From Verrucomicrobiota bacterium (GTDB lineage Bacteria > Verrucomicrobiota > Verrucomicrobiia > Verrucomicrobiales > Akkermansiaceae): 64,000 nt of DNA. Below the pieces are notes generated by a model. The model made no database searches and had not been told where the DNA came from. It worked only from the letters and a program-made list of their open reading frames with translations. The stretch covers positions 1-64,000 of the forward strand of contig JAURPJ010000015.1 of the NCBI GenBank assembly GCA_030835305.1, given 5' to 3'. Position 1 is the stretch's first letter. Each line of letters starts with the position of its first letter. Shown here one piece after another: positions 1 to 64,000 of the stretch. A program made the translations under genes and the position numbers.

Positions 1-128
1 AAGTGGAGCGATTTTTCGCTTGGTTATTCAACTCACGCCGAACTGTTGTGCGTTACGAATACCACCACCTCAACTACGCGGGTTTCATCCACCTTGCCTG
101 CGTAAAAATCCTGCTCCAACATTTATGA
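1..128 (+). mobile_element. 3' end of an IS5-like transposase gene (cut by window edge)
   Basis: Reading codons from base 3 gives about 41 residues ending in TGA at 126-128. The peptide holds ERFFAWL followed by [10 protein letters not shown], which matches the end of the DDE domain of IS5-type transposases (family pattern E-R-x-F-A-W-L then R-x-x-x-R-Y-E). The Glu of ERFFAWL would be the last acidic catalytic residue. The rest of the gene lies left of the window, so I cannot say whether the element is intact. I see no clear terminal inverted repeat after the stop. The next gene, on the other strand, ends inside this reading frame (6-bp overlap), so the insertion may have supplied that gene's stop codon. 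Confidence 0.65.
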
Positions 129-473
129 GATGACTTCTAGAAAGGTAATGGAGGTCAAAATAAGTTGGGATAGAAGGTAGGTGGTGGCGCCCCACTCGTT
201 TATAAAAGAGCTTTGATTGCCTCTGGTTGGTTCTCTGAAGCGGACCTCCCGTAGGGTCAGTCCGATGACGGTGAGGAATACCAAAACTTTGGCTTGATAG
301 AAATAGAGATCAGGATCTTGATTACCCAACAGGAAGAGGGTCAAAAGGCAGGGAGTCAACCAGACTGCCAGCTGAAGCAATTGGGGCTTGTTTTGAGGTG
401 GAGAGGGCCTGGTGCCTCTTTGGTAGGCGCGTACCCACTCAAGAAATTCTTTTTCTGGATTCGGATTTTTCAT
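123..473 (-). CDS. small three-helix membrane protein
   Basis: Predicted protein of 116 residues, not recognised as a named family. A charged N-terminus with a Pro-rich stretch (about 22-30) is followed by three hydrophobic segments near residues 32-50, 57-75 and 97-113. I chose the internal ATG at 473 because the upstream extension in the same frame is polar and unlike protein. No convincing Shine-Dalgarno sequence is visible, which is common in this window. The last two codons lie inside the end of the IS5-like transposase gene, so the C-terminus may be altered or truncated by that insertion. Function unknown. Confidence 0.55.
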
Positions 474-621
474 CTCAGCCCAAGGGTAGCGCGTCGTGTT
501 CGTTTGGAGGGAATCGAAAACGATAGAGGGATTATCGTTCGAAATGATGGCGGAGGAGTCGTGACTTTGGGGGCAGAGCGATCTGGATTGCCTTGTGAGT
601 GAAGACGGGTATGGTCCGCCG

Positions 622-1965
622 ATGATTTTGCGAACTTCGTTTTTGCTGGTTGCTACCGTGTCCATTGTTTCAGCAAAGCCGAATATCGTCGTCCTTTACT
701 CTGATGATGCGGGATACGCGGACTTTGGGTTTCAGCCTAACTGCGCGGAAGATATGAAGGAGCTCACCCCCAATATCGACCGGATTGCAAGAAAAGGCGC
801 TAGGTTTTCGAATGCATATATGGCCGGCTCGGTATGCTCGCCATCGCGAGCCGGACTGATGACCGGGCGTTATCAGCAGAGGTTTGGCTATGACAATAAT
901 CTTCCTCCCGGCTTTCAAAGCGGGTTGGATTTGAAGGAAAACTTTGGCGTGGAATATCTCAAGGGGCTAGGTTACTCCACGGGACTCGTGGGTAAGTGGC
1001 ATTTGGGATATCCTGCGGATTACCACCCGAACAAGCGTGGATTTGATTGGTTCTATGGTCTGCTGCAGGGCTCGCGACCTTACTATGAAATACCGAAGCC
1101 GAGTGCCAATCGGGTGATTCAGGAGAATGGCAAAGTTACCAAGGAAGATGGCTACGTGACCGACCGGTTTGGGGATGCGGCTTGTCGGTTTATTCGAGAG
1201 AACAAGGAGGCACCGTTTTTTCTTTTCGTCTCCTTCACTTCACCTCACGGACCTCTTCAGCCGAAGCCGGAAGATGCCAGGAGGGTGGCGCATATCGAGC
1301 AAAAGAAGCGCGCCAGCTATGCCGGGTTGATCGTGAGTCTCGATGACAATGTGGGCAAGGTATTGGACTGCCTGGAGACTGAAGGACTGGATGAAAATAC
1401 GATCGTTTTGTTTACCAATGACAATGGTGGGCAAACCTCAACAGGAGCGAACAATGCACCGCTTCAGGGGAAGAAGGGAACCTTATGGGAAGGTGGCGTG
1501 AGAGTTCCGTGGGTGATGAAGTGGAAGGGAAGGATTGCAGCGGGAAGTGTGATTGATAAACCGGTTATCGCGCTTGATTTGTTCCCGACCTTTGTGGAAG
1601 CGGCGGGTGGAACGGTGAATCCGGATTGGAATCTTGATGGTAGGAGCTTTCTGACGGGGCTCGATGGAGAGCCAGAAATCGCTAGGGGAACGGAGATGCC
1701 TAGGCCGTTGTTTTGGAGGCAAGGCGGGAGTGGTGGTCCCCGGGCGATGAGGGAGGGAAAGTGGAAGATCGTTCACAATCGCAAGACTGGGGAGGAACCT
1801 GCTCTCTTTGACCTGAGGCAGGATATCGGGGAGTCTGAAAATCTCGCGAAGGAGCAAGTTGAAGTGTTCAAGGCCATGTTAAAAAAACTTAATGCATGGG
1901 AGAAGCAGTTGGAAAAACCGCGTTGGGGCCCTGGTGCTTTATCGACGAAATCGAAAAAGAAATAG
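622..1965 (+). CDS. secreted Cys-type sulfatase (S1 family)
   Basis: Arylsulfatase-like enzyme of about 447 residues, expected to hydrolyse sulfate esters, probably on carbohydrate, outside the cytoplasm. From ATG 622 there is a signal peptide (residues 1-18, ending VSA before KPNIVVLYSDD). The metal-binding DD follows at 28-29. The signature C-S-P-S-R starts at Cys72; this Cys would be converted to formylglycine. GKWHLG at 124-129 is the second S1 signature. An in-frame GTG at 595 exists, but using it would put nine polar residues before the signal peptide. The gene ends at a strong bidirectional terminator shared with the convergent LamG gene. The exact substrate cannot be read from sequence. 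Confidence 0.93.
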   Translation: MILRTSFLLVATVSIVSAKPNIVVLYSDDAGYADFGFQPNCAEDMKELTPNIDRIARKGARFSNAYMAGSVCSPSRAGLMTGRYQQRFGYDNNLPPGFQSGLDLKENFGVEYLKGLGYSTGLVGKWHLGYPADYHPNKRGFDWFYGLLQGSRPYYEIPKPSANRVIQENGKVTKEDGYVTDRFGDAACRFIRENKEAPFFLFVSFTSPHGPLQPKPEDARRVAHIEQKKRASYAGLIVSLDDNVGKVLDCLETEGLDENTIVLFTNDNGGQTSTGANNAPLQGKKGTLWEGGVRVPWVMKWKGRIAAGSVIDKPVIALDLFPTFVEAAGGTVNPDWNLDGRSFLTGLDGEPEIARGTEMPRPLFWRQGGSGGPRAMREGKWKIVHNRKTGEEPALFDLRQDIGESENLAKEQVEVFKAMLKKLNAWEKQLEKPRWGPGALSTKSKKK

Positions 1966-2008
1966 GACAAACAGAGATTAATCTGTTGGTATCCTAACGC
2001 CCGACAAA

Positions 2009-2038
2009 AAAAGCACCGGTATTGCTACCGGTGCTTTT
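2009..2038. terminator. bidirectional intrinsic terminator
   Basis: A perfect 13-bp inverted repeat (AAAAGCACCGGTA at 2009-2021 and its complement at 2026-2038) with a TTGC loop and A/T tracts on both sides. It lies between the convergent sulfatase and LamG genes and can serve both. Confidence 0.9.
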
Positions 2039-2057
2039 GGGTCAATCGTAATTTTCG

Positions 2058-4229
2058 CTATTTGGCTTCCACTCTGAAGAAGAGCTTCGAAACTCCCGGG
2101 TCAGGGTTAGGGAATGTAAGCGTAGTGGTGCCATCTTGCCCCATGATGGCATCGTTAATATCTGAGCTGAAGTCGGACAGGTCGGTTGAGTAATAAAGGC
2201 CATAGGATGCGCCTTGGCGTGAGGTGAAGGTGATGCTGAATTGCCCGTTCGCTCCGATACTAGGGTCGAATAGTATATCAGTAATAACCAGACCTGCACC
2301 ACTGCCAGCGGTAGGAACCATGGCTTCTCTCACTTGTGCTTCGGTAAGAGCGGCGCCATAGACTTTCACTTCGTCAATCGAGCCGTTGAAGCTCTGTCCT
2401 GCCGGGTCGGGAGCATCTCGGCCGTGACCACCGATGATGATGGGTAGTGTCTCTGATCCCAAAGGATTCCCTGCTCCGCGAAGCGTCTCAATCCCATTGA
2501 TGTAGATGACCTTATCTGTCCCGTCATACTGGAAGGCCATGTGGGTCCATTCACCGGGGGCCACAATTCCACCGTTATTGAGGTCATTGCCCCAATGGCC
2601 GTAATGAGCATGCGAACCATCGGCCTCATCGCGGATTCCGTGGTGGAGTTGTTGATTGTTCCCCGGACCATCTTCGGCTCCGAAGATCATATGGTCGCCT
2701 GCGGCTCCTCCCTTGGTGGTCGTGCCATTCCAGTTGATCCAAGCCATCGCGGTGTAGACACCGCCGGTGGTGCTTGAGGCACCTAAGCCAAGGTCGATTC
2801 CGCTAAATCCTGTCTGGACGTAGGCGTCATTCGCTCCGGTACGATTGCCCACAAAGGCATTTCCAAACGAGGCGTCTTGTCCTTCGCCGTAGGCCGCTCC
2901 GCCCTGGAGAACACCAGGGGTGCCAAGACTTCCAAGGTTTTCAACTTCCGTGCCATTTTCGACATTGAAGGAATAATACAGAAGGGGTTCCGGGAGCTCG
3001 GGGACCGCAGGAGTGCTGTTGGGATCGTTGGGGTCGCTGCCTCCGTCAATCTCCTCATTGTCGTCAAACAGGTCTCCGTCGGAATCCACAGAGTTTGGAT
3101 CGCTCATGTGGACATCGACTTCATCTCCATCACTGAGGGAATCTCCATCAGAATCGGCTACGAGGGGATCGGTGCCGGTGTTGGTGATATCAACAAAACT
3201 ACTTGTGTTGGTTTCGACATCGTCGGTGAGGCCATCGTCGTCACTGTCATTATCGTTGGGAAGGGTATTAATGTTGAACTCTTCCAAATTGGTCAGATTG
3301 TCTGAGTCCGGGTCGCCGTCCGGCCCATTGTTGATGTCCGTGCTACCGTCATCGTCGGGGTCCAAGCCGTAGCGCTCTTCCCAGGCGTTGGGGAGCCCGT
3401 CGCCGTCGCTGTCCGTAGGAGCCGGGATAAGAGTGGAAAGAGGCTCTCCCGCCACACCGGCATCGTAGATCTCGGACACCTCGGCCGCAGTCAGGGCCCG
3501 GTCCCACATGGCGACATCATCGATAAATCCATTGAACTCGCGACCATTGTCGGGGTTGCATCCGATGCAAAGAACATTGTTGTTGCCGCCGCTGGCAGCG
3601 ATTGTAGCAGGACCAGCGCCGGTCGCCTCGAGGACGCCATCGACATAAAGCTGCGTTGCACCTCCATTGGTCGTGGTTGCGACAATGTGGTGCCAGTTCC
3701 CGTCACCGGCCGGCGCTGCACCATAGGAAGTGATGGTTTCAATATCCCCTGTTCCTCCGGCATATGAGAAAGTGACCGGGTCGAGATCACTACGGCGGGC
3801 CACGCGGTAGTCGCTTCCTTCCCCGTGGGCTATAATGGCCTGCCAGCTTGCACTCCATTGGTTGGCCTTGACCCAGACTGAGATTGAGAGATCGGCACCT
3901 GTGCGGTCGATATCGTCAGTAGTGGCGGATGGATCAGGCACGGTAATGTTGTTACCCTGACCTCCGGGGAAGTTGCCAAATTGTCCAAATCCGGCACCCA
4001 AGCCGTCGCTCGCAGCGTCTGTAAAAGTCACGCTTCCATTGATATTACCATTGTCAGGGGTGGTGCCGCCTGAACCCGGCACAAGTGCCGCGAAATCTTT
4101 GGCATCTCCATCCATCGGCCAGTAATTGAGTAGCCCGTTTTCGATCTGGGCTGATGCAGTTGCGCTGGTGAAAAGAAGTAACCCCGCGCAAGCCCCAAGG
4201 GTTCTTCCAAATGTCTTGTGTGTGTTCAT
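2058..4229 (-). CDS. secreted LamG / thrombospondin type-3 repeat protein
   Basis: A 723-residue exported protein with a signal peptide (1-28, ending SASAQ-like). A first LamG/concanavalin-like domain spans about 30-258. An Asp-rich thrombospondin type-3/EF-hand-like stretch follows (about 272-405, with repeats such as DSDGDGLPNAWEERYG). A second LamG domain lies at about 412-630. The last 75 or so residues form a beta-rich module with the pattern S-R-x-G-x-x-Y-G-x-x-Y-S-x-D-L, also found at the C-terminus of the 40580-42112 protein. The Asp repeats should bind calcium and the LamG domains probably bind glycan or protein. Such proteins are typical of Verrucomicrobiota and Planctomycetota envelopes. 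No catalytic motif is visible. Confidence 0.88.
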   Translation of the reverse strand: MNTHKTFGRTLGACAGLLLFTSATASAQIENGLLNYWPMDGDAKDFAALVPGSGGTTPDNGNINGSVTFTDAASDGLGAGFGQFGNFPGGQGNNITVPDPSATTDDIDRTGADLSISVWVKANQWSASWQAIIAHGEGSDYRVARRSDLDPVTFSYAGGTGDIETITSYGAAPAGDGNWHHIVATTTNGGATQLYVDGVLEATGAGPATIAASGGNNNVLCIGCNPDNGREFNGFIDDVAMWDRALTAAEVSEIYDAGVAGEPLSTLIPAPTDSDGDGLPNAWEERYGLDPDDDGSTDINNGPDGDPDSDNLTNLEEFNINTLPNDNDSDDDGLTDDVETNTSSFVDITNTGTDPLVADSDGDSLSDGDEVDVHMSDPNSVDSDGDLFDDNEEIDGGSDPNDPNSTPAVPELPEPLLYYSFNVENGTEVENLGSLGTPGVLQGGAAYGEGQDASFGNAFVGNRTGANDAYVQTGFSGIDLGLGASSTTGGVYTAMAWINWNGTTTKGGAAGDHMIFGAEDGPGNNQQLHHGIRDEADGSHAHYGHWGNDLNNGGIVAPGEWTHMAFQYDGTDKVIYINGIETLRGAGNPLGSETLPIIIGGHGRDAPDPAGQSFNGSIDEVKVYGAALTEAQVREAMVPTAGSGAGLVITDILFDPSIGANGQFSITFTSRQGASYGLYYSTDLSDFSSDINDAIMGQDGTTTLTFPNPDPGVSKLFFRVEAK

Positions 4230-4346
4230 AGGAAACTCGAAATTAATGCATCTTTCACGGCAGATCCATCAAAAACCTCTCGAAATTACATCGAGACGAT
4301 ATTTAATCAGCCTAAATTATCCATAAAGATCCAACAGCTTTAGTAG

Positions 4347-4762
4347 TCATGCGAGCAAAAGTATCGTGGCCGGAGATTCCGAAGTCTCAGCCTCGTGAAA
4401 TATCTCGAGTTGGGTCTGGCCCATCTTGCCAAGCTGGAATGTCCGCTTGTGGTCGGGAATATTCCAGATACCGGGATCTCCTTTGAACGCGTCCTTTCAC
4501 TTGGAAAACACGCCGGGACTAAGACCGTCGCCAAGGCGAATGAAAGGCTTCGCAAGTGGGCTGCGAGTCGAGCAAGCGTGGGCGTGTTGGATTTTCTCAA
4601 ATTCCACCAACAAGCCTCGAGGAATTTTGAAGTGGAAGTGGTTGGGAAGAGAATTCCGGTAGGAAAAAACCGCGAGCTCTTCCTACAGTGGGATCAGATT
4701 CATCCGACCCTCGAAGGGTGACTGTGCCGTTGCCTCGGAATCTTTATCCAATGTTGGAGGCC
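4347..4762 (+). pseudogene. remnant of an SGNH/GDSL hydrolase
   Basis: An open frame from about 4347, with no ATG at its head, reads like the C-terminal part of an SGNH hydrolase: an L-E-L-G-L-A-H-L helix, a strand followed by GNIPD, then Q-W-D-Q-I-H-P-T-L-E-G, which corresponds to the conserved D-x-x-H-P block V. It stops at TGA 4719-4721. In the next frame the expected tail appears to continue (A-V-A-S-E-S-L-S), which points to a frameshift. The N-terminal half with the nucleophile is absent. Most likely a decayed gene; family assignment is by motif only. Confidence 0.5.
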
Positions 4763-4779
4763 CGCCGCAAACCCAGAAA

Positions 4780-7272
4780 TCATTCAAAGAGGTCCATTTG
4801 TGGTGAATTTGCTTCGGGAAGGGCTTTCTTGGCCTTGGGTGATGTCTTTTTCTCCTTATTTGGTTTGGTGGAAGTCATCTCAAGGTGGCTTAGGATTTCT
4901 TTGGCCCGGTCGAGGATGTTTTTGGGAAGGCCGGCTAATCTTGCAACCTGAATCCCGTAAGATTTATCTGCCTGGCCCGGGAGGATTTTGCGCAGGAAAA
5001 TGATGTCGTCATTCCATTCGCGGACAGCGACATTGAAATTCGCCACGGAATCCCTGGAAGCGGAAAGGGCGCAGAGTTCGTGGTAGTGGGTTGCAAATAA
5101 AGTACGGCATCGGACTTCATCATGAAGATGTTCGGCGACCGACCAGGCTATAGAGAGTCCATCGAAGGTGGCGGTGCCTCGTCCGATTTCATCAAGAATG
5201 ACGAGGGAGTTTTCGGTGGCGTTGTTGACGATGAGCGAGGTTTCGTTCATCTCGACCATGAAGGTCGATTGCCCTTTGGCAAGATCGTCGGAAGCGCCAA
5301 CCCGGCAGAAAATTCGGTCGGTCAGGCCAATGTGAGCATGCTCGGCAGGGACATAAGCTCCGATTTGAGCCATCAGGGTGATGAGGGCAATTTGTCGGAT
5401 GTAGGTCGATTTTCCGGCCATGTTGGGGCCGGTGAGGAGTTGAAGGAGGCTCTCTTCCGGATCAATGAGGGTATCGTTAGGAACGAACTTTTCTTCCACG
5501 AGGGTCTGCTCCAGGACCGGGTGGCGGCCGTTCACGATTTGGAGGTGCCGGGACTCGTCGAGGACCGGGCGGGTGTGCTGGTAGAGTTGGGCGGTTTCGG
5601 CAAAGGAAATGAGAACGTCTAGTGTCGCGAGAGCATCGGCTGTATTTTGAAGGGGGACGAGATGATCGGTGACTCCGGCGCGGAGTTTGATAAACTCGTC
5701 GTATTCCAGTGACTTGGCGCGATCATCGGCGCCGAGAACTTTGCCTTCGACCTCCTTAAGCTCGGGCGTAATGAAGCGCTCGGCATTGGCCATCGTTTGC
5801 TTCCGTTGGTAGTCGTCGGGGGCTTGGTCGGCTTTTGACTTTGTGATTTCGATGAAGTAACCAAAGACGTTGTTGAACTTGATTTTGAGTGTGTCGATGC
5901 CGGTGCGCTTGCGCTCGGAAGCTTGCATTTCAGCGATCCATTGTTTGCCGGAGCGGGAGGCGTTTCGGAGTTCGTCGAGAGCTTCGGAGTGACCATCTCG
6001 AATGATTCCTCCGTCTTTGAGTTGGGCTGGAGGTTCGTCGACGAGAGCGTTTTGGAGGGTCTCGACAAGGTCGGGGAATTCTTGAACGAAATCTGAAAGC
6101 TGGGTTTTGAGATTTGAAGCCTGGGAAGGGAGCGAAGAAAGGTCGGCTTTAAGGTCGGGGATGCGTTCGAGCGAAACCTGGAGCGACTTGAGGTCGCGGG
6201 CGTTGCCCGATCCTTGCGAAAGTCTGCCGGTGGTGCGTTCGATGTCGCGGATCTGCTTCAATGAGTCGCGAAGCTTGGTGAGGAGGTAGGGCTCGGCGAG
6301 AAGGGAATCGACAAGGTCGAGTCGGGCGGTGAGTTCGGAAAGATCGCGAAGTGGATGAAGGATCCAGTCGCGAAGTTTGCGAGCCCCCATGGGTGTTGAA
6401 GTGCGGTCGAGGACCCCGAGCAAGGTGTGCTGTTTTCCGGAACGGGATTCGACGAGGTCGAGGTTGAGTTGCGAAGCGGAGTCGATGAGGACGTAATCGG
6501 CGATGTTGCGCACGGAGAGTCCTTGCAAGTGATCGCAGTTTCGACGAAGCTGGAAAGTCAAGTAGTGCAGCGCGCCTCCGGCTGCGGAGAGGGCGGCGGT
6601 CATTCCCGAGCAGCCAAAGCCATCGAGCGACTGGACTTTGAATTGATCCTTGAGAGTGTGCAGGGCCTGGTCCGAGAGGAAGGCGTAGGAATCGTAAGGG
6701 AGGCAATTTCGCAGTCCGCCAAGCTCCTTGGCCTGATCTTCCGGAATGAGAAGTTCGGAGGGTGAAAGACGGGCGAGTTCATCTTCGAGTTGTTGTCGAT
6801 CGGCGAATTCGGCAACCGTAAATTCTCCGGTGGTGTGATCGGCGCAGGCGAGTCCAAGGCAGGGCTTTTTGGTGGAGCCGCCAAGGAAAACAGCGGCGAG
6901 GTAATTGTGAAGGGTGTCGTCGAGAAGCGAGAGATCATCGACGGTGGAGGCCGAGATGATTTGCGCGATTTCGCGTTCTACGATTTTTCCGGGCTGTGGT
7001 TCGGTGGTTTGCTCGGCGATGGCGACCCGCTTGTTGGCTTTGATGAGCTTTGCGATGTAGCCTTGGGCGGCGTGGTGCGGAACCCCGCACATGGGAATGT
7101 CGTTCCGCTTGGTCAGGGCAACGTTGAGGATGCCTGCCGCGGCTTTGGCGTCCTCGAAGAACATTTCATAAAAATCGCCGAGCCGATAGAGGAGAAGAAT
7201 GTCATCGGGCAGGGAACGACGCATGGCCATATACTGGGCCATCATCGGAGTGAGCTTCTTCTCTGCTGCCAT
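4780..7272 (-). CDS. mutS: DNA mismatch repair protein MutS
   Basis: Full-length MutS of 830 residues, which recognises mismatches and starts methyl-independent or MutL-dependent repair. The mismatch-binding F-Y-E motif is at 34-36. The core lever and clamp region follows, then Walker A GPNMAGKST at 615-623, Walker B VILDE at 691-695 and the A-T-H-Y-H-E-L motif near 727-733. I chose ATG 7272 (MAAEKK) because it lies just ahead of the conserved domain; an upstream in-frame ATG at 7389 would add 39 unrelated residues. No mutL is seen beside it. The gene appears to be a single unit between the SGNH remnant and the DUF1553 gene. Confidence 0.97.
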   Translation of the reverse strand: MAAEKKLTPMMAQYMAMRRSLPDDILLLYRLGDFYEMFFEDAKAAAGILNVALTKRNDIPMCGVPHHAAQGYIAKLIKANKRVAIAEQTTEPQPGKIVEREIAQIISASTVDDLSLLDDTLHNYLAAVFLGGSTKKPCLGLACADHTTGEFTVAEFADRQQLEDELARLSPSELLIPEDQAKELGGLRNCLPYDSYAFLSDQALHTLKDQFKVQSLDGFGCSGMTAALSAAGGALHYLTFQLRRNCDHLQGLSVRNIADYVLIDSASQLNLDLVESRSGKQHTLLGVLDRTSTPMGARKLRDWILHPLRDLSELTARLDLVDSLLAEPYLLTKLRDSLKQIRDIERTTGRLSQGSGNARDLKSLQVSLERIPDLKADLSSLPSQASNLKTQLSDFVQEFPDLVETLQNALVDEPPAQLKDGGIIRDGHSEALDELRNASRSGKQWIAEMQASERKRTGIDTLKIKFNNVFGYFIEITKSKADQAPDDYQRKQTMANAERFITPELKEVEGKVLGADDRAKSLEYDEFIKLRAGVTDHLVPLQNTADALATLDVLISFAETAQLYQHTRPVLDESRHLQIVNGRHPVLEQTLVEEKFVPNDTLIDPEESLLQLLTGPNMAGKSTYIRQIALITLMAQIGAYVPAEHAHIGLTDRIFCRVGASDDLAKGQSTFMVEMNETSLIVNNATENSLVILDEIGRGTATFDGLSIAWSVAEHLHDEVRCRTLFATHYHELCALSASRDSVANFNVAVREWNDDIIFLRKILPGQADKSYGIQVARLAGLPKNILDRAKEILSHLEMTSTKPNKEKKTSPKAKKALPEANSPQMDLFE

Positions 7273-7545
7273 CAGGGAATAGACTAGGAGAGAGGAGGCG
7301 GGGTGGGAATTTTGAAAATGGAAAAAGTTGGGGGGATTCGCATTCCCCAAGGTTGAATTTCGTTCCGTCCCCGGAGATCTTGAATCCAAAGCCGGGTGAT
7401 TGTGTGAAAATGAAGGAATAAAGCTGAGCCCCGCTTGATCCGCATCCGGTCAGGTCGCAATCAACCCAGATTGTCGGCTCGAGATCATTGGGGTGTCTGT
7501 AATTCCGGATTTTTGCTCCGACTCTGAAGTGAGGCATGGAACTCA

Positions 7546-10515
7546 CTACTCAATCGTGATCACTTCATCGAGGTTGAGGATTAGGTGGGCGGTGGAGGTG
7601 TGGGCGGCGTGGATGACGGGGTCGATGGATTCGTCGCGTTTGCTCTCGCCGATGGCGAGAAATTTTCGGGCCTCTCCGGGTTCGGCTTTGAAGTAGTTGA
7701 GGAAGGAATCGCGGTTGCGCTTCAAGATGGTGAGGGTTTCGGCGTCGGGGGCATGGCCTTTGGCGAGGAGGTATCCGTAGGCAATGGGGGCTTCGGGGCT
7801 TTCCTTGATCATGCGCTCGGCGAGGTGGCGGGCGGCTTCGACAAAAGTGACGTCGTTCATCAAGGCGAGGGCTTGAAGCGGGGTGTTGGTGATTTTTTGG
7901 CGGACGTTACAGATCTCGCGGCCGGAGCCATCGAAGATGAGCTGGCGGGGCGGGGCAACGGCACGCTTCCAATAGGAATACATACTTTTTCGGTAGAGGT
8001 CGGGGCCTTTGGAGGGGGTGTATTTTGTCCCGGCATTGGCGGCGACGACCTGCCAGAGTCCGGCGGGTTGGTAGGGTTTGACGGGCGCGTTGCCGAGTTT
8101 GGTGTTGAGGAGGCCGGAAGCATGAAGGGCCATGTCACGGATGGCGAAACCGTCCATGCGGTAGCGTGGACCCCGGGCGAGGAGGCGGTTTTCGGGGTCG
8201 CGCTCGTTGAGGATGGAGTTGCTTTTGGACGACTGCTTGAAAGTGTCGCTGGTGACGAGGAGGCGATACATTTTTTTGACATCCCAGCCGGAGTCCATGA
8301 ATTCGACGGCAAGCCAGTCGAGGAGCTCGGGGTGGCTGGGGAGTTCGCCCTGGAGGCCAAAATCCTCCGATGTTTTGACGAGGCCGATGGAGAAGAGGTG
8401 TTGCCACATCCGGTTGACAGTGACGCGGGCAGTGATGGGATTCCCGCGTGAGACCAGCCATCTGGCGAATTCGAGCCGATCCTTTGGGTGCTCGGCACCG
8501 GCGGGGAGGAGTCGGGCAATCACGCCGCGTTCGAGCGGGTGCTCTTTGATGGGGGCATCGTATTGACCGCGGTTGAGGATGTAGGAGGGGGTGGGCTCTC
8601 CTGCTTTTTCACGCATGATCATGACGGGGACCGAGCCACCTGAAGCTGCTTTGATCTTCTTTTCAATGACGGCCTTTTGAGCGATGGTGTCGCGGAAGAC
8701 GGGATCAATGGTGCGGTAGTATTCAGCAAGGATTTTGGGATCGGTGGGGTTGTCCAGTTGCGCGAGAACGTTGGCGGGGATGCCGCCGGTTTTGGTGGCT
8801 GGGTTCGCGGCTTCGGTGGCGAGGATGCGGAAGGAGCCGATTTGATGATTGGGATAACCGGTGTTGAAATGGAGATCGAGGGAGAGCTCGCCGGAGTTGG
8901 CCGGGATGGGTTTGTCGAAAACGAGAAAGAGGCTTTCTGATTCGTTGGGATGGCTGTCGATGCCCCAGCCGGAGGTTCCATTTAAATCGGTGGCATTGGT
9001 GGCGGGGTAGTTGGGTTGGGAATAGGTGGCAACAGTTGTGGCAATGGTGACGGGTTGGCCTTTGACGGAGATCCTGACGTCGGAGAGGACGAAGTTTCCG
9101 TTCGCGGCGAGGGAGAGTTTGTTTTTCCCCTTGAGCGAGGGATGGGCGAGCGCATCGACGCGGATGCCGGTAAGGGACCGCTTGCCGGTGGGGAGGCGAA
9201 GTTGATAGGTGGTCCTGCTGGCATTGCCCTTGAAGAGCCAGGCGTTGTCGGGGAGCTTCTCGAGTTTGCCGCTGGTGGCCCTGGCGCTCGAGAGGTTGAC
9301 GGGGAGCCAGTCGCTTTTTTGTGAGTTTGTGGCTTGGTTTTTAATCCAGTCATTAAGGCGGGTTGGGAGGGATTGCTCGGCGGCGGCAATTTTTCCGGAA
9401 GCGGCCTGGAGCTCGGCATGGAAGTGATCGGGAACCTTGGCGAGGGGCGAGGCGAAGTTCATCACCGGGTTTGCCTTGGGGCCGGCTCCGGTACCTCTTT
9501 CCCCGATATTGTTGAAGTACGAGAAAAGCTGGAAGAACTCTTTTTGCGAGATTGGATCGTATTTGTGATCGTGGCAACGTGCACAGCCGGTGGTGAGGCC
9601 AAGCCAGACGGCGGAAGTGGTTTCGACGCGGTCGATAACGTTTTCGACGTAGAACTCGGGCGCGAGGGCTCCGCCTTCGGCATTCTGGCGGTGGTTGCGG
9701 TTGAAGGCGGTGGCGAGGAGTTGGGACTCGCTTGGGTTTGGCAACATGTCACCGGCGATTTGCTCGATGGTGAATTGGTTAAAAGGCATGTTGTCACGGA
9801 AAGCCTGGATGACCCAGTCACGCCAGGGCCAGTTGGAGCGCCCACCGTCGTTTTGATAGCCGTCGGTATCGGCGTAGCGGGCGGCATCGAGCCAGAAGAG
9901 AGTCATGCGCTCGGCGTAGGCGTCGGAGGCCAGAAGAGAGTCGACGAATTTTTCGTAAGAGCTGTGCTGTTTGAGCTCGGCGAGTTGGGCGGGTGAGGGT
10001 TGGAGGCCGGTGAGGGCGAGTGAGGCCCGGCGGGCGAGGGTGGGGAGGTCCGCTTGCGGGGAAGTGTCGAGATCTACTTCGACGAGGCATTTTTGAATGA
10101 AGTGGTCAACGGGGTTTTTGTCGGCGGGGACGGCGATTTTGACGGGGGCGACGAAACTCCAGTGGTCTTCATACTCGGCACCCTGTTCGATCCATTTTTT
10201 GATGAGGTTCTTTTGCTTTTTGGTGAGGGAGCGATTGGAGTCCTCGGGAGGCATGGGGTCGGCGTCGTCAAAGATGCGGTAGATGACTTCGGAGTCTTCG
10301 GTGTTGCCGGGGACGATTGGGGTGGTGCCTTTGTGTTCTCTGTAGGCGAATTCGGCGAGATGGAGGGCGACGTTGGCTTCGCGGGTCTTGGGATCCTGGC
10401 CGTGGCAGTAAAAGCAGTTCTCCGAGAGGATGGGGCGAATGTGTTTGTTGTAACTAATTTTTTCTTCGGCGCCGAGGGCGGTGGCGAGGACAAGGAAGAT
10501 AAGGAGAAGTTTCAT
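7546..10515 (-). CDS. planctomycete-type cytochrome c, DUF1549/DUF1553 protein
   Basis: Exported protein of 989 residues with a signal peptide (MKLLLIFLVLATALGA), then a planctomycete cytochrome-c domain with heme motif C34-x-x-C37-H38 (C-F-Y-C-H). A DUF1549 domain follows, holding a second C-A-R-C-H motif around residue 315. Between this and DUF1553 lies a beta-rich insert, and DUF1553 forms the C-terminal third. The start at 10515 is set by the signal peptide. It sits 77 bp downstream of a DUF1501 gene on the same strand, the usual partner. Such pairs in PVC bacteria are tied to breakdown of complex sugars, but the reaction is not established. Confidence 0.93.
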   Translation of the reverse strand: MKLLLIFLVLATALGAEEKISYNKHIRPILSENCFYCHGQDPKTREANVALHLAEFAYREHKGTTPIVPGNTEDSEVIYRIFDDADPMPPEDSNRSLTKKQKNLIKKWIEQGAEYEDHWSFVAPVKIAVPADKNPVDHFIQKCLVEVDLDTSPQADLPTLARRASLALTGLQPSPAQLAELKQHSSYEKFVDSLLASDAYAERMTLFWLDAARYADTDGYQNDGGRSNWPWRDWVIQAFRDNMPFNQFTIEQIAGDMLPNPSESQLLATAFNRNHRQNAEGGALAPEFYVENVIDRVETTSAVWLGLTTGCARCHDHKYDPISQKEFFQLFSYFNNIGERGTGAGPKANPVMNFASPLAKVPDHFHAELQAASGKIAAAEQSLPTRLNDWIKNQATNSQKSDWLPVNLSSARATSGKLEKLPDNAWLFKGNASRTTYQLRLPTGKRSLTGIRVDALAHPSLKGKNKLSLAANGNFVLSDVRISVKGQPVTIATTVATYSQPNYPATNATDLNGTSGWGIDSHPNESESLFLVFDKPIPANSGELSLDLHFNTGYPNHQIGSFRILATEAANPATKTGGIPANVLAQLDNPTDPKILAEYYRTIDPVFRDTIAQKAVIEKKIKAASGGSVPVMIMREKAGEPTPSYILNRGQYDAPIKEHPLERGVIARLLPAGAEHPKDRLEFARWLVSRGNPITARVTVNRMWQHLFSIGLVKTSEDFGLQGELPSHPELLDWLAVEFMDSGWDVKKMYRLLVTSDTFKQSSKSNSILNERDPENRLLARGPRYRMDGFAIRDMALHASGLLNTKLGNAPVKPYQPAGLWQVVAANAGTKYTPSKGPDLYRKSMYSYWKRAVAPPRQLIFDGSGREICNVRQKITNTPLQALALMNDVTFVEAARHLAERMIKESPEAPIAYGYLLAKGHAPDAETLTILKRNRDSFLNYFKAEPGEARKFLAIGESKRDESIDPVIHAAHTSTAHLILNLDEVITIE

Positions 10516-10592
10516 GGTGCGAAAGTTGGTGACGGCAGGGTGAACGGGCATTTCTGACCGCTTCGGATTCGAAGGAATACCCCTGCTTTGAA

Positions 10593-12068
10593 TCAAGAGA
10601 GGATGTCTTTGACGACGTGGCCGTGAACGTCGGTGAGACGGTATTGGCGGCCCTGAAATTTGTAGGTGAGCTTGGTGTGGTCGATGCCGAGCTGGTGAAG
10701 GAGGGTGGCGTGAAGGTCGTGGACATGGACGGCTTCCTTGTGGTGCTTGGTGGGGTGGGCCTCGATGGGAGCTCCGTTTTTGTCGACGAGGTTGTAGCAG
10801 AAGTCATCGGTCTGGCCGAAGGTGGTGCCGGGCTTGATGCCGCCGCCGGCGGCCCAGAGGGAGAAGCAGCGGGGATGGTGGTCTCGACCGTAGTTCTCGC
10901 GGGTGAGCTTGCCCTGGCAGTACGAAGTCCTTCCGAATTCACCACCCCAGACGACGAGTGTGTCGTCGAGGAGTCCTCGCATTTTGAGGTCCTTAATGAG
11001 GGCGGCGGTGGGTTGGTCGGCGTCGTAGCACTGGCCGGAGAGTTGTTTGGGAAGGGAGAAATGTTGGTCCCAGCCCATGTGGTAGAGTTGCATGAAGCGG
11101 ACATCGCGCTCGGCGAGGCGGCGTGCCATGAGGCAATTGTAGGCGTAAGTGCCGCGCTTTTTGACCTCGGGTCCATACATGTTGAGGACGGACTCGGGTT
11201 CATCCGAGATGTCGGTGAGCTCGGGGACCGATGTTTGCATGCGGTAGGCGAGCTCGTATTGCTGGATGCGGGTGTCGATTTCGGGGTCGGCAAACTCGGA
11301 GAGCTTCTTTTCGTTTAACTCGGCGAGGTCATCGAGCATTTTGCGTCGGGCCTTGGGTGAGTAGCCCGTTGGATTGGAAAGGTAGAGGACGGGGTCTCCG
11401 ACGGACATGAACTTCACGCCGGCGTGTTTGGTGGGGAGGAAGCCGGAGCCCCAGAGTCGGTCGTAGAGTGGCTGGCAATTCGGACGGCCGGTGCCGCGGG
11501 AGACCATTGAGACGAAGTCGGGAAGGTTTTTGTTTTCGGATCCGAGGCCGTAGGAAAGCCAGGCTCCCATGGAGGGGCGGCCGGGGATTTGCGAACCGGT
11601 TTGAAAGAAGGTGATGGCGGGGTCGTGGTTAATGGCCTCGGTATACATCGAGCGGATGAGGCAGATGTCATCGGCAATCCCGGAGATGTGGGGGAGGAGT
11701 TCGGAGATTTCGGTGCCGGATTGGCCGTGTTTTTTGAATTTGTATTTGGTGCCGGCGATGGGAAAGGACTTTTGCCCGGCGGTCATGCCGGTTTTCCGTT
11801 GGTTGAGATCGACGAATTTGCCGAGTTCTTCGCCGTGGTGTTTCTGGAGCTTGGGTTTGTAGTCGAAGAGATCCTGGGGGGAAGGGGCACCGCTCTGGAA
11901 GAGGTAGATCATGCGCTTGGCCTTGGGGGAGGGTTTGTGGGTTGCTTTAGCGCCGAGGTCCTGGCCGAGCATGGAGGCGAGAGCAGCGACACCGATGCCG
12001 GAGGCCGACCTGCCGAAGAAGTGGCGTCGGTTGACGAGGAGCTGGGATTGGGAGAATGGATCGTGCAT
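10593..12068 (-). CDS. Tat-exported DUF1501 protein
   Basis: DUF1501 protein of 491 residues, a family with an alkaline-phosphatase/sulfatase-like fold. The N-terminus has a twin-arginine motif (N-R-R-H-F-F-G-R) before a hydrophobic stretch, so Tat export of a folded, probably metal-bound protein is likely. Family motifs visible include G-G-E-F-G-R-T near residue 400 and H-H-P near 420. ATG 12068 was chosen because it gives the standard distance to the RR motif; an in-frame start at 12167 would add 33 residues. Expected to be co-transcribed with the downstream DUF1549/DUF1553 cytochrome. Divergent from the FAH-family gene across 97 bp that must hold both promoters. Confidence 0.92.
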   Translation of the reverse strand: MHDPFSQSQLLVNRRHFFGRSASGIGVAALASMLGQDLGAKATHKPSPKAKRMIYLFQSGAPSPQDLFDYKPKLQKHHGEELGKFVDLNQRKTGMTAGQKSFPIAGTKYKFKKHGQSGTEISELLPHISGIADDICLIRSMYTEAINHDPAITFFQTGSQIPGRPSMGAWLSYGLGSENKNLPDFVSMVSRGTGRPNCQPLYDRLWGSGFLPTKHAGVKFMSVGDPVLYLSNPTGYSPKARRKMLDDLAELNEKKLSEFADPEIDTRIQQYELAYRMQTSVPELTDISDEPESVLNMYGPEVKKRGTYAYNCLMARRLAERDVRFMQLYHMGWDQHFSLPKQLSGQCYDADQPTAALIKDLKMRGLLDDTLVVWGGEFGRTSYCQGKLTRENYGRDHHPRCFSLWAAGGGIKPGTTFGQTDDFCYNLVDKNGAPIEAHPTKHHKEAVHVHDLHATLLHQLGIDHTKLTYKFQGRQYRLTDVHGHVVKDILS

Positions 12069-12165
12069 TGAAGGGAAGGTGTGGGTGAGATTTACGTCCT
12101 GAAATGGGAGGTTTTTCCGAAAATCTCTCTTCCTGTCAGCTCTGGAAACGGGCAGTCTCGCCCCC

Positions 12166-12993
12166 ATGAAGCTATATCGTGGAAATGACGGGCTGGAATT
12201 GGAAAGAGATGGTCGCCTTCAGAAGATCGATGATGACGTGTTGACGAGACTTTTCGCTTCGGAAAGAGGAGAGATTGAGGGGATTTTAGCGTCTGTTGAA
12301 GGAAAGGGAGATCAAGTCCAAGCAAGGGGGCAGTTGCCGCCGGTGCCTGAGGGGGCAGAGATTTGGGCGGCGGGAGTGACGTATCTGCGATCGAAGTCAG
12401 CGCGGATGGAGGAGTCCGAAGCGGCTGGTGGAGATGTTTTTTACGATATGGTTTACGAGGCCGAACGGCCGGAATTGTTTTTCAAGTCGATGGGTTATCG
12501 GGCGGTGGGAGATGGCGGGGAGATCCGGGTGCGGGAGGATTCGACCTGGGATGTACCGGAGCCGGAGTTGACTTTGGCGATCAATGCGGGAGGAGAGATT
12601 TTCGGATATACCGTGGGGAATGATGTGAGTTCGCGGTCGATTGAGGGAGAGAATCCTCTCTATCTGCCCCAAGCGAAGGTTTATAATGGAAGTTGCGCGA
12701 TTGGGCCTTGTTTACTGTTGGGGAGAGATGCCTTGAAGGAGGATGCTTTCATCAAACTAAAGATCATGCGGGGGCGGGAGGTGATGTTTAACGACTCAAC
12801 TGATTTGGGGCAGTTGAAGCGCGGGCTGGAAGAATTGGTGGAGTATCTCTACCGCGAGTTGGATTTTTCAAAGGGTGCGATGTTGATGACGGGGACGGGG
12901 TTGGTTCCGGGGACTGATTTCACGCTTCGGTCGGGAGATGTGGTTGAAATTGAGATCGAGGGAATAGGGAGATTGACGAATGTGGTGGCGTAG
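12166..12993 (+). CDS. fumarylacetoacetate hydrolase (FAH) family enzyme
   Basis: FAH-family protein of 275 residues. The metal-binding pattern is present: E-P-E-L at about 125, followed by N-D-V-S-S-R-S and the K-V-Y-N-G-S-C-A-I-G-P segment. The fold and the short N-terminal domain fit the 2-keto-3-deoxy-sugar-acid branch (for example 2-dehydro-3-deoxy-D-arabinonate dehydratase or 2,4-diketo-3-deoxy-fuconate hydrolase) better than true fumarylacetoacetase, but substrate choice is inference. Its stop codon overlaps a possible GTG start of the GH20 gene (TAGTG). Proximity to the GH20 and the cytochrome/DUF1501 pair suggests a sugar catabolic locus. Confidence 0.85.
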   Translation: MKLYRGNDGLELERDGRLQKIDDDVLTRLFASERGEIEGILASVEGKGDQVQARGQLPPVPEGAEIWAAGVTYLRSKSARMEESEAAGGDVFYDMVYEAERPELFFKSMGYRAVGDGGEIRVREDSTWDVPEPELTLAINAGGEIFGYTVGNDVSSRSIEGENPLYLPQAKVYNGSCAIGPCLLLGRDALKEDAFIKLKIMRGREVMFNDSTDLGQLKRGLEELVEYLYRELDFSKGAMLMTGTGLVPGTDFTLRSGDVVEIEIEGIGRLTNVVA

Positions 12994-13025
12994 TGGAATG
13001 GTGTGTTTTTAATTGTTGTGACTCT

Positions 13026-14882
13026 GTGAAAGTGATTTTTACTTGGTTATGGTTCCTGGTTGGCGGGTTGGTGATGGCGCAGGTGCCTCTTCCCTCCAAG
13101 ATCAAGTTGGGAGAATGGCGGACTCGTCCTCTTTTGAGTCCGGAGCTTTCTTTCCATCTCGATCAGAGTGACCAGATACTCGCTTTTGAAGATGCGCTCG
13201 AAAAACTTGGCCGGGTCAAGCGGGGAGATGATGCGGGCGACTCGTTTCTACAGTTTGAAAGAGGTGAATTACCGAAAGGGGTGACTTATCGGATTCGGTC
13301 AAACGGGAAGTTGATGGAGGTCATTGCCGCGAGCGATGAGGGGCTGGCCCATGCGCTTTCCACCTTGCTGCAAATGGTGCAAATCAAGGATGGCATGGCG
13401 TGGTGGCCGTCTCTCGATATTGAAGATGGGCCGGCGACAGCCTATCGCTCCTTCATGGTGGACATGGGGCGAAATCCCCATTCCCCGAAGATTCTCCGTC
13501 AGGTGGTGGATATGATGTGGTTGGCGAAGGCGAATTATCTGCATCTTCATTTGACGGATGACCAGATTTGTTCCTGGCCTTCGAGGGCTTTTCCGAAGAT
13601 TTACAGCAAGCAGGCGGGTTGGACCTGGGAGGACTTCGAGGCCCTGGAGAAGTATAGCCAGGCACGCGGAGTGACGATCATTCCGGAGTTCGATATGCCC
13701 GGGCATTCGACGATTTTTCGGAGGGAGTATCCCGAGATATTTGGGAAGACACCAACGGATTTGGCGACTTCCCCGGAGGCGCAGAAGGGGGTGGAGATCT
13801 TGATCAGGGAGGCTCTTTCTGTTTTTAAATCGACTCCTTATTATCACATGGGCGGAGATGAGGCTTATGGAGTGTCGCAGGAGTTGCAGCGGGACTTCAT
13901 CAATCGGGTTAACAAGTTTGTGAAATCGCAAGGAAGGCAGCTGTTGGTTTGGGAGGGGCCACATCTCGGAAAGGGGAAGAACAAGGTCGACGAGGACGTC
14001 ATTCATATTATTTGGAGAAACATCGAGGTTCCCGCGCAGACGGCCTTGGATGCCGGTTATCAGGTCGTCAACGCCCCCTGGGATCCGCTTTACATTGTGG
14101 ATCACTATCCTCGCACGATGTTCACAGCAGTGGATTTGGAACGATGCTATCACTGGAATCCCCGTCGCTGGGCGCACATCAATCACGGGATGAAGACCTT
14201 CCACGAGCCGCATTTTACGAAGACCAAAGCGGGGATTTTGGGCTTCTGCATGCCGTGGTGGGAGGGTCGTGAGGAGAATATCCTGCCGATTTGTTATGAG
14301 CGTTTCACGGCGGTGGCGGCGAAGGCCTGGAATCCGGAGGGAGAAAAGGACTTCACCTCTTATCAAAAGCGCCAGGCAAAGGTGACGGGGATCTTTGAGA
14401 AAATTTCGGGATATCAAAAGCCGTCACTTCCGGTGGCAGATCCGGAGAGCCAGAGAGAAAATCTGGCCTACCTGGGGAAAGTGACCCCGTCTGCGGGAGC
14501 GAGTCAGCCACATTTCGGGCCGCAGCGGCTGACAAATGGAATTCCGGATCGCTTTGATCATTTTTTGGGTTTCCCTACGCAGCCGAAGCCTTTGGAGATC
14601 AAGATCGAACTTAAGAAGCCGGCGGAACTGTCTCGAATTAAGATTACCGAGAGAGCGATTGGTAAGAGTCATGAAATATATGAGGTTTTTGTGAGTGCCG
14701 ACGGTGAAAACTACGAAAAAGTCGGGGAGTCAAAAGAAGGGACCCGGGGCGAAAAAAATTACGTCGACTATGCCTTTCCCGCCCGGAAGGTCGCATTCAT
14801 CAAGATTTCGACCCAAGGCTGTCATGGTCTGACGTTTCCCAGCTTTAGTCGTTTGTCGGAAGTTGAGGCTTTTGCACCTTAA
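13026..14882 (+). CDS. GH20 beta-N-acetylhexosaminidase with C-terminal discoidin-like domain
   Basis: Exported glycoside hydrolase family 20 enzyme that removes terminal N-acetylglucosamine or N-acetylgalactosamine by substrate-assisted catalysis. From GTG 13026 there is a signal peptide (VKVIFTWLWFLVGG), an N-terminal GH20b-like domain, then the barrel with D-M-G-R at 146-149, F-D-M-P-G-H-S at 222-228 and M-G-G-D-E ending at the catalytic pair D278-E279. A C-terminal F5/8 type C-like domain (about 480-615) probably binds carbohydrate. A start at GTG 12993, overlapping the previous stop, is possible but gives an odd N-terminus. Neither start has a clear Shine-Dalgarno sequence. Confidence 0.92.
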   Translation: MKVIFTWLWFLVGGLVMAQVPLPSKIKLGEWRTRPLLSPELSFHLDQSDQILAFEDALEKLGRVKRGDDAGDSFLQFERGELPKGVTYRIRSNGKLMEVIAASDEGLAHALSTLLQMVQIKDGMAWWPSLDIEDGPATAYRSFMVDMGRNPHSPKILRQVVDMMWLAKANYLHLHLTDDQICSWPSRAFPKIYSKQAGWTWEDFEALEKYSQARGVTIIPEFDMPGHSTIFRREYPEIFGKTPTDLATSPEAQKGVEILIREALSVFKSTPYYHMGGDEAYGVSQELQRDFINRVNKFVKSQGRQLLVWEGPHLGKGKNKVDEDVIHIIWRNIEVPAQTALDAGYQVVNAPWDPLYIVDHYPRTMFTAVDLERCYHWNPRRWAHINHGMKTFHEPHFTKTKAGILGFCMPWWEGREENILPICYERFTAVAAKAWNPEGEKDFTSYQKRQAKVTGIFEKISGYQKPSLPVADPESQRENLAYLGKVTPSAGASQPHFGPQRLTNGIPDRFDHFLGFPTQPKPLEIKIELKKPAELSRIKITERAIGKSHEIYEVFVSADGENYEKVGESKEGTRGEKNYVDYAFPARKVAFIKISTQGCHGLTFPSFSRLSEVEAFAP

Positions 14883-14962
14883 AGTGCGTTGCTTTTGCAG
14901 ATTGCCCTCCAACCTTTCCTGAAATAAGGTCCGCTTTCCTGCCGTAGGTGGCAGCATAATCT

Positions 14963-17900
14963 ATGAAGTTTCTTCTTCCTATACTCGCCTTAAGTTCCGT
15001 GGCCTCCGCCCAAAAGGAAGCCCGGTTTATCCGGATCGAACTCCCCGGTGGAGGCCGCACCCTTACCCTTGCTGAAGTCGAGGTGATGGCGGGCGGCAAA
15101 AACATTGCCCGCTCGGGAAAAGCCAGCCAATCGTCAACCTCGAACAATGCCGGGGCCGGGCGCGCGATTGATGGCAACAAGAGTCCTGATTTTAATTCAG
15201 GAGGGCAGACTCACACCCAGGAGGGGAGTAAAAACCCATGGTGGGAGCTGGATCTGGGGAAAGCGACGAAGATTGATTTAATTTCGGTTTGGAACCGTAA
15301 TGAAGGAAATCTTGGTGGCCGTCTTGACGGGTTCACGCTGACTTTGCTGGATGCAAAGAAGAAGCCCGTTTTTCAGTCCAAAGATGTAAATGCTCCCGAA
15401 ACAGCGGTTGTGATTGATTTGAAGAAAGGTGGCGATGTGGCTTATATTGGTGCCGATGGGAAGGTTGCGAAAACAGTCAAGGTCCCAGCCGACTATCGCG
15501 ATCCTTCACCCTTTAAGTTTCAGAAGGGCGACACCGTAGCCATTATTGGGAATGGCCTTGCCGACCGCATGCAGCATGACGGCTGGACCGAGACTTTGAT
15601 CCAGTCCGCTGCTCCCGGAATGGAGCTCAAGTTCCGCAACATGAGTCTCAGCGGAGACCGCCCGAACAAATATCCCCGATCCAGAGGTTTCACTCCGATG
15701 CCCCAGTATCTCAAGCAGGTTGGGGCGGATGTCATCATCGCGATGTTTGGTTACAACGAATCCTTCGACACCAAGCCCGAGGATCACGAGCAGAACCTGA
15801 CCAAGATGATTGCGGAATTCCGCAAGGCGATGCCGAATGGTGAGAGCTTCCCTCGCATTGTTCTTTGCAGTCCGATCGGTCATGAAAATCTCAATGATCG
15901 CAATCTCCCGAGCGGGCGCGCCAACAACAAACGCCTCCTTGCGATCACCGAAGCAACCCGCATCGCTGCGGATAAGAATGGAGTCGCTTTCGTTGATCTC
16001 TACCATCCCTCAATTCAACTTTACGGGACCGCCAAGTCGCCTTTGACTCTCAATGGGATTCACCTGAACGAGGACGGGAATCGTCTCATCGGCGAGGTGC
16101 TGGCCAAAGCTCTTTTGAAAAAAGAGATCACAGCCTCGCCAAGTCAGCAGCCGCTTCGCGAAGCCGTGCTAGATAAAAACTGGCACTGGCACAACCGCTA
16201 CCGCGCCACCGACGGAAACGATGTCTGGGGCGGACGTTCCGGTCTGAAATTCGTCGATGGCCAAACCAATGCGGAAGTTCTCCAGCACGAACTCAAGATG
16301 CTCGACGTCATGACTGCGAATCGTGATCCGCTTATTTGGGCCACGGCGCGGGGCAAGAGCTATAAGGTGAGCGACAGCAACACGCCCGAGCCGATTCCGG
16401 TGATTTCCAACGTCGGTGGTGGTTCCCGTAGTTCCAGCAAGGCCAAGGAAGGTGACCTGAATTACATCAGCGGGGAGGAAGGTCTCAAAAAGATCCAGGT
16501 TCCCGATGGCTTCGAAGTGAATCTTTTTGCTGATGAAAAAATGTTCCCGGAGCTCGCCAACCCGGTTCAGCTTCAGGTCGATGGCAAAGGTCGCCTCTGG
16601 GCTGCAGCCTGGGCCACTTATCCCAAGTGGGAGCCGCTCAAGAAAATGAACGATTCGCTCCTCATTTTCGAAGACACCGACAAGGATGGTAAGGCTGACA
16701 AGGTGAAGGAATTCGCTAAGGTTCATAATCCGCTGGGTTTCGAATTCTGGAATGGTGGCGTGATCGTCACGAGCCAGCCTGACGTCATTTTCCTTAAGGA
16801 TACCGACGGCGATGATGTCGCTGATGTTCGCTACGTGATCATGCAGGGAATCGGATCATCCGACACCCACCACGCTGCCAACAACCTGATCTTTGGACCC
16901 GACGGTGGCATTTACTGGCAGAGTGGAATTTTCCTCCAGCACAACCATGAGACTCCGTGGGGGCCTTCACTCACCACTGGAGCATCAGCGATGTATCGTT
17001 TTGATCCGCGGCGCTTCACGGTTTCGTTGGTGGCTGGTAACAGCCCGAATCCTCATGGCACCAGTTTTGATCAATGGGGTTACCTTTATGCCAATGATGG
17101 CACCGGAGGTCGTTCCTACCAAGTCCGCCCGAGTGGAAATGGATTCAAAATGTTTCCGCTGGTGAACAAGGAAGTTCGTCCGGTTGCCGCTGACGCGATC
17201 ATTTCGGGAACCAACTTTCCGGATGAAATGCAGCAAAACTTTATCCTGTGCAACACCATCGGCTATCTTGGAATCAAGCATTACGACCTCCATCGTGACG
17301 GCTTCGAGGACAAGAATTACAAGTTTGGCGAAGTCTGGGGAACACCTGCTGTCGAACTTCTCAAAAGTAGCGACGGAAACTTCCGCCCGACCGATGCTAT
17401 TTTCGGCGAGGACGGGGCCCTCTATGTGGCCGACTGGCACAACGTCATTATCGGACACATGCAGCACAACGTCCGCGACCCGAATCGGGACAAGGTACAC
17501 GGACGGATTTACCGCATGGTGAATACGAAAAAATCGCTTCAGAAACCTGTTAAGATCGATGGTGCTTCCATGAGTGAGCTCCTTGATAACTTCAAGCATC
17601 CAGACATGTATGTCCGTCACCGCTCCCGTGTGGAAATCAGCGAGCGGGATACCGATGAGGTGATCAAGGCGACTCAGGCCTGGGTGAAGCAATTTGATCC
17701 CGCCAAGAAAGAAGATGGAATTCCCATGCTGGAAGCTCTCTGGGTGCACCAGCAGCACAACGTTCGTAATACTGATCTTCTCGAACTCGTCTTGAAGTCT
17801 GCTGACCCACATGTCGTTCAGGGTGCCAAGACCGTGAAACATTGGTGGGGGCCTGCCGACCCGGCAAATGGTGAGAAGGAAGTCGAAACAGAGGAAGAGA

Positions 17901-18307
17901 TGAAAATCATCCCCGGAGGAGTCAACGACACACCTTCAGTGACTGAAATTCGCGTGAATGCTATTGTTGAAAAAATTCAGTATGACGTGAAGAAGGTCGA
18001 ACTGAAGGCCGGCAAGAAAGTGAAGCTCACTTTTGTGAATCCTGACTTTATGCCTCACAACCTGGTGGTCACCAAGCCCGGGACTGCTGATGTGGTTGCG
18101 ACGGCTGCGATTGCTCTCGGTGCCGATGGCTTCAAGAAGCAATTCCTGCCCGAATCCGACGATATCCTTCACGCGACCCAGTTGCTTGAGAAGGGGCAGA
18201 CCGAAATTCTCGAGTTCAATGCTCCTACCGAGCCGGGCGAATACAACTTCATCTGCACCTTCCCTGGGCACGCGACATTGATGCGCGGCATCATGATCGT
18301 GAAGTAG
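14963..18307 (+). CDS. secreted fusion: discoidin - SGNH-like - PVC beta-propeller - cupredoxin
   Basis: A 1114-residue exported protein with four modules. After the signal peptide ([17 protein letters not shown]) come an F5/8 type C-like domain (about 20-155), an SGNH-hydrolase-like domain (about 182-385, block V as N-G-I-H-L-N), and a PVC-type sugar-dehydrogenase-like beta-propeller (about 502-850). The last domain is a type-1 copper domain (about 1000-1114) with ligand set His1032, Cys1098, His1103 and Met1107. In the SGNH domain the usual G-D-S reads G-N-G, so the nucleophile may be missing. No C-x-x-C-H motif occurs anywhere; the paralogue at 36850 has heme instead. Ends at a strong terminator. 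Confidence 0.88.
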
Positions 18308-18327
18308 ATTGGGACCGCTTGTTTTTC

Positions 18328-18360
18328 AAAGCACGGGAGGGAGACCTTCCGTGCTTTTTT
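18328..18360 (+). terminator. intrinsic terminator after the cupredoxin fusion gene
   Basis: A 13-bp stem (18328-18340 with 18345-18357, one G-T wobble), GAGA loop and a T tract running to 18360. It abuts the ATG of the next (broken) gene at 18361. Confidence 0.9.
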
Positions 18361-18986
18361 ATGATGCCCGAAGAAAATCCATACGCACCACCGGAGTCTT
18401 TCGATAGTTCGCTTGCTGCTGGAGGACCTCCCGGTTTTGTAGTTGATAGTGAATTTCTGCTCCTGCGAGAAGGAGCAAAACTTCCCGATTTTTGTTTTGG
18501 GACAGGGGCGACGCAGGGGAATTTTTTTCGCTTCGAGCGCTCCATTCATTGGATCCCTCAACGGGTCCACCTATTTTTCTTCCCGCTGGTATTGCTTGTC
18601 TAGCGCGTGAATTCCCTCGTGCTCACGATCGTGATTTCAATCGGCTGGTGTTATTTGCTGAGCCAGTTTTAATCGAGAGTTACGGTTGGTTTTACGATCG
18701 AACAGTTCTTCTTCAGAAAACAAGTGATCATACTGGCTGGCTTGGTGGTCTGGCAGTGATGGTTCCGATTATCCTGCTGCCAATCGCTTTCGAATTAAGG
18801 GTGACGATCGTTTACGTCCTGCTTGTTGATGGTGTCAGATTTGCGACATCTCTTGGTAGGGGGATTAGAATCAAAGACATTAAAGACGGGGTCGCGCGTT
18901 TGATGAATGTGAACCCTTTTTCTCTCGCTAAGCTAGGGCAATGGAACGAGGATGATACCGATGGAGAACGACAGTCGGACCGCTGA
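18361..18986 (+). pseudogene. broken first copy of the NPYAPP membrane protein family
   Basis: The N-terminus (M-M-P-E-E-N-P-Y-A-P-P) and the L-L-L-R-E-G-A-K-L-P-D segment match the two intact paralogues downstream. The frame is then hit by TAG at 18601-18603 and a TAA shortly after, and recognisable family sequence resumes in another frame up to 18986 (I-K-D-I-K-D-G-V then N-P-F-S-L-A-K-L-G-Q-W). With several separate lesions this is a decayed copy rather than a recoding event. Its start lies directly behind the terminator of the previous gene. Confidence 0.75.
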
Positions 18987-19572
18987 GAATCCTTACGCTC
19001 CTGCGAAGTCTGATTCACAAGATGGGAGGATGCGGGGCAATGCTCTTCCCGGCAGTTTTTGGATTGAGGATGGAAAGTTCTCAATGATCCACGAAGGTTT
19101 TCTTCCTCATGTCTGTTTGAAGACTGGTGCGGTCAATGGTTGGTTGACCCGGAATCTGGAGCGTTTCTCATGGTGGCCACCATGGATCCCCTGGCCCTTC
19201 TTTTTTCTGGTGCTTGGCAGTTTGATTTTGTGGCCCCAGTTGGTTCCGACTCTTCTTTTGGTCTCGGTTTTGGTGTCCATCTCTTCGGTGGAGACGATCA
19301 GAGCCGATTGTTGCTTATCGAGGGACGCGGTCCGAATCCGAAGAATTTTAAGTTGGCTTAAGTTGGCTTACCTCGGTTCGCCGATTTTGTTGGGTTTTGT
19401 TTCGCGTGAATGGATTGAGCTGGGTCTTTTTTTGTGGCCACTTGTTGTCCTTGTGGGTCTTTTTATGCTCAACCTGTTGTTTCCTGTTCCAGTTCCCGCC
19501 GTAGTCTGGAATGGAGTCGTGACCTTGAAGAATGTTTCGCCGGAAGCACTTCAGCAGTTGAGGCGTTGGTAG
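18961..19572 (+). CDS. NPYAPP-motif membrane protein, second tandem copy
   Basis: A 203-residue membrane protein of unknown function. It has a short cytoplasmic N-terminus with N-P-Y-A-P-A, a conserved G-S-F-W-I-E-D-G block, a Cys in H-V-C-L-K-T-G, then about four hydrophobic segments, and ends with a short conserved tail (L-K-N-V-S-P-E-A-L-Q-Q-L). ATG 18961 is favoured by a GAGG about 9 nt upstream; an ATG at 18952 lacks that spacing. A 10-bp direct duplication (AAGTTGGCTT) at about 19350-19370 sits in the middle of the gene. Similar N-P-Y-A-P-P N-termini are widespread in Planctomycetota and Verrucomicrobiota. Overlaps the end of the broken first copy. Confidence 0.75.
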   Translation: MENDSRTAENPYAPAKSDSQDGRMRGNALPGSFWIEDGKFSMIHEGFLPHVCLKTGAVNGWLTRNLERFSWWPPWIPWPFFFLVLGSLILWPQLVPTLLLVSVLVSISSVETIRADCCLSRDAVRIRRILSWLKLAYLGSPILLGFVSREWIELGLFLWPLVVLVGLFMLNLLFPVPVPAVVWNGVVTLKNVSPEALQQLRRW

Positions 19573-19594
19573 AATTTTCGTCCCATGAAATCGA

Positions 19595-20254
19595 ATGAAT
19601 GAGGCTGTCGACGATCCGTATGCTCCTCCGCAATCTGCGACGGGGAGCCTGGGGAATAAAGTGGATCCGGGAAGCTACTGGATTAAGGGCGGCTCGCTTC
19701 TTGTCACTGATGGGGCAAATCTTCCCGATATCTGTTTGATCACCGGCAAAGTGGGAGGGGAAATGATGAGGTTGCACCGGGTCATTCGTTGGCAGCCCGA
19801 TCACACTTTTCTTTATCTCTCAATCCTCTTATTTGTGTGTTTTGGGTTCCTGAAAATTTTTGCTTTACCATCTCTGGTGGTGGTTATCGGGGTGGTTCTA
19901 CGTCGCCTTTGGACATCGGTCTCAATCAGCTATGGTCTTGAAGGGAAGGCGTTCAGAAAGCAGAAGCTTTTTGGCGTGGCTGGTTGGTGGATGGTTGGGG
20001 GTACTCTCGCATTCATTGCTCTGACTCCTTTTGATCCCGAGGCCCGACTGACATTCGGAGGGATCGTTGCTCTCCTTGGCTTGTTTCTGCTTCGGCGGCT
20101 CGATCAGTCTTTTCGCGTCGTTGAGATCAAGAAGGGGGTTGCAACCCTCAGCGGAATTCATCCGGATGTCCTGAAGTATTTGGGAGATTGGCGTCGCTCG
20201 TACCTTTCGAGATTTCTTCCGCCGGAGGTTCAAAAGCCTCAACCCGAAGAGTAG
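19595..20254 (+). CDS. NPYAPP-motif membrane protein, third tandem copy
   Basis: A 219-residue paralogue of the preceding gene, 22 bp downstream. The same order is seen: D-P-Y-A-P-P at the N-terminus, G-S-Y-W-I-K-G-G, N-L-P-D-I-C-L-I-T-G with the conserved Cys, four hydrophobic segments, then the tail I-K-K-G-V-A-T-L-S-G-I-H-P-D-V-L-K-Y-L. The C-terminus is longer and charged. The family tail is kept in all three copies, so it is probably a functional element. Function unknown; the tandem arrangement suggests local duplication and divergence. Confidence 0.75.
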   Translation: MNEAVDDPYAPPQSATGSLGNKVDPGSYWIKGGSLLVTDGANLPDICLITGKVGGEMMRLHRVIRWQPDHTFLYLSILLFVCFGFLKIFALPSLVVVIGVVLRRLWTSVSISYGLEGKAFRKQKLFGVAGWWMVGGTLAFIALTPFDPEARLTFGGIVALLGLFLLRRLDQSFRVVEIKKGVATLSGIHPDVLKYLGDWRRSYLSRFLPPEVQKPQPEE

Positions 20255-20276
20255 ATTAATTTCCAAAAGGAGCGGA

Positions 20277-20387
20277 ATGAAAGACCCGGTACTACCCATG
20301 CTTTATGCCTGGATTCCAGTGGGGGTGTTTGCAGTTTTGTCTGGAATGCCTGTGGATGATTTTAGACATTTTCTTTCCGTTCGCTGA
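20277..20387 (+). CDS. small hydrophobic protein (36 aa)
   Basis: A 36-codon frame 22 bp after the third NPYAPP gene, with one of the best ribosome binding sites in the window (AAAAGGAG, about 5 nt before ATG 20277). The product has one hydrophobic stretch (M-L-Y-A-W-I-P-V-G-V-F-A-V-L) and a polar tail. It is likely translated as the last gene of the NPYAPP operon. I do not recognise a family. Confidence 0.45.
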   Translation: MKDPVLPMLYAWIPVGVFAVLSGMPVDDFRHFLSVR

Positions 20388-20488
20388 GCTTTAATGGCAT
20401 GGCGGTGGCTACAGGCTGACATGCTCTCCGAAGAGAACGTTGTTCCCCCGGGACGAGAGGAGTATGGAGACCAGGCAAACTGCCACCG

Positions 20489-20506
20489 GCAGGGGCGTGG
20501 CCCTGC
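20489..20506. terminator. GC-rich hairpin at the end of the thioredoxin-like gene
   Basis: Stem GCAGGG (20489-20494) and CCCTGC (20501-20506) with a 6-nt loop, a few bases past the stop codon of the gene on the minus strand and past the small ORF on the plus strand. It lacks a strong U tract on either side, so its efficiency is uncertain. Confidence 0.45.
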
Positions 20507-20509
20507 GTT

Positions 20510-21184
20510 TTACTTCAATCCAGCCAGATTACGAGCTCTTGCGACGCTGGCTTTATCGAGTTGTGTAGCGGTCGCGCGGATTGTTTTTCCGGCCTCGGTG
20601 ACAAAGAGATAGGTCTTATCGTCTTCGACGCCTACGAGTTTGGCTTTAATTTCAGTTCCGGCTAAGCTTTTCCAGCTCTCCAGCTTTCCTCCCTCAACCT
20701 TGACCACCACCCCGGGCTTTCCTCCGCCGGCAAAAGTGCCGTCTTTCTTCGCTTTGGCGACGCCACCGAGGGCCGACTTGAAAATGGTGCCGTATTTCTG
20801 GGTCTTCATGGCCGGGTGGTCGTAGCGGCCAAAGATTTTGGTCACTCCCGGATCGGTGAAGATAACGATGGGAATGGATGCGCCACCGGTGCGGTAGGCA
20901 TTTTTGACGAGGTCAGGAAGACCGGCGGTTTCCGAGATATCGACGACGATGCTTTTTGAAAATCCGAGGACTGCTTTGCTGGCCGACACACTGACGGCTC
21001 CCGGGCAATCGACTCATGTTGCGGTCATATTTTTCTTCGCGATCACGAAGGCGATAGGCTGCTGTGCCGTGGTCGCTTTTTTCTGAACTTCATCGAGTTG
21101 CGCAAGATTATGTGTTCCTTTTGGAATCTGAAAAGCTCCCGCGAAGGAGGCGAGGCCAAGGGTGAGAGTGAGAAGGACTTTCAT
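20510..21184 (-). CDS. thioredoxin-like / SHD1 protein with in-frame TGA at a C-x-x-C position (candidate selenoprotein)
   Basis: One reading frame of 225 codons is interrupted only by TGA at codon 57 (21016-21014). Before it: a signal peptide (MKVLLTLTLGLASFAGAFQ) and a strand ending K-K-N-M-T-A-T. After it: V-D-C, so the site reads X-V-D-C, as in a thioredoxin C-x-x-C with the first Cys replaced. The fold continues with A-S-I-P-I-V-I-F-T-D-P-G, which carries the cis-Pro typical of thioredoxins. The last 60 or so residues resemble an SHD1 domain (W-K-S-L-A-G-T-E-I-K-A-K-L). A hairpin with stem GCCG/CGGC lies about 19 nt after the TGA. Read as selenocysteine, the gene is whole; otherwise it is a nonsense mutant. 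No SelA, SelB, SelD or tRNA-Sec gene is in the window. Confidence 0.55.
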
Positions 21185-21285
21185 AGCTCTTGGAGATATT
21201 AGGATCTCTCTGGCTGAGGGCAAGTCCTCGGTTTTCTTTCGCGGACGCTTGGAAATTGCCTGTCGTTCCCTAGGATGACGAACAG

Positions 21286-22959
21286 ATGATAGTTGCTGCT
21301 GCTGATCACGTCGCTCCGGTGGTCGCCCTGCTGGGGATGGTTTTGGGGAGTGTCATCGTAGCCTCCTTGCTTTTGGTGAAAGCGCGGCAGTCGTTGTTGG
21401 TGGGGTATTTTATTTGCGGAGTGGTGCTCGCAAACACCGGAGCCACGGGATGGCTCGGGGACTCGGCGGACGAAGCGATCGCTATCCTTTCCGAGCTAGG
21501 AGTGGTGCTTCTGATGTTCACCCTGGGCATCGAGTTTTCGCTGCGAGAACTTATGCATCTCAAAAAAGTGGTGCTGGGAGGAGGCGGGGCACAGATGTTT
21601 TTAACCACGGTGGTGGGGATGTTGGTGGGTTGGAGTTTTGGGCTCACCGGTCCTGCGTTGTTGGTTGTGAGCTTTGCGATGGCTTTGTCGTCGACGGCAG
21701 TGAGCATCAAGTCGTTTCAGGATATGGGCCAGCCGGACTCGCCCGGGTCGCGCATGGCACTGGGCGTGGCGATCTTTCAGGATCTTGCGGTCATCTTCTT
21801 CATGGTCGTGCTGCCGTCATTAGTGGGTGATGGTGCGGATGGCACGGGACCGGTTTTTTTCGCTCTGGGCAAGGGTGTCTTGTTTCTTGGGCTGTGTTGG
21901 TTTTTGAGTCTTTATGTCGTTCCACATCTTCTGCATGCCGTCGCAACTTCACGTAGTCGGGAGCTTTTCACGGTGACGGTGGTGGGGCTTTGCACGATCA
22001 TCGCCTGGGGTGCCAATTGGTTTGGGCTGAGTCTTGCACTCGGTGCTTTTGCCGGAGGATTAGTGGTGAGTGAGTCCATCTATTCCCACAAGGTTTTGGC
22101 TGATGTTCTGCCTTTCAAGGATCTCTTCTTGACTGTCTTTTTTGTCTCGGTCGGATTGTTGATTGATCTGGAGGCGGTTTGGCAATCGGCCTGGGTGATT
22201 GGTCTCGGGGTGCTGGCGATTCTCTCGATCAAAGGGCTGATTGTCGCCGCCATCGCAAAGCGGATGGGCTTGCGCTTGCGACAAGGTCTCATCGCGGGCG
22301 CGGCCCTGTCGAGTAGTGGTGAATTTTCTCTTGTCCTATTCAATCGTGCGGCTGATTTGGGAGGGCTTTCGCCCGAAATCGGACAGGTTCTTTTGGCCAG
22401 TACCGCGATTTCAATGTCACTGGTCCCGACTCTCATGAGGGGCTCGCTGCCGTTTTCCAGGATGCTCGAGAGGTGGCCCCTTTTTCAAAGTCACGGAAAA
22501 AACGATGAACTAAGATATGGTGCGCAAGTGGCTGCTTTCCGCGATCATGTTGTGATCTGTGGATACGGACCGGTTGGCCAGGCTCTTCATGAAGAGATGG
22601 GCCGGCTTTCAGTGCCCGTGGTTGTGATTGAGATGAATGCCTCGACGGTTCGCGATCTTCACAAGCGGGGCGTTCAGGTGCTTTTTGCAGATGCCACCAG
22701 TTCCCAAACTATGGAACTCGCGCGGATCAAGGATGCACGGGCTTTGGCCTTCACTTTCCCGGAACCAAAGCTGGCTCTCGAAGGAATCCGTGCGGCGCGG
22801 ACTCTCAATCCGGAGATTGTGACCTTCGCGCGGGCAAAATTTGCCAATGGGGTTGAGATGCTCCAAAAAGAGGGCGTTCACCATATTTTTCATGATGAGG
22901 CCACGAGTGGGCGGGCGATGGTAAGTGCGGTCTTGGGATGCTACTCGGTGAAAGAGTGA
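21286..22959 (+). CDS. CPA2 monovalent cation:proton antiporter with TrkA-N domain
   Basis: A 557-residue inner-membrane antiporter of the KefB/CPA2 type. About twelve hydrophobic segments cover residues 1-390, including the conserved block around F-T-L-G-I-E-F-S-L. The C-terminal cytoplasmic RCK/TrkA-N domain (about 417-545) starts with the nucleotide-binding fold H-V-V-I-C-G-Y-G-P-V-G-Q. It probably exchanges K+ or Na+ for protons under control of NAD(H) binding. ATG 21286 has AGGA about 10 nt upstream. No KefF/KefG partner is visible, so a glutathione-gated role is not supported. Confidence 0.93.
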   Translation: MIVAAADHVAPVVALLGMVLGSVIVASLLLVKARQSLLVGYFICGVVLANTGATGWLGDSADEAIAILSELGVVLLMFTLGIEFSLRELMHLKKVVLGGGGAQMFLTTVVGMLVGWSFGLTGPALLVVSFAMALSSTAVSIKSFQDMGQPDSPGSRMALGVAIFQDLAVIFFMVVLPSLVGDGADGTGPVFFALGKGVLFLGLCWFLSLYVVPHLLHAVATSRSRELFTVTVVGLCTIIAWGANWFGLSLALGAFAGGLVVSESIYSHKVLADVLPFKDLFLTVFFVSVGLLIDLEAVWQSAWVIGLGVLAILSIKGLIVAAIAKRMGLRLRQGLIAGAALSSSGEFSLVLFNRAADLGGLSPEIGQVLLASTAISMSLVPTLMRGSLPFSRMLERWPLFQSHGKNDELRYGAQVAAFRDHVVICGYGPVGQALHEEMGRLSVPVVVIEMNASTVRDLHKRGVQVLFADATSSQTMELARIKDARALAFTFPEPKLALEGIRAARTLNPEIVTFARAKFANGVEMLQKEGVHHIFHDEATSGRAMVSAVLGCYSVKE

Positions 22960-23013
22960 TTTCAGACAAGGTTCCCGCTTTTCACAATAGCTCGCATGGT
23001 TTTGACTATCGCC

Positions 23014-23463
23014 ATGGCAACGATCGGGACTTCCTTTACAAATACAGTAAAAAAAGTCTTCCTTTGCGGTTCGGGAGAGTTGGGTAAGAAAGTGGTTATT
23101 GAGATCCGGCATTATGGCGTGGAGGTGATCGCCTGTGATGCCGACGCAAATGCTCCTGCGATGAAGGTGGCCGACCGTAGTCATGTTTTTTCAATGTTGG
23201 ACGGTGAGGCACTGCGACAGGTGATTGAGGAAGAGAAGCCCGAACTTGTGGTGCCAGAGGTTGAAGCAATTGAGACTGACACTCTCGCGGAGATTGAAGC
23301 CGAGGGGCTCGCGACGATGATCCCGACAGCCCGTGCCCCCCAGCTTACAATGAATCGCGAAGGAAAGCGCCGCATGGCGGTGGGCTTGGGACGTGCGGAA
23401 GATCTCGAAACGGCCAGGGAAAAGGCCCGTGGAGTAATCGCGGCACTCAACACCCAGCTCTAG
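23014..23463 (+). pseudogene. purT: purT with the ATP-grasp domain deleted in frame
   Basis: The first 120 or so residues match formate-dependent GAR transformylase PurT: G-S-G-E-L-G-K, then A-N-A-P-A-M, P-E-V-E-A-I and Q-L-T-M-N-R-E-G. Immediately after, the frame jumps to the PurT C-terminus ([10 protein letters not shown], then E-K-A-R). About 240 residues, the whole ATP-grasp domain, are missing compared with the usual 390. The junction lies where the family has R-E-G-I-R-R-L-A and G-R-R-M-A-V, so recombination at short similarity is likely. The frame stays open, but ATP and formate ligation cannot work. ATG 23014 corresponds to the usual M-x-x-I-G-T start; an in-frame ATG at 22996 adds six residues. 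Confidence 0.85.
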
Positions 23464-23469
23464 GCGGGT

Positions 23470-24348
23470 ATGGTTGAGGTCATCGGGTTTGGACTTGCGG
23501 GAGCGTGTGTGGCTTTGCAGCTCCAGCGTGCCGGTTGCGAGGTGCACGTTGTTGATGACGGCGGGAAAGGGAGCTCGCATGTTGCTGCAGGCTTGGTCAA
23601 CCCGGTTGCCGGTCGTAATTTTGAGCCAAGTTGGGAGGTTGCGGACGCTTGGAAGATTGCCCTCCCGTTTTACCAAAGTCTTGGAGAAGATCTTTTTCAT
23701 TCGATGCCCATCTTACGCTTGTGGTTTGATGAAAAGGACCGGTTAAAGTTTGAGCGAAAGCGAGAGCTCGTGAAGCCATGGATCGACGGTGTCACTGATG
23801 AGGGCGTTCTGTGGAGTGAAGGGGGATGGCTCGATTGCCCGAAGTTTTTGACGGTAGCTCGCGAGGAATTTTTGAAAAACGGAGGTGAATTGAAAAAAGC
23901 TCCCCAGGGTGGGGCTCAGATCTGGTGTGCCGGAGCGGCGGGGCTGATTCGGGGCGACTTTCCGGGAGTCGAACATCGAAGTGCAAAGGGGGAGATTCTG
24001 ACCGTGCGCATTCCGGATTGGAGGGAGGATCGGATTTTAAATCGTGCCGGCTGGCTCATTCCGATTGGCGATGATCTCTATCGGGTCGGGGCGACCTACG
24101 ATTGGGATCATTTGGAATCCGGGCCAACCGAGGAAGGAAGGGGCAAAGTGGAGGCGGTTCTGCGAAGCTTCACGGATCGTAACTATGACTTGGTCGACCA
24201 TGTGGCAGGCATTCGTCCTATTATCGACCGGAGTAGACCAGTGGTGCGCTTTCAAAAGGGCAAGGGGTGGATGGTCAATGGGCTTGGTTCAAAAGGCGTG
24301 ATCTACGCCCCTCGTGTTGGCCTCGAATTGGTTAGTCGGTTTGGTTAA
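23470..24348 (+). CDS. FAD-dependent oxidoreductase (DAO family)
   Basis: A 292-residue flavoprotein. The N-terminal Rossmann motif G-F-G-L-A-G is at residues 6-11, followed by an acidic strand end (H-V-V-D-D) and A-A-G-L-V-N-P-V-A-G, which fits glycine/D-amino-acid-oxidase-like enzymes. The C-terminal substrate domain has G-A-T-Y-D-W and the closing G-I-R-P-I-I-D-R then N-G-L-G-S-K-G. Short for the family, with no fused MnmC-type methyltransferase. It starts 7 bp after the purT remnant and was probably co-transcribed with it. Substrate unknown. Confidence 0.8.
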   Translation: MVEVIGFGLAGACVALQLQRAGCEVHVVDDGGKGSSHVAAGLVNPVAGRNFEPSWEVADAWKIALPFYQSLGEDLFHSMPILRLWFDEKDRLKFERKRELVKPWIDGVTDEGVLWSEGGWLDCPKFLTVAREEFLKNGGELKKAPQGGAQIWCAGAAGLIRGDFPGVEHRSAKGEILTVRIPDWREDRILNRAGWLIPIGDDLYRVGATYDWDHLESGPTEEGRGKVEAVLRSFTDRNYDLVDHVAGIRPIIDRSRPVVRFQKGKGWMVNGLGSKGVIYAPRVGLELVSRFG

Positions 24349-24560
24349 CCCTTGAACGGAGGGGGACGATTGTCTTTCCGACCTATAACGTAACCCCTTT
24401 CTCCCCCATGAGTTCCGCCAATCTTCGGTTTCCGCGACCTTTCGTATCAAATGGCGATTCATCAGGCCGATTAGATCATTTTTCGTTGAAAATGAAGTTA
24501 GGCGACAAACGTTAACAATTCATCGCAACTGCCTTCGGACCCGACCGGAGACAAAATTGA

Positions 24561-25316
24561 ATGAAAATAAAAAGACTAGGCCTGGAAATGAAGTTGCCGT
24601 GTCGTCGGGAGCTTTTGCTTTCGTCGATAAGTTCGGTCTTTATTGCGGGTGGTCTCCTTGGGGTATTGGCTTTTGTTTCAATCTCGCTTCCGGCGGCTTT
24701 TCAAACCGCTGATCCAAGCTGCCCGGTTATGGTGAAGTCCGAGGTGAGTGAGGAACCGGAGGAGGTCGAAGAAGTGACGGAGACTTACGAACCGTCACCC
24801 AGGGTTTCGGTTCCGCCGCTTTCATTGGTTCCGCTTGAACAACAACCGGTGGAGTCGCCCGATGCTATTCCCGTGCCGGAGGTTGAAGAAGTGCCGGTTA
24901 TGGATGATCTGGCTTGGTCCGAAGAAGCCTTCGAGTCGTGGGAAGAGGATCAAAAGCCGGAAGTGAAACCAAAGCCCAAGGTTGTTCGCAAGTCTGCTCC
25001 GGCCCGGAAGTCTTCACTGACCGAAAAATCGGTTTCCGTGAAACCGACTTCGGCGCGAGTTGTTTCCCGAAGTGCTCCTGCTTATCCGGCCAGGGCTCGC
25101 TGGGCGGGGATTGAAGGAAAGGTGATGATTCTGGTAGCTGTGTCGACGTCGGGCCGGGTTTCGGGCGCTCTCATTTCTTCAAGTAGCGGGAATGCATCGC
25201 TCGATGCTGCTGCGTTGAAGGCAGCAAGGCACTATCGATTCACGCCTGCCAAAAACGGGGTCGGACAGGCGGTGGCGACGCAAGTGAAGATTCCTTTCAG
25301 CTTCCGGTTGAATTAG
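24561..25316 (+). CDS. TonB-family energy transducer
   Basis: A 251-residue TonB-like protein. A single N-terminal membrane anchor (about 20-42) is followed by a Pro/Glu/Val-rich periplasmic linker (about 55-165, many E-V-P-V and K-P-K-P units) and a TonB C-terminal domain (about 170-251: Y-P-A-R-A-R-W-A-G-I-E-G-K-V then F-T-P-A-K). It couples proton-motive force to outer-membrane receptors. No ExbB/ExbD genes are next to it in the window. The last codon overlaps the convergent DUF1501 gene by 4 bp, leaving no room for a terminator between them. Confidence 0.9.
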   Translation: MKIKRLGLEMKLPCRRELLLSSISSVFIAGGLLGVLAFVSISLPAAFQTADPSCPVMVKSEVSEEPEEVEEVTETYEPSPRVSVPPLSLVPLEQQPVESPDAIPVPEVEEVPVMDDLAWSEEAFESWEEDQKPEVKPKPKVVRKSAPARKSSLTEKSVSVKPTSARVVSRSAPAYPARARWAGIEGKVMILVAVSTSGRVSGALISSSSGNASLDAAALKAARHYRFTPAKNGVGQAVATQVKIPFSFRLN

Positions 25317-26677
25317 GCGAGAATTCTTTTGATGACCTTGCCGTGGACATCGGTCAGGCGGAAATTTCTCCCTTTGTATTTATAGGTGAGGCGCTTGTGG
25401 TCCACCCCGAGCAAATGAAGTGTGGTCGCGTGGAAGTCGTGCACGTGAAAGGGATCAATGACGGCCGTGAATCCGAAGGGATCGGTTTCGCCATAAGTAA
25501 CTCCACCTTGGATTCCGCCGCCTACCATAAACATCGAGCCGGACTTGGTGTGGTGGTCGCGCCCGCTGCCCTGCGACATGGGGGTGCGCCCGAATTCACC
25601 GCCCCAGATGACGAGGGTGTCGTCAAGCATGCCCCGTTGTTTGAGGTCGCGGATGAGCGCGGCTGCGCCCTGGTCGATGTCCTTGCAGCGAGATTTCATG
25701 CCGCCCACCACGTTTCCGTGGTGATCCCAACCGGTGTGGTAGAGTTGGACAAAGCGCACTCCTCGCTCGGCCATACGACGAGCCATGAGGCAGTTCGAGG
25801 CGAAGGAGCCGTTGGGCTTGTCCCCTATGCCGTAAAGCTTACGGGTCTCGCCCGTTTCCGAGGCGAAGTCCGCCAGGTCGGGCACGCTGGACTGCATCTG
25901 AAAGGCGAGTTCATATTGTGAAATACGAGTGGCAATTTCAGGGTCTGCCACCTCGGTGTCGTGAAGCTGATTGAGTTTACTGAGTGAATCGAGCGAGGCT
26001 CGCTGGGTGGTTCTACTGATTCCTGATGGTGATTTGAGATAGTTTAAAGGGGTGCCTGAGGAGTAAAACTCCACGCCCGTGTGTTTACCGGGAAGGAAGC
26101 CTGCATTCCAGGCAGTTTGAGGAACCGGTTGTCCTTCGGGGCCGGATCTCATCACTACGAAAGATGGGAGATCGTTGGCAAGATGGCCAAGACCATAGGT
26201 CACCCAAGACCCCATGCTTGGCCGACCGGCGATGGCGGTGCCGGTATTCATGAAGGCGTGTGCCGGATCGTGGTTGACCTGATCGGTTTGCTGGGTGCGG
26301 ATGATGCAAATGTCATCTGCGATCTTTTGAATGTTTGGAAGCAGATTTGAGATCATTTGACCTGACTTTCCGCACTTTGTGAACCCAACATCAGTCCCAA
26401 AACACTTCAGCGCCGAGTGTTGCAGGAAGGCGAATTTGATTCCCTTCGTCAGAGACTCCGGGATGGGCTTGCCATCGAGCTCACGAAGCTTGGGTTTGTC
26501 ATCGAATGACTCGAATTGAGAGGGACCGCCCGCCATGTAGAGGTAGATGACCCGCTTTGCCTTAGGGGCGTGATGAAAGACCTCACCAAGACCGTCCTTG
26601 GCGAGGAGACCGGCAAAAGCAGTTCCAAGGAGCGAGGTTGAGGAACGTGTGAAAAAGTCGCGGCGTGGAATGTTCAT
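25313..26677 (-). CDS. Tat-exported DUF1501 protein (second copy)
   Basis: A 454-residue DUF1501 protein with twin-arginine signal P-R-R-D-F-F-T-R at residues 4-11. Family motifs include A-G-G-P-S-Q-F-E-S-F-D near residue 50 and W-G-G-E-F-G-R-T. It lies 3 bp downstream of the DUF1549/DUF1553 gene, so the two are one operon with the cytochrome first. In the 7.5-12.1 kb pair the order is reversed. The protein is about 40 residues shorter than the first copy. Confidence 0.92.
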   Translation of the reverse strand: MNIPRRDFFTRSSTSLLGTAFAGLLAKDGLGEVFHHAPKAKRVIYLYMAGGPSQFESFDDKPKLRELDGKPIPESLTKGIKFAFLQHSALKCFGTDVGFTKCGKSGQMISNLLPNIQKIADDICIIRTQQTDQVNHDPAHAFMNTGTAIAGRPSMGSWVTYGLGHLANDLPSFVVMRSGPEGQPVPQTAWNAGFLPGKHTGVEFYSSGTPLNYLKSPSGISRTTQRASLDSLSKLNQLHDTEVADPEIATRISQYELAFQMQSSVPDLADFASETGETRKLYGIGDKPNGSFASNCLMARRMAERGVRFVQLYHTGWDHHGNVVGGMKSRCKDIDQGAAALIRDLKQRGMLDDTLVIWGGEFGRTPMSQGSGRDHHTKSGSMFMVGGGIQGGVTYGETDPFGFTAVIDPFHVHDFHATTLHLLGVDHKRLTYKYKGRNFRLTDVHGKVIKRILA

Positions 26678-26680
26678 GGG

Positions 26681-29600
26681 TTAGCTGCGAGTTAGGAATT
26701 CGTGAAGATTTAGGACGATGCGGGCGGTGGCGGTCCAGGCGGCATGGTTCATGGAATCGTGGGTTCCGGGAGGAGACTGTCCGACGGTGAGAAGTGATTT
26801 TGCGGCACCGGGGTTGGCTTTGAATTCGGAAAGCAACTTCTTGTGAAGTGCTTCGATTTCCGCGGCTTCTGCGGTCGACGGGTCGCGTTGAAGGGCGAGG
26901 TGAAAGAGGTGCGCGATAGGATACTCCTTATCGATGATGCGGGCGGCCAGTCCGCGTGCTGCTTCCACAAATTGTGGGTCGTTGAGCAAGGCGAGTGCCT
27001 GGGCCGGAGTGTTGGTGATAGCTCGTCGGGAGGTGCACTCCTGTCGGGTTGGTGCATCGAGGGCGAGCAGGGCAGGATGGTGGTTCTGCCGTTTCCAGAA
27101 GGTGTAGAGTGAGCGTTGATATTGCTCCTGCCCGGGGTTGGTTTCCCAAATTTGGTATCGGGAGCCGAACATCACCTTGTTGGACTTGGCCCAGTAGCTT
27201 TCGGGTTGATAGGGGAAGAATGAGGTGCTTGGAATCTCTGAGGTGAGCTTGAGAAGGTTGGCGGCGAGTAGAGCGGAGTCGCGAATTTCCTCGGCGGTAT
27301 GCCGGTGCCTCGATTGTCTCGCGTGAAGTCGGTTGGTGGGATCATTTTGCGCCAACAGGGAACCGGGGATGGACGAGAGTTGATAGGCTTCGGAGGTGAC
27401 CAGAAGACGAATCATTTTGCGAATGTCCCAGTCTTCCTGGAATTCGGCGGCCATCCAATCGAGGAGGTCAACGTGGGAGGGCCAGTCGCCTTGGTTCCCG
27501 GAGTCTTCCAGGGTTTCACTCAGGCCGCGTCCGTGGAATTGATGCCAGAGCCGGTTGACGAAAACGCGGGCGGTGAGCGGGTTGTTTTTGGAGATGATCC
27601 AATTGGCGAGGTCCAGGCGGGTGGGGTTTGGTGAATCAAGTTTTCCAAAGGCTTCGGGAATGGCCGGTCTGGCAACAGGTCCAGATTCGTCCATAAAGTT
27701 GCCGCGTTTGAGAACGTGGGTTTTCTTGGGAGTGCTTTCCTTGCTGACCAAGGTTTCGGTGGCTCCCTGACGGTGAAGGTAAATCTCACGATAAAGGTTG
27801 TTGAGTTGCGTTGTGAGTTCCGGGTTTTGGTGTTCCCGAAAAGCCATATCGATGACGGTTTGGTGAATAGGACGGCGCGCGGCCGGGGATTTTTTGAGAG
27901 AGGTGAGAAGAAGAGTTGGGAAGTCCTTGCGGTCGTCGCGATTCAGCGGGAGTTCCCAAAAGTAGCGGAAAGTTGATTCCGCCAATTCGTTGGTGAAGAA
28001 GCGATGGGGAGTGGTTTGGTATCCGGAGCTCCCCCAGGTCACCTTGCCGCCTTGTTGGATCCAGGCCATTCCCTGCGGGACATAGGCTGCCTTGCCCAGT
28101 TTGCTTTTGGGGACGACGAGACGGCCAACGTCGCCGGTTCCGGGCAAGGGCCCCATGTGGGTGGGTTTGGTCGGAAAGGCCTTGCTGGCAGCAGGATGAT
28201 CTTTCGGGCCCCAGTAAAAAGTACGGAAGTAATTGCCGTGCCAGCCCATGCGGCGATAGGCACCATTGATGATTTGGAAGGCGACAAATTCGGGCTTGTT
28301 GTTGGGATCAATCGTAAGGTTGGTAAAGTAGTCTTCGCTGTTGCCGAAGTCCGACGAAGTCAGGGTCTCGGCGCACAGGTGTTGCTTGATCTCGCCGGGC
28401 TTCGCGATGACTTCCCGGCCGGTTTCGGTTTGCGTGAAATCACCTCTCGTGATGTGGGCCACTGGCAGAGTGGCAGGGAACCAGATCCAGTCGGTCTTTT
28501 CTTTTGTCGCGCTGGCTTTCTTGTCCTGTTCTAGGACTTCGGTGGACCAATTTTTCAAGGCTTTTGGAGCGATGGGAGCTGAGTAAAGCTTCTTGCGAAC
28601 GGCACCAATTTCCGCGGCTAGTGCGTGTTCTCTGGCCGACTTTTTGGGATCGTTGTGAAGATAGTGGAGAGGGACTCTCCGGTCGCCGGGTTCGTAAACC
28701 CCGGCCTCGACAAGTGGGTCGAAGAAGGCGGCGAGAGAATAGTAATCCTTTGCCAGGATGGGGTCATACTTGTGATCATGACATTCGGCGCACCCGGTGG
28801 TGAGGCCAAGCCAGACCGTGCCGAGGGCCCTCACGTGTTCGCCTTTGAGCGCGTAAAGAGCTTCTTTTTCGATGACGCCGGCTTCGCAGTTTGTTTTGAC
28901 GAGACGATTGTAAGCCGAGGCGGTCATGGTGCGGTCGTTGCGGCCCGGAAGTAGATCTCCCGCGAGCTGTTCGCGGGTAAATTGATCGAAGGGCATGTTC
29001 TGCTGGAAGGCCTCAATGACATACTTTCGGAAAGGTCCGGTTGCGATGGGTTCGTCGGAAACCATGCCGTTGGAGTCGGCGTGGCGGACGAGGTCGAGCC
29101 AGCGGACGGCTTGATGTTCGGCATGCTCGAGTGATTTGATCCAGCGATTAACAAAGTTTAGGTAATTTTTCCGTGAGGGATCTTTTTGGAAAGCGGTGAC
29201 TTCTTCATAGCTTGGCGGAATTCCGCGGAGGTCGTAGGAGAGTCTTCGAAGTAAAACGCGAGGGGAGGCTTTTGGGACCGGTTCGACTCCCCTCTCGTTC
29301 CAGGTGCGTCTGAGGAAAGAATCGATCGGATTCGGGGCGTTGCCCGGAACCTTGGGGCGGGTCAGTTTTCGGAAGGCCCAGTGATTTTCGTATTTGGCTC
29401 CCTGTGCGATCCAAAGTCGCAAGGTCTCTTTTTCCTTTTCGGTGAGGCGGTAAACGGTATCAAGCGGTGGCATGTGCTCGTCCTTGTCCGTGCTGGAAAT
29501 ACGCTCGATGAGAATCGATTCATCGGGCTTTCCGGGGACGATGGCGTCGAATTCAGTGGCTCCTTCAAAGGTGTCGAGTCGCAGGTCGGCCTCACGTTTT

Positions 29601-29734
29601 TTCTCGTCGAATCCATGACAGAAAAAACAATTGTTCGAGAGAATGGGGCGGATGTCCCGGTTGTAGCTGATTTTTTCTACAGCCCGAGCCAAGGGGGACA
29701 GGGCCAGAATGATGAGAAGGAAAGCGCGTGGCAT
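26681..29734 (-). CDS. planctomycete-type cytochrome c, DUF1549/DUF1553 protein (second copy)
   Basis: Exported 1017-residue protein with signal peptide (MPRAFLLIILALSPLARA), heme motif C36-F-F-C39-H40, DUF1549 with a second Cys-His motif (T-T-G-C-A-E-C-H-D-H-K-Y-D), a long insert with several Trp-rich strands, and C-terminal DUF1553. It is a paralogue of the 7546-10515 gene with the same domain order but a different insert, which may set the substrate. It is first in a two-gene operon with DUF1501. Confidence 0.93.
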   Translation of the reverse strand: MPRAFLLIILALSPLARAVEKISYNRDIRPILSNNCFFCHGFDEKKREADLRLDTFEGATEFDAIVPGKPDESILIERISSTDKDEHMPPLDTVYRLTEKEKETLRLWIAQGAKYENHWAFRKLTRPKVPGNAPNPIDSFLRRTWNERGVEPVPKASPRVLLRRLSYDLRGIPPSYEEVTAFQKDPSRKNYLNFVNRWIKSLEHAEHQAVRWLDLVRHADSNGMVSDEPIATGPFRKYVIEAFQQNMPFDQFTREQLAGDLLPGRNDRTMTASAYNRLVKTNCEAGVIEKEALYALKGEHVRALGTVWLGLTTGCAECHDHKYDPILAKDYYSLAAFFDPLVEAGVYEPGDRRVPLHYLHNDPKKSAREHALAAEIGAVRKKLYSAPIAPKALKNWSTEVLEQDKKASATKEKTDWIWFPATLPVAHITRGDFTQTETGREVIAKPGEIKQHLCAETLTSSDFGNSEDYFTNLTIDPNNKPEFVAFQIINGAYRRMGWHGNYFRTFYWGPKDHPAASKAFPTKPTHMGPLPGTGDVGRLVVPKSKLGKAAYVPQGMAWIQQGGKVTWGSSGYQTTPHRFFTNELAESTFRYFWELPLNRDDRKDFPTLLLTSLKKSPAARRPIHQTVIDMAFREHQNPELTTQLNNLYREIYLHRQGATETLVSKESTPKKTHVLKRGNFMDESGPVARPAIPEAFGKLDSPNPTRLDLANWIISKNNPLTARVFVNRLWHQFHGRGLSETLEDSGNQGDWPSHVDLLDWMAAEFQEDWDIRKMIRLLVTSEAYQLSSIPGSLLAQNDPTNRLHARQSRHRHTAEEIRDSALLAANLLKLTSEIPSTSFFPYQPESYWAKSNKVMFGSRYQIWETNPGQEQYQRSLYTFWKRQNHHPALLALDAPTRQECTSRRAITNTPAQALALLNDPQFVEAARGLAARIIDKEYPIAHLFHLALQRDPSTAEAAEIEALHKKLLSEFKANPGAAKSLLTVGQSPPGTHDSMNHAAWTATARIVLNLHEFLTRS

Positions 29735-30498
29735 GGGAAGATAATGGTCCTAACAGAGTATCGATTCAAATCTGTTTTGTCTTGGATGAAGTTCTGGAGG
29801 TTTTTCACATAGGCGGTTTCAAGTGGCTGGCGCAACGAAGGGTGATGAATGGCCAAAAACTGTAAGAGGCTTCCGGCTTAACCATCAGATCAATCCAAGG
29901 TGTCCACTGATAACTGCCCGGCACCTGAGTAACATTACAGCATCAAAATTATTAATGACATAGGATATGGTCCCACCGCGGTTTCGCAGTCCATTGGTGT
30001 TCCCCCGTCGACCGCGAGCTCCGAGCTGGGATGTCACCCGCGGAAGGTTTTCCCTTCCGCTTTCGGAGACTGCGTGTTTAAGAATCGTTGCAGAACTGAA
30101 AAATGGTTTGGTCAAACAGGAACGGTTCGTTTTCGCCAAGTTGCGCGAGGGTGTGACGACTCTGGAAATTAAAACCAAGAGGGAGGGAGATACGCTTCAA
30201 CCCATGAATTAGGCCTAGGGGTCGAGCTAATTACTCTTGATGCCTTTGGCCGCTGTACTTCCCTTGTTGAGATGCCACGTTTTTCGATTTGATCGCTGCG
30301 AACCACCGTTGTCGTTTCCATGGGGTAGCCGTTACTTTTGGGGATTCCTTCGTCTCGTGAAGTTCAAAATCCCGAGAATGGGGAGAAACGAGTGAGGTTT
30401 GCCTCTGTGGCTCTAAGGCAGGTGGAAGAGTGATTTTGAGCAATCTTTGACAGAGTTTTGACACAGGCAAAATCTCAATGGGGCAGTTTGATGCCAGT
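29735..30498. other. gap with a weak open frame (29967-30212, plus strand)
   Basis: No recognisable gene. An 81-codon plus-strand frame at 29967-30212 has a protein-like C-terminal half (V-K-Q-E-R-F-V-F-A-K-L-R-E-G) but a Pro/Arg-rich N-terminus and no ribosome binding site. It may be the tail of a lost gene. The remaining sequence, including the stretch before the 30499 gene, shows nothing I can name. Confidence 0.3.
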
Positions 30499-31269
30499 AT
30501 GAATAAGCAAGGAATTTGCGGTCTGACACTGGGGGTTTCATTGCTCGGGATTCCCGCGACCATTTCCGCACAGGAGAACCAAACAATTCCTCCAAAACCA
30601 GCGGTGTCCATGCCGGTGAACCCATTGCCGGTGAAAGTGGTCTATGAGGTCTTTACCTTGCCCATGACTGATGCGGCAGCCTTGCAAAGGGCGGGAATCA
30701 CTGATGCGAAGTTTTATAGTCGGCTGGTAGCGGGGTTGAAAGAGAACAAGGTGAAGCTCGAAAGCTTTCTAACCGTGCGTGGAATTTCAGGGCAGTCAAT
30801 GGTGACGAGTCAGGCCGAGGACTACACCTATCCTTTGGAGTTTGAGCCAGCCGAGCTTCCCAATCAGGTGATCGGTATGGGTAAGAAAAGAGACACAAAG
30901 GGTAAGGAGATCACAGTTTTCCCGGTCACGCCTGCAACGCCTAGCGCCTATAAAAAGAAATTACTGGGAGAGACTCTCGAGATTGAGGCCGTGGTGAAAG
31001 AGAACGGCTGGATTGGTCTGAGAGTGGCGCCGACCCGCACTGCACTTATTCAGAAGGATAGCTACGGCCAAGGGGTCTCCAAAGTGGAGGTGCCCCGGTT
31101 TTCCACACCCGAAATCCGCACGGCGGTGAAGACGCTATCGGGCCAGGCCTTCTATCTCGGAACGGTAAGTGCCCCCGATGAGTTGCAACCTGAAGAAGGG
31201 GTCCAGATGGTCAGCTTTGCCTTTATTACGGCGACAGATTTGAGCGTAGAAGTTTCCAAAACCAAGTAA
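30499..31269 (+). CDS. secreted secretin-associated-like protein, copy 1
   Basis: A 256-residue exported protein (signal peptide MNKQGICGLTLGVSLLGIPATISAQ). The core has V-K-V-V-Y-E-V-F, then G-Q-S-M-V-T-S-Q-A-E-D-Y-T-Y-P-L-E-F-E-P-A-E-L-P and F-P-V-T-P-A-T-P-S-A-Y. The last two blocks resemble a segment found just before the secretin domain of PilQ/GspD-like proteins of Verrucomicrobiota (pattern R-x-G-Q-x-A-x-V-x-x-I-x-x-Y-x-Y-P-T-x-Y-x-P-P-x-L-P, then P-V-T-P-A-T-P-T-A-F). No pore-forming domain follows. Start set at ATG 30499 by the signal peptide rather than 30478. First gene of a row of four on the same strand. Confidence 0.65.
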   Translation: MNKQGICGLTLGVSLLGIPATISAQENQTIPPKPAVSMPVNPLPVKVVYEVFTLPMTDAAALQRAGITDAKFYSRLVAGLKENKVKLESFLTVRGISGQSMVTSQAEDYTYPLEFEPAELPNQVIGMGKKRDTKGKEITVFPVTPATPSAYKKKLLGETLEIEAVVKENGWIGLRVAPTRTALIQKDSYGQGVSKVEVPRFSTPEIRTAVKTLSGQAFYLGTVSAPDELQPEEGVQMVSFAFITATDLSVEVSKTK

Positions 31270-31272
31270 GAG

Positions 31273-32040
31273 ATGAATTTAAAACTATTCGCAGTGATAA
31301 GTGGGGTTGCAATTTCCGGAACGATGCCTCTGGTGGCTCAGGAAGAAGAGGTCCCCAAATTAATTCAGGTGGTTTACGAGGTTTTTTCACTTCCCGAAGC
31401 TGAAGCCGCGCGGAGCCAACGCGACTCGCTCACCGACCGGGAATGGTATGCCCGGATGGTGACCGGTTTGGAAAAGGGGGAGGTGAAGCAGGAGAAGCTC
31501 CTGGCGATCAGATCGCTCGCCGGGCAAAAAGCCACGGTTGATCATGTGAGTGAATTTATGTTCCCAACTCAATTTGAACCGCCCGAGCTACCCAATCAGT
31601 TGGGAGGTCTTCTGGAGCAGGCCGGAGATCAGGAAAGTGACGACTTGGCAGAGTCGCTGGCCAAGGCCAAAAAAGGAGCAGGTTGGCATGAAGGAAATTT
31701 TCCAGTGACTCCGGCGACTCCGGCAGCTTTCGTAACAGCAAAATTGGGCGATTCGATGGAAGTCGAAGCTACTCTTGGTACGGAACCTGGATTCGTCTCA
31801 TTGAGTTTTGCCGCCACCCACCTGGCCTTGAAGGGTTCGGATCTCTGGGGGCAGGGATTATCGGAAGCTAACATGCCCCGTTTCGAGGAGCAGAAGTTGC
31901 AATCGAGTTTCACTCTCAAAGGCGCGGATCCAAGCTTAATCGGAACGGTTTCACCAAGTCCGGCCACCCGGAAAAAGGATGGGGTGGCTCGGGTTTGGTT
32001 CGCTTTCGTTACGGCATCTGTCGTAGAAGGGGCGAAGTAA
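31273..32040 (+). CDS. secreted secretin-associated-like protein, copy 2
   Basis: A 255-residue paralogue of the previous gene, 3 bp downstream. The signal peptide ends P-L-V-A-Q. Conserved blocks are V-V-Y-E-V-F-S-L-P, A-G-Q-K-A-T-V-D-H, M-F-P-T-Q-F-E-P-P-E-L-P-N-Q and F-P-V-T-P-A-T-P-A-A-F. An insert of about 25 residues (E-S-D-D-L-A-E-S-L) distinguishes it. The two may be a heteromeric pair or products of a recent duplication. Placement directly ahead of a sensor kinase suggests a signalling or envelope role, but function is unknown. Confidence 0.65.
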   Translation: MNLKLFAVISGVAISGTMPLVAQEEEVPKLIQVVYEVFSLPEAEAARSQRDSLTDREWYARMVTGLEKGEVKQEKLLAIRSLAGQKATVDHVSEFMFPTQFEPPELPNQLGGLLEQAGDQESDDLAESLAKAKKGAGWHEGNFPVTPATPAAFVTAKLGDSMEVEATLGTEPGFVSLSFAATHLALKGSDLWGQGLSEANMPRFEEQKLQSSFTLKGADPSLIGTVSPSPATRKKDGVARVWFAFVTASVVEGAK

Positions 32041-32049
32041 AATTCTTCA

Positions 32050-33570
32050 ATGGGAAAAATCTATTTCGGTCTCGTGCTCACTTTGCTGGTTTCCATCGTG
32101 GTCCTGCTCGCGGGAGGAGTTCTGGCGAAGCGCTCGGTTACGCGGGTCACTTCTGTCGACCGTGAATTACTCAAGGATCTTTCGGCCAAAGTTGCATCGG
32201 TCGTGAGTGAGCGGAAATCGGAGCGTGTGAAAGCTCTTGAAGAGATTGCCTATGAGGCTGCGAAGCCGATGGCTGATGAGATCGAGGCAAAAATCTCGGC
32301 GCTGCCAGGAGTGCGGGGGGCTTTCCTTTTTCAAGAAGGAAGGCCGGGGCGTGAATGGGTTTTATTGGGGCGGGTTGGGTCAAGGTCGCCGGCAGAAGTG
32401 GTGGTACAGGGAGTGAAGGCTCCTCTAATCGCGGAGCGGGCAATCGTGGTTCCGGAGGGGCTTTTCAAGGAAGTGACTTTTGGGGAATCAGGTCGGATCG
32501 ACAATGAGGAGCGGTCGTTCTACGGTTGGTGGTTCTCTCCTTTGCAGGGAGTTGTGGTCTTATATTTGTTGGAAAGTGGCTTGGAGGAGGCCGCTCTGAT
32601 GAGTGAAGTCGGCTTGCAAATCCGGGACGATTTTGAGCGGGCAGCAATAGCCGGAGCAACGGTAGAAGCCTTTTACAACGGGAAGCGACTTGCCGGCGAG
32701 GGGTTGCCGGAACGGATGGCAACAGCTGAAACGGGAGACGGTAGGTATGCGGTACGCGCTTGGGATCGCAGGACCGAGGAGCAGGAATTTGATTGGACCA
32801 CGATGTTTGGTGCGATTGGACTCGCGGTTGTGATCGCCGGAGTAGGCCTTGGATTGTTTTATTCACAGCAGCGTATGTGGCGGGCTTCCGAACAGAGGGT
32901 TTCCTTCGTCAACCGGGTTTCCCACGAACTTGGCACCCCGTTGACAAATATGACTTTGAACCTGGAGCTGGCATCAAGGTCGCTTCGGTCACAGCCCGAG
33001 ATGGCCGGGCGTCGGTTAGAGAAGGTAAGTGAGGAGATTTCAAGGCTGGGGCGTCTTGTGACGAATGTTTTGACTCACTCGCGGAAGCCGGGCGACGGGA
33101 TTCAGGATCGCCTTGTTGTCTGTGATCCCGATGCGGTGATTCTCGGGGTCTTGGACCAGTTCCGGTCCGCGCTTGAGCGGCGTGCAATCGAGATTGAGTG
33201 GACCCCTGGCGAGACGGGGGAACAACGAATCAATTCGGATGCCTTGTCCCAGATTGTCTGGAACCTGATCTCGAATGTTGAGAAGTATGCCTCAAGTGGT
33301 GAATGGTTGTCGGTTTCTGTTTCGCAGGGTGATGGGTCTTTGAGGGTAAGGGTGTGTGATCGGGGTGAAGGAATTCCCAGTGAGCGCCGTGCAAAGGTCT
33401 TCAAACCATTCGAGCGCGTTTCCGACTCAACAAAGGAAGGAGTGAGCGGAACAGGGCTGGGACTTTCGATTTCGCGCGAGTTGGCGGAGTCGATGGGTGG
33501 AAGCCTCTCACTACTTGATGCCCCCGAGATGACTATTTTTGAACTCATAATTCCCCTGCAAACGACATGA
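32050..33570 (+). CDS. sensor histidine kinase
   Basis: A 506-residue membrane kinase. TM1 lies at about 7-26, a periplasmic sensor region of about 220 residues follows, and TM2 is at about 251-270. The dimerisation/phosphoacceptor helix S-H-E-L-G-T-P-L carries His292. The ATPase domain has an N box (W-N-L-I-S-N-V-E-K-Y), G1 (C-D-R-G-E-G-I-P) and G2 (G-T-G-L-G-L-S-I-S). No clear HAMP linker is seen. Starts 9 bp after the second secreted paralogue and overlaps the response regulator by 4 bp (ATGA), so all four are probably one operon. Confidence 0.93.
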   Translation: MGKIYFGLVLTLLVSIVVLLAGGVLAKRSVTRVTSVDRELLKDLSAKVASVVSERKSERVKALEEIAYEAAKPMADEIEAKISALPGVRGAFLFQEGRPGREWVLLGRVGSRSPAEVVVQGVKAPLIAERAIVVPEGLFKEVTFGESGRIDNEERSFYGWWFSPLQGVVVLYLLESGLEEAALMSEVGLQIRDDFERAAIAGATVEAFYNGKRLAGEGLPERMATAETGDGRYAVRAWDRRTEEQEFDWTTMFGAIGLAVVIAGVGLGLFYSQQRMWRASEQRVSFVNRVSHELGTPLTNMTLNLELASRSLRSQPEMAGRRLEKVSEEISRLGRLVTNVLTHSRKPGDGIQDRLVVCDPDAVILGVLDQFRSALERRAIEIEWTPGETGEQRINSDALSQIVWNLISNVEKYASSGEWLSVSVSQGDGSLRVRVCDRGEGIPSERRAKVFKPFERVSDSTKEGVSGTGLGLSISRELAESMGGSLSLLDAPEMTIFELIIPLQTT

Positions 33571-34232
33571 AGATTCTTGTGACTGAAGATGAGCCGATGA
33601 CTCTTGAAGCCTTGGGGGAACTCCTGCGCATGGAAGGGTTTGATGTTGTGGAAGCCAGCGGTGGTGAAATGGCCTTGAAACTTTGGGAGGAAGTTCATCC
33701 TGATTTGGTCTGCCTGGATATTATGATGCCGGGAATGGACGGGTATGAGGTTTGCCGGAGATTACGGGAGAAGGATTCACGAACCCCCATTCTGTTTCTT
33801 TCAGCGAAAAATGAGGAGAAGGATATCGTTGCCGGGCTTGAACTAGGGGCGGATGATTTTATCCGGAAGCCTTTTTCGACAGGAGAGGTGATGGCGAGAA
33901 TCAAATCGGTCATAAGGCGTGCCTATCCGGAGAAGGGAAGCCGTAAGATCCAAATGGCGGATGTGGTGGTTTGGCCGGATGAACTTCGGGCCGAGCAAAA
34001 CGGTTTGGGGATCGAGTTGACACTCCGGGAGGTAAAGATGCTTCTCTTGCTCGAAGAGAAGAAAGGTCTGCCGGTGTCGCGCGACGAGTTTTTGGATCGA
34101 TGTTGGGGGATGGATTATTTTCCGGATTCGCGTACGCTGGATCAACATGTGCACATGCTGCGCAAGAAAATCGAGGGCGGTAGCGAGTTGATCGAGACTG
34201 TGCGTGGGGTTGGGTATCGATTCCGGGGTTGA
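33567..34232 (+). CDS. OmpR-family response regulator
   Basis: A 221-residue DNA-binding regulator. The receiver domain has the acidic pair E7-D8, phosphoacceptor Asp51 (V-C-L-D-I-M-M-P-G-M-D-G) and the switch Lys in F-L-S-A-K. The C-terminal winged helix (about 125-221) ends in the usual Y-R-F-R. It is translationally coupled to the kinase by a 4-bp overlap. Targets unknown; the upstream secreted pair is an obvious candidate. Confidence 0.95.
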   Translation: MKILVTEDEPMTLEALGELLRMEGFDVVEASGGEMALKLWEEVHPDLVCLDIMMPGMDGYEVCRRLREKDSRTPILFLSAKNEEKDIVAGLELGADDFIRKPFSTGEVMARIKSVIRRAYPEKGSRKIQMADVVVWPDELRAEQNGLGIELTLREVKMLLLLEEKKGLPVSRDEFLDRCWGMDYFPDSRTLDQHVHMLRKKIEGGSELIETVRGVGYRFRG

Positions 34233-34279
34233 GAAAGAAACGGTTGCGGGTTCTTCCTGCGGAGGCGACTTTCCCCACG

Positions 34280-34450
34280 ATGAATGACAACGAGGTCCAA
34301 TGTCCGTCCTGCGGTCAGTGGTTTACCATTTCCATGGTGGCACCCGAGGACTACGGTAGCCAGATTGACTATGATTGCGAGGTGTGTTGACGGCCGCTTA
34401 CGCTCATGGTCGATGAAGCAGGTTATATCACAGCAATTACCGAATTTTAG
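34280..34450 (+). CDS. CPXCG cysteine-rich protein with in-frame TGA at a conserved Cys (candidate selenoprotein)
   Basis: A 56-residue frame from ATG 34280 to TAG 34448-34450, interrupted only by TGA at 34388-34390. The first half has the paired motif C8-P-S-C11-G and ends D-C33-E-V-C36; after the TGA it reads R-P-L-T-L-M-V-D-E-A-G. In the CPXCG family (small zinc-ribbon-like proteins of about 60 residues) this region normally reads D-C-x-V-C-C-R-P, so the TGA replaces the second Cys of the adjacent pair. A GGAGG lies 14 nt before the ATG. A hairpin with a GGUCG loop begins 17 nt after the TGA. The likeliest reading is selenocysteine insertion; the alternative is a nonsense mutation. Follows the response regulator by 47 bp. 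Confidence 0.65.
34388..34419 (+). promoter_or_regulatory. candidate bacterial SECIS hairpin
   Basis: Directly after TGA 34388-34390, bases TCAT (34404-34407) can pair with ATGA (34413-34416) around a GGTCG loop (34408-34412). GCT (34396-34398) can pair with AGC (34417-34419), leaving a 5-nt bulge on the 5' side. The loop starts after 17 nt and contains G-G-U, as I recall for the E. coli fdhF element, whose loop is AGGUCU at a similar distance. The upper stem is short, so this is a candidate only. Confidence 0.4.
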
Positions 34451-34575
34451 AGTGTTTTGAGGCATCTGAACCCTCTGGACACCCTTTCCTGACCCGATAT
34501 CAACAGGCTTTCGGAGTAAGGGCAGGATGCCGAAACGCAGGAGGCCTGCTGAGAATGCCACCGCTCCCCCGGAGC

Positions 34576-34701
34576 TCATCCTTTTGCGAACTCCTCCGGA
34601 GTCTTCATTCCCAGGCTCCGGTGTGGACTAAGTTCCTTGTATTTCTGCTTCCAGACTGTAATCACGACCCGGTCTTCACTCAAGGTGGTTGCTCGGAATT
34701 T
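34576..34701 (-). mobile_element. IS3-family transposase (OrfB) 3' remnant
   Basis: About 41 codons on the minus strand end at TGA 34578-34576 and read V-W-K-Q-K-Y then E-L-S-P-H-R-S-L-G-M-K-T-P-E-E-F-A. This is the standard C-terminal end of IS3-family integrase-core transposases (pattern Y-N-x-x-R-P-H-x-S-L-G-x-x-T-P). The upstream catalytic part is absent, so the copy is dead. Confidence 0.75.
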
Positions 34702-34769
34702 TCTTTTAAGGTGGAGCGCCTTAGAGCATCGATGAATGAATCGGAGAGGGGGAGGAAAGGGGTTCTTGG

Positions 34770-35217
34770 GTTGGAGTCAACTGGAGTGTCACCATTCAGA
34801 TGCCCCAGGCCTTTGTGCTGTGACGTTTCACCCCGAGTTCCAGCAACGACAGCCCGGGTCTCAACCCTAATGTCTGGCAAATTCAAGGATCCACTGACGA
34901 CATGACCTGGACCAACATCTTTTGGCACAAGGTCGATGACCCCGCAGCACCGGCAAGTGGCGCCTTTAACCCATCCTGGCAATCTTTGGAGTGCTCGAAA
35001 CTAAGTCCTTCGCTTCGATGGCGGACGAGCCGACTTTGCCACGCCAGCTGCTTGCGATTGGTTCCGCATCAATGTCGACTCTGTCACCGTGTGGGCTGGA
35101 GAGGTCGACACTGTCCTCAGCGAGCTCGAACTTTTCTGAACTGCCGTTCCCGAACCTTCGGGCACCCTTCTCTTAGACCTGGCCGGACTGGCTCTCGATT
35201 TGCGCCGGAAACGCTGA
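34770..35217 (+). pseudogene. decayed PEP-CTERM protein with discoidin-like domain
   Basis: From about 34770 one frame reads N-W-S-V-T-I-Q-M-P-Q-A-F-V-L, a TGA (34821-34823), then N-V-W-Q-I-Q-G-S-T-D-D-M-T-W, as in discoidin-like beta-sandwich domains. After a frameshift near 35000 another frame reads F-R-I-N-V-D-S-V-T-V-W-A-G-E-V, a second TGA (35137-35139), then V-P-E-P-S-G-T-L-L-L and a hydrophobic stretch ending R-R-K-R. That is a PEP-CTERM sorting signal. Two nonsense codons plus a frameshift make this a pseudogene. It resembles the intact PEP-CTERM gene at 42216. Confidence 0.7.
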
Positions 35218-35347
35218 ATCTCCAAGACGAACGATTTCAAAACCCGACCCTGGATCCTCCGATTGGTCGGATTTTTCATTTCCACCCCGCTGACTCAACG
35301 GCTCCGCGAAAGGCTGATCTTCCTTGTCAGTAGCAAGGAGGAATTCT

Positions 35348-36649
35348 GTGAACTTGCACAGAACAAAGATGATTGTAGCCTCCATGATGGCTTCGATTGA
35401 TCTTTCACGACGGACATTTTTGGCAGGAACAGCGGCAACCCTTTTGACCCCATCAATGGCGCGGGCACAGGCGAATGAACGAATTCAGATCGGGGTGATT
35501 GGTTATGGCAAACGAACTGGGCCCGTGCTGCGCAATGCCTTGCGGGAAGGAGCTGTCCAAGTCACCGCCCTGTGCGAGATTGAAGGAACGCGTCTGGAGG
35601 CTGGCAAGAAAGCTGTCGAGGTCGGATACGGGAAGGAGAAGAAGAGCGCAAGCTTCAAGGGCTGTGCCACCTACGTCGATTATCGCGAGATGCTGGAGAA
35701 GGAACAGCTGGATGCAGTGGTTATTATGACTCCGGATCATATGCATGTGCATCCTTCTCTAGCCGCCATTGCCAAAGGATGTGATGTCTATTGCGAAAAA
35801 CCACTGACCCAGAACATTGCCGAAGGTCGTCTTCTGGCCGAGGCCGTTAGGAAAGCCGGAACGGTTTTCCAAACGGGAAGTCAGCAGCGAAGTGAATACG
35901 CAGGTCGTTTCCGGAGAGCCGTCGAATTGGTTTGGGCAGGCCGGATCGGAGACGTGAAAAAGATCCACGTGGGAGTTGGTGGACCGCCCATTCCTTGTGA
36001 TTTGCCCACGGAGGACCTACCGAACAATGTTGATTGGGAGTTGTGGCTCGGGCCGGCCCCGATGCGGGGATATAATGAAATCCTGTGCCCGAAAGGGATT
36101 CACAATCACTATCCCCAGTTCCGAAAGTATCAGGAATATGCCGGAGGAGGATTGGCGGATATGGGAGCGCATCATTTTGACATCGCGCAGTGGGGAATTG
36201 GGATGGACGCAAGCGGACCCGTTTCAGTGACACCACCAAAGGAGGGCGAGAGTGGACTGAAATTCACCTATGAAAATGGAGTGGAGATGTTTCACGGCGG
36301 CTTTTCGGGAACGACCTTCGAGGGAACCGAAGGAACGATTCAGGTGGGAAGAGGTTCTTTGAAGGTTAGCCCGAAGAAGCTTATGGAGGAGGAATTGCCA
36401 AAGAACGCGAAACGGGTGACCTCATCGAACAATCACTTCACCAATTGGGTGGAGTGCATCAAGTCGCGAGAGGATCCCATTTGCCCGGCGGAAATCGGGC
36501 ATCGCACCGCGACCGTGTGCCACCTGGCAAACATCGGATACAAGTTGAGGAGGGAATTGAAATGGGATCCGAAAAAAGAAGAGTTCGTCGGAGATGCCGA
36601 GGCGAATGCCCTGCGGTCCAGAAAGCCGAGAGACGGTTGGTCTTACTGA
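35348..36649 (+). CDS. Tat-exported Gfo/Idh/MocA family oxidoreductase
   Basis: A 433-residue NAD(P)-dependent oxidoreductase with a twin-arginine signal (L-S-R-R-T-F-L-A-G), so it acts outside the cytoplasm. The Rossmann motif is I-G-V-I-G-Y-G, the catalytic Lys lies in Y-C-E-K-P-L, and the C-terminal Bac5-like domain has G-A-H-H-F-D-I-A-Q-W. The GTG at 35348 is the likely start: a full AAGGAGG (35335-35341) lies 6 nt upstream, whereas ATGs further in lack one. Exported members in this phylum are often linked to glycoside processing. It lies about 200 bp before a PVC-type propeller cytochrome. Confidence 0.92.
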   Translation: MNLHRTKMIVASMMASIDLSRRTFLAGTAATLLTPSMARAQANERIQIGVIGYGKRTGPVLRNALREGAVQVTALCEIEGTRLEAGKKAVEVGYGKEKKSASFKGCATYVDYREMLEKEQLDAVVIMTPDHMHVHPSLAAIAKGCDVYCEKPLTQNIAEGRLLAEAVRKAGTVFQTGSQQRSEYAGRFRRAVELVWAGRIGDVKKIHVGVGGPPIPCDLPTEDLPNNVDWELWLGPAPMRGYNEILCPKGIHNHYPQFRKYQEYAGGGLADMGAHHFDIAQWGIGMDASGPVSVTPPKEGESGLKFTYENGVEMFHGGFSGTTFEGTEGTIQVGRGSLKVSPKKLMEEELPKNAKRVTSSNNHFTNWVECIKSREDPICPAEIGHRTATVCHLANIGYKLRRELKWDPKKEEFVGDAEANALRSRKPRDGWSY

Positions 36650-36849
36650 ACGCTGACCAGCCCCCTTTCGACAGACCGCCCGGGTGTTTCTCGGATATTT
36701 GCCTTCAACGACGTTGACAGTAATCGGGAAACCGGACAATCAACACACGAATAAATGGAGAACGCCTGCTTTCCCTTTGAAAATTCGACCTTGAAAATCG
36801 GGAGGGAAAGGCGACTACATCTCTTACACACTTCTTCATACTAACCATC

Positions 36850-39800
36850 ATGATGTCTCGATTCCTGACCCTCGCGACGGTCCTCCTGTGTTCCCAGGGG
36901 TCCGCTTTTTCCCAAGATCTCGGCAAGAAACAGCCGTTTCGGGGCAAGCTCACTGATTCCCAACTCGAGGGATATCAGATCGCTGCCTGGCCGCTGGTGA
37001 AGCATGCCACCAGCTTCGAAATTGACGAGAAGGGGCGATTCTTCATCGTCGAATCGGATCGACTGAATGGCGGAGGAATCCTCGATATCCGGGGTGAAGC
37101 ATCGCTGACCGCCGGAGATTTCCGCCTCCAGACCATCGAAGACCGTCGCCAACAGTTGCTTTCGGACAATAAATTCAAGCGGGGCTTTTTCACCACCATC
37201 TCCGAGCGGGTCGCCCGGCTGGGAGATGTCAATGGAGACGGCATTCCCGACAAGCGCACCGAGTACGCCGAGGGCATGAATGATGTTCTGGACGGGGTCG
37301 CCTTCTCTGCTCTGGCCGTCGACGGGACTCTTTACCTGACCTGCATCCCCAATCTCTGGAAATTCGAGGATACCGATGACGATGGCGTGGCGGACAAGCG
37401 CGAGAAATTGTTCACGGGATTCGGGGTGCGCACCAGCATGATGGGCCACGACCTGCACGGCATCATCCGCGGACCTGATGGAAAGCTCTACTGGAGCGTG
37501 GGAGATCGCGGCTACAACGTGACCACCAAGGGCGGCAAGAACTTCGCGGCCCCGAGTCGTGGAGCCGTCTTTCGCTCCGATCCTGACGGCTCCAACTTCG
37601 AGGTCGTCCACCACGGACTGAGAAACCCGCAGGAACTGGCCTTCGACCAACACGGAAATCTCTTCACCTTCGACAATACTGGCGACATCGGCGACAAGGC
37701 CCGTGTGGTCTATTTGCTCGAGGGTGCGGATTCCGGTTGGTACGAGGAACATCAGGCCGCCCACCAATATCGCTCACGACTCGACTTCGCGGACATCGCT
37801 CTTCCAACTTCGATCTGGGTTGCCGAGCAGATGTTTGCCCCAAGGAACGACGTTCAGCCAAAGTGGATCCTGCCACCGGTGGCCAACGTCGGAAATGGAC
37901 CATCCGGGGTTGTCTACCTGACCGGCGAATCGCTCCCGGAGGACCTGCGCGATACCTTTTTGATATGCAACTACCGTGGCAATGCTGGGAACTCCCAGTT
38001 GCTGTCGATCCGGCCAAAAACGAATGGGGCCGGCTTCAAAGTGGATGGCGCCAAGGTCGTCATGAGCGGTGTTGCCATTTCCGATGTGGATCTGGGATAT
38101 GACGGCCGCATTTACGCGCTCGACTTTGGGGGTGGTTGGACCAAAAACAAAAATGCTTCCATTCAAGCGATCGAGTCACCAAAGCATCTCCAGAACGAGT
38201 CGGTGAAACAGACCAAGGAGTTCTTCGCCTACGGCTTTGGCAAGGCGGAGTCGGGCCAACTCGCCGAGCTTCTGACCCACCCCGACATGCGGGTTCGCCA
38301 GCGTTCCCAATTCGAGTTGGTCAAGCGAGGAGACAAAGACAAGCTCACCGCCGCTGCAAAAACTGGCAAGACCACAACCACTCGCCTTCACGGCGTCTGG
38401 GGATTGGCGCAAATGGCTCGCCAAGACGCCTCGCTGGTTTCAACCTTGATCGATCTGGCCAAGGACAAGGACGTCGAAGTCCGGGCTAACACCTGTCGCT
38501 CTCTGGGCGATCTCAAAACCAAGGAAGCGGCGACGGTCCTGCGGGAAAGTCTCACCGACTCTTCGCTTCGGGTCCGAAGCCTGGCCGCTATTGCCTTGAG
38601 CAAGTGCGGAAGCATCTCCGATGCGCCCGCCATCTGGATACTTATCGAGGAAAACAAGGGAGAAGATCTTTGGATTCGTCACGCTGGCATCTCCGCTCTC
38701 AAGAACCTTGGGGACAACGCAGGCGCCATCGCCAAGATGTCCTCTCCCAGTGAGGAAGCGAGGCTGTGCGCCGTCATCCTTTTGCGCAAGCTCGACGATC
38801 CGGCGGTGGCGGGCTTTGTCGGTGATGCCTCGAAGCAGGTCCAGGTCGAAGCGATCCGTGCGGTCTATGACCGCCATCTCGCGAGTGGCTTTCCCGCCCT
38901 TGCCAAGCTGGCCGAAAAAGCCTCGGAGTTTTCCGATATCATTCAGCGCCGTATCCTCTTTGCCAGTTACTGGATGGGCCAACCGGATGACGCGGCTCGG
39001 GTGATGGCAATGGCGGGTGATCTCAAGGTCGATGGAAAGGTTCGCGAGACCGCGTTGCGTGCTCTCCTTCGTTGGAACAATCCTCCGACCATGGACCCGG
39101 TCACGGCGATGTATCGCCCCGTTGAAAAGCGTGATGTCGAGTTGCTTGCCGCACTCGCGGCACCGCTTCGCAATGCTGTGCAGAATGGCAAAGGCCAGGA
39201 GCAGGCCCTTGCGCTTGAGTTGGCCAAGGCCGTGAACCTCCCGATGTCCGCGGAAGCGTTGGAAAATCAAGTCTTCGATGAATCACTGGAATCCGGGATT
39301 CGCGTCGCGGCCCTGAATACCGTGGCCGGTCAGAACAATGAAAAAATCCCCGCAATGGTCGAGAAACTGAAAGGCACCAAGGACGGCCAGGTTCAAGCCG
39401 CCCGTCTAAGACTCATGTTCGAAGCGGAACTGCCCGGAAGATTCGTGGCAGCAGAGGAGGCCCTCACAAGCAAGGACCTTCCTGCTGTTCGCGCTGCCCT
39501 GGCCTTGCTCGCCACCGATTCCGGCGGCAAGGAAATCCTGACCAAGGCGTGGAGCAATCCGGACGCCCTGATCAAAGAAGCACGTCTCGATGCCTACCTG
39601 GCCCTCGCCTCGTCAACCGATCCAGACCACAAAAAACTCGCCGCCGGGTTCTCAGCCAATTTGGCCGAGCTGCAGAAGCTCTCACTACACGGTGGAGATG
39701 CCGCGGCTGGCGCCATCGTCTTCCAGAACCAAGGAGCCTGCATGCAGTGCCACATGATCGGCGGCAAGGGCGGCGTGCAAGGACCGGCCCTCGACACTGT

Positions 39801-40125
39801 CGGCAAACGCCTTGTTGGCGAAAAGATCCTCGAATCCCTTGTGAATCCAAGCGCGGAAATCGCCGAAGGGTATGGACTCTTCACCCTCAACACAAATTCC
39901 GGCGAGGCCCTGGCGGGACGGCTTGGCAAAGAAACGGAGACCGAGGTCGAGTTGATCCTTCCCACCGGTGAATCGAAAACGATTCCCAAAGATCAAATCA
40001 AGGATCGCGCCGGCCCTACCTCGGCCATGCCCCCGATGGCGCTGGCTCTGCCTCCCCAGGATCTGCGTGATCTAGTCGCCTACCTCGCTTCGCTCAAGAC
40101 TGCAAGCGAGGAGAAAGGACACTGA
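36850..40125 (+). CDS. PVC-type beta-propeller / HEAT-repeat / heme c protein
   Basis: A 1091-residue exported protein. The signal peptide ends G-S-A-F-S-Q. A sugar-dehydrogenase-like beta-propeller follows (about 40-440, with calcium-type D-T-D-D-D-G-V-A-D-K). Next is a long HEAT-like helical repeat region (about 460-900), then a C-terminal cytochrome-c domain with C-M-Q-C-H at 964-968 and likely distal Met in T-S-A-M-P-P-M. Members are thought to oxidise carbohydrate and pass electrons to the heme. The 14963-18307 paralogue has the propeller but ends in a copper domain instead. Confidence 0.93.
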   Translation: MMSRFLTLATVLLCSQGSAFSQDLGKKQPFRGKLTDSQLEGYQIAAWPLVKHATSFEIDEKGRFFIVESDRLNGGGILDIRGEASLTAGDFRLQTIEDRRQQLLSDNKFKRGFFTTISERVARLGDVNGDGIPDKRTEYAEGMNDVLDGVAFSALAVDGTLYLTCIPNLWKFEDTDDDGVADKREKLFTGFGVRTSMMGHDLHGIIRGPDGKLYWSVGDRGYNVTTKGGKNFAAPSRGAVFRSDPDGSNFEVVHHGLRNPQELAFDQHGNLFTFDNTGDIGDKARVVYLLEGADSGWYEEHQAAHQYRSRLDFADIALPTSIWVAEQMFAPRNDVQPKWILPPVANVGNGPSGVVYLTGESLPEDLRDTFLICNYRGNAGNSQLLSIRPKTNGAGFKVDGAKVVMSGVAISDVDLGYDGRIYALDFGGGWTKNKNASIQAIESPKHLQNESVKQTKEFFAYGFGKAESGQLAELLTHPDMRVRQRSQFELVKRGDKDKLTAAAKTGKTTTTRLHGVWGLAQMARQDASLVSTLIDLAKDKDVEVRANTCRSLGDLKTKEAATVLRESLTDSSLRVRSLAAIALSKCGSISDAPAIWILIEENKGEDLWIRHAGISALKNLGDNAGAIAKMSSPSEEARLCAVILLRKLDDPAVAGFVGDASKQVQVEAIRAVYDRHLASGFPALAKLAEKASEFSDIIQRRILFASYWMGQPDDAARVMAMAGDLKVDGKVRETALRALLRWNNPPTMDPVTAMYRPVEKRDVELLAALAAPLRNAVQNGKGQEQALALELAKAVNLPMSAEALENQVFDESLESGIRVAALNTVAGQNNEKIPAMVEKLKGTKDGQVQAARLRLMFEAELPGRFVAAEEALTSKDLPAVRAALALLATDSGGKEILTKAWSNPDALIKEARLDAYLALASSTDPDHKKLAAGFSANLAELQKLSLHGGDAAAGAIVFQNQGACMQCHMIGGKGGVQGPALDTVGKRLVGEKILESLVNPSAEIAEGYGLFTLNTNSGEALAGRLGKETETEVELILPTGESKTIPKDQIKDRAGPTSAMPPMALALPPQDLRDLVAYLASLKTASEEKGH

Positions 40126-40579
40126 AGGTTTCCTCGAAACCTCTCCAGAGAACTCCAGTCTCCCGATTCTTCATCATGGCTCGAATCAAATCGAGAGCAT
40201 AGTCTTCTGCGGGAGGGTTGGTAAACCAATTTACCGGCAAGGGCTTTGCCAAATGCCAGCGGGTTCTCAGATCGATCCCCACCAACTCGCGGGCGTCCTG
40301 GAGAACCACCTCCAGATCGATCCCACCCCGATACAAGGCCAGATCATGATCAACTTGGGCCGCCCAGCAGCCGACAACTGCCATTGTTTCAGCACCGCGA
40401 GCTGGTTAAAGAAGAGCCAGTCCTTAAACTATTTAGCTAACCTGAATTGTTTGATCGAAACTGTAGAGCCCCTCTAGCCTGACGAAAAACGCTTTAGTTT
40501 AGGGAAGTTCTATAACTGCCTATCGATTACATTCTTGTTGACTATTTATCGACCTCGCCTCAGGGTTCTCGTAGTCTAT
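40126..40579. other. gap with a possible gene remnant on the minus strand (40133-40384)
   Basis: A minus-strand open frame covering about 40384 down to 40133 has protein-like composition (D-L-A-L-Y-R-G-G-I-D-L-E-V-V-L-Q-D-A-R-E-L, then K-P-L-P-V-N-W-F). A further protein-like piece (F-N-Q-L-A-V-L-K-Q-W-Q) lies just upstream in another frame, which suggests a frameshifted remnant. I cannot name the family. Nothing else is visible in the gap. Confidence 0.3.
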
Positions 40580-42112
40580 ATGAAGACAACAAAACAGTTT
40601 CTATCCTTTCCCCTGAAGTCTTCTCTTTTCATTTTAGCCCTCAACGCGACTGTCAATGCTGGGGAGATTCCTATATCCGGTATCGAAGGCTTTCATCAGG
40701 GAGACAGCTTGGATGGTAATGGCTCAATCCTGAAAGCGATCGATGGCAGCGGCATGGATAAGGTTGATTTCGACGACCCCTCCACCTGGACGGTTGCGAG
40801 CACGGCTTGGGCCGATGATTGGCAGGGGTTTTCCTCGGACAATTCTGGTGATAACACTTGGGCTGTGATCGATCTTGGAGCTCCAGCAACTAGACTGAGG
40901 ACAATGTATCTATGGAATATCCAAGAAACCAACGCCCTTGACCGTGGGGTTAAGGAATTTGAGGTGTTTCATTCGACGAACCCGACTCTTCCAGCGCCGA
41001 CTACAAGCGGCACCGTCACCCCCTACAGCTTTACCAGCGGGGGGTGGACTGCAATTGGTGGATCTGAACTCAAGATGGGCATCCAATTTGGTGATCCGGG
41101 ACAGGCTTACGATCTCTCGGATGCTGCCGGGGCCCGTTACATTGGCCTCAAGTTCACAAGTAACTACGGTGGGTTTCGCACCGGATTTGCTGAAGTGGCC
41201 TTTAGCGATGTTTTAGATCCAGATGCTCTCACTCTGGGTGAGCCAGTTCCTCCAGATCCCCCTGTTGATCCCCCTGTTGATCCACCGGTTGGCCCCATCG
41301 ATGGGAATGTTGTCGCCATAGCTGAAGTCTCGGCTTTTCATCAGGGAGATAGCCTCGATGCGAATGGATCAGTTTTGAAAATTGCTGACGGGAGCGGGAT
41401 GGCAAAAGGCGACGCCAACGATCCTTCAACTTGGACAATCAGCAGCACTGCTTGGGCTGATGACTGGCAGGGTTTTTCCTCAGACAATTCCGGGAACAAC
41501 ACTTGGGTTGTCCTCGATTTGGGAGTTCAAACTGCTGGCCTTGACAAAATGTATCTCTGGAATGTCCAAGAGACAAATGCTCTCGATCGGGGAACGAGCA
41601 CTTTTGATGTCTACTACGCCTCCTCTCCTAGCGAAGCAGCTCCAGACACCAGTGGAGCTGTCACACCCTATGATTTTGGGAGTGGTGGATGGATTCAGCT
41701 CAGCACCGGAAATAATCTCGCACAGGGAACTCAGATCGGTGATCCCGGCGAAGTTTTTGACATCTCGGGAGCTTCGGGTGCCCGTTATATTGGACTTCAC
41801 CTCACCGCTAACCATGGTGGTTTCCGCACCGGTCTCGCCGAGGTTGCCATCACCGTAGACTCGTCAGGAAGTGGCCTTGAGATCATCAGCGTCGATACTT
41901 CTGAGATCCAAGAAAACAGGCTCGGGCTCACTTGGTATTCCAGACCGGGAAGAATCTACGGGATTAATTATTCAGATGATTTGATCGAATGGATCGAACT
42001 GACCGACAGTCATCCGGCAAACGCTGATGGGGAAACAACCACTTTTTCTTTTGAAGGACCTGATGTTCTTGCTGCGAAGAAGCGATTTTTCCAAGTTTTC
42101 GAGGTTGAATGA
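40580..42112 (+). CDS. secreted protein with two discoidin-like repeats
   Basis: A 510-residue exported protein. The signal peptide starts at ATG 40580 (M-K-T-T-K-Q-F-L-S-F). It is followed by two copies of a domain of about 185 residues, each opening F-H-Q-G-D-S-L-D and containing W-A-D-D-W-Q-G-F-S-S-D-N-S-G, M-Y-L-W-N and N-A-L-D-R-G. A short Pro/Val/Asp linker (P-P-V-D-P-P-V-D-P-P-V-G) separates them. The C-terminal 75 or so residues match the end of the LamG protein at 2058. The repeat pattern suggests an F5/8-like carbohydrate-binding role. No catalytic residues seen. Confidence 0.82.
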   Translation: MKTTKQFLSFPLKSSLFILALNATVNAGEIPISGIEGFHQGDSLDGNGSILKAIDGSGMDKVDFDDPSTWTVASTAWADDWQGFSSDNSGDNTWAVIDLGAPATRLRTMYLWNIQETNALDRGVKEFEVFHSTNPTLPAPTTSGTVTPYSFTSGGWTAIGGSELKMGIQFGDPGQAYDLSDAAGARYIGLKFTSNYGGFRTGFAEVAFSDVLDPDALTLGEPVPPDPPVDPPVDPPVGPIDGNVVAIAEVSAFHQGDSLDANGSVLKIADGSGMAKGDANDPSTWTISSTAWADDWQGFSSDNSGNNTWVVLDLGVQTAGLDKMYLWNVQETNALDRGTSTFDVYYASSPSEAAPDTSGAVTPYDFGSGGWIQLSTGNNLAQGTQIGDPGEVFDISGASGARYIGLHLTANHGGFRTGLAEVAITVDSSGSGLEIISVDTSEIQENRLGLTWYSRPGRIYGINYSDDLIEWIELTDSHPANADGETTTFSFEGPDVLAAKKRFFQVFEVE

Positions 42113-42215
42113 TACCGATCCTCTATTTTTACAGGCCAATTTTGAAAAAAAACTAGACTAAAGCGCTGAAAAACACTTCACTGCGGAAGGTGAAACCCCA
42201 CCAAATAAGAATCAC

Positions 42216-42902
42216 ATGAAAGCACTAACAAAATTACCAATGCTCTTGGGTGTCACTTTCGGCACCGCATCGGCTGCCGTCGTAGTTCCTGCGGGTATTA
42301 CAGCCTTCCACCAAGGCGATAGCCTCGATGGAAACGGCTCCATCCTGAAGGCCGCTGACGGAAGCGGAATGGCCAAAGGCGACGCCGACGATCCTTCGAC
42401 TTGGACAGTCAACAGTACTGCTTGGGCTGATGACTGGCAGGGTTTCTCTTCAGACAACTCCGGGAATAATACTTGGGCCGTCGTCGATCTGGGATCTGCA
42501 ACCGCTGGCCTCGACATGATGTATCTTTGGAACGTCCAAGAGACAAATGCTCTCGATCGGGGAACGAGCACTTTTGACATCTACTATGCCACTTCTCCTA
42601 CGTTGGCAGCACCTGCCGCGAGCGGAACAGTCACCTCCTACGACTTTGGCAGCGGTGGTTGGACCCAGCTCAGCGCCGGAAACACTCTTGCACAAGGAAC
42701 TCAGATAGGTGATGCCGGTGAGAGCTTTGATATTTCGGGCGCCTCCGGTGCTCAGTATATCGGACTCCACCTTACCGCAAACCACGGCGGCTTCCGCACT
42801 GGTCTTGGTGAGATTGCGATCACAACAAGCGAAGTTCCAGAGCCAGGTTCACTTGGACTTCTCCTTCTTGGAGGCCTCCTTGGACTTCGTCGCCGTCGCT
42901 AG
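42216..42902 (+). CDS. PEP-CTERM protein with one discoidin-like domain
   Basis: A 228-residue exported protein: signal peptide, one domain of the type duplicated in the preceding gene (F-H-Q-G-D-S-L-D-G-N-G, W-A-D-D-W-Q-G-F-S-S-D), then V-P-E-P-G-S, a hydrophobic stretch and R-R-R-R at the end. That tail is a PEP-CTERM signal, handled by an exosortase for envelope anchoring or export. Its domain shares a 44-bp identical DNA stretch with the second domain of the neighbour (41564-41607 and 42534-42577), so the two have duplicated or converted recently. A terminator follows. Confidence 0.88.
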   Translation: MKALTKLPMLLGVTFGTASAAVVVPAGITAFHQGDSLDGNGSILKAADGSGMAKGDADDPSTWTVNSTAWADDWQGFSSDNSGNNTWAVVDLGSATAGLDMMYLWNVQETNALDRGTSTFDIYYATSPTLAAPAASGTVTSYDFGSGGWTQLSAGNTLAQGTQIGDAGESFDISGASGAQYIGLHLTANHGGFRTGLGEIAITTSEVPEPGSLGLLLLGGLLGLRRRR

Positions 42903-42944
42903 TTTTCCGCTTGGTGAACGAGCCAACAAGGACTAAATATTTTC

Positions 42945-42971
42945 AGAAAGCCCGCTGATAGCGGGCTTTCT
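42945..42971 (+). terminator. perfect terminator hairpin abutting the next start codon
   Basis: A perfect 12-bp inverted repeat (42945-42956 with 42960-42971), GAT loop, followed by a short T run. It ends 6 nt before ATG 42978 of the next gene, so it may also act on that gene's leader. Confidence 0.85.
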
Positions 42972-42977
42972 TTGCGT

Positions 42978-45900
42978 ATGCGGACACCTCTTAAATTCTC
43001 ATTTTTAGCAATCGCCTTTTTCAGCGCGGTCTCTTGTCGTAGTGATCGTGACTTCTCCAAAAACGGCGGGGCGACTGACTCTCTCCCCATCCGCTATGCC
43101 GACCGGGACGAATTGATCGTTACCGATCTGGAAAGCTTTGAAGGACAAGGTCTGGATACTAAAACCTTATTTCAGGCAGTCGATGCAACTTCAGCCGGAA
43201 TGAACTTTGTTCACCGGTGGGAACTCAACGCACAGACCGTTAGATTATTTGACCGAATTGAAGCGGGAGGTGGCGTAACGGTAGGTGACATCGATTCTGA
43301 TGGTTTACCTGATGTGTTCCTCACTGCTCCTCTAGGCGGCTCGCGTTTGTATCGAAATCTGGGAGATTTTCGTTTCGAAGATATCACAGAACACGCTGGT
43401 TTATCAACTGATGCTCTTGAGATGCGGACGGGAGCTTCCTTTGCAGATATCGATAACGATGGAGATTTAGATTTGGCAGTGTGTGGCTTCGATTGCCCCA
43501 CTCGATTGTATATTAACGATGGAAAAGGGACCTTTGTTGATCAGGCCACGGAGCTGGGCTTCAACTTTAAGGGATCGGGAATCATGGTTTCCTTCTCAGA
43601 TTATGATCGAGATGGAGACCTTGACGCTTTTATCGCAACCCATCGCTATGCCGTCGATCTCGACAATCCAAAATACGATAATGGTAGATTTGCGGTGAGT
43701 CAGATGCAGCGCGGGAGTAATGGTAAAATGGGTATGCCACCGTGGCTTGACGAGCTTTGGGGAACCATCGATCGCCCCGGAAAAGGGCCTTTCATTATCC
43801 GAGCAGGTCAACGTGGACGCCTTTTTCGTAATGACGGGAATCAGTTTGCAGAAGTGGGTCTCGAGGTAGGAATCGAGGATCGAGGTATGTCCCTCTCCGC
43901 CACATGGTGGGACCATAATGGTGATGGCTGGCCGGACCTATATGTTGCCAACGACTTTTTAGGTTCAGACCGCCTTTATGAAAATCAAAAAGACGGCACC
44001 TTTCGGGATGTGGCACCCGATGTATTGCCGCAGGTGCCATGGTATTCAATGGGGAGTGATGTCGGAGATATTAACAACGATGGTCGGGAGGATTTCATTG
44101 CAACTGATATGGCCGGCTCGACTCACTATAATGCAAAGCTTGCGATGGGCGATATGAGCAAATTTGCATGGTTTCTGGAGAGCGGAACACCCCGTCAATA
44201 CATGCGCAATTCTATCTATCTCAACACTGGACGAGGGCGTAAAATGGAAGTTGCACAGCAACTTGGGCTCGATGCCTCGGACTGGACCTGGTCCCCCAAA
44301 TTTGGCGACCTCGATTGTGACGGGTGGCTTGATATCTTTATCACGAATGGAATGACCGCGGATTGGTTCAACAGCGATTCGCGCCGCCAGTCGGCCCTTG
44401 GATCCAGTACCCCCTATACTGAACTTAAACCAAAGCGAGACCTCAACATGGCCCTTAAAAACAGGAAAGGCGGAATGTCCTTTGAGCCAGTAGGAGAAAA
44501 GTGGGGTTTAGCAGAAGCCAACGCGAGTTTCGGGGCAGCGCTGGCCGACCTCGATCTCGATGGCGATCTTGATATCATCGTCAACCGATTTAAGGAACCT
44601 GTCGCCCTTTACCGGAATAGAAGCACTAAAGAACGGATCCGGGTTAAATTATTTGGCCGTGCGAGTAACTCCAACGGGGTAGGTGCGACCGTGACAGTCA
44701 TGGCGGGTGATCTACGCCAAATGCGAACCGTCACACTCGCTCGTGGCGTTGTTTCAACCAATGAAGCTTTAGCTCAGTTTGGGCTTGGGGAACTTAATAA
44801 AATCGATGAACTCATTGTGAACTGGCCAAGTGGGCATACCCAAAGCTTCACCAACTTGGAATCTGGTAAGTCTTATGAAGTTACCGAGCCGACTGGCACC
44901 CCGACAGAGAAAACAGCTCCTGAAACGACTCTTGATCCTTTTTTTATAAAGGATCAAAGCTTCCCGGACATAGCACATCATGAACTCGAATTTGATGACT
45001 TTGGGACGCAACCACTTCTTCCGAATCGGATGTCACGTTTGGGACCAGGGCTTGCGGTAGGTGATATCGATGGCGATGGCGATGAGGATGCTTATCTCGG
45101 AGGAGCCCTAGGCTCAGACGGAGTGATTATAGAAAACAACGGGAAAAGCTGGAAAGCAGACACCCGAATCAGCGGAGGAAGCAATCATGAAGATATGGGT
45201 GCCCTTTTCTTCGATGCCGAGGGTGACGGAGACCTTGACCTTTACGTGGTGAGCGGCGGCGTTGAATCTAAAATAGGTTCTTCGAACTATCGTGACCGGC
45301 TCTACTTGAATGACGGGGAAGGAAATTTTGAGCTAAGTGATGAGGGATCTCTTCCCGAGGTGATGGAAAGCGGATCTTGTGTGATTGCTGCTGATTATGA
45401 TGGCGATGGTGACCTCGATCTCTTCGTGGGTGGCAGAGTTGTTCCGGGAGAATATCCAATGGCCCCTCCAAGTCATTTACTCCGAAATGACTCCAATGAA
45501 GCTCGGATTCAATTCGTTGATGTGACCTCAGAGGCCGCTCCCGCTTTTCAGAATTTAGGGATGGTGACTTCAGCATTATGGTCAGACGTTGACAGCGACG
45601 GTGATTCAGATCTTTTGGTAACTGCTGAGTGGGGGGCAGTACGTTGGTTCCGTAACACCGATGGTAAGTTCACCGAGAACGAGGACTCTGGAATTTCCAG
45701 TCTCTTAGGGTGGTGGAATGGAATTGTAGGGGGCGATCTCGATCATGATGGTGATATTGATTACGTCGTCAGTAACTTCGGGCTCAATACGAAATATCAT
45801 CCTTCAACCAAGAAGCCGGCCATCCTTTATTATGGGGATTTCTCCGGGAATGGAGAGAGGCGAATTGTTGAAGCCAAGACTACCCTAAAGGGCGCCCTTC

Positions 45901-46682
45901 CAGTCCGAGGATATAGTTGTTCAAGTTCAGCGATTCCAAGTGTCTTAGAAAAAATGGGTAGTAATAAACCTTTCCATAACTTTGCAATTAAGGCTCTCGA
46001 TGAAATCTATACTGAAGCGCGCCTCGAGGAAGCTCAGCGCTTCGAAGTCAATGAATTACGTAGTGGTGCGTTCATAAATGATGGTGAGGGGAAGTTTACC
46101 TTTCGTGCTCTTCCCGCCCTAGCACAGGCTGCGCCTGGTTTTGGGATGTCGCTAGGTGATATCAATGGAGACGCTCATCTCGACCTGTATATGGTGCAAA
46201 ATTTCTTCAGCCCGCAACCTGAAACTGGACGGATGCACGGAGCAATGAGTATCCTAATGACAGGCCGAGGAGATGGGATGTTTGATTCAGTGTGGCCTGA
46301 AACCAGTGGTCTGATTGTCCCGGGAGATGCAAAGGGTCTCGTGCAATTTTCAAAGGGTCATTTTCTCGTCAGTCAGAATAATGGAGAAACACTTTTATTC
46401 CGTCCTAATCATGACCGTTCGCGGCACTGCCATATTCGATTGATCGGTCACTCTAAAAACCAAAGAGCGATTGGAGCTCGAGTTTCTTGCTCATTAGAGG
46501 GTGTGCTGCTTGGGAGCTTTGAAGTTTATGGAGGCAGTGGCTATCTCAGTTCCGGAGCCTCGATAATATCTATACCTTATGGAGGTGAGGGCGTGTTAAA
46601 TATTGAGGTTGCATGGCCTGATGGTTCAAAAAGCAACCACCAAATTCTCGCACAAGAAGGCGGAGAGATTAGGAAACCGTAA
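42978..46682 (+). CDS. FG-GAP/VCBS repeat lipoprotein with ASPIC/UnbV domain (CRTAC1-like)
   Basis: A 1234-residue lipoprotein. The signal ends in a lipobox (A-V-S-C). Many calcium-binding FG-GAP/VCBS blades follow (D-I-D-S-D-G-L-P-D, D-I-D-N-D-G-D-L-D-L-A and others) in two sets, about 80-520 and 660-1100. Between them lies an ASPIC/UnbV domain (about 540-640: N-G-V-G-A-T-V-T-V, then W-P-S-G-H-T-Q) and a second one ends the protein (W-P-D-G-S-K). The role is probably surface adhesion or glycan binding. ATG 42978 is required by the lipobox; there is no room for a Shine-Dalgarno sequence between the hairpin and the ATG. Confidence 0.92.
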   Translation: MRTPLKFSFLAIAFFSAVSCRSDRDFSKNGGATDSLPIRYADRDELIVTDLESFEGQGLDTKTLFQAVDATSAGMNFVHRWELNAQTVRLFDRIEAGGGVTVGDIDSDGLPDVFLTAPLGGSRLYRNLGDFRFEDITEHAGLSTDALEMRTGASFADIDNDGDLDLAVCGFDCPTRLYINDGKGTFVDQATELGFNFKGSGIMVSFSDYDRDGDLDAFIATHRYAVDLDNPKYDNGRFAVSQMQRGSNGKMGMPPWLDELWGTIDRPGKGPFIIRAGQRGRLFRNDGNQFAEVGLEVGIEDRGMSLSATWWDHNGDGWPDLYVANDFLGSDRLYENQKDGTFRDVAPDVLPQVPWYSMGSDVGDINNDGREDFIATDMAGSTHYNAKLAMGDMSKFAWFLESGTPRQYMRNSIYLNTGRGRKMEVAQQLGLDASDWTWSPKFGDLDCDGWLDIFITNGMTADWFNSDSRRQSALGSSTPYTELKPKRDLNMALKNRKGGMSFEPVGEKWGLAEANASFGAALADLDLDGDLDIIVNRFKEPVALYRNRSTKERIRVKLFGRASNSNGVGATVTVMAGDLRQMRTVTLARGVVSTNEALAQFGLGELNKIDELIVNWPSGHTQSFTNLESGKSYEVTEPTGTPTEKTAPETTLDPFFIKDQSFPDIAHHELEFDDFGTQPLLPNRMSRLGPGLAVGDIDGDGDEDAYLGGALGSDGVIIENNGKSWKADTRISGGSNHEDMGALFFDAEGDGDLDLYVVSGGVESKIGSSNYRDRLYLNDGEGNFELSDEGSLPEVMESGSCVIAADYDGDGDLDLFVGGRVVPGEYPMAPPSHLLRNDSNEARIQFVDVTSEAAPAFQNLGMVTSALWSDVDSDGDSDLLVTAEWGAVRWFRNTDGKFTENEDSGISSLLGWWNGIVGGDLDHDGDIDYVVSNFGLNTKYHPSTKKPAILYYGDFSGNGERRIVEAKTTLKGALPVRGYSCSSSAIPSVLEKMGSNKPFHNFAIKALDEIYTEARLEEAQRFEVNELRSGAFINDGEGKFTFRALPALAQAAPGFGMSLGDINGDAHLDLYMVQNFFSPQPETGRMHGAMSILMTGRGDGMFDSVWPETSGLIVPGDAKGLVQFSKGHFLVSQNNGETLLFRPNHDRSRHCHIRLIGHSKNQRAIGARVSCSLEGVLLGSFEVYGGSGYLSSGASIISIPYGGEGVLNIEVAWPDGSKSNHQILAQEGGEIRKP

Positions 46683-46858
46683 AAACTCCAATCTAAACTC
46701 GCATGGGGCTTGTCGATCAATCGCGCGAAATCTGCAATTTCAAGCCTAGAGCGTTCGAAAAACAAAGCCCCTCGCTCCACTCTCACCCCCCATACAATCG
46801 TGCCCCTAGATAGGCCAAATTCCTAAAGACCGGCCGGAGTAATCAGGAGGTAACTTAA

Positions 46859-46887
46859 TTGACACGGATACGAAAATAACGTATTAA
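46859..46887 (+). promoter_or_regulatory. sigma-70-like promoter
   Basis: TTGACA (46859-46864), 17-bp spacer and TATTAA (46882-46887). It points at the foldback element starting at 46948 and, further on, at the glycosyltransferase gene. Confidence 0.5.
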
Positions 46888-46947
46888 CTACCCTCCTGCG
46901 GGATTTCCGTCACGTTCATTTATAGTAGAGGTCTTGCACTCTTCCAG

Positions 46948-47118
46948 TTTATGGACCGCGCAGAGCGAGAGGATCGGTGCTTGATAGTCTTTTCGAGCTA
47001 GATGTTAACCGGCCTCCTGTGTTCTGGCCCCCGGCCTTTCAATCCGGAAGCCTGTTGACATCTAGTCCGAAAAACTTATTTAGGGACTCTGATCTTCTCG
47101 CTCTGCGCAGTCCATAAA
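46948..47118. repeat. 171-bp nested foldback element (MITE-like or structured RNA)
   Basis: The outer arms are 28 bp (46948-46975 and 47091-47118), inverted, 26 of 28 matching. An inner inverted pair of 12 bp (46998-47009 and 47054-47065, 11 matching) lies inside, with a further 6-bp pairing TTTTCG/CGAAAA between the two. The 44-bp apex is rich in GGCC. No open frame is present and no target-site duplication is clear. It sits between a good promoter and the glycosyltransferase gene, so a regulatory RNA or a transcribed MITE are both possible. Confidence 0.6.
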
Positions 47119-47187
47119 ATGGTAGGATTGTAAAATGACCTCATGGTCGATGAGCAGGGAGGGGTAAGCACGATTGGGGACGACTAG

Positions 47188-48186
47188 ATGAGCGATTTGG
47201 TGTCGGTGATTTTCCCGGTTGGGCCCGGGGTGTTTGATGCTGGTTTGGCACTAAATGATTTGCTGGGGCAGAGCTACTCCAGGCTCGAGGTAGTGGCGGT
47301 GCTGAACGGGTGTCCCGAAGGAGTAAGGCGGGAATTTTTGGGCCGGAATGATTCTCGACTCAGGATCATTGATTTGGGGGATGAGCCCAGATTGTTGGAT
47401 GCTCTTGATTTGGCGGTGGAAAATTGTCAGGGCAGGTGGCTGGCGCGGATGGATGCAGATGACCGGTGCGATTCAACGAGGATTGAGAGGCAGGTCGCCT
47501 TGCTGGAATCCGGTCAGTGTGAGGTGGCGAGTTGCGGAATTTCGCTCAAGGGGGCATTAGGTGATGGAATGCAGCGCTATGTGGATTGGGTCAACGGACT
47601 GGACAATCCGAAGAAGGTTTCACGGGAGAGATTCGTAGAGAGCCCGGTGGTGCAACCCACTGTGGTGATGGCTAAGTGCTTGTTTGAGGAAGTCGGAGGT
47701 TACTTTCGGAACGGTTTTGCGGAGGACTACGATTTGTGGCTGCGCCTACTGGAGCTCGGCGCGCGATTTGGAAAGGTTCCGGAGTTTCTCTATGACTGGC
47801 ACGATCGGCCGGATCGCCTAACCCGGAGCGATCCTCGTTTCGAACATAAAATGATGCTGACATTGAAAGCTGATGCCTTGGCCCGCCTTCCTGAGATCAA
47901 GGAGAATGGCGTCGTGATTTCGGGTGCCGGACCCATTGGGAAGGTGTTGGGACGCGAATTAATTTCGCGGGGAATCGCGGTTTGGGGTTATTTTGAGGTG
48001 AGTCCCAAAAGGATTGGGAGCACTTGTCAGGGGGCTCCGATCGCGGGCCCTTGGGAATTTGGGCGGCGCTGGCGGGATGCCATTTTACTGGCAGCGGTGG
48101 GCGTTGGTGGTGGCCGGATGATAGTAAGAAAGTTGGCCAACGAAGCGGGATTCAAGGAGGGAAGCGACTTTTGGTGTTGTTGTTAG
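47188..48186 (+). CDS. family 2 glycosyltransferase with C-terminal Rossmann-like domain
   Basis: A 332-residue protein. The GT2 domain covers about 1-215: it opens S-V-I-F-P-V-G-P, has the nucleotide-sugar/metal motif M-D-A-D-D-R near residue 92 and the acceptor-side F-A-E-D-Y-D-L-W-L-R. Residues about 230-332 form a separate nucleotide-binding-like unit (V-V-I-S-G-A-G-P-I-G-K-V-L-G-R-E-L) that ends C-C-C. GT2 enzymes usually stop after the first domain. It stands alone between the foldback and a tRNA, so its glycan is unknown. Confidence 0.85.
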   Translation: MSDLVSVIFPVGPGVFDAGLALNDLLGQSYSRLEVVAVLNGCPEGVRREFLGRNDSRLRIIDLGDEPRLLDALDLAVENCQGRWLARMDADDRCDSTRIERQVALLESGQCEVASCGISLKGALGDGMQRYVDWVNGLDNPKKVSRERFVESPVVQPTVVMAKCLFEEVGGYFRNGFAEDYDLWLRLLELGARFGKVPEFLYDWHDRPDRLTRSDPRFEHKMMLTLKADALARLPEIKENGVVISGAGPIGKVLGRELISRGIAVWGYFEVSPKRIGSTCQGAPIAGPWEFGRRWRDAILLAAVGVGGGRMIVRKLANEAGFKEGSDFWCCC

Positions 48187-48273
48187 GTGCAGCAAGTGGA
48201 TTTTCTGAGGAAAGGCAAAGATTTCGACTTGCCAAATGTCGCTGCTTGACACAGTTTCCCGCCCTCGAAGTGA

Positions 48274-48350
<77 letters not shown>

Positions 48351-48365
48351 CTTTGCTTTTCGAGG

Positions 48366-48388
48366 CTGCCGATTCCGGCAGTTTTTTT
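48366..48388 (+). terminator. tRNA-Pro terminator
   Basis: A 6-bp stem CTGCCG/CGGCAG with ATTC loop and seven T residues, 15 bp after the tRNA. Confidence 0.9.
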
Positions 48389-48576
48389 GTGGACAGGAAA
48401 TCCGGTTCGATCGCTGGTCCGGACCGATCGTCGAGATATCGAGATCGATTTTCTGCTGATCGGCAAGGGATTGGATTCGATAGGTAGATTTCTGATCTTC
48501 GGAGCTTTTTAAGGATTAGGATAATTCTGTTTTTTTGAGTATGGAATTCATTCCACAGGCTTCGTCCAAATCCCTC
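48389..48576. other. non-coding stretch after tRNA-Pro
   Basis: I see no gene or clear signal in this part of the 48.4-49.06 kb interval. The rest of the interval holds a small gene fragment and a hairpin, listed separately. Confidence 0.4.
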
Positions 48577-48738
48577 TTACCACTTGTTGGCCCACTCGAT
48601 TTCGACCACATGGGTTTGGGTTTCAACATCGTATCGGATGCCGCCAGGTAATCGCACTTCGGTTTTCCCGTTGTTCTGCAGAGTCCACTGGTTCAGGTAG
48701 TAGGCTTCATTTTTCTCGGTGCCGGTTTTGTTGGTACT
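48577..48738 (-). pseudogene. fragment of a nuclease-like conserved hypothetical protein
   Basis: On the minus strand 53 codons end at TAA 48579-48577 and read N-E-A-Y-Y-L-N-Q-W, then E-V-R-L-P-G-G-I-R-Y-D-V-E-T-Q-T-H and V-E-I-E-W-A-N-K-W. The order resembles a short bacterial family with E-x-x-L-P-D-G-T-R-x-D-x-x-T-x-T-H-A-I-E-x-D, possibly PDDEXK-like, which normally continues past K-W. Here it is cut off, and an in-frame TGA stands upstream at 48741-48739. Probably a remnant. Confidence 0.45.
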
Positions 48739-48891
48739 TCATCGCAACTCCATAAGAGAAGGAAGATCTGGCAGTTCAGGAATCTCATCAGTCTTTCCAT
48801 CTATTATGACTCATGATGATCGTAAAAGTAATTGAGAGCAGGCGCGGCACTCGATGAAAATGTTCGCGCGGACTCCGGCCCTTTGATGTGT

Positions 48892-48923
48892 TTCTTTTTC
48901 CCAGCAAAATCGGGGAAAAAGAA
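48892..48923. terminator. hairpin with A/T-rich ends
   Basis: A perfect 11-bp inverted repeat (TTCTTTTTCCC at 48892-48902, complement at 48913-48923) with a 10-nt loop. It could end transcription arriving from the moc-like operon on the minus strand. Confidence 0.5.
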
Positions 48924-49061
48924 GGGCCCTCCTTTTCGCTGAAACAATCCACTCCCTGCCGGTTTTGAGCAAGAAAGACCCAGGTATGGGACTTTTGAGA
49001 CCAACTTGAACAGAGGTTACGATTGGATACAGTGTTCTCCAGCCCTAGGTTCTTGAGGGGA

Positions 49062-50486
49062 TCAAGAAGGGTGGAATTGGATTCGCCCGCTGACTTCTCT
49101 CACCTGATGGGTTTGAAGAGCCTTGCAAGCGGGCCGGCGGGCCGGGCTTCCGTCGGCGAGGTTAAAGCGACCGTTGTGCTTTGGACACTCGATCATTTTC
49201 TTCATAACGAGTCCGTCGGCAAGGTGGGTTTTGCCATGAGTGCAGATGCCATCGGTGGCGTAAAGTTGCCCTTCACCGTCGCGGTAGATTGCGTAGGTCT
49301 GGTCGTGGTGATCGACTCGAATGACTGCCGAGTTTTCAAGAGCAGCTGATGGGCAGATCTCAAGCCAGCCTTCCGCATTGGCAGGGCATGAAGGTGTGAT
49401 GGCAGGTTTTTTCTCGCGACCTCCAGTTGAGGGAAGACTACGTTGGACGTGGTATCCTGGCTCTTCGGTTTGCCGGGCGACGGTCGGAATGATTTCTTTC
49501 CAGCATGCCCAAAGGCTGGGGTAGGGGGCGGGGCAATCGTCTTTGACGATCTCGTGAAGTGCCGGGAGATTGTAATAGGGGACCAGGGGAAACATGTGGT
49601 GTTCCACATGGTAGTTCATGTTGAGGTAGAGGAACCGGTTGACGATGTTGGTGAGGAACGTTCGGGAGTTGAGTCGGTGATCGAGGACGTTTTCGGCCAA
49701 CCCGGTGTGCTGGGTGAGGCCGTAAAGAGACATCAACCAAGTGCCGAAAATATTGGGAAGGCAGATTAGGAAAAGAGGGAGAAAGCTACCGGCGATCAGG
49801 GCCCCTGCAATCACCAGCAAATAGACTGCGAGATGGACGCGGGCGGTGCGGAAGACCTTTGGGAATTCGTCTTCGGGGATGAATGCGCGTTCGCGTTCGG
49901 CGAGCTGGCCCCGGGCATGATGGAGGAGGTTGCCGAAGTATTTGGGGTAACGCTTGATGGCGAAGCAGCCGAGGAGCATGCCGGTGATATCAGGGGGGCG
50001 GGGGACGGCAATTTCCGGGTCTCGGCCCACGATGATGGTGTCGCTGTGATGCCGGGTGTGGGACCAGCGCCATACCGTTGATTCGCGCAACACCATGAAG
50101 GAGGCGATTTCGTAGAGGGCGATGTTCAACCAGTCGGTTTTGAAAGCGGACCCGTGAAGTCCTTCGTGCCAGCGAGCATCGGCGCTCCCCGCAAAGAGTG
50201 CGGCGTAGATCAAGTAGGGGGCAATGACCCACCAGGTTCCCCATAGGCTGATGGTGGCTGCAGCGGATGCAAAAATCAGGCCAAACCAGATGAAGGCGTC
50301 GCGGAGGGCGGGGCCGTTTCGGCGGACGAGGAGTTTGCGCATTTTTGCCGGTGGAATCGGGCTTTGATACCACTCGGCCTCAGCCAGTCCGGCTTCAATC
50401 GCCTTTCGGGAATTTTGGCGGTTGAGCAAGTAAACCGACGGGTCGGGGAAAGCGACCTGGTCCTTTGGTTTGGAGGTGGCGGACAT
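49062..50486 (-). CDS. fatty-acid-desaturase-type di-iron oxygenase fused to a Rieske ferredoxin (MocD-MocE fusion)
   Basis: A 474-residue protein. The N-terminal membrane di-iron domain (about 30-320) has His boxes H-E-G-L-H, H-T-R-H-H and H-V-E-H-H with several hydrophobic segments. The C-terminal Rieske domain (about 375-470) has C-T-H-G-K and C-P-K-H-N-G, the two Cys-x-His pairs of a [2Fe-2S] centre. In rhizobia mocD (hydroxylase/desaturase-like) and mocE (Rieske ferredoxin) are separate genes for rhizopine use; here they are one chain, which would feed electrons directly to the di-iron site. ATG 50486 chosen; an upstream in-frame start overlaps the previous gene. Last gene of a three-gene operon. 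Confidence 0.9.
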   Translation of the reverse strand: MSATSKPKDQVAFPDPSVYLLNRQNSRKAIEAGLAEAEWYQSPIPPAKMRKLLVRRNGPALRDAFIWFGLIFASAAATISLWGTWWVIAPYLIYAALFAGSADARWHEGLHGSAFKTDWLNIALYEIASFMVLRESTVWRWSHTRHHSDTIIVGRDPEIAVPRPPDITGMLLGCFAIKRYPKYFGNLLHHARGQLAERERAFIPEDEFPKVFRTARVHLAVYLLVIAGALIAGSFLPLFLICLPNIFGTWLMSLYGLTQHTGLAENVLDHRLNSRTFLTNIVNRFLYLNMNYHVEHHMFPLVPYYNLPALHEIVKDDCPAPYPSLWACWKEIIPTVARQTEEPGYHVQRSLPSTGGREKKPAITPSCPANAEGWLEICPSAALENSAVIRVDHHDQTYAIYRDGEGQLYATDGICTHGKTHLADGLVMKKMIECPKHNGRFNLADGSPARRPACKALQTHQVREVSGRIQFHPS

Positions 50487-50500
50487 GACGGGTGTGCAAA

Positions 50501-51322
50501 TTATCCTCTCAGGCCGACCTGGTCCATCAAAAGGGCGGTTTGCAGGTAGGCCTCTTCCACCCATTCCACAATTCGTCCCGGGTCGGGTGAGTATTCCAGT
50601 TCGATGGATACGGCGCCATCAATTCCCAGTTCCTTGATCGCTTGCAAATATGGTGCAAACTTCACGACGCCTCGTCCGGGCGGGAGATCGCCGTGAACTT
50701 TTCCGTCGCAGTCACTGATGTGAACATGGATGGCTTGGTCTGCGAGTTTGCAGACCTCCTCGGGGCCGTTGTCTGCCAGGACGAGGTGGGAGATGTCTAT
50801 GTTGGCCTGGACGCGGGGGTGTTCACATTCGCGCACAAAGCGTGACATTTCATTGATACTGCTCAGGAGGCTGAGTCGGAATGGTTCGAGTTCCAGGGCA
50901 ATGTTGACTCCTTTGCTTTCGGCGTAATCGCCAAGGATCCGGCAGGATTCGATCCCCCAGCGCCATTGATCTTCCGGAGTGATGACTTCGCGCTGCCACA
51001 GGTATTCGCCAAGAACGAGGAGGATGTTGTCGGCACCCCAGTGTGCAGCGAGGTCGATGAATTCCTTACAGCGCGAGATGTGGTATTCGCGAACAGGATC
51101 GTTAAAATCAATAAGGCCGATGGCAACGACGGGTAGGGAAATAATGGGTAGGTTTTTTGCCTCGCAGGTTTTGGTGATCGTCGAAATTTCATCGTTCGAA
51201 ATCAAGGACGGTTCAGTGAAGATGTCGACGGAGTCAAAGCCGATTCGTGCGATGTGCTCGAGGCCGCTAACGGTGTCGACTCCTGCTTGGCTAAATGCGC
51301 TGTTGATGATTCCAAGTTTCAT
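50501..51322 (-). CDS. sugar phosphate isomerase/epimerase (TIM barrel, IolE/IolI-like)
   Basis: A 273-residue xylose-isomerase-like TIM-barrel protein. It opens M-K-L-G-I-I-N-S-A-F-S. Metal-ligand candidates are E in A-L-E-L-E-P-F, D-H pattern in A-N-I-D-I-S-H, H-I-S-D-C-D-G and the final S-I-E-L-E-Y. Relatives isomerise or dehydrate inositol-derived ketoses. It starts 12 bp after the MocA-like gene and ends 14 bp before the desaturase-Rieske gene, so it belongs to the same operon. Confidence 0.9.
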   Translation of the reverse strand: MKLGIINSAFSQAGVDTVSGLEHIARIGFDSVDIFTEPSLISNDEISTITKTCEAKNLPIISLPVVAIGLIDFNDPVREYHISRCKEFIDLAAHWGADNILLVLGEYLWQREVITPEDQWRWGIESCRILGDYAESKGVNIALELEPFRLSLLSSINEMSRFVRECEHPRVQANIDISHLVLADNGPEEVCKLADQAIHVHISDCDGKVHGDLPPGRGVVKFAPYLQAIKELGIDGAVSIELEYSPDPGRIVEWVEEAYLQTALLMDQVGLRG

Positions 51323-51334
51323 GAGGAGAAGTTC

Positions 51335-52396
51335 TTAAGGGTGGAGGATTTCGTCGAGAAGAACCCGTCGTTTTTCTGTCGAGCTGATCACTGCGGCTTC
51401 GACCAGGGCGATGGTCTTTAGATTGTCACGCCCGTCGAGCGTTGGATGGTTCCCATATTGGAGGGCGTTGAGGAGGTCCAGCATGGTTCCGCCAAAGGCA
51501 TCGGGAAACCAGCTGCCCCGAAGGTCGGAGACAATAAATTCTGGGTCCCCAATTGCCGCGTGGCGAAGGGTGGATGGGCTCGTGTAAGGGTCCTGGCACC
51601 AGCCAATATTCCCGATGGCGAGACCTTTGGTTCCTTCGATACGGAACTCGATGTTGATATCGGATGGGCAGCCTTCGTGCGCCGGTCCGGTCCAAACATC
51701 GTCGATGATGGTGGCGCGTAAGCCATCACCATACTCGAGGATGCTGGTGCAGATTCCGTCGTGGTGCGGGAAGGATGTGCGTGGATCGGGGCGGGTGCTG
51801 CAATAGACGGCCTCGGGATCGCCATGCCAGTGGCGGAGGCAATCGAAGTGATGAATGGACATGATCTTGAGTGTGGCGCTTTCGAGTTCGGCCTGCCAAG
51901 GCTGCCAATGGGGGATGGCCCGCATGTTGATGGTGGTGAAGACCGGATCTCCAAATCTGCCGTTGCCGAGGAGTGAGGAGGCTTCGGCCACCGAGGGGTC
52001 GAAGCGCATGTTTTGGTTCACTGCGAGCACGATACCCGAGGATTCGCAGGCCTCGACCAGGATGCGTGCGGCGTGATAGTCCACTGCGAGAGGTTTTTGC
52101 GCAAGGATGCCCTTGACGGTTCCTCGCCGGCAGGCGGTGAGAATGAGGTCCGCCTGATGTTGCGGGGGGACAGCAATGTCCAGGACTTCAATAGCGGGAT
52201 CATGGAGAAGCGACTCAATGTTATCGTAAACCTTGGGAATCTGATGAAGGTTGGCAACCTTGCGGGCGTTTCTTGGGGTTCGCGATGATATGGCGGCGAC
52301 ATTAAGTCCGAGTTTTTTGTAGGCGGGGAGATGACAATCGCTGACGATGAAGCCGCTTCCAATCACGCCGATCTTCTGGTAGGGCTCCGTGATCAT
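51335..52396 (-). CDS. Gfo/Idh/MocA family dehydrogenase (MocA/IolG-like)
   Basis: A 353-residue cytoplasmic NAD-dependent dehydrogenase: Rossmann I-G-V-I-G-S-G-F near residue 9, catalytic Lys region L-A-Q-K-P-L-A-V-D (A-Q replaces the common C-E), then H-H-F-D-C-L-R-H-W. With the IolE-like and MocD-MocE-like genes it suggests oxidation of a cyclitol or similar polyol. The start is uncertain: ATG 52396 begins just ahead of the Rossmann fold and follows a run of nine A residues; ATG 52468 would add 24 polar residues. Confidence 0.9.
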   Translation of the reverse strand: MITEPYQKIGVIGSGFIVSDCHLPAYKKLGLNVAAISSRTPRNARKVANLHQIPKVYDNIESLLHDPAIEVLDIAVPPQHQADLILTACRRGTVKGILAQKPLAVDYHAARILVEACESSGIVLAVNQNMRFDPSVAEASSLLGNGRFGDPVFTTINMRAIPHWQPWQAELESATLKIMSIHHFDCLRHWHGDPEAVYCSTRPDPRTSFPHHDGICTSILEYGDGLRATIIDDVWTGPAHEGCPSDINIEFRIEGTKGLAIGNIGWCQDPYTSPSTLRHAAIGDPEFIVSDLRGSWFPDAFGGTMLDLLNALQYGNHPTLDGRDNLKTIALVEAAVISSTEKRRVLLDEILHP

Positions 52397-52527
52397 TTTT
52401 TTTTCAGACTGAACATGAGCATTCCCATTTGGTATTTGGCTGTTTTTTGCTTTCGTGAAATCACCCATTGTGTGAGGAATTTTTCGGTTTGCGACGGTGT
52501 GAAAAGGTTAGGGATGCTTTGGGCAAT

Positions 52528-53301
52528 CTATGGGTTGGTCGCTTTCCAGCGATCTTCAATCGTTGAAAAATCAGTGCCGCTGGAAAGGGCGAGCCAGTTT
52601 TCTTTATCGTTTCCGTTCCCTTTGCCTGAGTTGAGTCGCACCTGATAGAGGATTTCAATCAGCTCCCCTTCGACGGCCGGCTCGAGCTGTTCCGTTGAAA
52701 GTGCCGACCGGATTTTTGGCATCTGTTGGCGTTCCGGCAGTTGCCGTTTGTATTTTCGGAAAGCCGTTGCGTCTTGGTCGGTCTGAAGAAATTGCTCAAT
52801 CTCCCGAGTGTTTTGGTCATGCTGTGCTGCCATCTCCTTTTCGATTTTTTGGCGGTCTTCCCTACCTGACTACATCCACTTGCAAATTGTTTGTTGGTGG
52901 TTCAGCAAGCGCTTGGTAGGGAGTTCTTGAAAATATTGTGATTCGTTTTCCGAGAGGGCCATTGAATCGATGAAGTCACCGTAAATCGTGGGAAGGCCGG
53001 TTTTGATCCTTTCCTTGCTGAGAGTTTTTCCTTCCTCGATTTGCATCACTTCGGTCATAGAGCGGGGTGTACGTGATTTTGGTGACGAAACTTTTCTTGG
53101 TTTGGAGCGACTGATTTGGGAAGTGTTCGCATCCTGGCCGCCGGCTCCCGAAGAGCCCGCGCGCTTTGACTGATGGTCAGGCCGGGTTGTGTGGCTCGCC
53201 GAAACGATTTGATCGCAAAGTGATTGAAGTCGAATCTCCTGAACGATGAAAACAAGAACCCCGGTGACGATCGCGGCGAAGGCGCTGGGAAAGATTTTCA
53301 C
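52528..53301 (-). pseudogene. membrane-anchored hypothetical protein split by an in-frame amber codon
   Basis: One frame from ATG 53301 has an N-terminal anchor (F-A-A-I-V-T-G-V-L-V-F-I-V), a basic Ser-rich linker, and a helical region ending K-W-M at TAG 52872-52870. The same frame goes on S-G-R-E-D-R-Q-K-I-E-K-E-M and remains helical to a stop at 52528. Composition is the same on both sides, so this is most likely one gene of about 257 codons with a CAG-to-TAG change. The two halves could also be translated separately, since the second has ATG 52833 after an AAGGAG. Function not recognised. Confidence 0.55.
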
Positions 53302-53381
53302 CCCTTGAGTCTTTTGGAAATCTTATGGAGATGACAGAAAAAATTGGCATCGCTTTCATTAGCAGGTCAGGATCATACCTT

Positions 53382-54491
53382 ATGAGAACTATAGTTTACT
53401 GTGTCCTAGCTTTTTCAGGATTGGTTAGGGCTGAGTTGAGCAAGGAAGAAGCCTTGAAGGTAGTGGCCGGGACTTATCAGGAAATGGCGGCTAAACGAGA
53501 GCTTAAGGTGAAAGCGGTGAAGGAGGGTTTTCAATATTTCGAAATCAAGGTAGCGGATAGGACGATGAAGTGTGTTGGGAAGCTCTATGGTGAGGCCGAA
53601 GAGGGAAATCGTGCTCTTTACATTTCCATGCACGGAGGGGGAGGAGCCCCGACCCGGGTGAATGACCAGCAGTGGAATAATCAGATTCAGCTCTATATGC
53701 CGAAAGAAGGTTGGTATGTAGCGCCGCGTGCACCGAGTGATACCTGGAATCTTTGGCATGAGGGGCACATTGATGGGCTTTTTTCCAGATTGATCGAAGA
53801 TATGGTGGCCCTAAAAGGCGTGGATCCCAATCGGGTTTATTTGATGGGTTACTCGGCCGGAGGCGATGGCGTATATCAGCTGGCCCCGCGATTGGCGGAC
53901 CGGTTTGGGGCCGCGACAATGATGGCCGGGCACCCAAACGATGCGACAGCGGATGGGCTTTATAACCTGCCTTTCCGAATTTACATGGGGGGCAAGGATG
54001 CTGCCTACAAGCGGAATGAGGTCGCCGCACAATGGGGGGATCAACTGGCGAAGCTTCAGAAGGAACGCGGAGGTTATGAGCACAAGGTGACGATTTATCC
54101 GGAGATGGGACACTGGATGAACAAGAAGGATGCCGAGGCCGTTCCGTGGATGGCCACCAAGACCCGGAAGGCCTGGCCCCAAAAGGTGATTTGGGGAAAA
54201 TCAGGGAAGCGTTCGGAGCGATTTTATTGGCTGGGCGGCAAGCCCAAGGGTGTGGTTTTTGCGTCGGTCAAGGGGCAGGAGGTCACGGTCAAAGGTGCCG
54301 AGGATGCTGCTCTGATCCTTTACTTGAACGACGAACTATTGAATCTCGACGAGCCCGTGAAGGTGATCGTGGACGGCCAGGAAGTTCACAATGGCAGGGT
54401 AAAGAGGACTGCTGAGGCGATCCGAAAGTCTTTAAAGCAAAGGCTTGATCCGGCAATGGCTGCGCCCGCGATCCTCCCGCTCAAGAAGTAG
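53382..54491 (+). CDS. secreted alpha/beta hydrolase (esterase/depolymerase-like)
   Basis: A 369-residue exported hydrolase. Signal peptide M-R-T-I-V-Y-C-V-L-A-F-S-G-L-V-R-A at ATG 53382, with AGGA about 10 nt upstream; a start at 53325 would add 19 residues before it. The oxyanion-side S-M-H-G-G-G-G is followed by nucleophile elbow G-Y-S-A-G-G. The acidic member is probably in Y-M-G-G-K-D and the His in E-M-G-H-W. The C-terminal 90 or so residues form an extra beta domain. The order fits poly(3-hydroxybutyrate)-depolymerase or feruloyl-esterase-like enzymes; substrate unknown. Confidence 0.87.
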   Translation: MRTIVYCVLAFSGLVRAELSKEEALKVVAGTYQEMAAKRELKVKAVKEGFQYFEIKVADRTMKCVGKLYGEAEEGNRALYISMHGGGGAPTRVNDQQWNNQIQLYMPKEGWYVAPRAPSDTWNLWHEGHIDGLFSRLIEDMVALKGVDPNRVYLMGYSAGGDGVYQLAPRLADRFGAATMMAGHPNDATADGLYNLPFRIYMGGKDAAYKRNEVAAQWGDQLAKLQKERGGYEHKVTIYPEMGHWMNKKDAEAVPWMATKTRKAWPQKVIWGKSGKRSERFYWLGGKPKGVVFASVKGQEVTVKGAEDAALILYLNDELLNLDEPVKVIVDGQEVHNGRVKRTAEAIRKSLKQRLDPAMAAPAILPLKK

Positions 54492-54608
54492 AAGGTGCGG
54501 CAGAGGGGAGGTCGCTGGATTAAAATTCCGTCCTCTTCTGGAATGGCGGGAATGTTGCTTTCGCGGGATTGACATGCTATCACATCGGCCCGCTGCGGCG
54601 GATTCGTG

Positions 54609-56789
54609 ATGAACCGGAAACTGAGTGAGCGCTGGCATGGTCCCTTTTGGTTGGGGGGCATGGTGTTGGCAATCCTGCCATTTTTTGTGGCGATTGGTTT
54701 CAACGGACCACGGGCGTCCTGGGTCCTCGGGCCTGGAAAATTTGGTGAGAATATCATTTTGGCAACATGGTGGGCTCTGGGTGGGGCTGCTTTGGGTGGC
54801 TTGATTTGGATCAAACTTTCCGGCCGGACCATGGTGGGTAGATTTCGCCGGTGGTGCTCGGAAAAGCACCAGTTCCATTGGATGTGGTTCATTATCTCGG
54901 TCGGGATTTTTGGATTTCACAATTACCTGTTTCTGGATGGCTTTCGTTTCACCTTCTTTGAGAAGACGAGTACGATGTTGGGGCGTGTGCTTACAGGTGC
55001 GGTTATCGTGGGCGTTTTTTGGCTGGCCTGCGGGTTGGCCGGGGCACTGGCTCCCAAAAGAATGGCGCGGTGGTCCTGGGTGGTTGCGGCTTTTCTTCCA
55101 ATCATTATGGTCGCGGATTTCATTTCGATTATTTATTCCAAGAATCCGATCATCAATTACATCAACCAGCTGGATGAGGAAGGAAGTTTCGATCTTGCAA
55201 CCAATCTGGCGGCGAGTGGGCTTCCCATTCCATCGTGGGCTGTCGTAATCGGATTTGCGGCTATTGTTTTTGGAATCTACCTTTTGTTTCACTGGCTTGC
55301 TAATCTGGATTTTGCGTCCCGCTTGCACATGCCCCGGTGGATTTTGGCGGTCTTTTTGGTGGGGTTATGGGGTGGAGTTTGGGCTGAGAAGATGGCGGGC
55401 AAAGGATGGAAGTCCCGCAACGCCCAAAGGTGGAGTCACAATGTCTATGACTTCCATGTGATCGTAGGGTTTGAGCCCCCATTGGGAGTTGCGGAGTTTA
55501 AGGTGCAATTCGTGGCGAAGGCGATCCTAGGTGAGGAGAATCGGGTGGAAGAGTTTGATGGCGAGCAGAAGCGTCCGGACATTTTTATCATTATGGTGGA
55601 GAGCACTCGGCAGGATGCCATTGCGCCGGAGCATGCCCCGTTTCTGACACACTTTCGCGATTTCGAATGTCAGAAGCTCGGAACGACCTGGGCTTCTTCG
55701 AATTCCACGGCTTTATCTTGGTATGGACTTTTTCACGGTGTTTTACCGGTCTTTTGGGCCGGGGACAAGGCGGCTTCGGTGAGCGAGAACCAGCTTGCCA
55801 CTCCCATTTGGTTTGAGTCGCTCAAGAGGGCCGGGTATCGTATGAATGTCCGGACGGTGTGCGATCTTTCATACCGAAACATGGGAGCGACCAGTTTTGG
55901 AACAAACCAGGAGTTCTTCCAGGTCTATTCACACTCTCCGACCGGGGAGACTCATTGGCACGACTACTACGAGCAGATCCCGCAACGCGAAAAAGAATCG
56001 TTTGAGTCCGTGACCGAATCGCTTCTTAGCGCTCCGTCGAGTGGCAACTTCCACTTTATTGCCCTCGATTCAACTCATTACGGATATCGCTGGCATGGGG
56101 ATTTTGAGCCGCCCTACACCGACTATCATGACGATGCGGGGGTGCCGGGATTTCCAAACGAAGAGGATATTGCGTCGATTAAAAGGCGTTACCACAACTC
56201 GGTTGCGTGGATTGATTTTCAGGTCGAGATGTTCGTGATGGAGCTCAAGAGGCTGGGGCGATATGACGAAAGTGTGATCATTGTGACCGGCGATCATGGC
56301 GAGGAATTTTACGAAAACGGGAGTTGGTTTCACAGTTCTTCGTTGCTGCCGGCCCAGACCCAGGTGCCATTGTTGATCAAATGGCCAAAAGGAGTGGATG
56401 CTCCGCCTCAGGCCTCGGCATCGCATTTGGATCTTTTTCCAAGCTTGCGCGATTTGTTGGGGCTTCCCGAGGTGCCCGGGGTGCCCGGGCGTTCGCTTCT
56501 TAAAGCTTCCGAGGAAGAGAGAACGCAGATGTCCTTTGCCTGTAACACGGGAGTGACCGGAGTTTGCATGGCCTGGTATCGGGGCGGCTGGGTGGCCACC
56601 TTCCTTTGGGAAGATCCTTTCTCGTATGGCCCGCCCGCAGAGATACATCTGGACGAGATCATCGGGCCGGACGGTAAGAGTGAGGAGCTGGAGGAGTCAG
56701 CTGAATGGCTGGACTTGTTGCTTGCAAAATTTCCGGATGCTCCCGGGCGCTTGTTTTCCGAGTTCAATCTGGTTGTCGAGGAACCGTGA
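54609..56789 (+). CDS. membrane sulfatase-fold enzyme (LTA-synthase / phosphoethanolamine-transferase-like)
   Basis: A 727-residue protein: about seven hydrophobic segments in residues 1-262, then an alkaline-phosphatase/sulfatase-fold domain (about 320-700) facing the periplasm. Visible metal motifs are I-I-M-V-E-S-T-R near residue 325 and V-T-G-D-H-G-E-E-F near residue 560. The nucleophile is probably the Ser/Thr in S-N-S-T-A-L-S. Such proteins move phospho-head groups from lipids onto glycans. The gene leads a same-strand run with two glycan-transfer genes. ATG 54609 preferred over GTG 54606 directly before it. Confidence 0.85.
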   Translation: MNRKLSERWHGPFWLGGMVLAILPFFVAIGFNGPRASWVLGPGKFGENIILATWWALGGAALGGLIWIKLSGRTMVGRFRRWCSEKHQFHWMWFIISVGIFGFHNYLFLDGFRFTFFEKTSTMLGRVLTGAVIVGVFWLACGLAGALAPKRMARWSWVVAAFLPIIMVADFISIIYSKNPIINYINQLDEEGSFDLATNLAASGLPIPSWAVVIGFAAIVFGIYLLFHWLANLDFASRLHMPRWILAVFLVGLWGGVWAEKMAGKGWKSRNAQRWSHNVYDFHVIVGFEPPLGVAEFKVQFVAKAILGEENRVEEFDGEQKRPDIFIIMVESTRQDAIAPEHAPFLTHFRDFECQKLGTTWASSNSTALSWYGLFHGVLPVFWAGDKAASVSENQLATPIWFESLKRAGYRMNVRTVCDLSYRNMGATSFGTNQEFFQVYSHSPTGETHWHDYYEQIPQREKESFESVTESLLSAPSSGNFHFIALDSTHYGYRWHGDFEPPYTDYHDDAGVPGFPNEEDIASIKRRYHNSVAWIDFQVEMFVMELKRLGRYDESVIIVTGDHGEEFYENGSWFHSSSLLPAQTQVPLLIKWPKGVDAPPQASASHLDLFPSLRDLLGLPEVPGVPGRSLLKASEEERTQMSFACNTGVTGVCMAWYRGGWVATFLWEDPFSYGPPAEIHLDEIIGPDGKSEELEESAEWLDLLLAKFPDAPGRLFSEFNLVVEEP

Positions 56790-56834
56790 GGGATTGCCTG
56801 TCTGCCGATCGGGTGTTAGAGATCACCCCTGCCT

Positions 56835-57806
56835 ATGAAAGAGAGTCCCAAATCACTGAGCGTGATCGTCCCGTGCTTCAATGAGGAGGAATCGCTGCCG
56901 ACCCTCTTTGAGCGGATCGAAAAAATCTCGGGAGATTGGCCCGAGAACTATGAAGTCGTCTGTGTCGATGATGGTTCAAGCGATCGGACGGTGGATCTGC
57001 TTCGGGAACAGAACGAAAGGAACCCGCGGTGGAAGCTCGTCATTTTGAGCCGGAATTTCGGGCACCAGGCGGCGGTTTCGGCAGGGTTGGAATCGGTCGC
57101 CGGTGAGGTTGTTGCGATCATCGATGCCGATCTTCAAGATCCCCCCGAGCTGATTTCCGATCTCATTGAGAAGTGGCGCGAGGGCTTTGAGGTGGTTTAT
57201 GCGGTGCGTAAAAAGCGCAAGGAAGGGATCCTCAAACGCGCGGCTTACTTCTGTTTTTATCGCCTGATGAAATCGATGACCGAGATCGAAGACTTTCCCC
57301 TTGATTCAGGCGATTTTAGTCTGCTCGACCGGAAGGTGGTCGACACTCTGGTCGCTTTCCCCGAGAAGAACCGCTTTCTTCGTGGCTTGCGGGCATGGTC
57401 GGGATTTCGGCAGACCGGCTTGGAATATGAGCGAAGCGCGCGCTTCGCGGGGGAGCCGAAATACACGCTTAAAAAGTTGCTCGGTTTGGCGAGTGACGGA
57501 CTCTTTTCCTTCAGCGGTGTTCCGCTGCGGCTGGCATCGTATGTGGGCATCCTGGTTTCGTTTTTTTCCGCCTTGGGGGCGATGTTGTTCATCGTGCAAA
57601 AACTCTATCCGGCCCCCTTCCGTGAGATGGGACTACCCATCGTGCCCGGTTTTGCAGCAACGATTGTGACCATCCTCTTTTTGGGTGGGGTTCAGTTGCT
57701 GTTCCTGGGTGTGATCGGGGAGTATCTCAATCGGATTTATACCGAAGTGAAGGGGCGTCCTGAGTTCCTGGTGGCTGAGAAGGTAGGGCTCGAGAAATCT
57801 CAGTGA
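56835..57806 (+). CDS. polyprenyl-phosphate glycosyltransferase (GT2, DPM1/GtrB-like)
   Basis: A 323-residue enzyme that should load a sugar onto undecaprenyl phosphate. Its GT2 domain opens S-V-I-V-P-C-F-N-E-E-E-S and has V-D-D-G-S-S-D and I-D-A-D-L-Q-D-P-P-E-L. Two C-terminal transmembrane segments (about 235-258 and 270-295) are as in GtrB/ArnC-type enzymes. Stop and next start overlap (TGATG), so translation is coupled to the following polytopic protein. Confidence 0.93.
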   Translation: MKESPKSLSVIVPCFNEEESLPTLFERIEKISGDWPENYEVVCVDDGSSDRTVDLLREQNERNPRWKLVILSRNFGHQAAVSAGLESVAGEVVAIIDADLQDPPELISDLIEKWREGFEVVYAVRKKRKEGILKRAAYFCFYRLMKSMTEIEDFPLDSGDFSLLDRKVVDTLVAFPEKNRFLRGLRAWSGFRQTGLEYERSARFAGEPKYTLKKLLGLASDGLFSFSGVPLRLASYVGILVSFFSALGAMLFIVQKLYPAPFREMGLPIVPGFAATIVTILFLGGVQLLFLGVIGEYLNRIYTEVKGRPEFLVAEKVGLEKSQ

Positions 57807-59128
57807 TGAATTCGAGTTCTCAACCAACCTCACTAACACCCGGCATGATCCAGGTTCTGGCTATTGCTTTGTTTTCGGTGATCTCGGGAGCGCTTTGGAT
57901 CGGGTTCGCGGCGGATACTTATTTCGCTAGCGATGGTTCATTCTATTTTACGATTATCCTGGATAACGCGACCTTTACCAATATTGCGCCTTCCAGGGCT
58001 CATGCTGAGTATCTCACCCAATGGCCCCTGGTGATGGCGGTCCGGTCGGGGGTGACCGACCAAGCAACGCTGGAGATGTTCTTTGGTTTGGGTATTTGGT
58101 TTCCGTGGGTTCTTTCCTTTGCCATCTCTCTTTATGCAACTCGCGACCGACCGGCCCTCATCTTCTTTTTTCTGATTTCGATGGTGAGCTTGAATCTCTC
58201 GGCGTGGTGTTTGATTTATGGCGAGCATCTGACCTTGCTCTCGCTGGCCTGGCCTATTTTTTATTTTGGCATTCTCCGAAGGCGGCTCACGATTTTGGAG
58301 CAATTGCTGACCGCTTTGCTTCTGGTGGCCCATCTCAAACTTTATGAAACGACGCTGGTTTCAGGAGCGATTTTCACGCTTATTTTTTCTTTCCGGGCGT
58401 GGGTTGAGAAGCATCCTCGCGAGCGATGGGGGAGCGGAATTCTGGCTGCCCTGGCCTTGGCTTCGGTCGTGATTGCGGTGACGTGGATTTTCTTCCCGCG
58501 TGATCCTGAAAACCGGGGGCATTTCCTGGGCGCGATTTTGGCGTCCCTTTCTCATCCTTATCCTTGGATTGGAGTTTCCTTTGTAGTCTTAAATATAGTT
58601 GGTGTGATGTTCAATTCCTCCAGGGCATTGCTGGCCGCGTGGATTGTGCCGCTGGTGATTGGCGCACTCTCCCTGCTTTTCCCCGGGATTAAGGGTGGGA
58701 TTTCCTTTTCGACCCGGACTCTCACTTTGACTGCTTTGCCCTTGTTGATGGCGGTCACTTCCTTGTTCAGCCTTTCGAAGTTCAAGCTGACCAGGAAGTG
58801 GGCTCTTTCGGTCTCTGCAGTGGTGGTGGGCGTTTCCCTTCTGCATGTCAGGCACCTGCAAAGCTGGATGGCTTTTAGGAGCGAGTTTCAGGGGATTCTT
58901 AAGGAGGAGAGGGGGTTTGTCGATCCGGCTGATCATGATGACATTGATCATTGGGGATGGACGAATCCGCTGCTGAGCTATGTTTGGGCCAAGGGTGAGG
59001 TGAAATCAGTGATCCTGAACCGAAATTTTGAGGATGGGTATGAACCCTTTGACCCTTTTACCGAGATGGTGATGGAGAAGTATCTTGATCAGAAGCCGGA
59101 CTTTCTGCGTGAAGAGGAAGGCGAGTAA
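57806..59128 (+). CDS. polytopic membrane protein, probable GT-C glycosyltransferase
   Basis: A 440-residue protein with about ten hydrophobic segments and a short soluble C-terminus (about 345-440). The first periplasmic loop holds A-D-T-Y-F-A-S-D-G-S, an acidic pair where GT-C enzymes have their catalytic Asp. Coupled to the polyprenyl-phosphate glycosyltransferase gene it would be the enzyme that uses the lipid-linked sugar, like GtrC/O-antigen glucosyltransferases. No sequence family is recognised, so the assignment rests on topology and context. Confidence 0.7.
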   Translation: MNSSSQPTSLTPGMIQVLAIALFSVISGALWIGFAADTYFASDGSFYFTIILDNATFTNIAPSRAHAEYLTQWPLVMAVRSGVTDQATLEMFFGLGIWFPWVLSFAISLYATRDRPALIFFFLISMVSLNLSAWCLIYGEHLTLLSLAWPIFYFGILRRRLTILEQLLTALLLVAHLKLYETTLVSGAIFTLIFSFRAWVEKHPRERWGSGILAALALASVVIAVTWIFFPRDPENRGHFLGAILASLSHPYPWIGVSFVVLNIVGVMFNSSRALLAAWIVPLVIGALSLLFPGIKGGISFSTRTLTLTALPLLMAVTSLFSLSKFKLTRKWALSVSAVVVGVSLLHVRHLQSWMAFRSEFQGILKEERGFVDPADHDDIDHWGWTNPLLSYVWAKGEVKSVILNRNFEDGYEPFDPFTEMVMEKYLDQKPDFLREEEGE

Positions 59129-59153
59129 AGCAGGTACCCTGCCTGAGCTCAGG

Positions 59154-59651
59154 CTACTTTTCGAAGACGAGGAATTTCCGGCAGACGAAATTCATCATTG
59201 CTGATGAGATGATGAAGGAAAAGTGAACAACGTTACGTGGCAGGTCCAAGTTGTTGATGAGCCAAAATGGAAGAATTTCTCCAATGGAAAAACTCAGAAG
59301 TGAGATAATGGTGAACAGGCTAAGTTCCTTCCTGCCGGAATGTCTTCCGGGGGTGAACACGAGCCATCGGTTGAGCCCGTAGGCCACAAAGTTTGAGGGG
59401 ACGAAGGCGATGAAATGCAGGACCGCGGTATTCCATGCTATGGTCTTATCGGGGAGATCGTTCGAAAAATATTGTGGAGTCAAGGCCTCTCCGAGGTAGA
59501 TGACGAGGGCAAGGACCACCACCGAGATGACTCCGCACATGCCATACTTTCCGAACTGAATCAGGAAAGGAGCTTCGCGAGAGAAGAGAGTTTCCTTGAC
59601 CCCTTTCTCCTGAAGAAATTTCCACGCCCTGCCAACTTCCTGCGTGATCAT
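59154..59651 (-). CDS. GtrA-family membrane protein
   Basis: A 165-residue protein with the four-helix GtrA/DPMS layout: F-G-K-Y-G-M-C-G-V-I-S (helix 1), N-F-V-A-Y-G-L-N-R-W-L-V-F (helix 2 and the conserved N-x-x-x-x-x-W-x-F), and the final N-F-V-C-R-K-F-L-V-F. GtrA proteins are thought to flip polyprenyl-phosphate sugars. It starts within the argF stop (ATGA overlap) and converges on the GT pair from the other strand, an odd placement for a gtrA. Confidence 0.92.
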   Translation of the reverse strand: MITQEVGRAWKFLQEKGVKETLFSREAPFLIQFGKYGMCGVISVVVLALVIYLGEALTPQYFSNDLPDKTIAWNTAVLHFIAFVPSNFVAYGLNRWLVFTPGRHSGRKELSLFTIISLLSFSIGEILPFWLINNLDLPRNVVHFSFIISSAMMNFVCRKFLVFEK

Positions 59652-60541
59652 TCGACGAGAGTGGCAAGGACCGCTTTTTGGGCGTGGAGACGATTTTCAG
59701 CCTGTTGGAAAACAGTATCGGCGTGAGTTTCCAGAATCTTTTCGGTGATTTCCTTGCCGCGATAGGCAGGAAGGCAATGCAGAACGATATGTTTGTCGGC
59801 GCAGTGGGAGAGCAGTTCGGAATTGACCTGGTAGTCACCAAAAAGCGCTTCTTTTTCATCCTGACCTTCCTGCCCCATGGAAAGCCAGACGTCGGTGTTG
59901 ATGACGTCGGCATCCCTGGCGGCCGTCGCGGGATCGGTGGTTAGGGTGACGTTGGAAGCATCAAGGCGGTCCATGAATTCCTTGGGAGGAAGGCAGGACT
60001 CGGGAGCAGCGACAACAAATTGAAAGCCGAGATACTTGGCGGCCCACATCCAGGAGCGGGACATGTTGTTGTCACCATCGCCGATGAAGACGATTTTCTT
60101 GCCTTCCCAGGTGCCGAGCTTCTCGCGAATGGTCAAAAGATCAGCCAAAATTTGGCAGGGATGTTCTTCATCGGTGAGGGCGTTGACGGTGGGAATGTCC
60201 GAGTAGGAGTAGAAGTCTTCCACATCTTGCTGGGCAAAGGTTCGGATGACGGCACCGTGAACCATGCGCCCCAGAACGCGGGCGGTGTCCTTGATGGGTT
60301 CTCCCCGACCGAGCTGGATATCGTTCTTGGAGAGGAACATGACATTACCGCCCAGTTCGCGGATGCCGACTTCAAATGAGACGCGGGTCCGGGTAGAGGC
60401 TTTGGTGAAAATAAGGGCCCAGGTTTGTCCCGCCAGTGGTTGGTTGGGGTGCGCGCCACGGGTAGCCTTCATCTCGGAAGCGAGATGGAGAAGGGACTCG
60501 AGTTCGTGGGAGTTGGATTCTTCGATTGAGAGAAATTTCAT
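59648..60541 (-). CDS. argF: ornithine carbamoyltransferase
   Basis: A 297-residue enzyme that joins ornithine and carbamoyl phosphate to give citrulline in arginine synthesis. Carbamoyl-phosphate motif F-T-K-A-S-T-R-T-R with STRTR at 49-53, H-P-C-Q near residue 127, D-V-W-L-S-M-G-Q-E, and the C-terminal H-C-L-P-A-Y-R-G-K-E-I. No other arg genes are adjacent; instead it leads a two-gene unit with gtrA by a 4-bp overlap. Confidence 0.96.
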   Translation of the reverse strand: MKFLSIEESNSHELESLLHLASEMKATRGAHPNQPLAGQTWALIFTKASTRTRVSFEVGIRELGGNVMFLSKNDIQLGRGEPIKDTARVLGRMVHGAVIRTFAQQDVEDFYSYSDIPTVNALTDEEHPCQILADLLTIREKLGTWEGKKIVFIGDGDNNMSRSWMWAAKYLGFQFVVAAPESCLPPKEFMDRLDASNVTLTTDPATAARDADVINTDVWLSMGQEGQDEKEALFGDYQVNSELLSHCADKHIVLHCLPAYRGKEITEKILETHADTVFQQAENRLHAQKAVLATLVE

Positions 60542-60578
60542 CTTTGAAAAACGGGGAAGCGCGCAGGATGAACTAAAA

Positions 60579-61055
60579 ATGGAAAATGTTCAAGGTTTGC
60601 CTGCTCAGTTTTTGTGGGGAGTGTATTTCCGGAAAGTAAGGAACGCAGTGATTGGAGATGACAAGAAGCTAAGCGTGGAACAGTTAAAGCTTATTGGGGA
60701 GGCGCTCCGGGTGGGTTTATTAACCAGTCGCTCTTTCCTTATGAAATTACGAGATGAATCACTGGGGGCATGCAGACAAATAGGAAGGATGGAAGGAGTG
60801 AGGCACTTGCGTTTATTTGCGAAGACCCTAGTCATAGCCCGGGTGAACTTACTGGCGTGGATGGAGAAAACGAAGGGAAGTTTAAAAGCTGAACCCTTAT
60901 CGTTGGAGAAGGGGTCAGTTCAAAACATTATCGATGGTTTGAGGGGATTACGGCGGGAGTATTTTGGTCCGACCTTTTTGGACAGGGTTGGGGAGCTGTC
61001 TGATTTGAAAAGGGAGGAGTTGAAGAGGCTGGTGTCCTGGATTTTATCGAAGTAG
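60579..61055 (+). CDS. helical hypothetical protein (158 aa)
   Basis: A 158-residue, mostly helical basic protein, divergent from argF. ATG 60579 has AGGA about 10 nt upstream. Hydrophobic-charged heptad spacing is visible (for example L-R-L-F-A-K-T-L-V-I-A-R-V-N-L-L-A-W-M). The family is not recognised. Longer in-frame starts inside argF are shadows. Confidence 0.6.
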   Translation: MENVQGLPAQFLWGVYFRKVRNAVIGDDKKLSVEQLKLIGEALRVGLLTSRSFLMKLRDESLGACRQIGRMEGVRHLRLFAKTLVIARVNLLAWMEKTKGSLKAEPLSLEKGSVQNIIDGLRGLRREYFGPTFLDRVGELSDLKREELKRLVSWILSK

Positions 61056-61180
61056 ACCACTCCGGGACGGGAGGAGGTGGGTAAGCGACAACCGGAGTTT
61101 TTGGCTGTTGATAACAGAGTTGGAAGTTTGAAGATGTGAGTCCATGGATATCTATTTTTGATTGAGGATCACTTGGCTTT

Positions 61181-62008
61181 CTAAGTGGGCTCAGCCTGAC
61201 AGGTAGGGCACCAGGCTGTGGTTCTGGTGGCGATGGTGTCGCGTGATAGGTCGGTCTTGCACTTGGGGCATATCCCTCCTTTTTTCCAGCGGTGTTGGAA
61301 GAGCCAAGTCTTGGGAGGAACGTTGGCGACGTAGCTGCCGGGAGCGAAGCCATCGGATGAGGCGGTGGTGTTTTTTTCGGCGACGTGTTTGAGGGCACCG
61401 AGGGTGACGAAGCGGATTTCCTTGCGAAGTGGAGCGGGTTCAAGTTTTGCGGTGGCGATGCCGGGATGGAGTCCGAGGCGCCAGCAGATTTCATCGGCCA
61501 TCCAGTTCCCAATTCCGGGACAGGCGTTTTGATCCAAGAGGAGGGCTTTGAGTGGCTTTTTGGGATGGCGCTCGATGAGCTTGCGAACACGGGCCAGGGA
61601 GAATTTGGAGTCCTGGGGTTGAGGCGGCAGGTCGGCCCATGGGTTTTCGCAATCGTGAAGCATGACGCGGCCGAACATTCGGTAGTCGTTAAGCACGAGG
61701 GCTACTTTTGGCGTGCGGAGAATGAGGTGATCGTGCTTTTGCACTTCGTGATCAGGCGGCACGGTGGAGAGCTTGCCGGACATGCCGAGGTGGACTTCGA
61801 GGTGGAGTTCGGGACCAAAGGTGAAGAGCATGCGCTTGCCATGGGCTTTGGATGAGAGGAGGCATTTTCCTCTAAGAATGCGCAGGGCTGGAGAGGGGCA
61901 ATCACGATAAATGCGTGCCTTGGGGTGGACATCAACATCGGTGATGGTGTCTCCTTGGAATACGGCCCACTGGCGGCGGGCAAGTTCGACTTCGGCGAGT
62001 TCGGGCAT
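61181..62008 (-). CDS. formamidopyrimidine-DNA glycosylase / endonuclease VIII family protein
   Basis: A 275-residue base-excision repair glycosylase. The N-terminus M-P-E-L-A-E-V-E supplies the catalytic Pro2 and Glu3. A H2TH region with G-I-G-N-W-M-A-D-E-I-C-W follows, and a C-terminal zinc finger C-P-K-C then C-P-T-C. The Ala in P-E-L-A-E and the R-R-Q-W-A-V segment are seen in a Fpg/Nei subgroup often annotated as Fpg; whether it prefers 8-oxoguanine or oxidised pyrimidines is not clear. Starts one base after the stop of the regulator gene. Confidence 0.9.
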   Translation of the reverse strand: MPELAEVELARRQWAVFQGDTITDVDVHPKARIYRDCPSPALRILRGKCLLSSKAHGKRMLFTFGPELHLEVHLGMSGKLSTVPPDHEVQKHDHLILRTPKVALVLNDYRMFGRVMLHDCENPWADLPPQPQDSKFSLARVRKLIERHPKKPLKALLLDQNACPGIGNWMADEICWRLGLHPGIATAKLEPAPLRKEIRFVTLGALKHVAEKNTTASSDGFAPGSYVANVPPKTWLFQHRWKKGGICPKCKTDLSRDTIATRTTAWCPTCQAEPT

Positions 62009-62009
62009 G

Positions 62010-63098
62010 TCAGGAGCGAGCTAGTTTTTTCACCGAGCCGCCATCGAAAAATTCCGGGAAGAGCAGTTTTGTTTTGGCCGTTGAGGATGTTCCCTCGACA
62101 ATTTGGAGGACATTGCGGCTGACCGCACGTGCCATCATGATGGGGTCGGATCGGTAGTGGCTAATAGCGGGAATAAGATGGTCAAACCATGCTTCCGAGG
62201 AAAGAGCGATTACGGAGATGTCACGGGGAATGCTAAGTCTGTGAGAAGCGAGCCAGGAGATCAGGGTGAGAATGTGGCGCGATCGGGTGGCAATCAGGGC
62301 GGAAGGCGGTTCGTCGAGACCGAAGGCAATGTCAAGGGCTCGGGTGACGCTTTTCAGGTCACCTTTGTCGGTCATGGTGTGGATGGAAAGCGGCTGTGGT
62401 TTTTCGGAAGCCGCTTCCTTTAGTCCGGCTTCGGTGGCGCGGAGACCGGCAAGCTTGGTGTCGGGTACCAGAAGTCCGATGCGGTGGTGTCCCATGCGCT
62501 TGAGATGGAGGCCGGCGTGAAAGGCTGCAGAGCGCCAATCATCGTCGATGCAGGGAAGATCGATGGCATCGTGGCTGAATCCTCTCACGAGGGTTGGGAT
62601 CTGGTTCTGGCAAAACCATTCCTGAATTTTTCGGTCGCATTGGTAGAGAATCCAGACATCGGCCTCGTGATCTTTTATGAGTTTTTCCAATCTGGCGGAT
62701 GGGTTTTGGAGGTGAAAAATTCCGGGGGAGACGAGTTCGAGTTCGTAGGCTCGCTTTTGGAGAAGCTCGCGAAGGGTATCGAATTCGGCCAAAAGTTGCG
62801 GGGGGAATTGGAGGAGTGTTTTGGGGGAGAGGAAGGCGACCTTTTTGGTGGAGGTGTGTGGAGGGGAGGTAGATGGGTTGAGAATGGAGCGTCGTTTTCC
62901 GTGTTGCCGTCCGGAAATCACGTTTTTTTTCTCAAGGATCTCGAGTGCGGTGCGGAGGGTGTCGCGCCCGATTTGGAGCTTTGCGGCAAGCGTGCGTTCG
63001 CCGGGAATGAGGTCACGCAGTTCGCCGTGCGTAATCATTTCTTCGATGATGCTGGCTGCTTGCGAGGGAAGGGCATGGCGTTGGGGAAGGCGTGGCAT
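62010..63098 (-). CDS. GntR-type winged helix with LacI-type sugar-binding domain
   Basis: A 362-residue regulator. The N-terminal winged helix (about 10-75) has L-I-P-G-E-R-T-L-A-A-K-L-Q-I-G-R-D-T-L-R-T-A-L in place of a LacI helix-turn-helix, and the C-terminal domain (about 95-350) is a periplasmic-binding-protein fold (M-G-H-H-R-I-G-L-L-V-P-D, then D-I-S-V-I-A-L-S-S). This is the AraR-like arrangement, common in Verrucomicrobiota, and implies a sugar ligand. Target genes are not evident; the adjoining glycosylase is an unlikely one. Confidence 0.9.
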   Translation of the reverse strand: MPRLPQRHALPSQAASIIEEMITHGELRDLIPGERTLAAKLQIGRDTLRTALEILEKKNVISGRQHGKRRSILNPSTSPPHTSTKKVAFLSPKTLLQFPPQLLAEFDTLRELLQKRAYELELVSPGIFHLQNPSARLEKLIKDHEADVWILYQCDRKIQEWFCQNQIPTLVRGFSHDAIDLPCIDDDWRSAAFHAGLHLKRMGHHRIGLLVPDTKLAGLRATEAGLKEAASEKPQPLSIHTMTDKGDLKSVTRALDIAFGLDEPPSALIATRSRHILTLISWLASHRLSIPRDISVIALSSEAWFDHLIPAISHYRSDPIMMARAVSRNVLQIVEGTSSTAKTKLLFPEFFDGGSVKKLARS

Positions 63099-63192
63099 CG
63101 AAAAGAAGGGTAAGGTGGTCTTTATCTAACACCAGTTAATATTTGGGGTTTCAGGGCGTATGCTCTAAAAGGATTTAATACAGAGTAATCTA

Positions 63193-63832
63193 GTGATGGC
63201 CTGCTTCAGGACTGCTGGCGAAGGGTGTGAAAAATTACCCCTGGGTGGGTTTGAGAAGGTTGAGAACGCGCTGGGGATCTTGGTTGCTAAAAAGGGTCAT
63301 GGCTTGATTTACGAGAGTCACGCCAAGGAGGGAAGGCAATCGCTCCGGTTGCTTGGAGGAAAAAAGCGTGAGGTGGAGTTAATTTTGAGGAACTGCTTGA
63401 GGAGAAGAAGATGCAATCTTTTCGGTCGAAGCGGTCGAAGCGGTCGAAGCGGTCGAAGCGGTCGAAGCGGTCGAAATCGAGGAAGCCATTTTTGTTCGAG
63501 AGTGAGGTTCGTGTGGGGGACGGATGGGGTGAAATTTATCGTGGGGACAAGGTGGTCCGGGTGGGTGGTTTTTCACTTTGTTAGAGGCGCCTTTGGCCAA
63601 GCTTCGGATTGATCTACAAGGAAGTACGGAGATCGATGCCGTGAAGTCGGTGAAGGTGCTCTTTTCGGTGGGACAAGCGAAGGCGGGAGCGGGAAAGGTT
63701 TTCGGGGTAGCGAAAAAGGATGGCGATGGTTGACTTTGTGAGGAGAAAGCCAGGCTTGTTCCCGGGCATAAATATTTTTGGGTCTCGGTGGAGATGGACG
63801 AGAGCGCTGACTTGGATGAGTTATCGGAGTGA
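63193..63832 (+). pseudogene. decayed sialidase-type N-terminal domain protein
   Basis: Three frames in turn give pieces of one domain. The first reads K-E-G-R-Q-S-L-R-L-L-G-G-K. The second, from about 63390, reads S-F-R-S-K-R repeats, then S-R-K-P-F-L-F-E and W-G-E-I-Y-R-G-D-K-V-V. The third, from about 63578, reads S-V-G-Q-A-K-A-G-A-G, a TGA at 63731-63733, then L-V-P-G-H-K-Y-F-W-V-S-V-E-M. This order resembles the beta-sandwich domain that precedes the BNR propeller in exo-alpha-sialidases of this phylum. Two frameshifts and a nonsense codon show decay, and the propeller is absent. Confidence 0.55.
63423..63475. repeat. 9-bp tandem repeat (CGGTCGAAG, about 5.9 copies)
   Basis: Five perfect units and an 8-base partial unit. 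In the second frame of the sialidase-domain pseudogene it codes for Arg-Ser-Lys repeats where relatives have a short R-x-T-S-R-type turn, so it is an in-frame expansion within a decaying gene. Confidence 0.95.
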
Positions 63833-63903
63833 TGGGTTTTGGTTGGTTTTTTAGACCAGTTGCCACCCTTTGCGATTTTTGGTAAGTCAGGCAAGCTATT
63901 TTC

Positions 63904-64000
63904 ATGAAAACTGCAAAGGGCCTGATCAGAATTGGAGCGCTAGCTTTGATGAACTTGTATCTCGCCCAGCAAGTCTCTGGCGAGACTGTTTTCGGAGGGG
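63904..64000 (+). CDS. start of a secreted protein (cut by window end)
   Basis: From ATG 63904 an N-terminal signal peptide of about 26 residues (M-K-T-A-K-G-L-I-R, hydrophobic core, V-S-G before E-T-V-F) runs off the window after 32 codons. Too little remains to identify it. Confidence 0.6.
   Translation, partial: MKTAKGLIRIGALALMNLYLAQQVSGETVFGG

Follow-up and report, generated by a model that had tools for sequence, protein, structure and literature searches.

The window analyzed here, a 64,000-nucleotide stretch from contig C127 of a genome of 4.45 Mb that is 97% complete, carries on its forward strand a frame at positions 34280 to 34450 that encodes a candidate selenoprotein of the CPXCG family (PF14255). 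The frame opens with ATG at 34280, contains a TGA at 34388 to 34390, the proposed selenocysteine (Sec) codon for residue 37, and ends with TAG at 34448 to 34450. With the TGA translated as U, its 56 residues read MNDNEVQCPSCGQWFTISMVAPEDYGSQIDYDCEVCURPLTLMVDEAGYITAITEF. When cysteine is written at the TGA, the protein matches the PF14255 profile with 32.1 bits (curated cut-off, 25.2), and the 36 residues that precede the TGA match no Pfam family at an E value of 0.001 in a Pfam scan. The CPxC and DYDCxVC-C-x-P columns are invariant in a 43-row PF14255 alignment in which Sec is counted as Cys, and each of the 43 members has Cys or Sec at residue 37. The original prediction described a 56-codon frame with CPSCG and DCEVC, then TGA, then R-P, with the TGA standing exactly at a family cysteine; the coordinates and the translation agree with this description, and the homologue alignments bear out the position of the TGA.

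Upstream on the same strand lie a histidine kinase (HisKA, HATPase_c; 32050 to 33570) and a response regulator (Response_reg, Trans_reg_C; 33567 to 34232), each of which is retained as a neighbor in only 3 of 21 loci. In 16 of 20 loci from relatives, the gene immediately after CPXCG encodes a family 2 glycosyltransferase; its counterpart in the window is at 47188 to 48186 on the forward strand. No partner gene with a clear functional hint was found at the CPXCG loci.

The distance to the glycosyltransferase reflects an insertion. Homology to a sister genome (L075; 94% over 4423 compared columns) ends at position 34422 and resumes at 47135, just before the glycosyltransferase, so the last 10 residues of the frame (AGYITAITEF; with the stop codon, 34418 to 34450) are not ancestral and were made by the insertion junction. 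The displaced native 3' end, LMVDEQGGVSTIGDD with its stop TAG, occupies 47140 to 47187 on the forward strand and begins with a second copy of a 14-bp repeat, CTCATGGTCGATGA, which corresponds to the top of the hairpin described below and is present at both junctions (34403 to 34416 and 47140 to 47153). The displaced 3' end and the presence of the 14-mer at both junctions imply that a 12.7-kb block entered the hairpin region; the inserted block, 12,737 bp between the two repeat copies, is placed at 34417 to 47139. Two parts of the original prediction thus fail, namely, that the frame has a normal family tail and that nothing else in the gene is damaged: the native tail is displaced, the gene is split, and the hairpin carries a surplus A in its 3' arm. 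By coincidence, the new tail is as long as that of the family. Loss of the downstream tail in relatives had been named as grounds for discarding the Sec reading; relatives keep a tail, whereas the window's own native tail has been displaced. The zinc-ribbon core, the TGA, and the hairpin loop of the window allele are intact, and one hairpin arm has an extra base. No second CPXCG copy was found in this genome.

The cargo of the insertion includes a GFO/IDH/MocA oxidoreductase, a DUF7133/HEAT/cytochrome c protein, a PEP-CTERM protein, and an FG-GAP/UnbV protein. Near its left end, a minus-strand peptide presumably resembles the C terminus of an IS3-type transposase; the left-end DNA recurs in the same genome at 75 to 88% identity and has a weak inverted match near the right end. 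Repeated stretches at 34473 to 34687 and 34687 to 34765 have many copies in this genome (75 to 88% identity), and copies of the latter occur in other members of the genus as well. An inverted repeat of 35 nt (46941 to 46975 and 47091 to 47125; 89% complementary) lies near the right junction.

TGA and cysteine at residue 37 among relatives

The CPXCG gene was found in 47 of 58 related genomes and, in a family-wide search, in 149 of 260 genomes. The genus to which the window belongs is represented here by 27 genomes, its own included, and the gene was found in 23 of these and not found in 4. Among the 23, the column of residue 37 holds TGA in 16 and TGC or TGT in 7, and in each of the 16 TGA genes the single in-frame stop is a TGA at this same column. 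A collection of named genomes returned 71 loci, 70 of which have a recognizable site: TGA in 14, Cys in 56, and another residue in none. The 14 named TGA loci come from 14 of the same 16 genomes, such that the two counts are not additive. An in-frame TGA that exchanges with Cys in homologues, which is one of the marks of a bacterial selenoprotein, is therefore present. The alignment that the original prediction had proposed shows the exchange at exactly this column, and the sense codons other than Cys that it considered incompatible with Sec are absent from all 70 named loci.

Outside the genus, no TGA form occurs among the matches listed in the family search (260 genomes, 149 with a match) or in the class search (384 genomes, 177 with a match), and none was found in a phylum search (387 genomes, 50 with PF14255). 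Two weak matches in the class search carry an internal TAA.

In a tree of joined SelA and SelB sequences (30 rows), the 16 TGA genomes group together in a single clade of 18 with support of 98/97, with the Cys members and the outgroups outside it; according to the program's warnings, this tree has some long end branches and four rows that are less than half filled. Because all 16 TGA genomes lie in a single clade, one gain of Sec from Cys suffices. Searches found no CPXCG gene in the other two members of the TGA clade (G012 and G014; one genome is 96% and the other 81% complete), from which it may possibly have been lost. A single Cys-to-Sec switch inside one genus would constitute a clean natural experiment in which Cys and Sec sisters can be compared and the birth of the hairpin can be traced codon by codon.

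The TGA and Cys forms also differ elsewhere in the gene. For the adjacent cysteine, Cys36, 15 of the 16 TGA genes use TGT, and every one of the 7 Cys genes in the genus uses TGC; at the named loci, the codon is TGT in 14 of 14 TGA forms and 21 of 56 Cys forms. Many Cys forms end in an acidic C terminus of the GLDD or GLDE kind. The C termini of the Sec forms (GGY, GGC, ESF, APW, EEN, and others) are of a different kind, a change that goes with the Sec clade, and the tail is poorly conserved among Sec forms.

All four components of Sec decoding that the original prediction had suggested looking for are encoded in the window's own genome, which supplies a second mark of a bacterial selenoprotein. 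Profile searches recovered selA (488.8 bits) and selB (317.7 bits); tRNA-Sec scores over the cut-off and is called as tRNA-SeC (tca) by ARAGORN; and selD (L208; contig C27, 15132 to 16061) is present, with one TGA in its Sec motif and a strong hairpin behind it. The ten selD loci of the genus that were read have a TGA in the motif SCGG-U-ASKLGQAEL (SCAG in one), again with a strong hairpin behind. Since selD itself contains a TGA, Sec decoding in the genus is independent of the CPXCG case. Over the 16 TGA genomes, selA scores above the cut-off in 15, selB in 15, selD in 13, and tRNA-Sec in 11, and selD has one TGA in each of the 13 genomes that have it. The gaps comprise selA, not found in G022; selB, present only as a fragment in G015; and tRNA-Sec, not over the cut-off in 5 of 16. 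These gaps lie in draft genomes, and those of the tRNA arise under stricter filters. Among all 58 relatives, selA was not found in 21, only one of which, G022, has the TGA; it also has selB and tRNA-Sec, and its selD contains a TGA. Since selA is present in every one of the 7 Cys members of the genus, the Cys in these genomes is not explained by a missing selA.

The hairpin behind the TGA

A bSECIS-like hairpin occupies 34402 to 34419 on the forward strand of the window, with GCTCAT as its 5' arm, GGTCG as its loop (34408 to 34412), and ATGA-(A)-GC as its 3' arm, in which the extra A at 34417 weakens the window copy. The stem starts 11 nt after the TGA and the loop 17 nt after it, 17 nt being the distance given in the original prediction, and GGTCG begins at this distance in all 16 TGA genes. 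The commonest form of the hairpin is GCUCAU-GGUCG-AUGAGC, and the most divergent gene (L041) has CCUCGU-GGUCG-ACGAGG, in which six pairs are kept through two double changes. Six pairs form in most relatives, and the window has four plus two behind the bulge.

The published bSECIS model asks for a loop of 3 to 9 nt with a G in its first two positions, an upper stem of 4 to 16 bp, a distance of 16 to 37 nt from the UGA, and a free energy of -7.5 kcal/mol or lower (PMC13188914). The 5-nt loop, its GG, and the 17-nt distance place the CPXCG hairpin within the loop, spacing, and stem ranges. When the loop is forced, a local energy of -7.5 kcal/mol is reached in 10 of the 16 TGA genes; the window gives -4.6 kcal/mol, and its value of -7.7 kcal/mol over 45 nt belongs to another fold. 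At gathering scores, Rfam assigns no family to the hairpin, and its only match in the window is a tRNA.

The strongest signal of the hairpin is a trough in synonymous variation, which points to an RNA-level constraint confined to TGA forms. Among the TGA genes, pS falls to 0.16 to 0.17 in the 5-codon windows that start at codons +3, +4, and +5, whereas the 27 windows that precede the TGA all have at least 0.625. In contrast, the 7 Cys genes show no collapse at the trough position (pS, 0.59 to 0.67). The valine at +7 is encoded by GTC in all 16 TGA genes; this codon is not used by any of the genus's 7 Cys genes, though it occurs in 8 of the 56 named Cys loci. Among the named genomes, 13 of the 14 TGA loci and 1 of the 56 Cys loci have a GGTC loop with at least 4 pairs.

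Standard pairs fill 88.9% of the cells in the aligned hairpins, versus 22 to 47% when the pairing is slid. The observed paired percentage is reached in 51 of 500 shuffles and the covariation score in 26 of 500. Both double changes occur in the same sequence, and covariation is therefore used as weak support. Consensus folding of the alignment itself gives only 4 pairs (-3.3 kcal/mol). When the tail of the window gene is recoded synonymously, an equally long best stem arises in 27% of trials, and by this measure the longest stem of the gene is not the conserved hairpin. Over the 16 TGA genes, P values for single-gene hairpins range from 0.04 to 0.95, for which reason their significance is not used as evidence. 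A hairpin in any one gene could be due to chance, and the case rests on conservation rather than on the window alone.

Alternative readings of the TGA

Taken together, the Cys/TGA exchange, the constrained hairpin, and the Sec machinery support the selenocysteine of the original prediction, and decoding of the CPXCG TGA as Sec in one uncultured Akkermansiaceae clade is, on this comparative evidence, very probable. Were the TGA instead a real stop, the gene would specify a 36-residue protein ending in DCEVC, and the remainder would be a leader of the glycosyltransferase, which in many relatives starts right behind the frame; TGA is also a normal terminator in this genus. Such a product is hardly credible, since in-frame constraint persists past the TGA. 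Over codons +1 to +18 of the TGA genes, pS is 0.556 and pN is 0.257 in frame, whereas in the two shifted frames pS (0.31 and 0.295) is similar to pN (0.336 and 0.38). Additionally, Arg at +1, Pro at +2, and Gly at +11 are invariant in the 16 genes, which use four codons for each of them, and the truncated product is the one that lacks a Pfam match. The TGA might also be read through with an ordinary residue (e.g., Trp or Cys, by a near-cognate tRNA), and the base after it, C in 16 of 16 genes, creates the UGA-C context, which is leaky. That outcome is nevertheless very unlikely given that the window's own genome has the complete Sec machinery, that the codon exchanges with Cys only, and that plain readthrough would not need a hairpin under synonymous constraint. 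A sequencing or assembly error as the source of the TGA is practically negligible: although the relatives are draft genomes, most of them metagenome assembled, 16 separate genomes share this TGA, and 14 of these come from many isolates and bins. Reassignment of TGA in the genetic code was considered and rejected on the basis that TGA terminates 5 of the 16 TGA genes themselves and ends 14 of the 28 long open stretches of the window.

The remaining alternative bears on the allele rather than on the family and is compatible with Sec decoding. The window's copy may be a dying gene, such that the Sec reading would apply to its relatives only. Its native tail lies 12.7 kb away, a hairpin arm has gained a base, and no second copy was found in its genome. 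Conversely, the zinc-ribbon core, the TGA, and the loop persist, only 5 of the 108 bases before the TGA differ from those of the sister, and the displaced tail belongs to a region that varies among Sec forms anyway. Decay of this copy is thus a serious possibility, if slightly the less probable one.

Under Sec decoding, SelA and SelD would charge tRNA-Sec(UCA), and the hairpin with the GGUCG loop (stem 11 nt and loop 17 nt behind the UGA) would recruit SelB, which would deliver Sec at residue 37 in place of termination. The insertion in the window's genome has split the gene and left its core, Sec codon, and hairpin top in place. Gene callers that take TGA as a stop would cut CPXCG Sec genes at residue 36.

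Residue 37 and comparison with known systems

AlphaFold2, supplied with 43 homologues and with Cys in place of Sec, predicts a small five-stranded fold (pLDDT, 83.9; pTM, 0.58). Its best matches among solved structures are five LysW entries with Z scores of 4.9 to 5.4 (the next row is at 3.4), root mean square deviations of 1.9 to 2.5 Å over 45 to 47 residues, and 11 to 22% identity; a Z score under 8 may mean only a common arrangement. Foldseek returned no match at an E value of 0.001 or better (LysW rows, about 0.7), and a sequence search of the PDB gave nothing convincing.

From the CPxC and CxxC motifs, C8, C11, C33, and C36 are probably zinc ligands, which would place Sec37 directly behind the last ligand, i.e., behind the second CxxC. 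Residue 37 is Cys or Sec throughout the 43-row alignment, and Sec was adopted there, making it the likely reactive residue. The favored, though tentative, role of Sec37 is that of an exposed selenolate in reversible reaction with Cys36, with another thiol, or with a soft metal, which would make it a redox or metal switch on a zinc ribbon, an idea we infer from chemistry and from other vicinal Cys-Sec proteins; redox switching and soft-metal capture would both fit. A broader scenario, which we consider rather unlikely as a whole, has Sec as a fifth chalcogen beside the last ligand and not as a metal ligand, serving as a fast trigger, of redox or metal type, by which the zinc site is opened or loaded; it would have arisen once, along with a change of the first knuckle from CPTCFE-like to CPSCGE and the disappearance of the acidic C terminus, and the insertion in the window would have taken the top of the SECIS stem-loop as its junction. 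Provided that Sec is retained at sites of active thiol chemistry, residue 37 deserves attention rather than the four putative zinc ligands, and the placement of Sec may reveal the role of the uncharacterized CPXCG protein.

The closest relations of the proposed selenoprotein are the Cys forms of PF14255, which have the same small zinc-ribbon-like protein with CPxC and DYDCxVC-C-x-P but differ from the window's family in lacking the Sec at residue 37 and the GGUC hairpin behind it. The Sec forms have CPSCG where the Cys forms of the genus have CPTCF or CPTCH, though a few other Cys forms have CPxCG (L095 and L096), and the Sec forms are without the acidic GLDD or GLDE C terminus of many Cys forms. 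The LysW amino-group carrier represents the closest solved fold to the predicted model (Z of about 5). The C terminus of LysW is EDWGE, with a modifiable Glu, and this motif is absent from the CPXCG C termini that were read in both Sec and Cys forms.

Among listed selenoproteins, the FmdB family zinc ribbon (TIGR02605; UxxU) is likewise a small zinc-ribbon protein (PMC13188914 Table 1). Unlike the CPXCG protein, FmdB has its Sec within the CxxC pairs themselves (U/CxxU, UxxU), and the window protein scores 14 bits against TIGR02605, below the cut-off of 31.3. This subthreshold FmdB hit is the only match of the window protein in an NCBIfam scan. Vicinal Cys-Sec is shared with the CU-motif selenoproteins SaoC, SaoL, HgcA, MbdU, and KCU-star, which by name and model accession are other families (PMC13188914 Table 1); several CU selenoproteins are linked to metals, and the Sao proteins to metal or metalloid handling (PMC13188914).

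GOS_A and GOS_B, as described in the available portion of a 2008 ocean survey, are hypothetical selenoproteins from marine metagenomes, GOS_A with 2 Sec sequences and 155 Cys homologues (PMC2398784). They resemble the CPXCG protein, so far as that portion goes, in being selenoproteins of unknown function from marine metagenomes. The NCBIfam scan reported no match to GOS_B (NF041374) at E values up to 10, provided that its library includes this model; GOS_A is compared by its description only, such that it could be identical with the CPXCG family.

The original prediction knew of no described selenoprotein in the CPXCG family, and none appears in either of two published tables (PMC13188914 Table 1 and PMC9312934 Table 1). 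Nor is a PF14255 selenoprotein named in the available portions of PMC12013277 and PMC2398784; a literature search gave no paper containing PF14255, and judged by their titles, none of the papers on CPXCG concerns this protein. Given its absence from the published tables, we call CPXCG, unless GOS_A proves to be the same, a new selenoprotein family with an unusual place for Sec in a zinc ribbon; as a family that is apparently not yet listed, it would extend the 2026 catalogue of 119 prokaryotic selenoprotein families and subfamilies (PMC13188914 Table 1).
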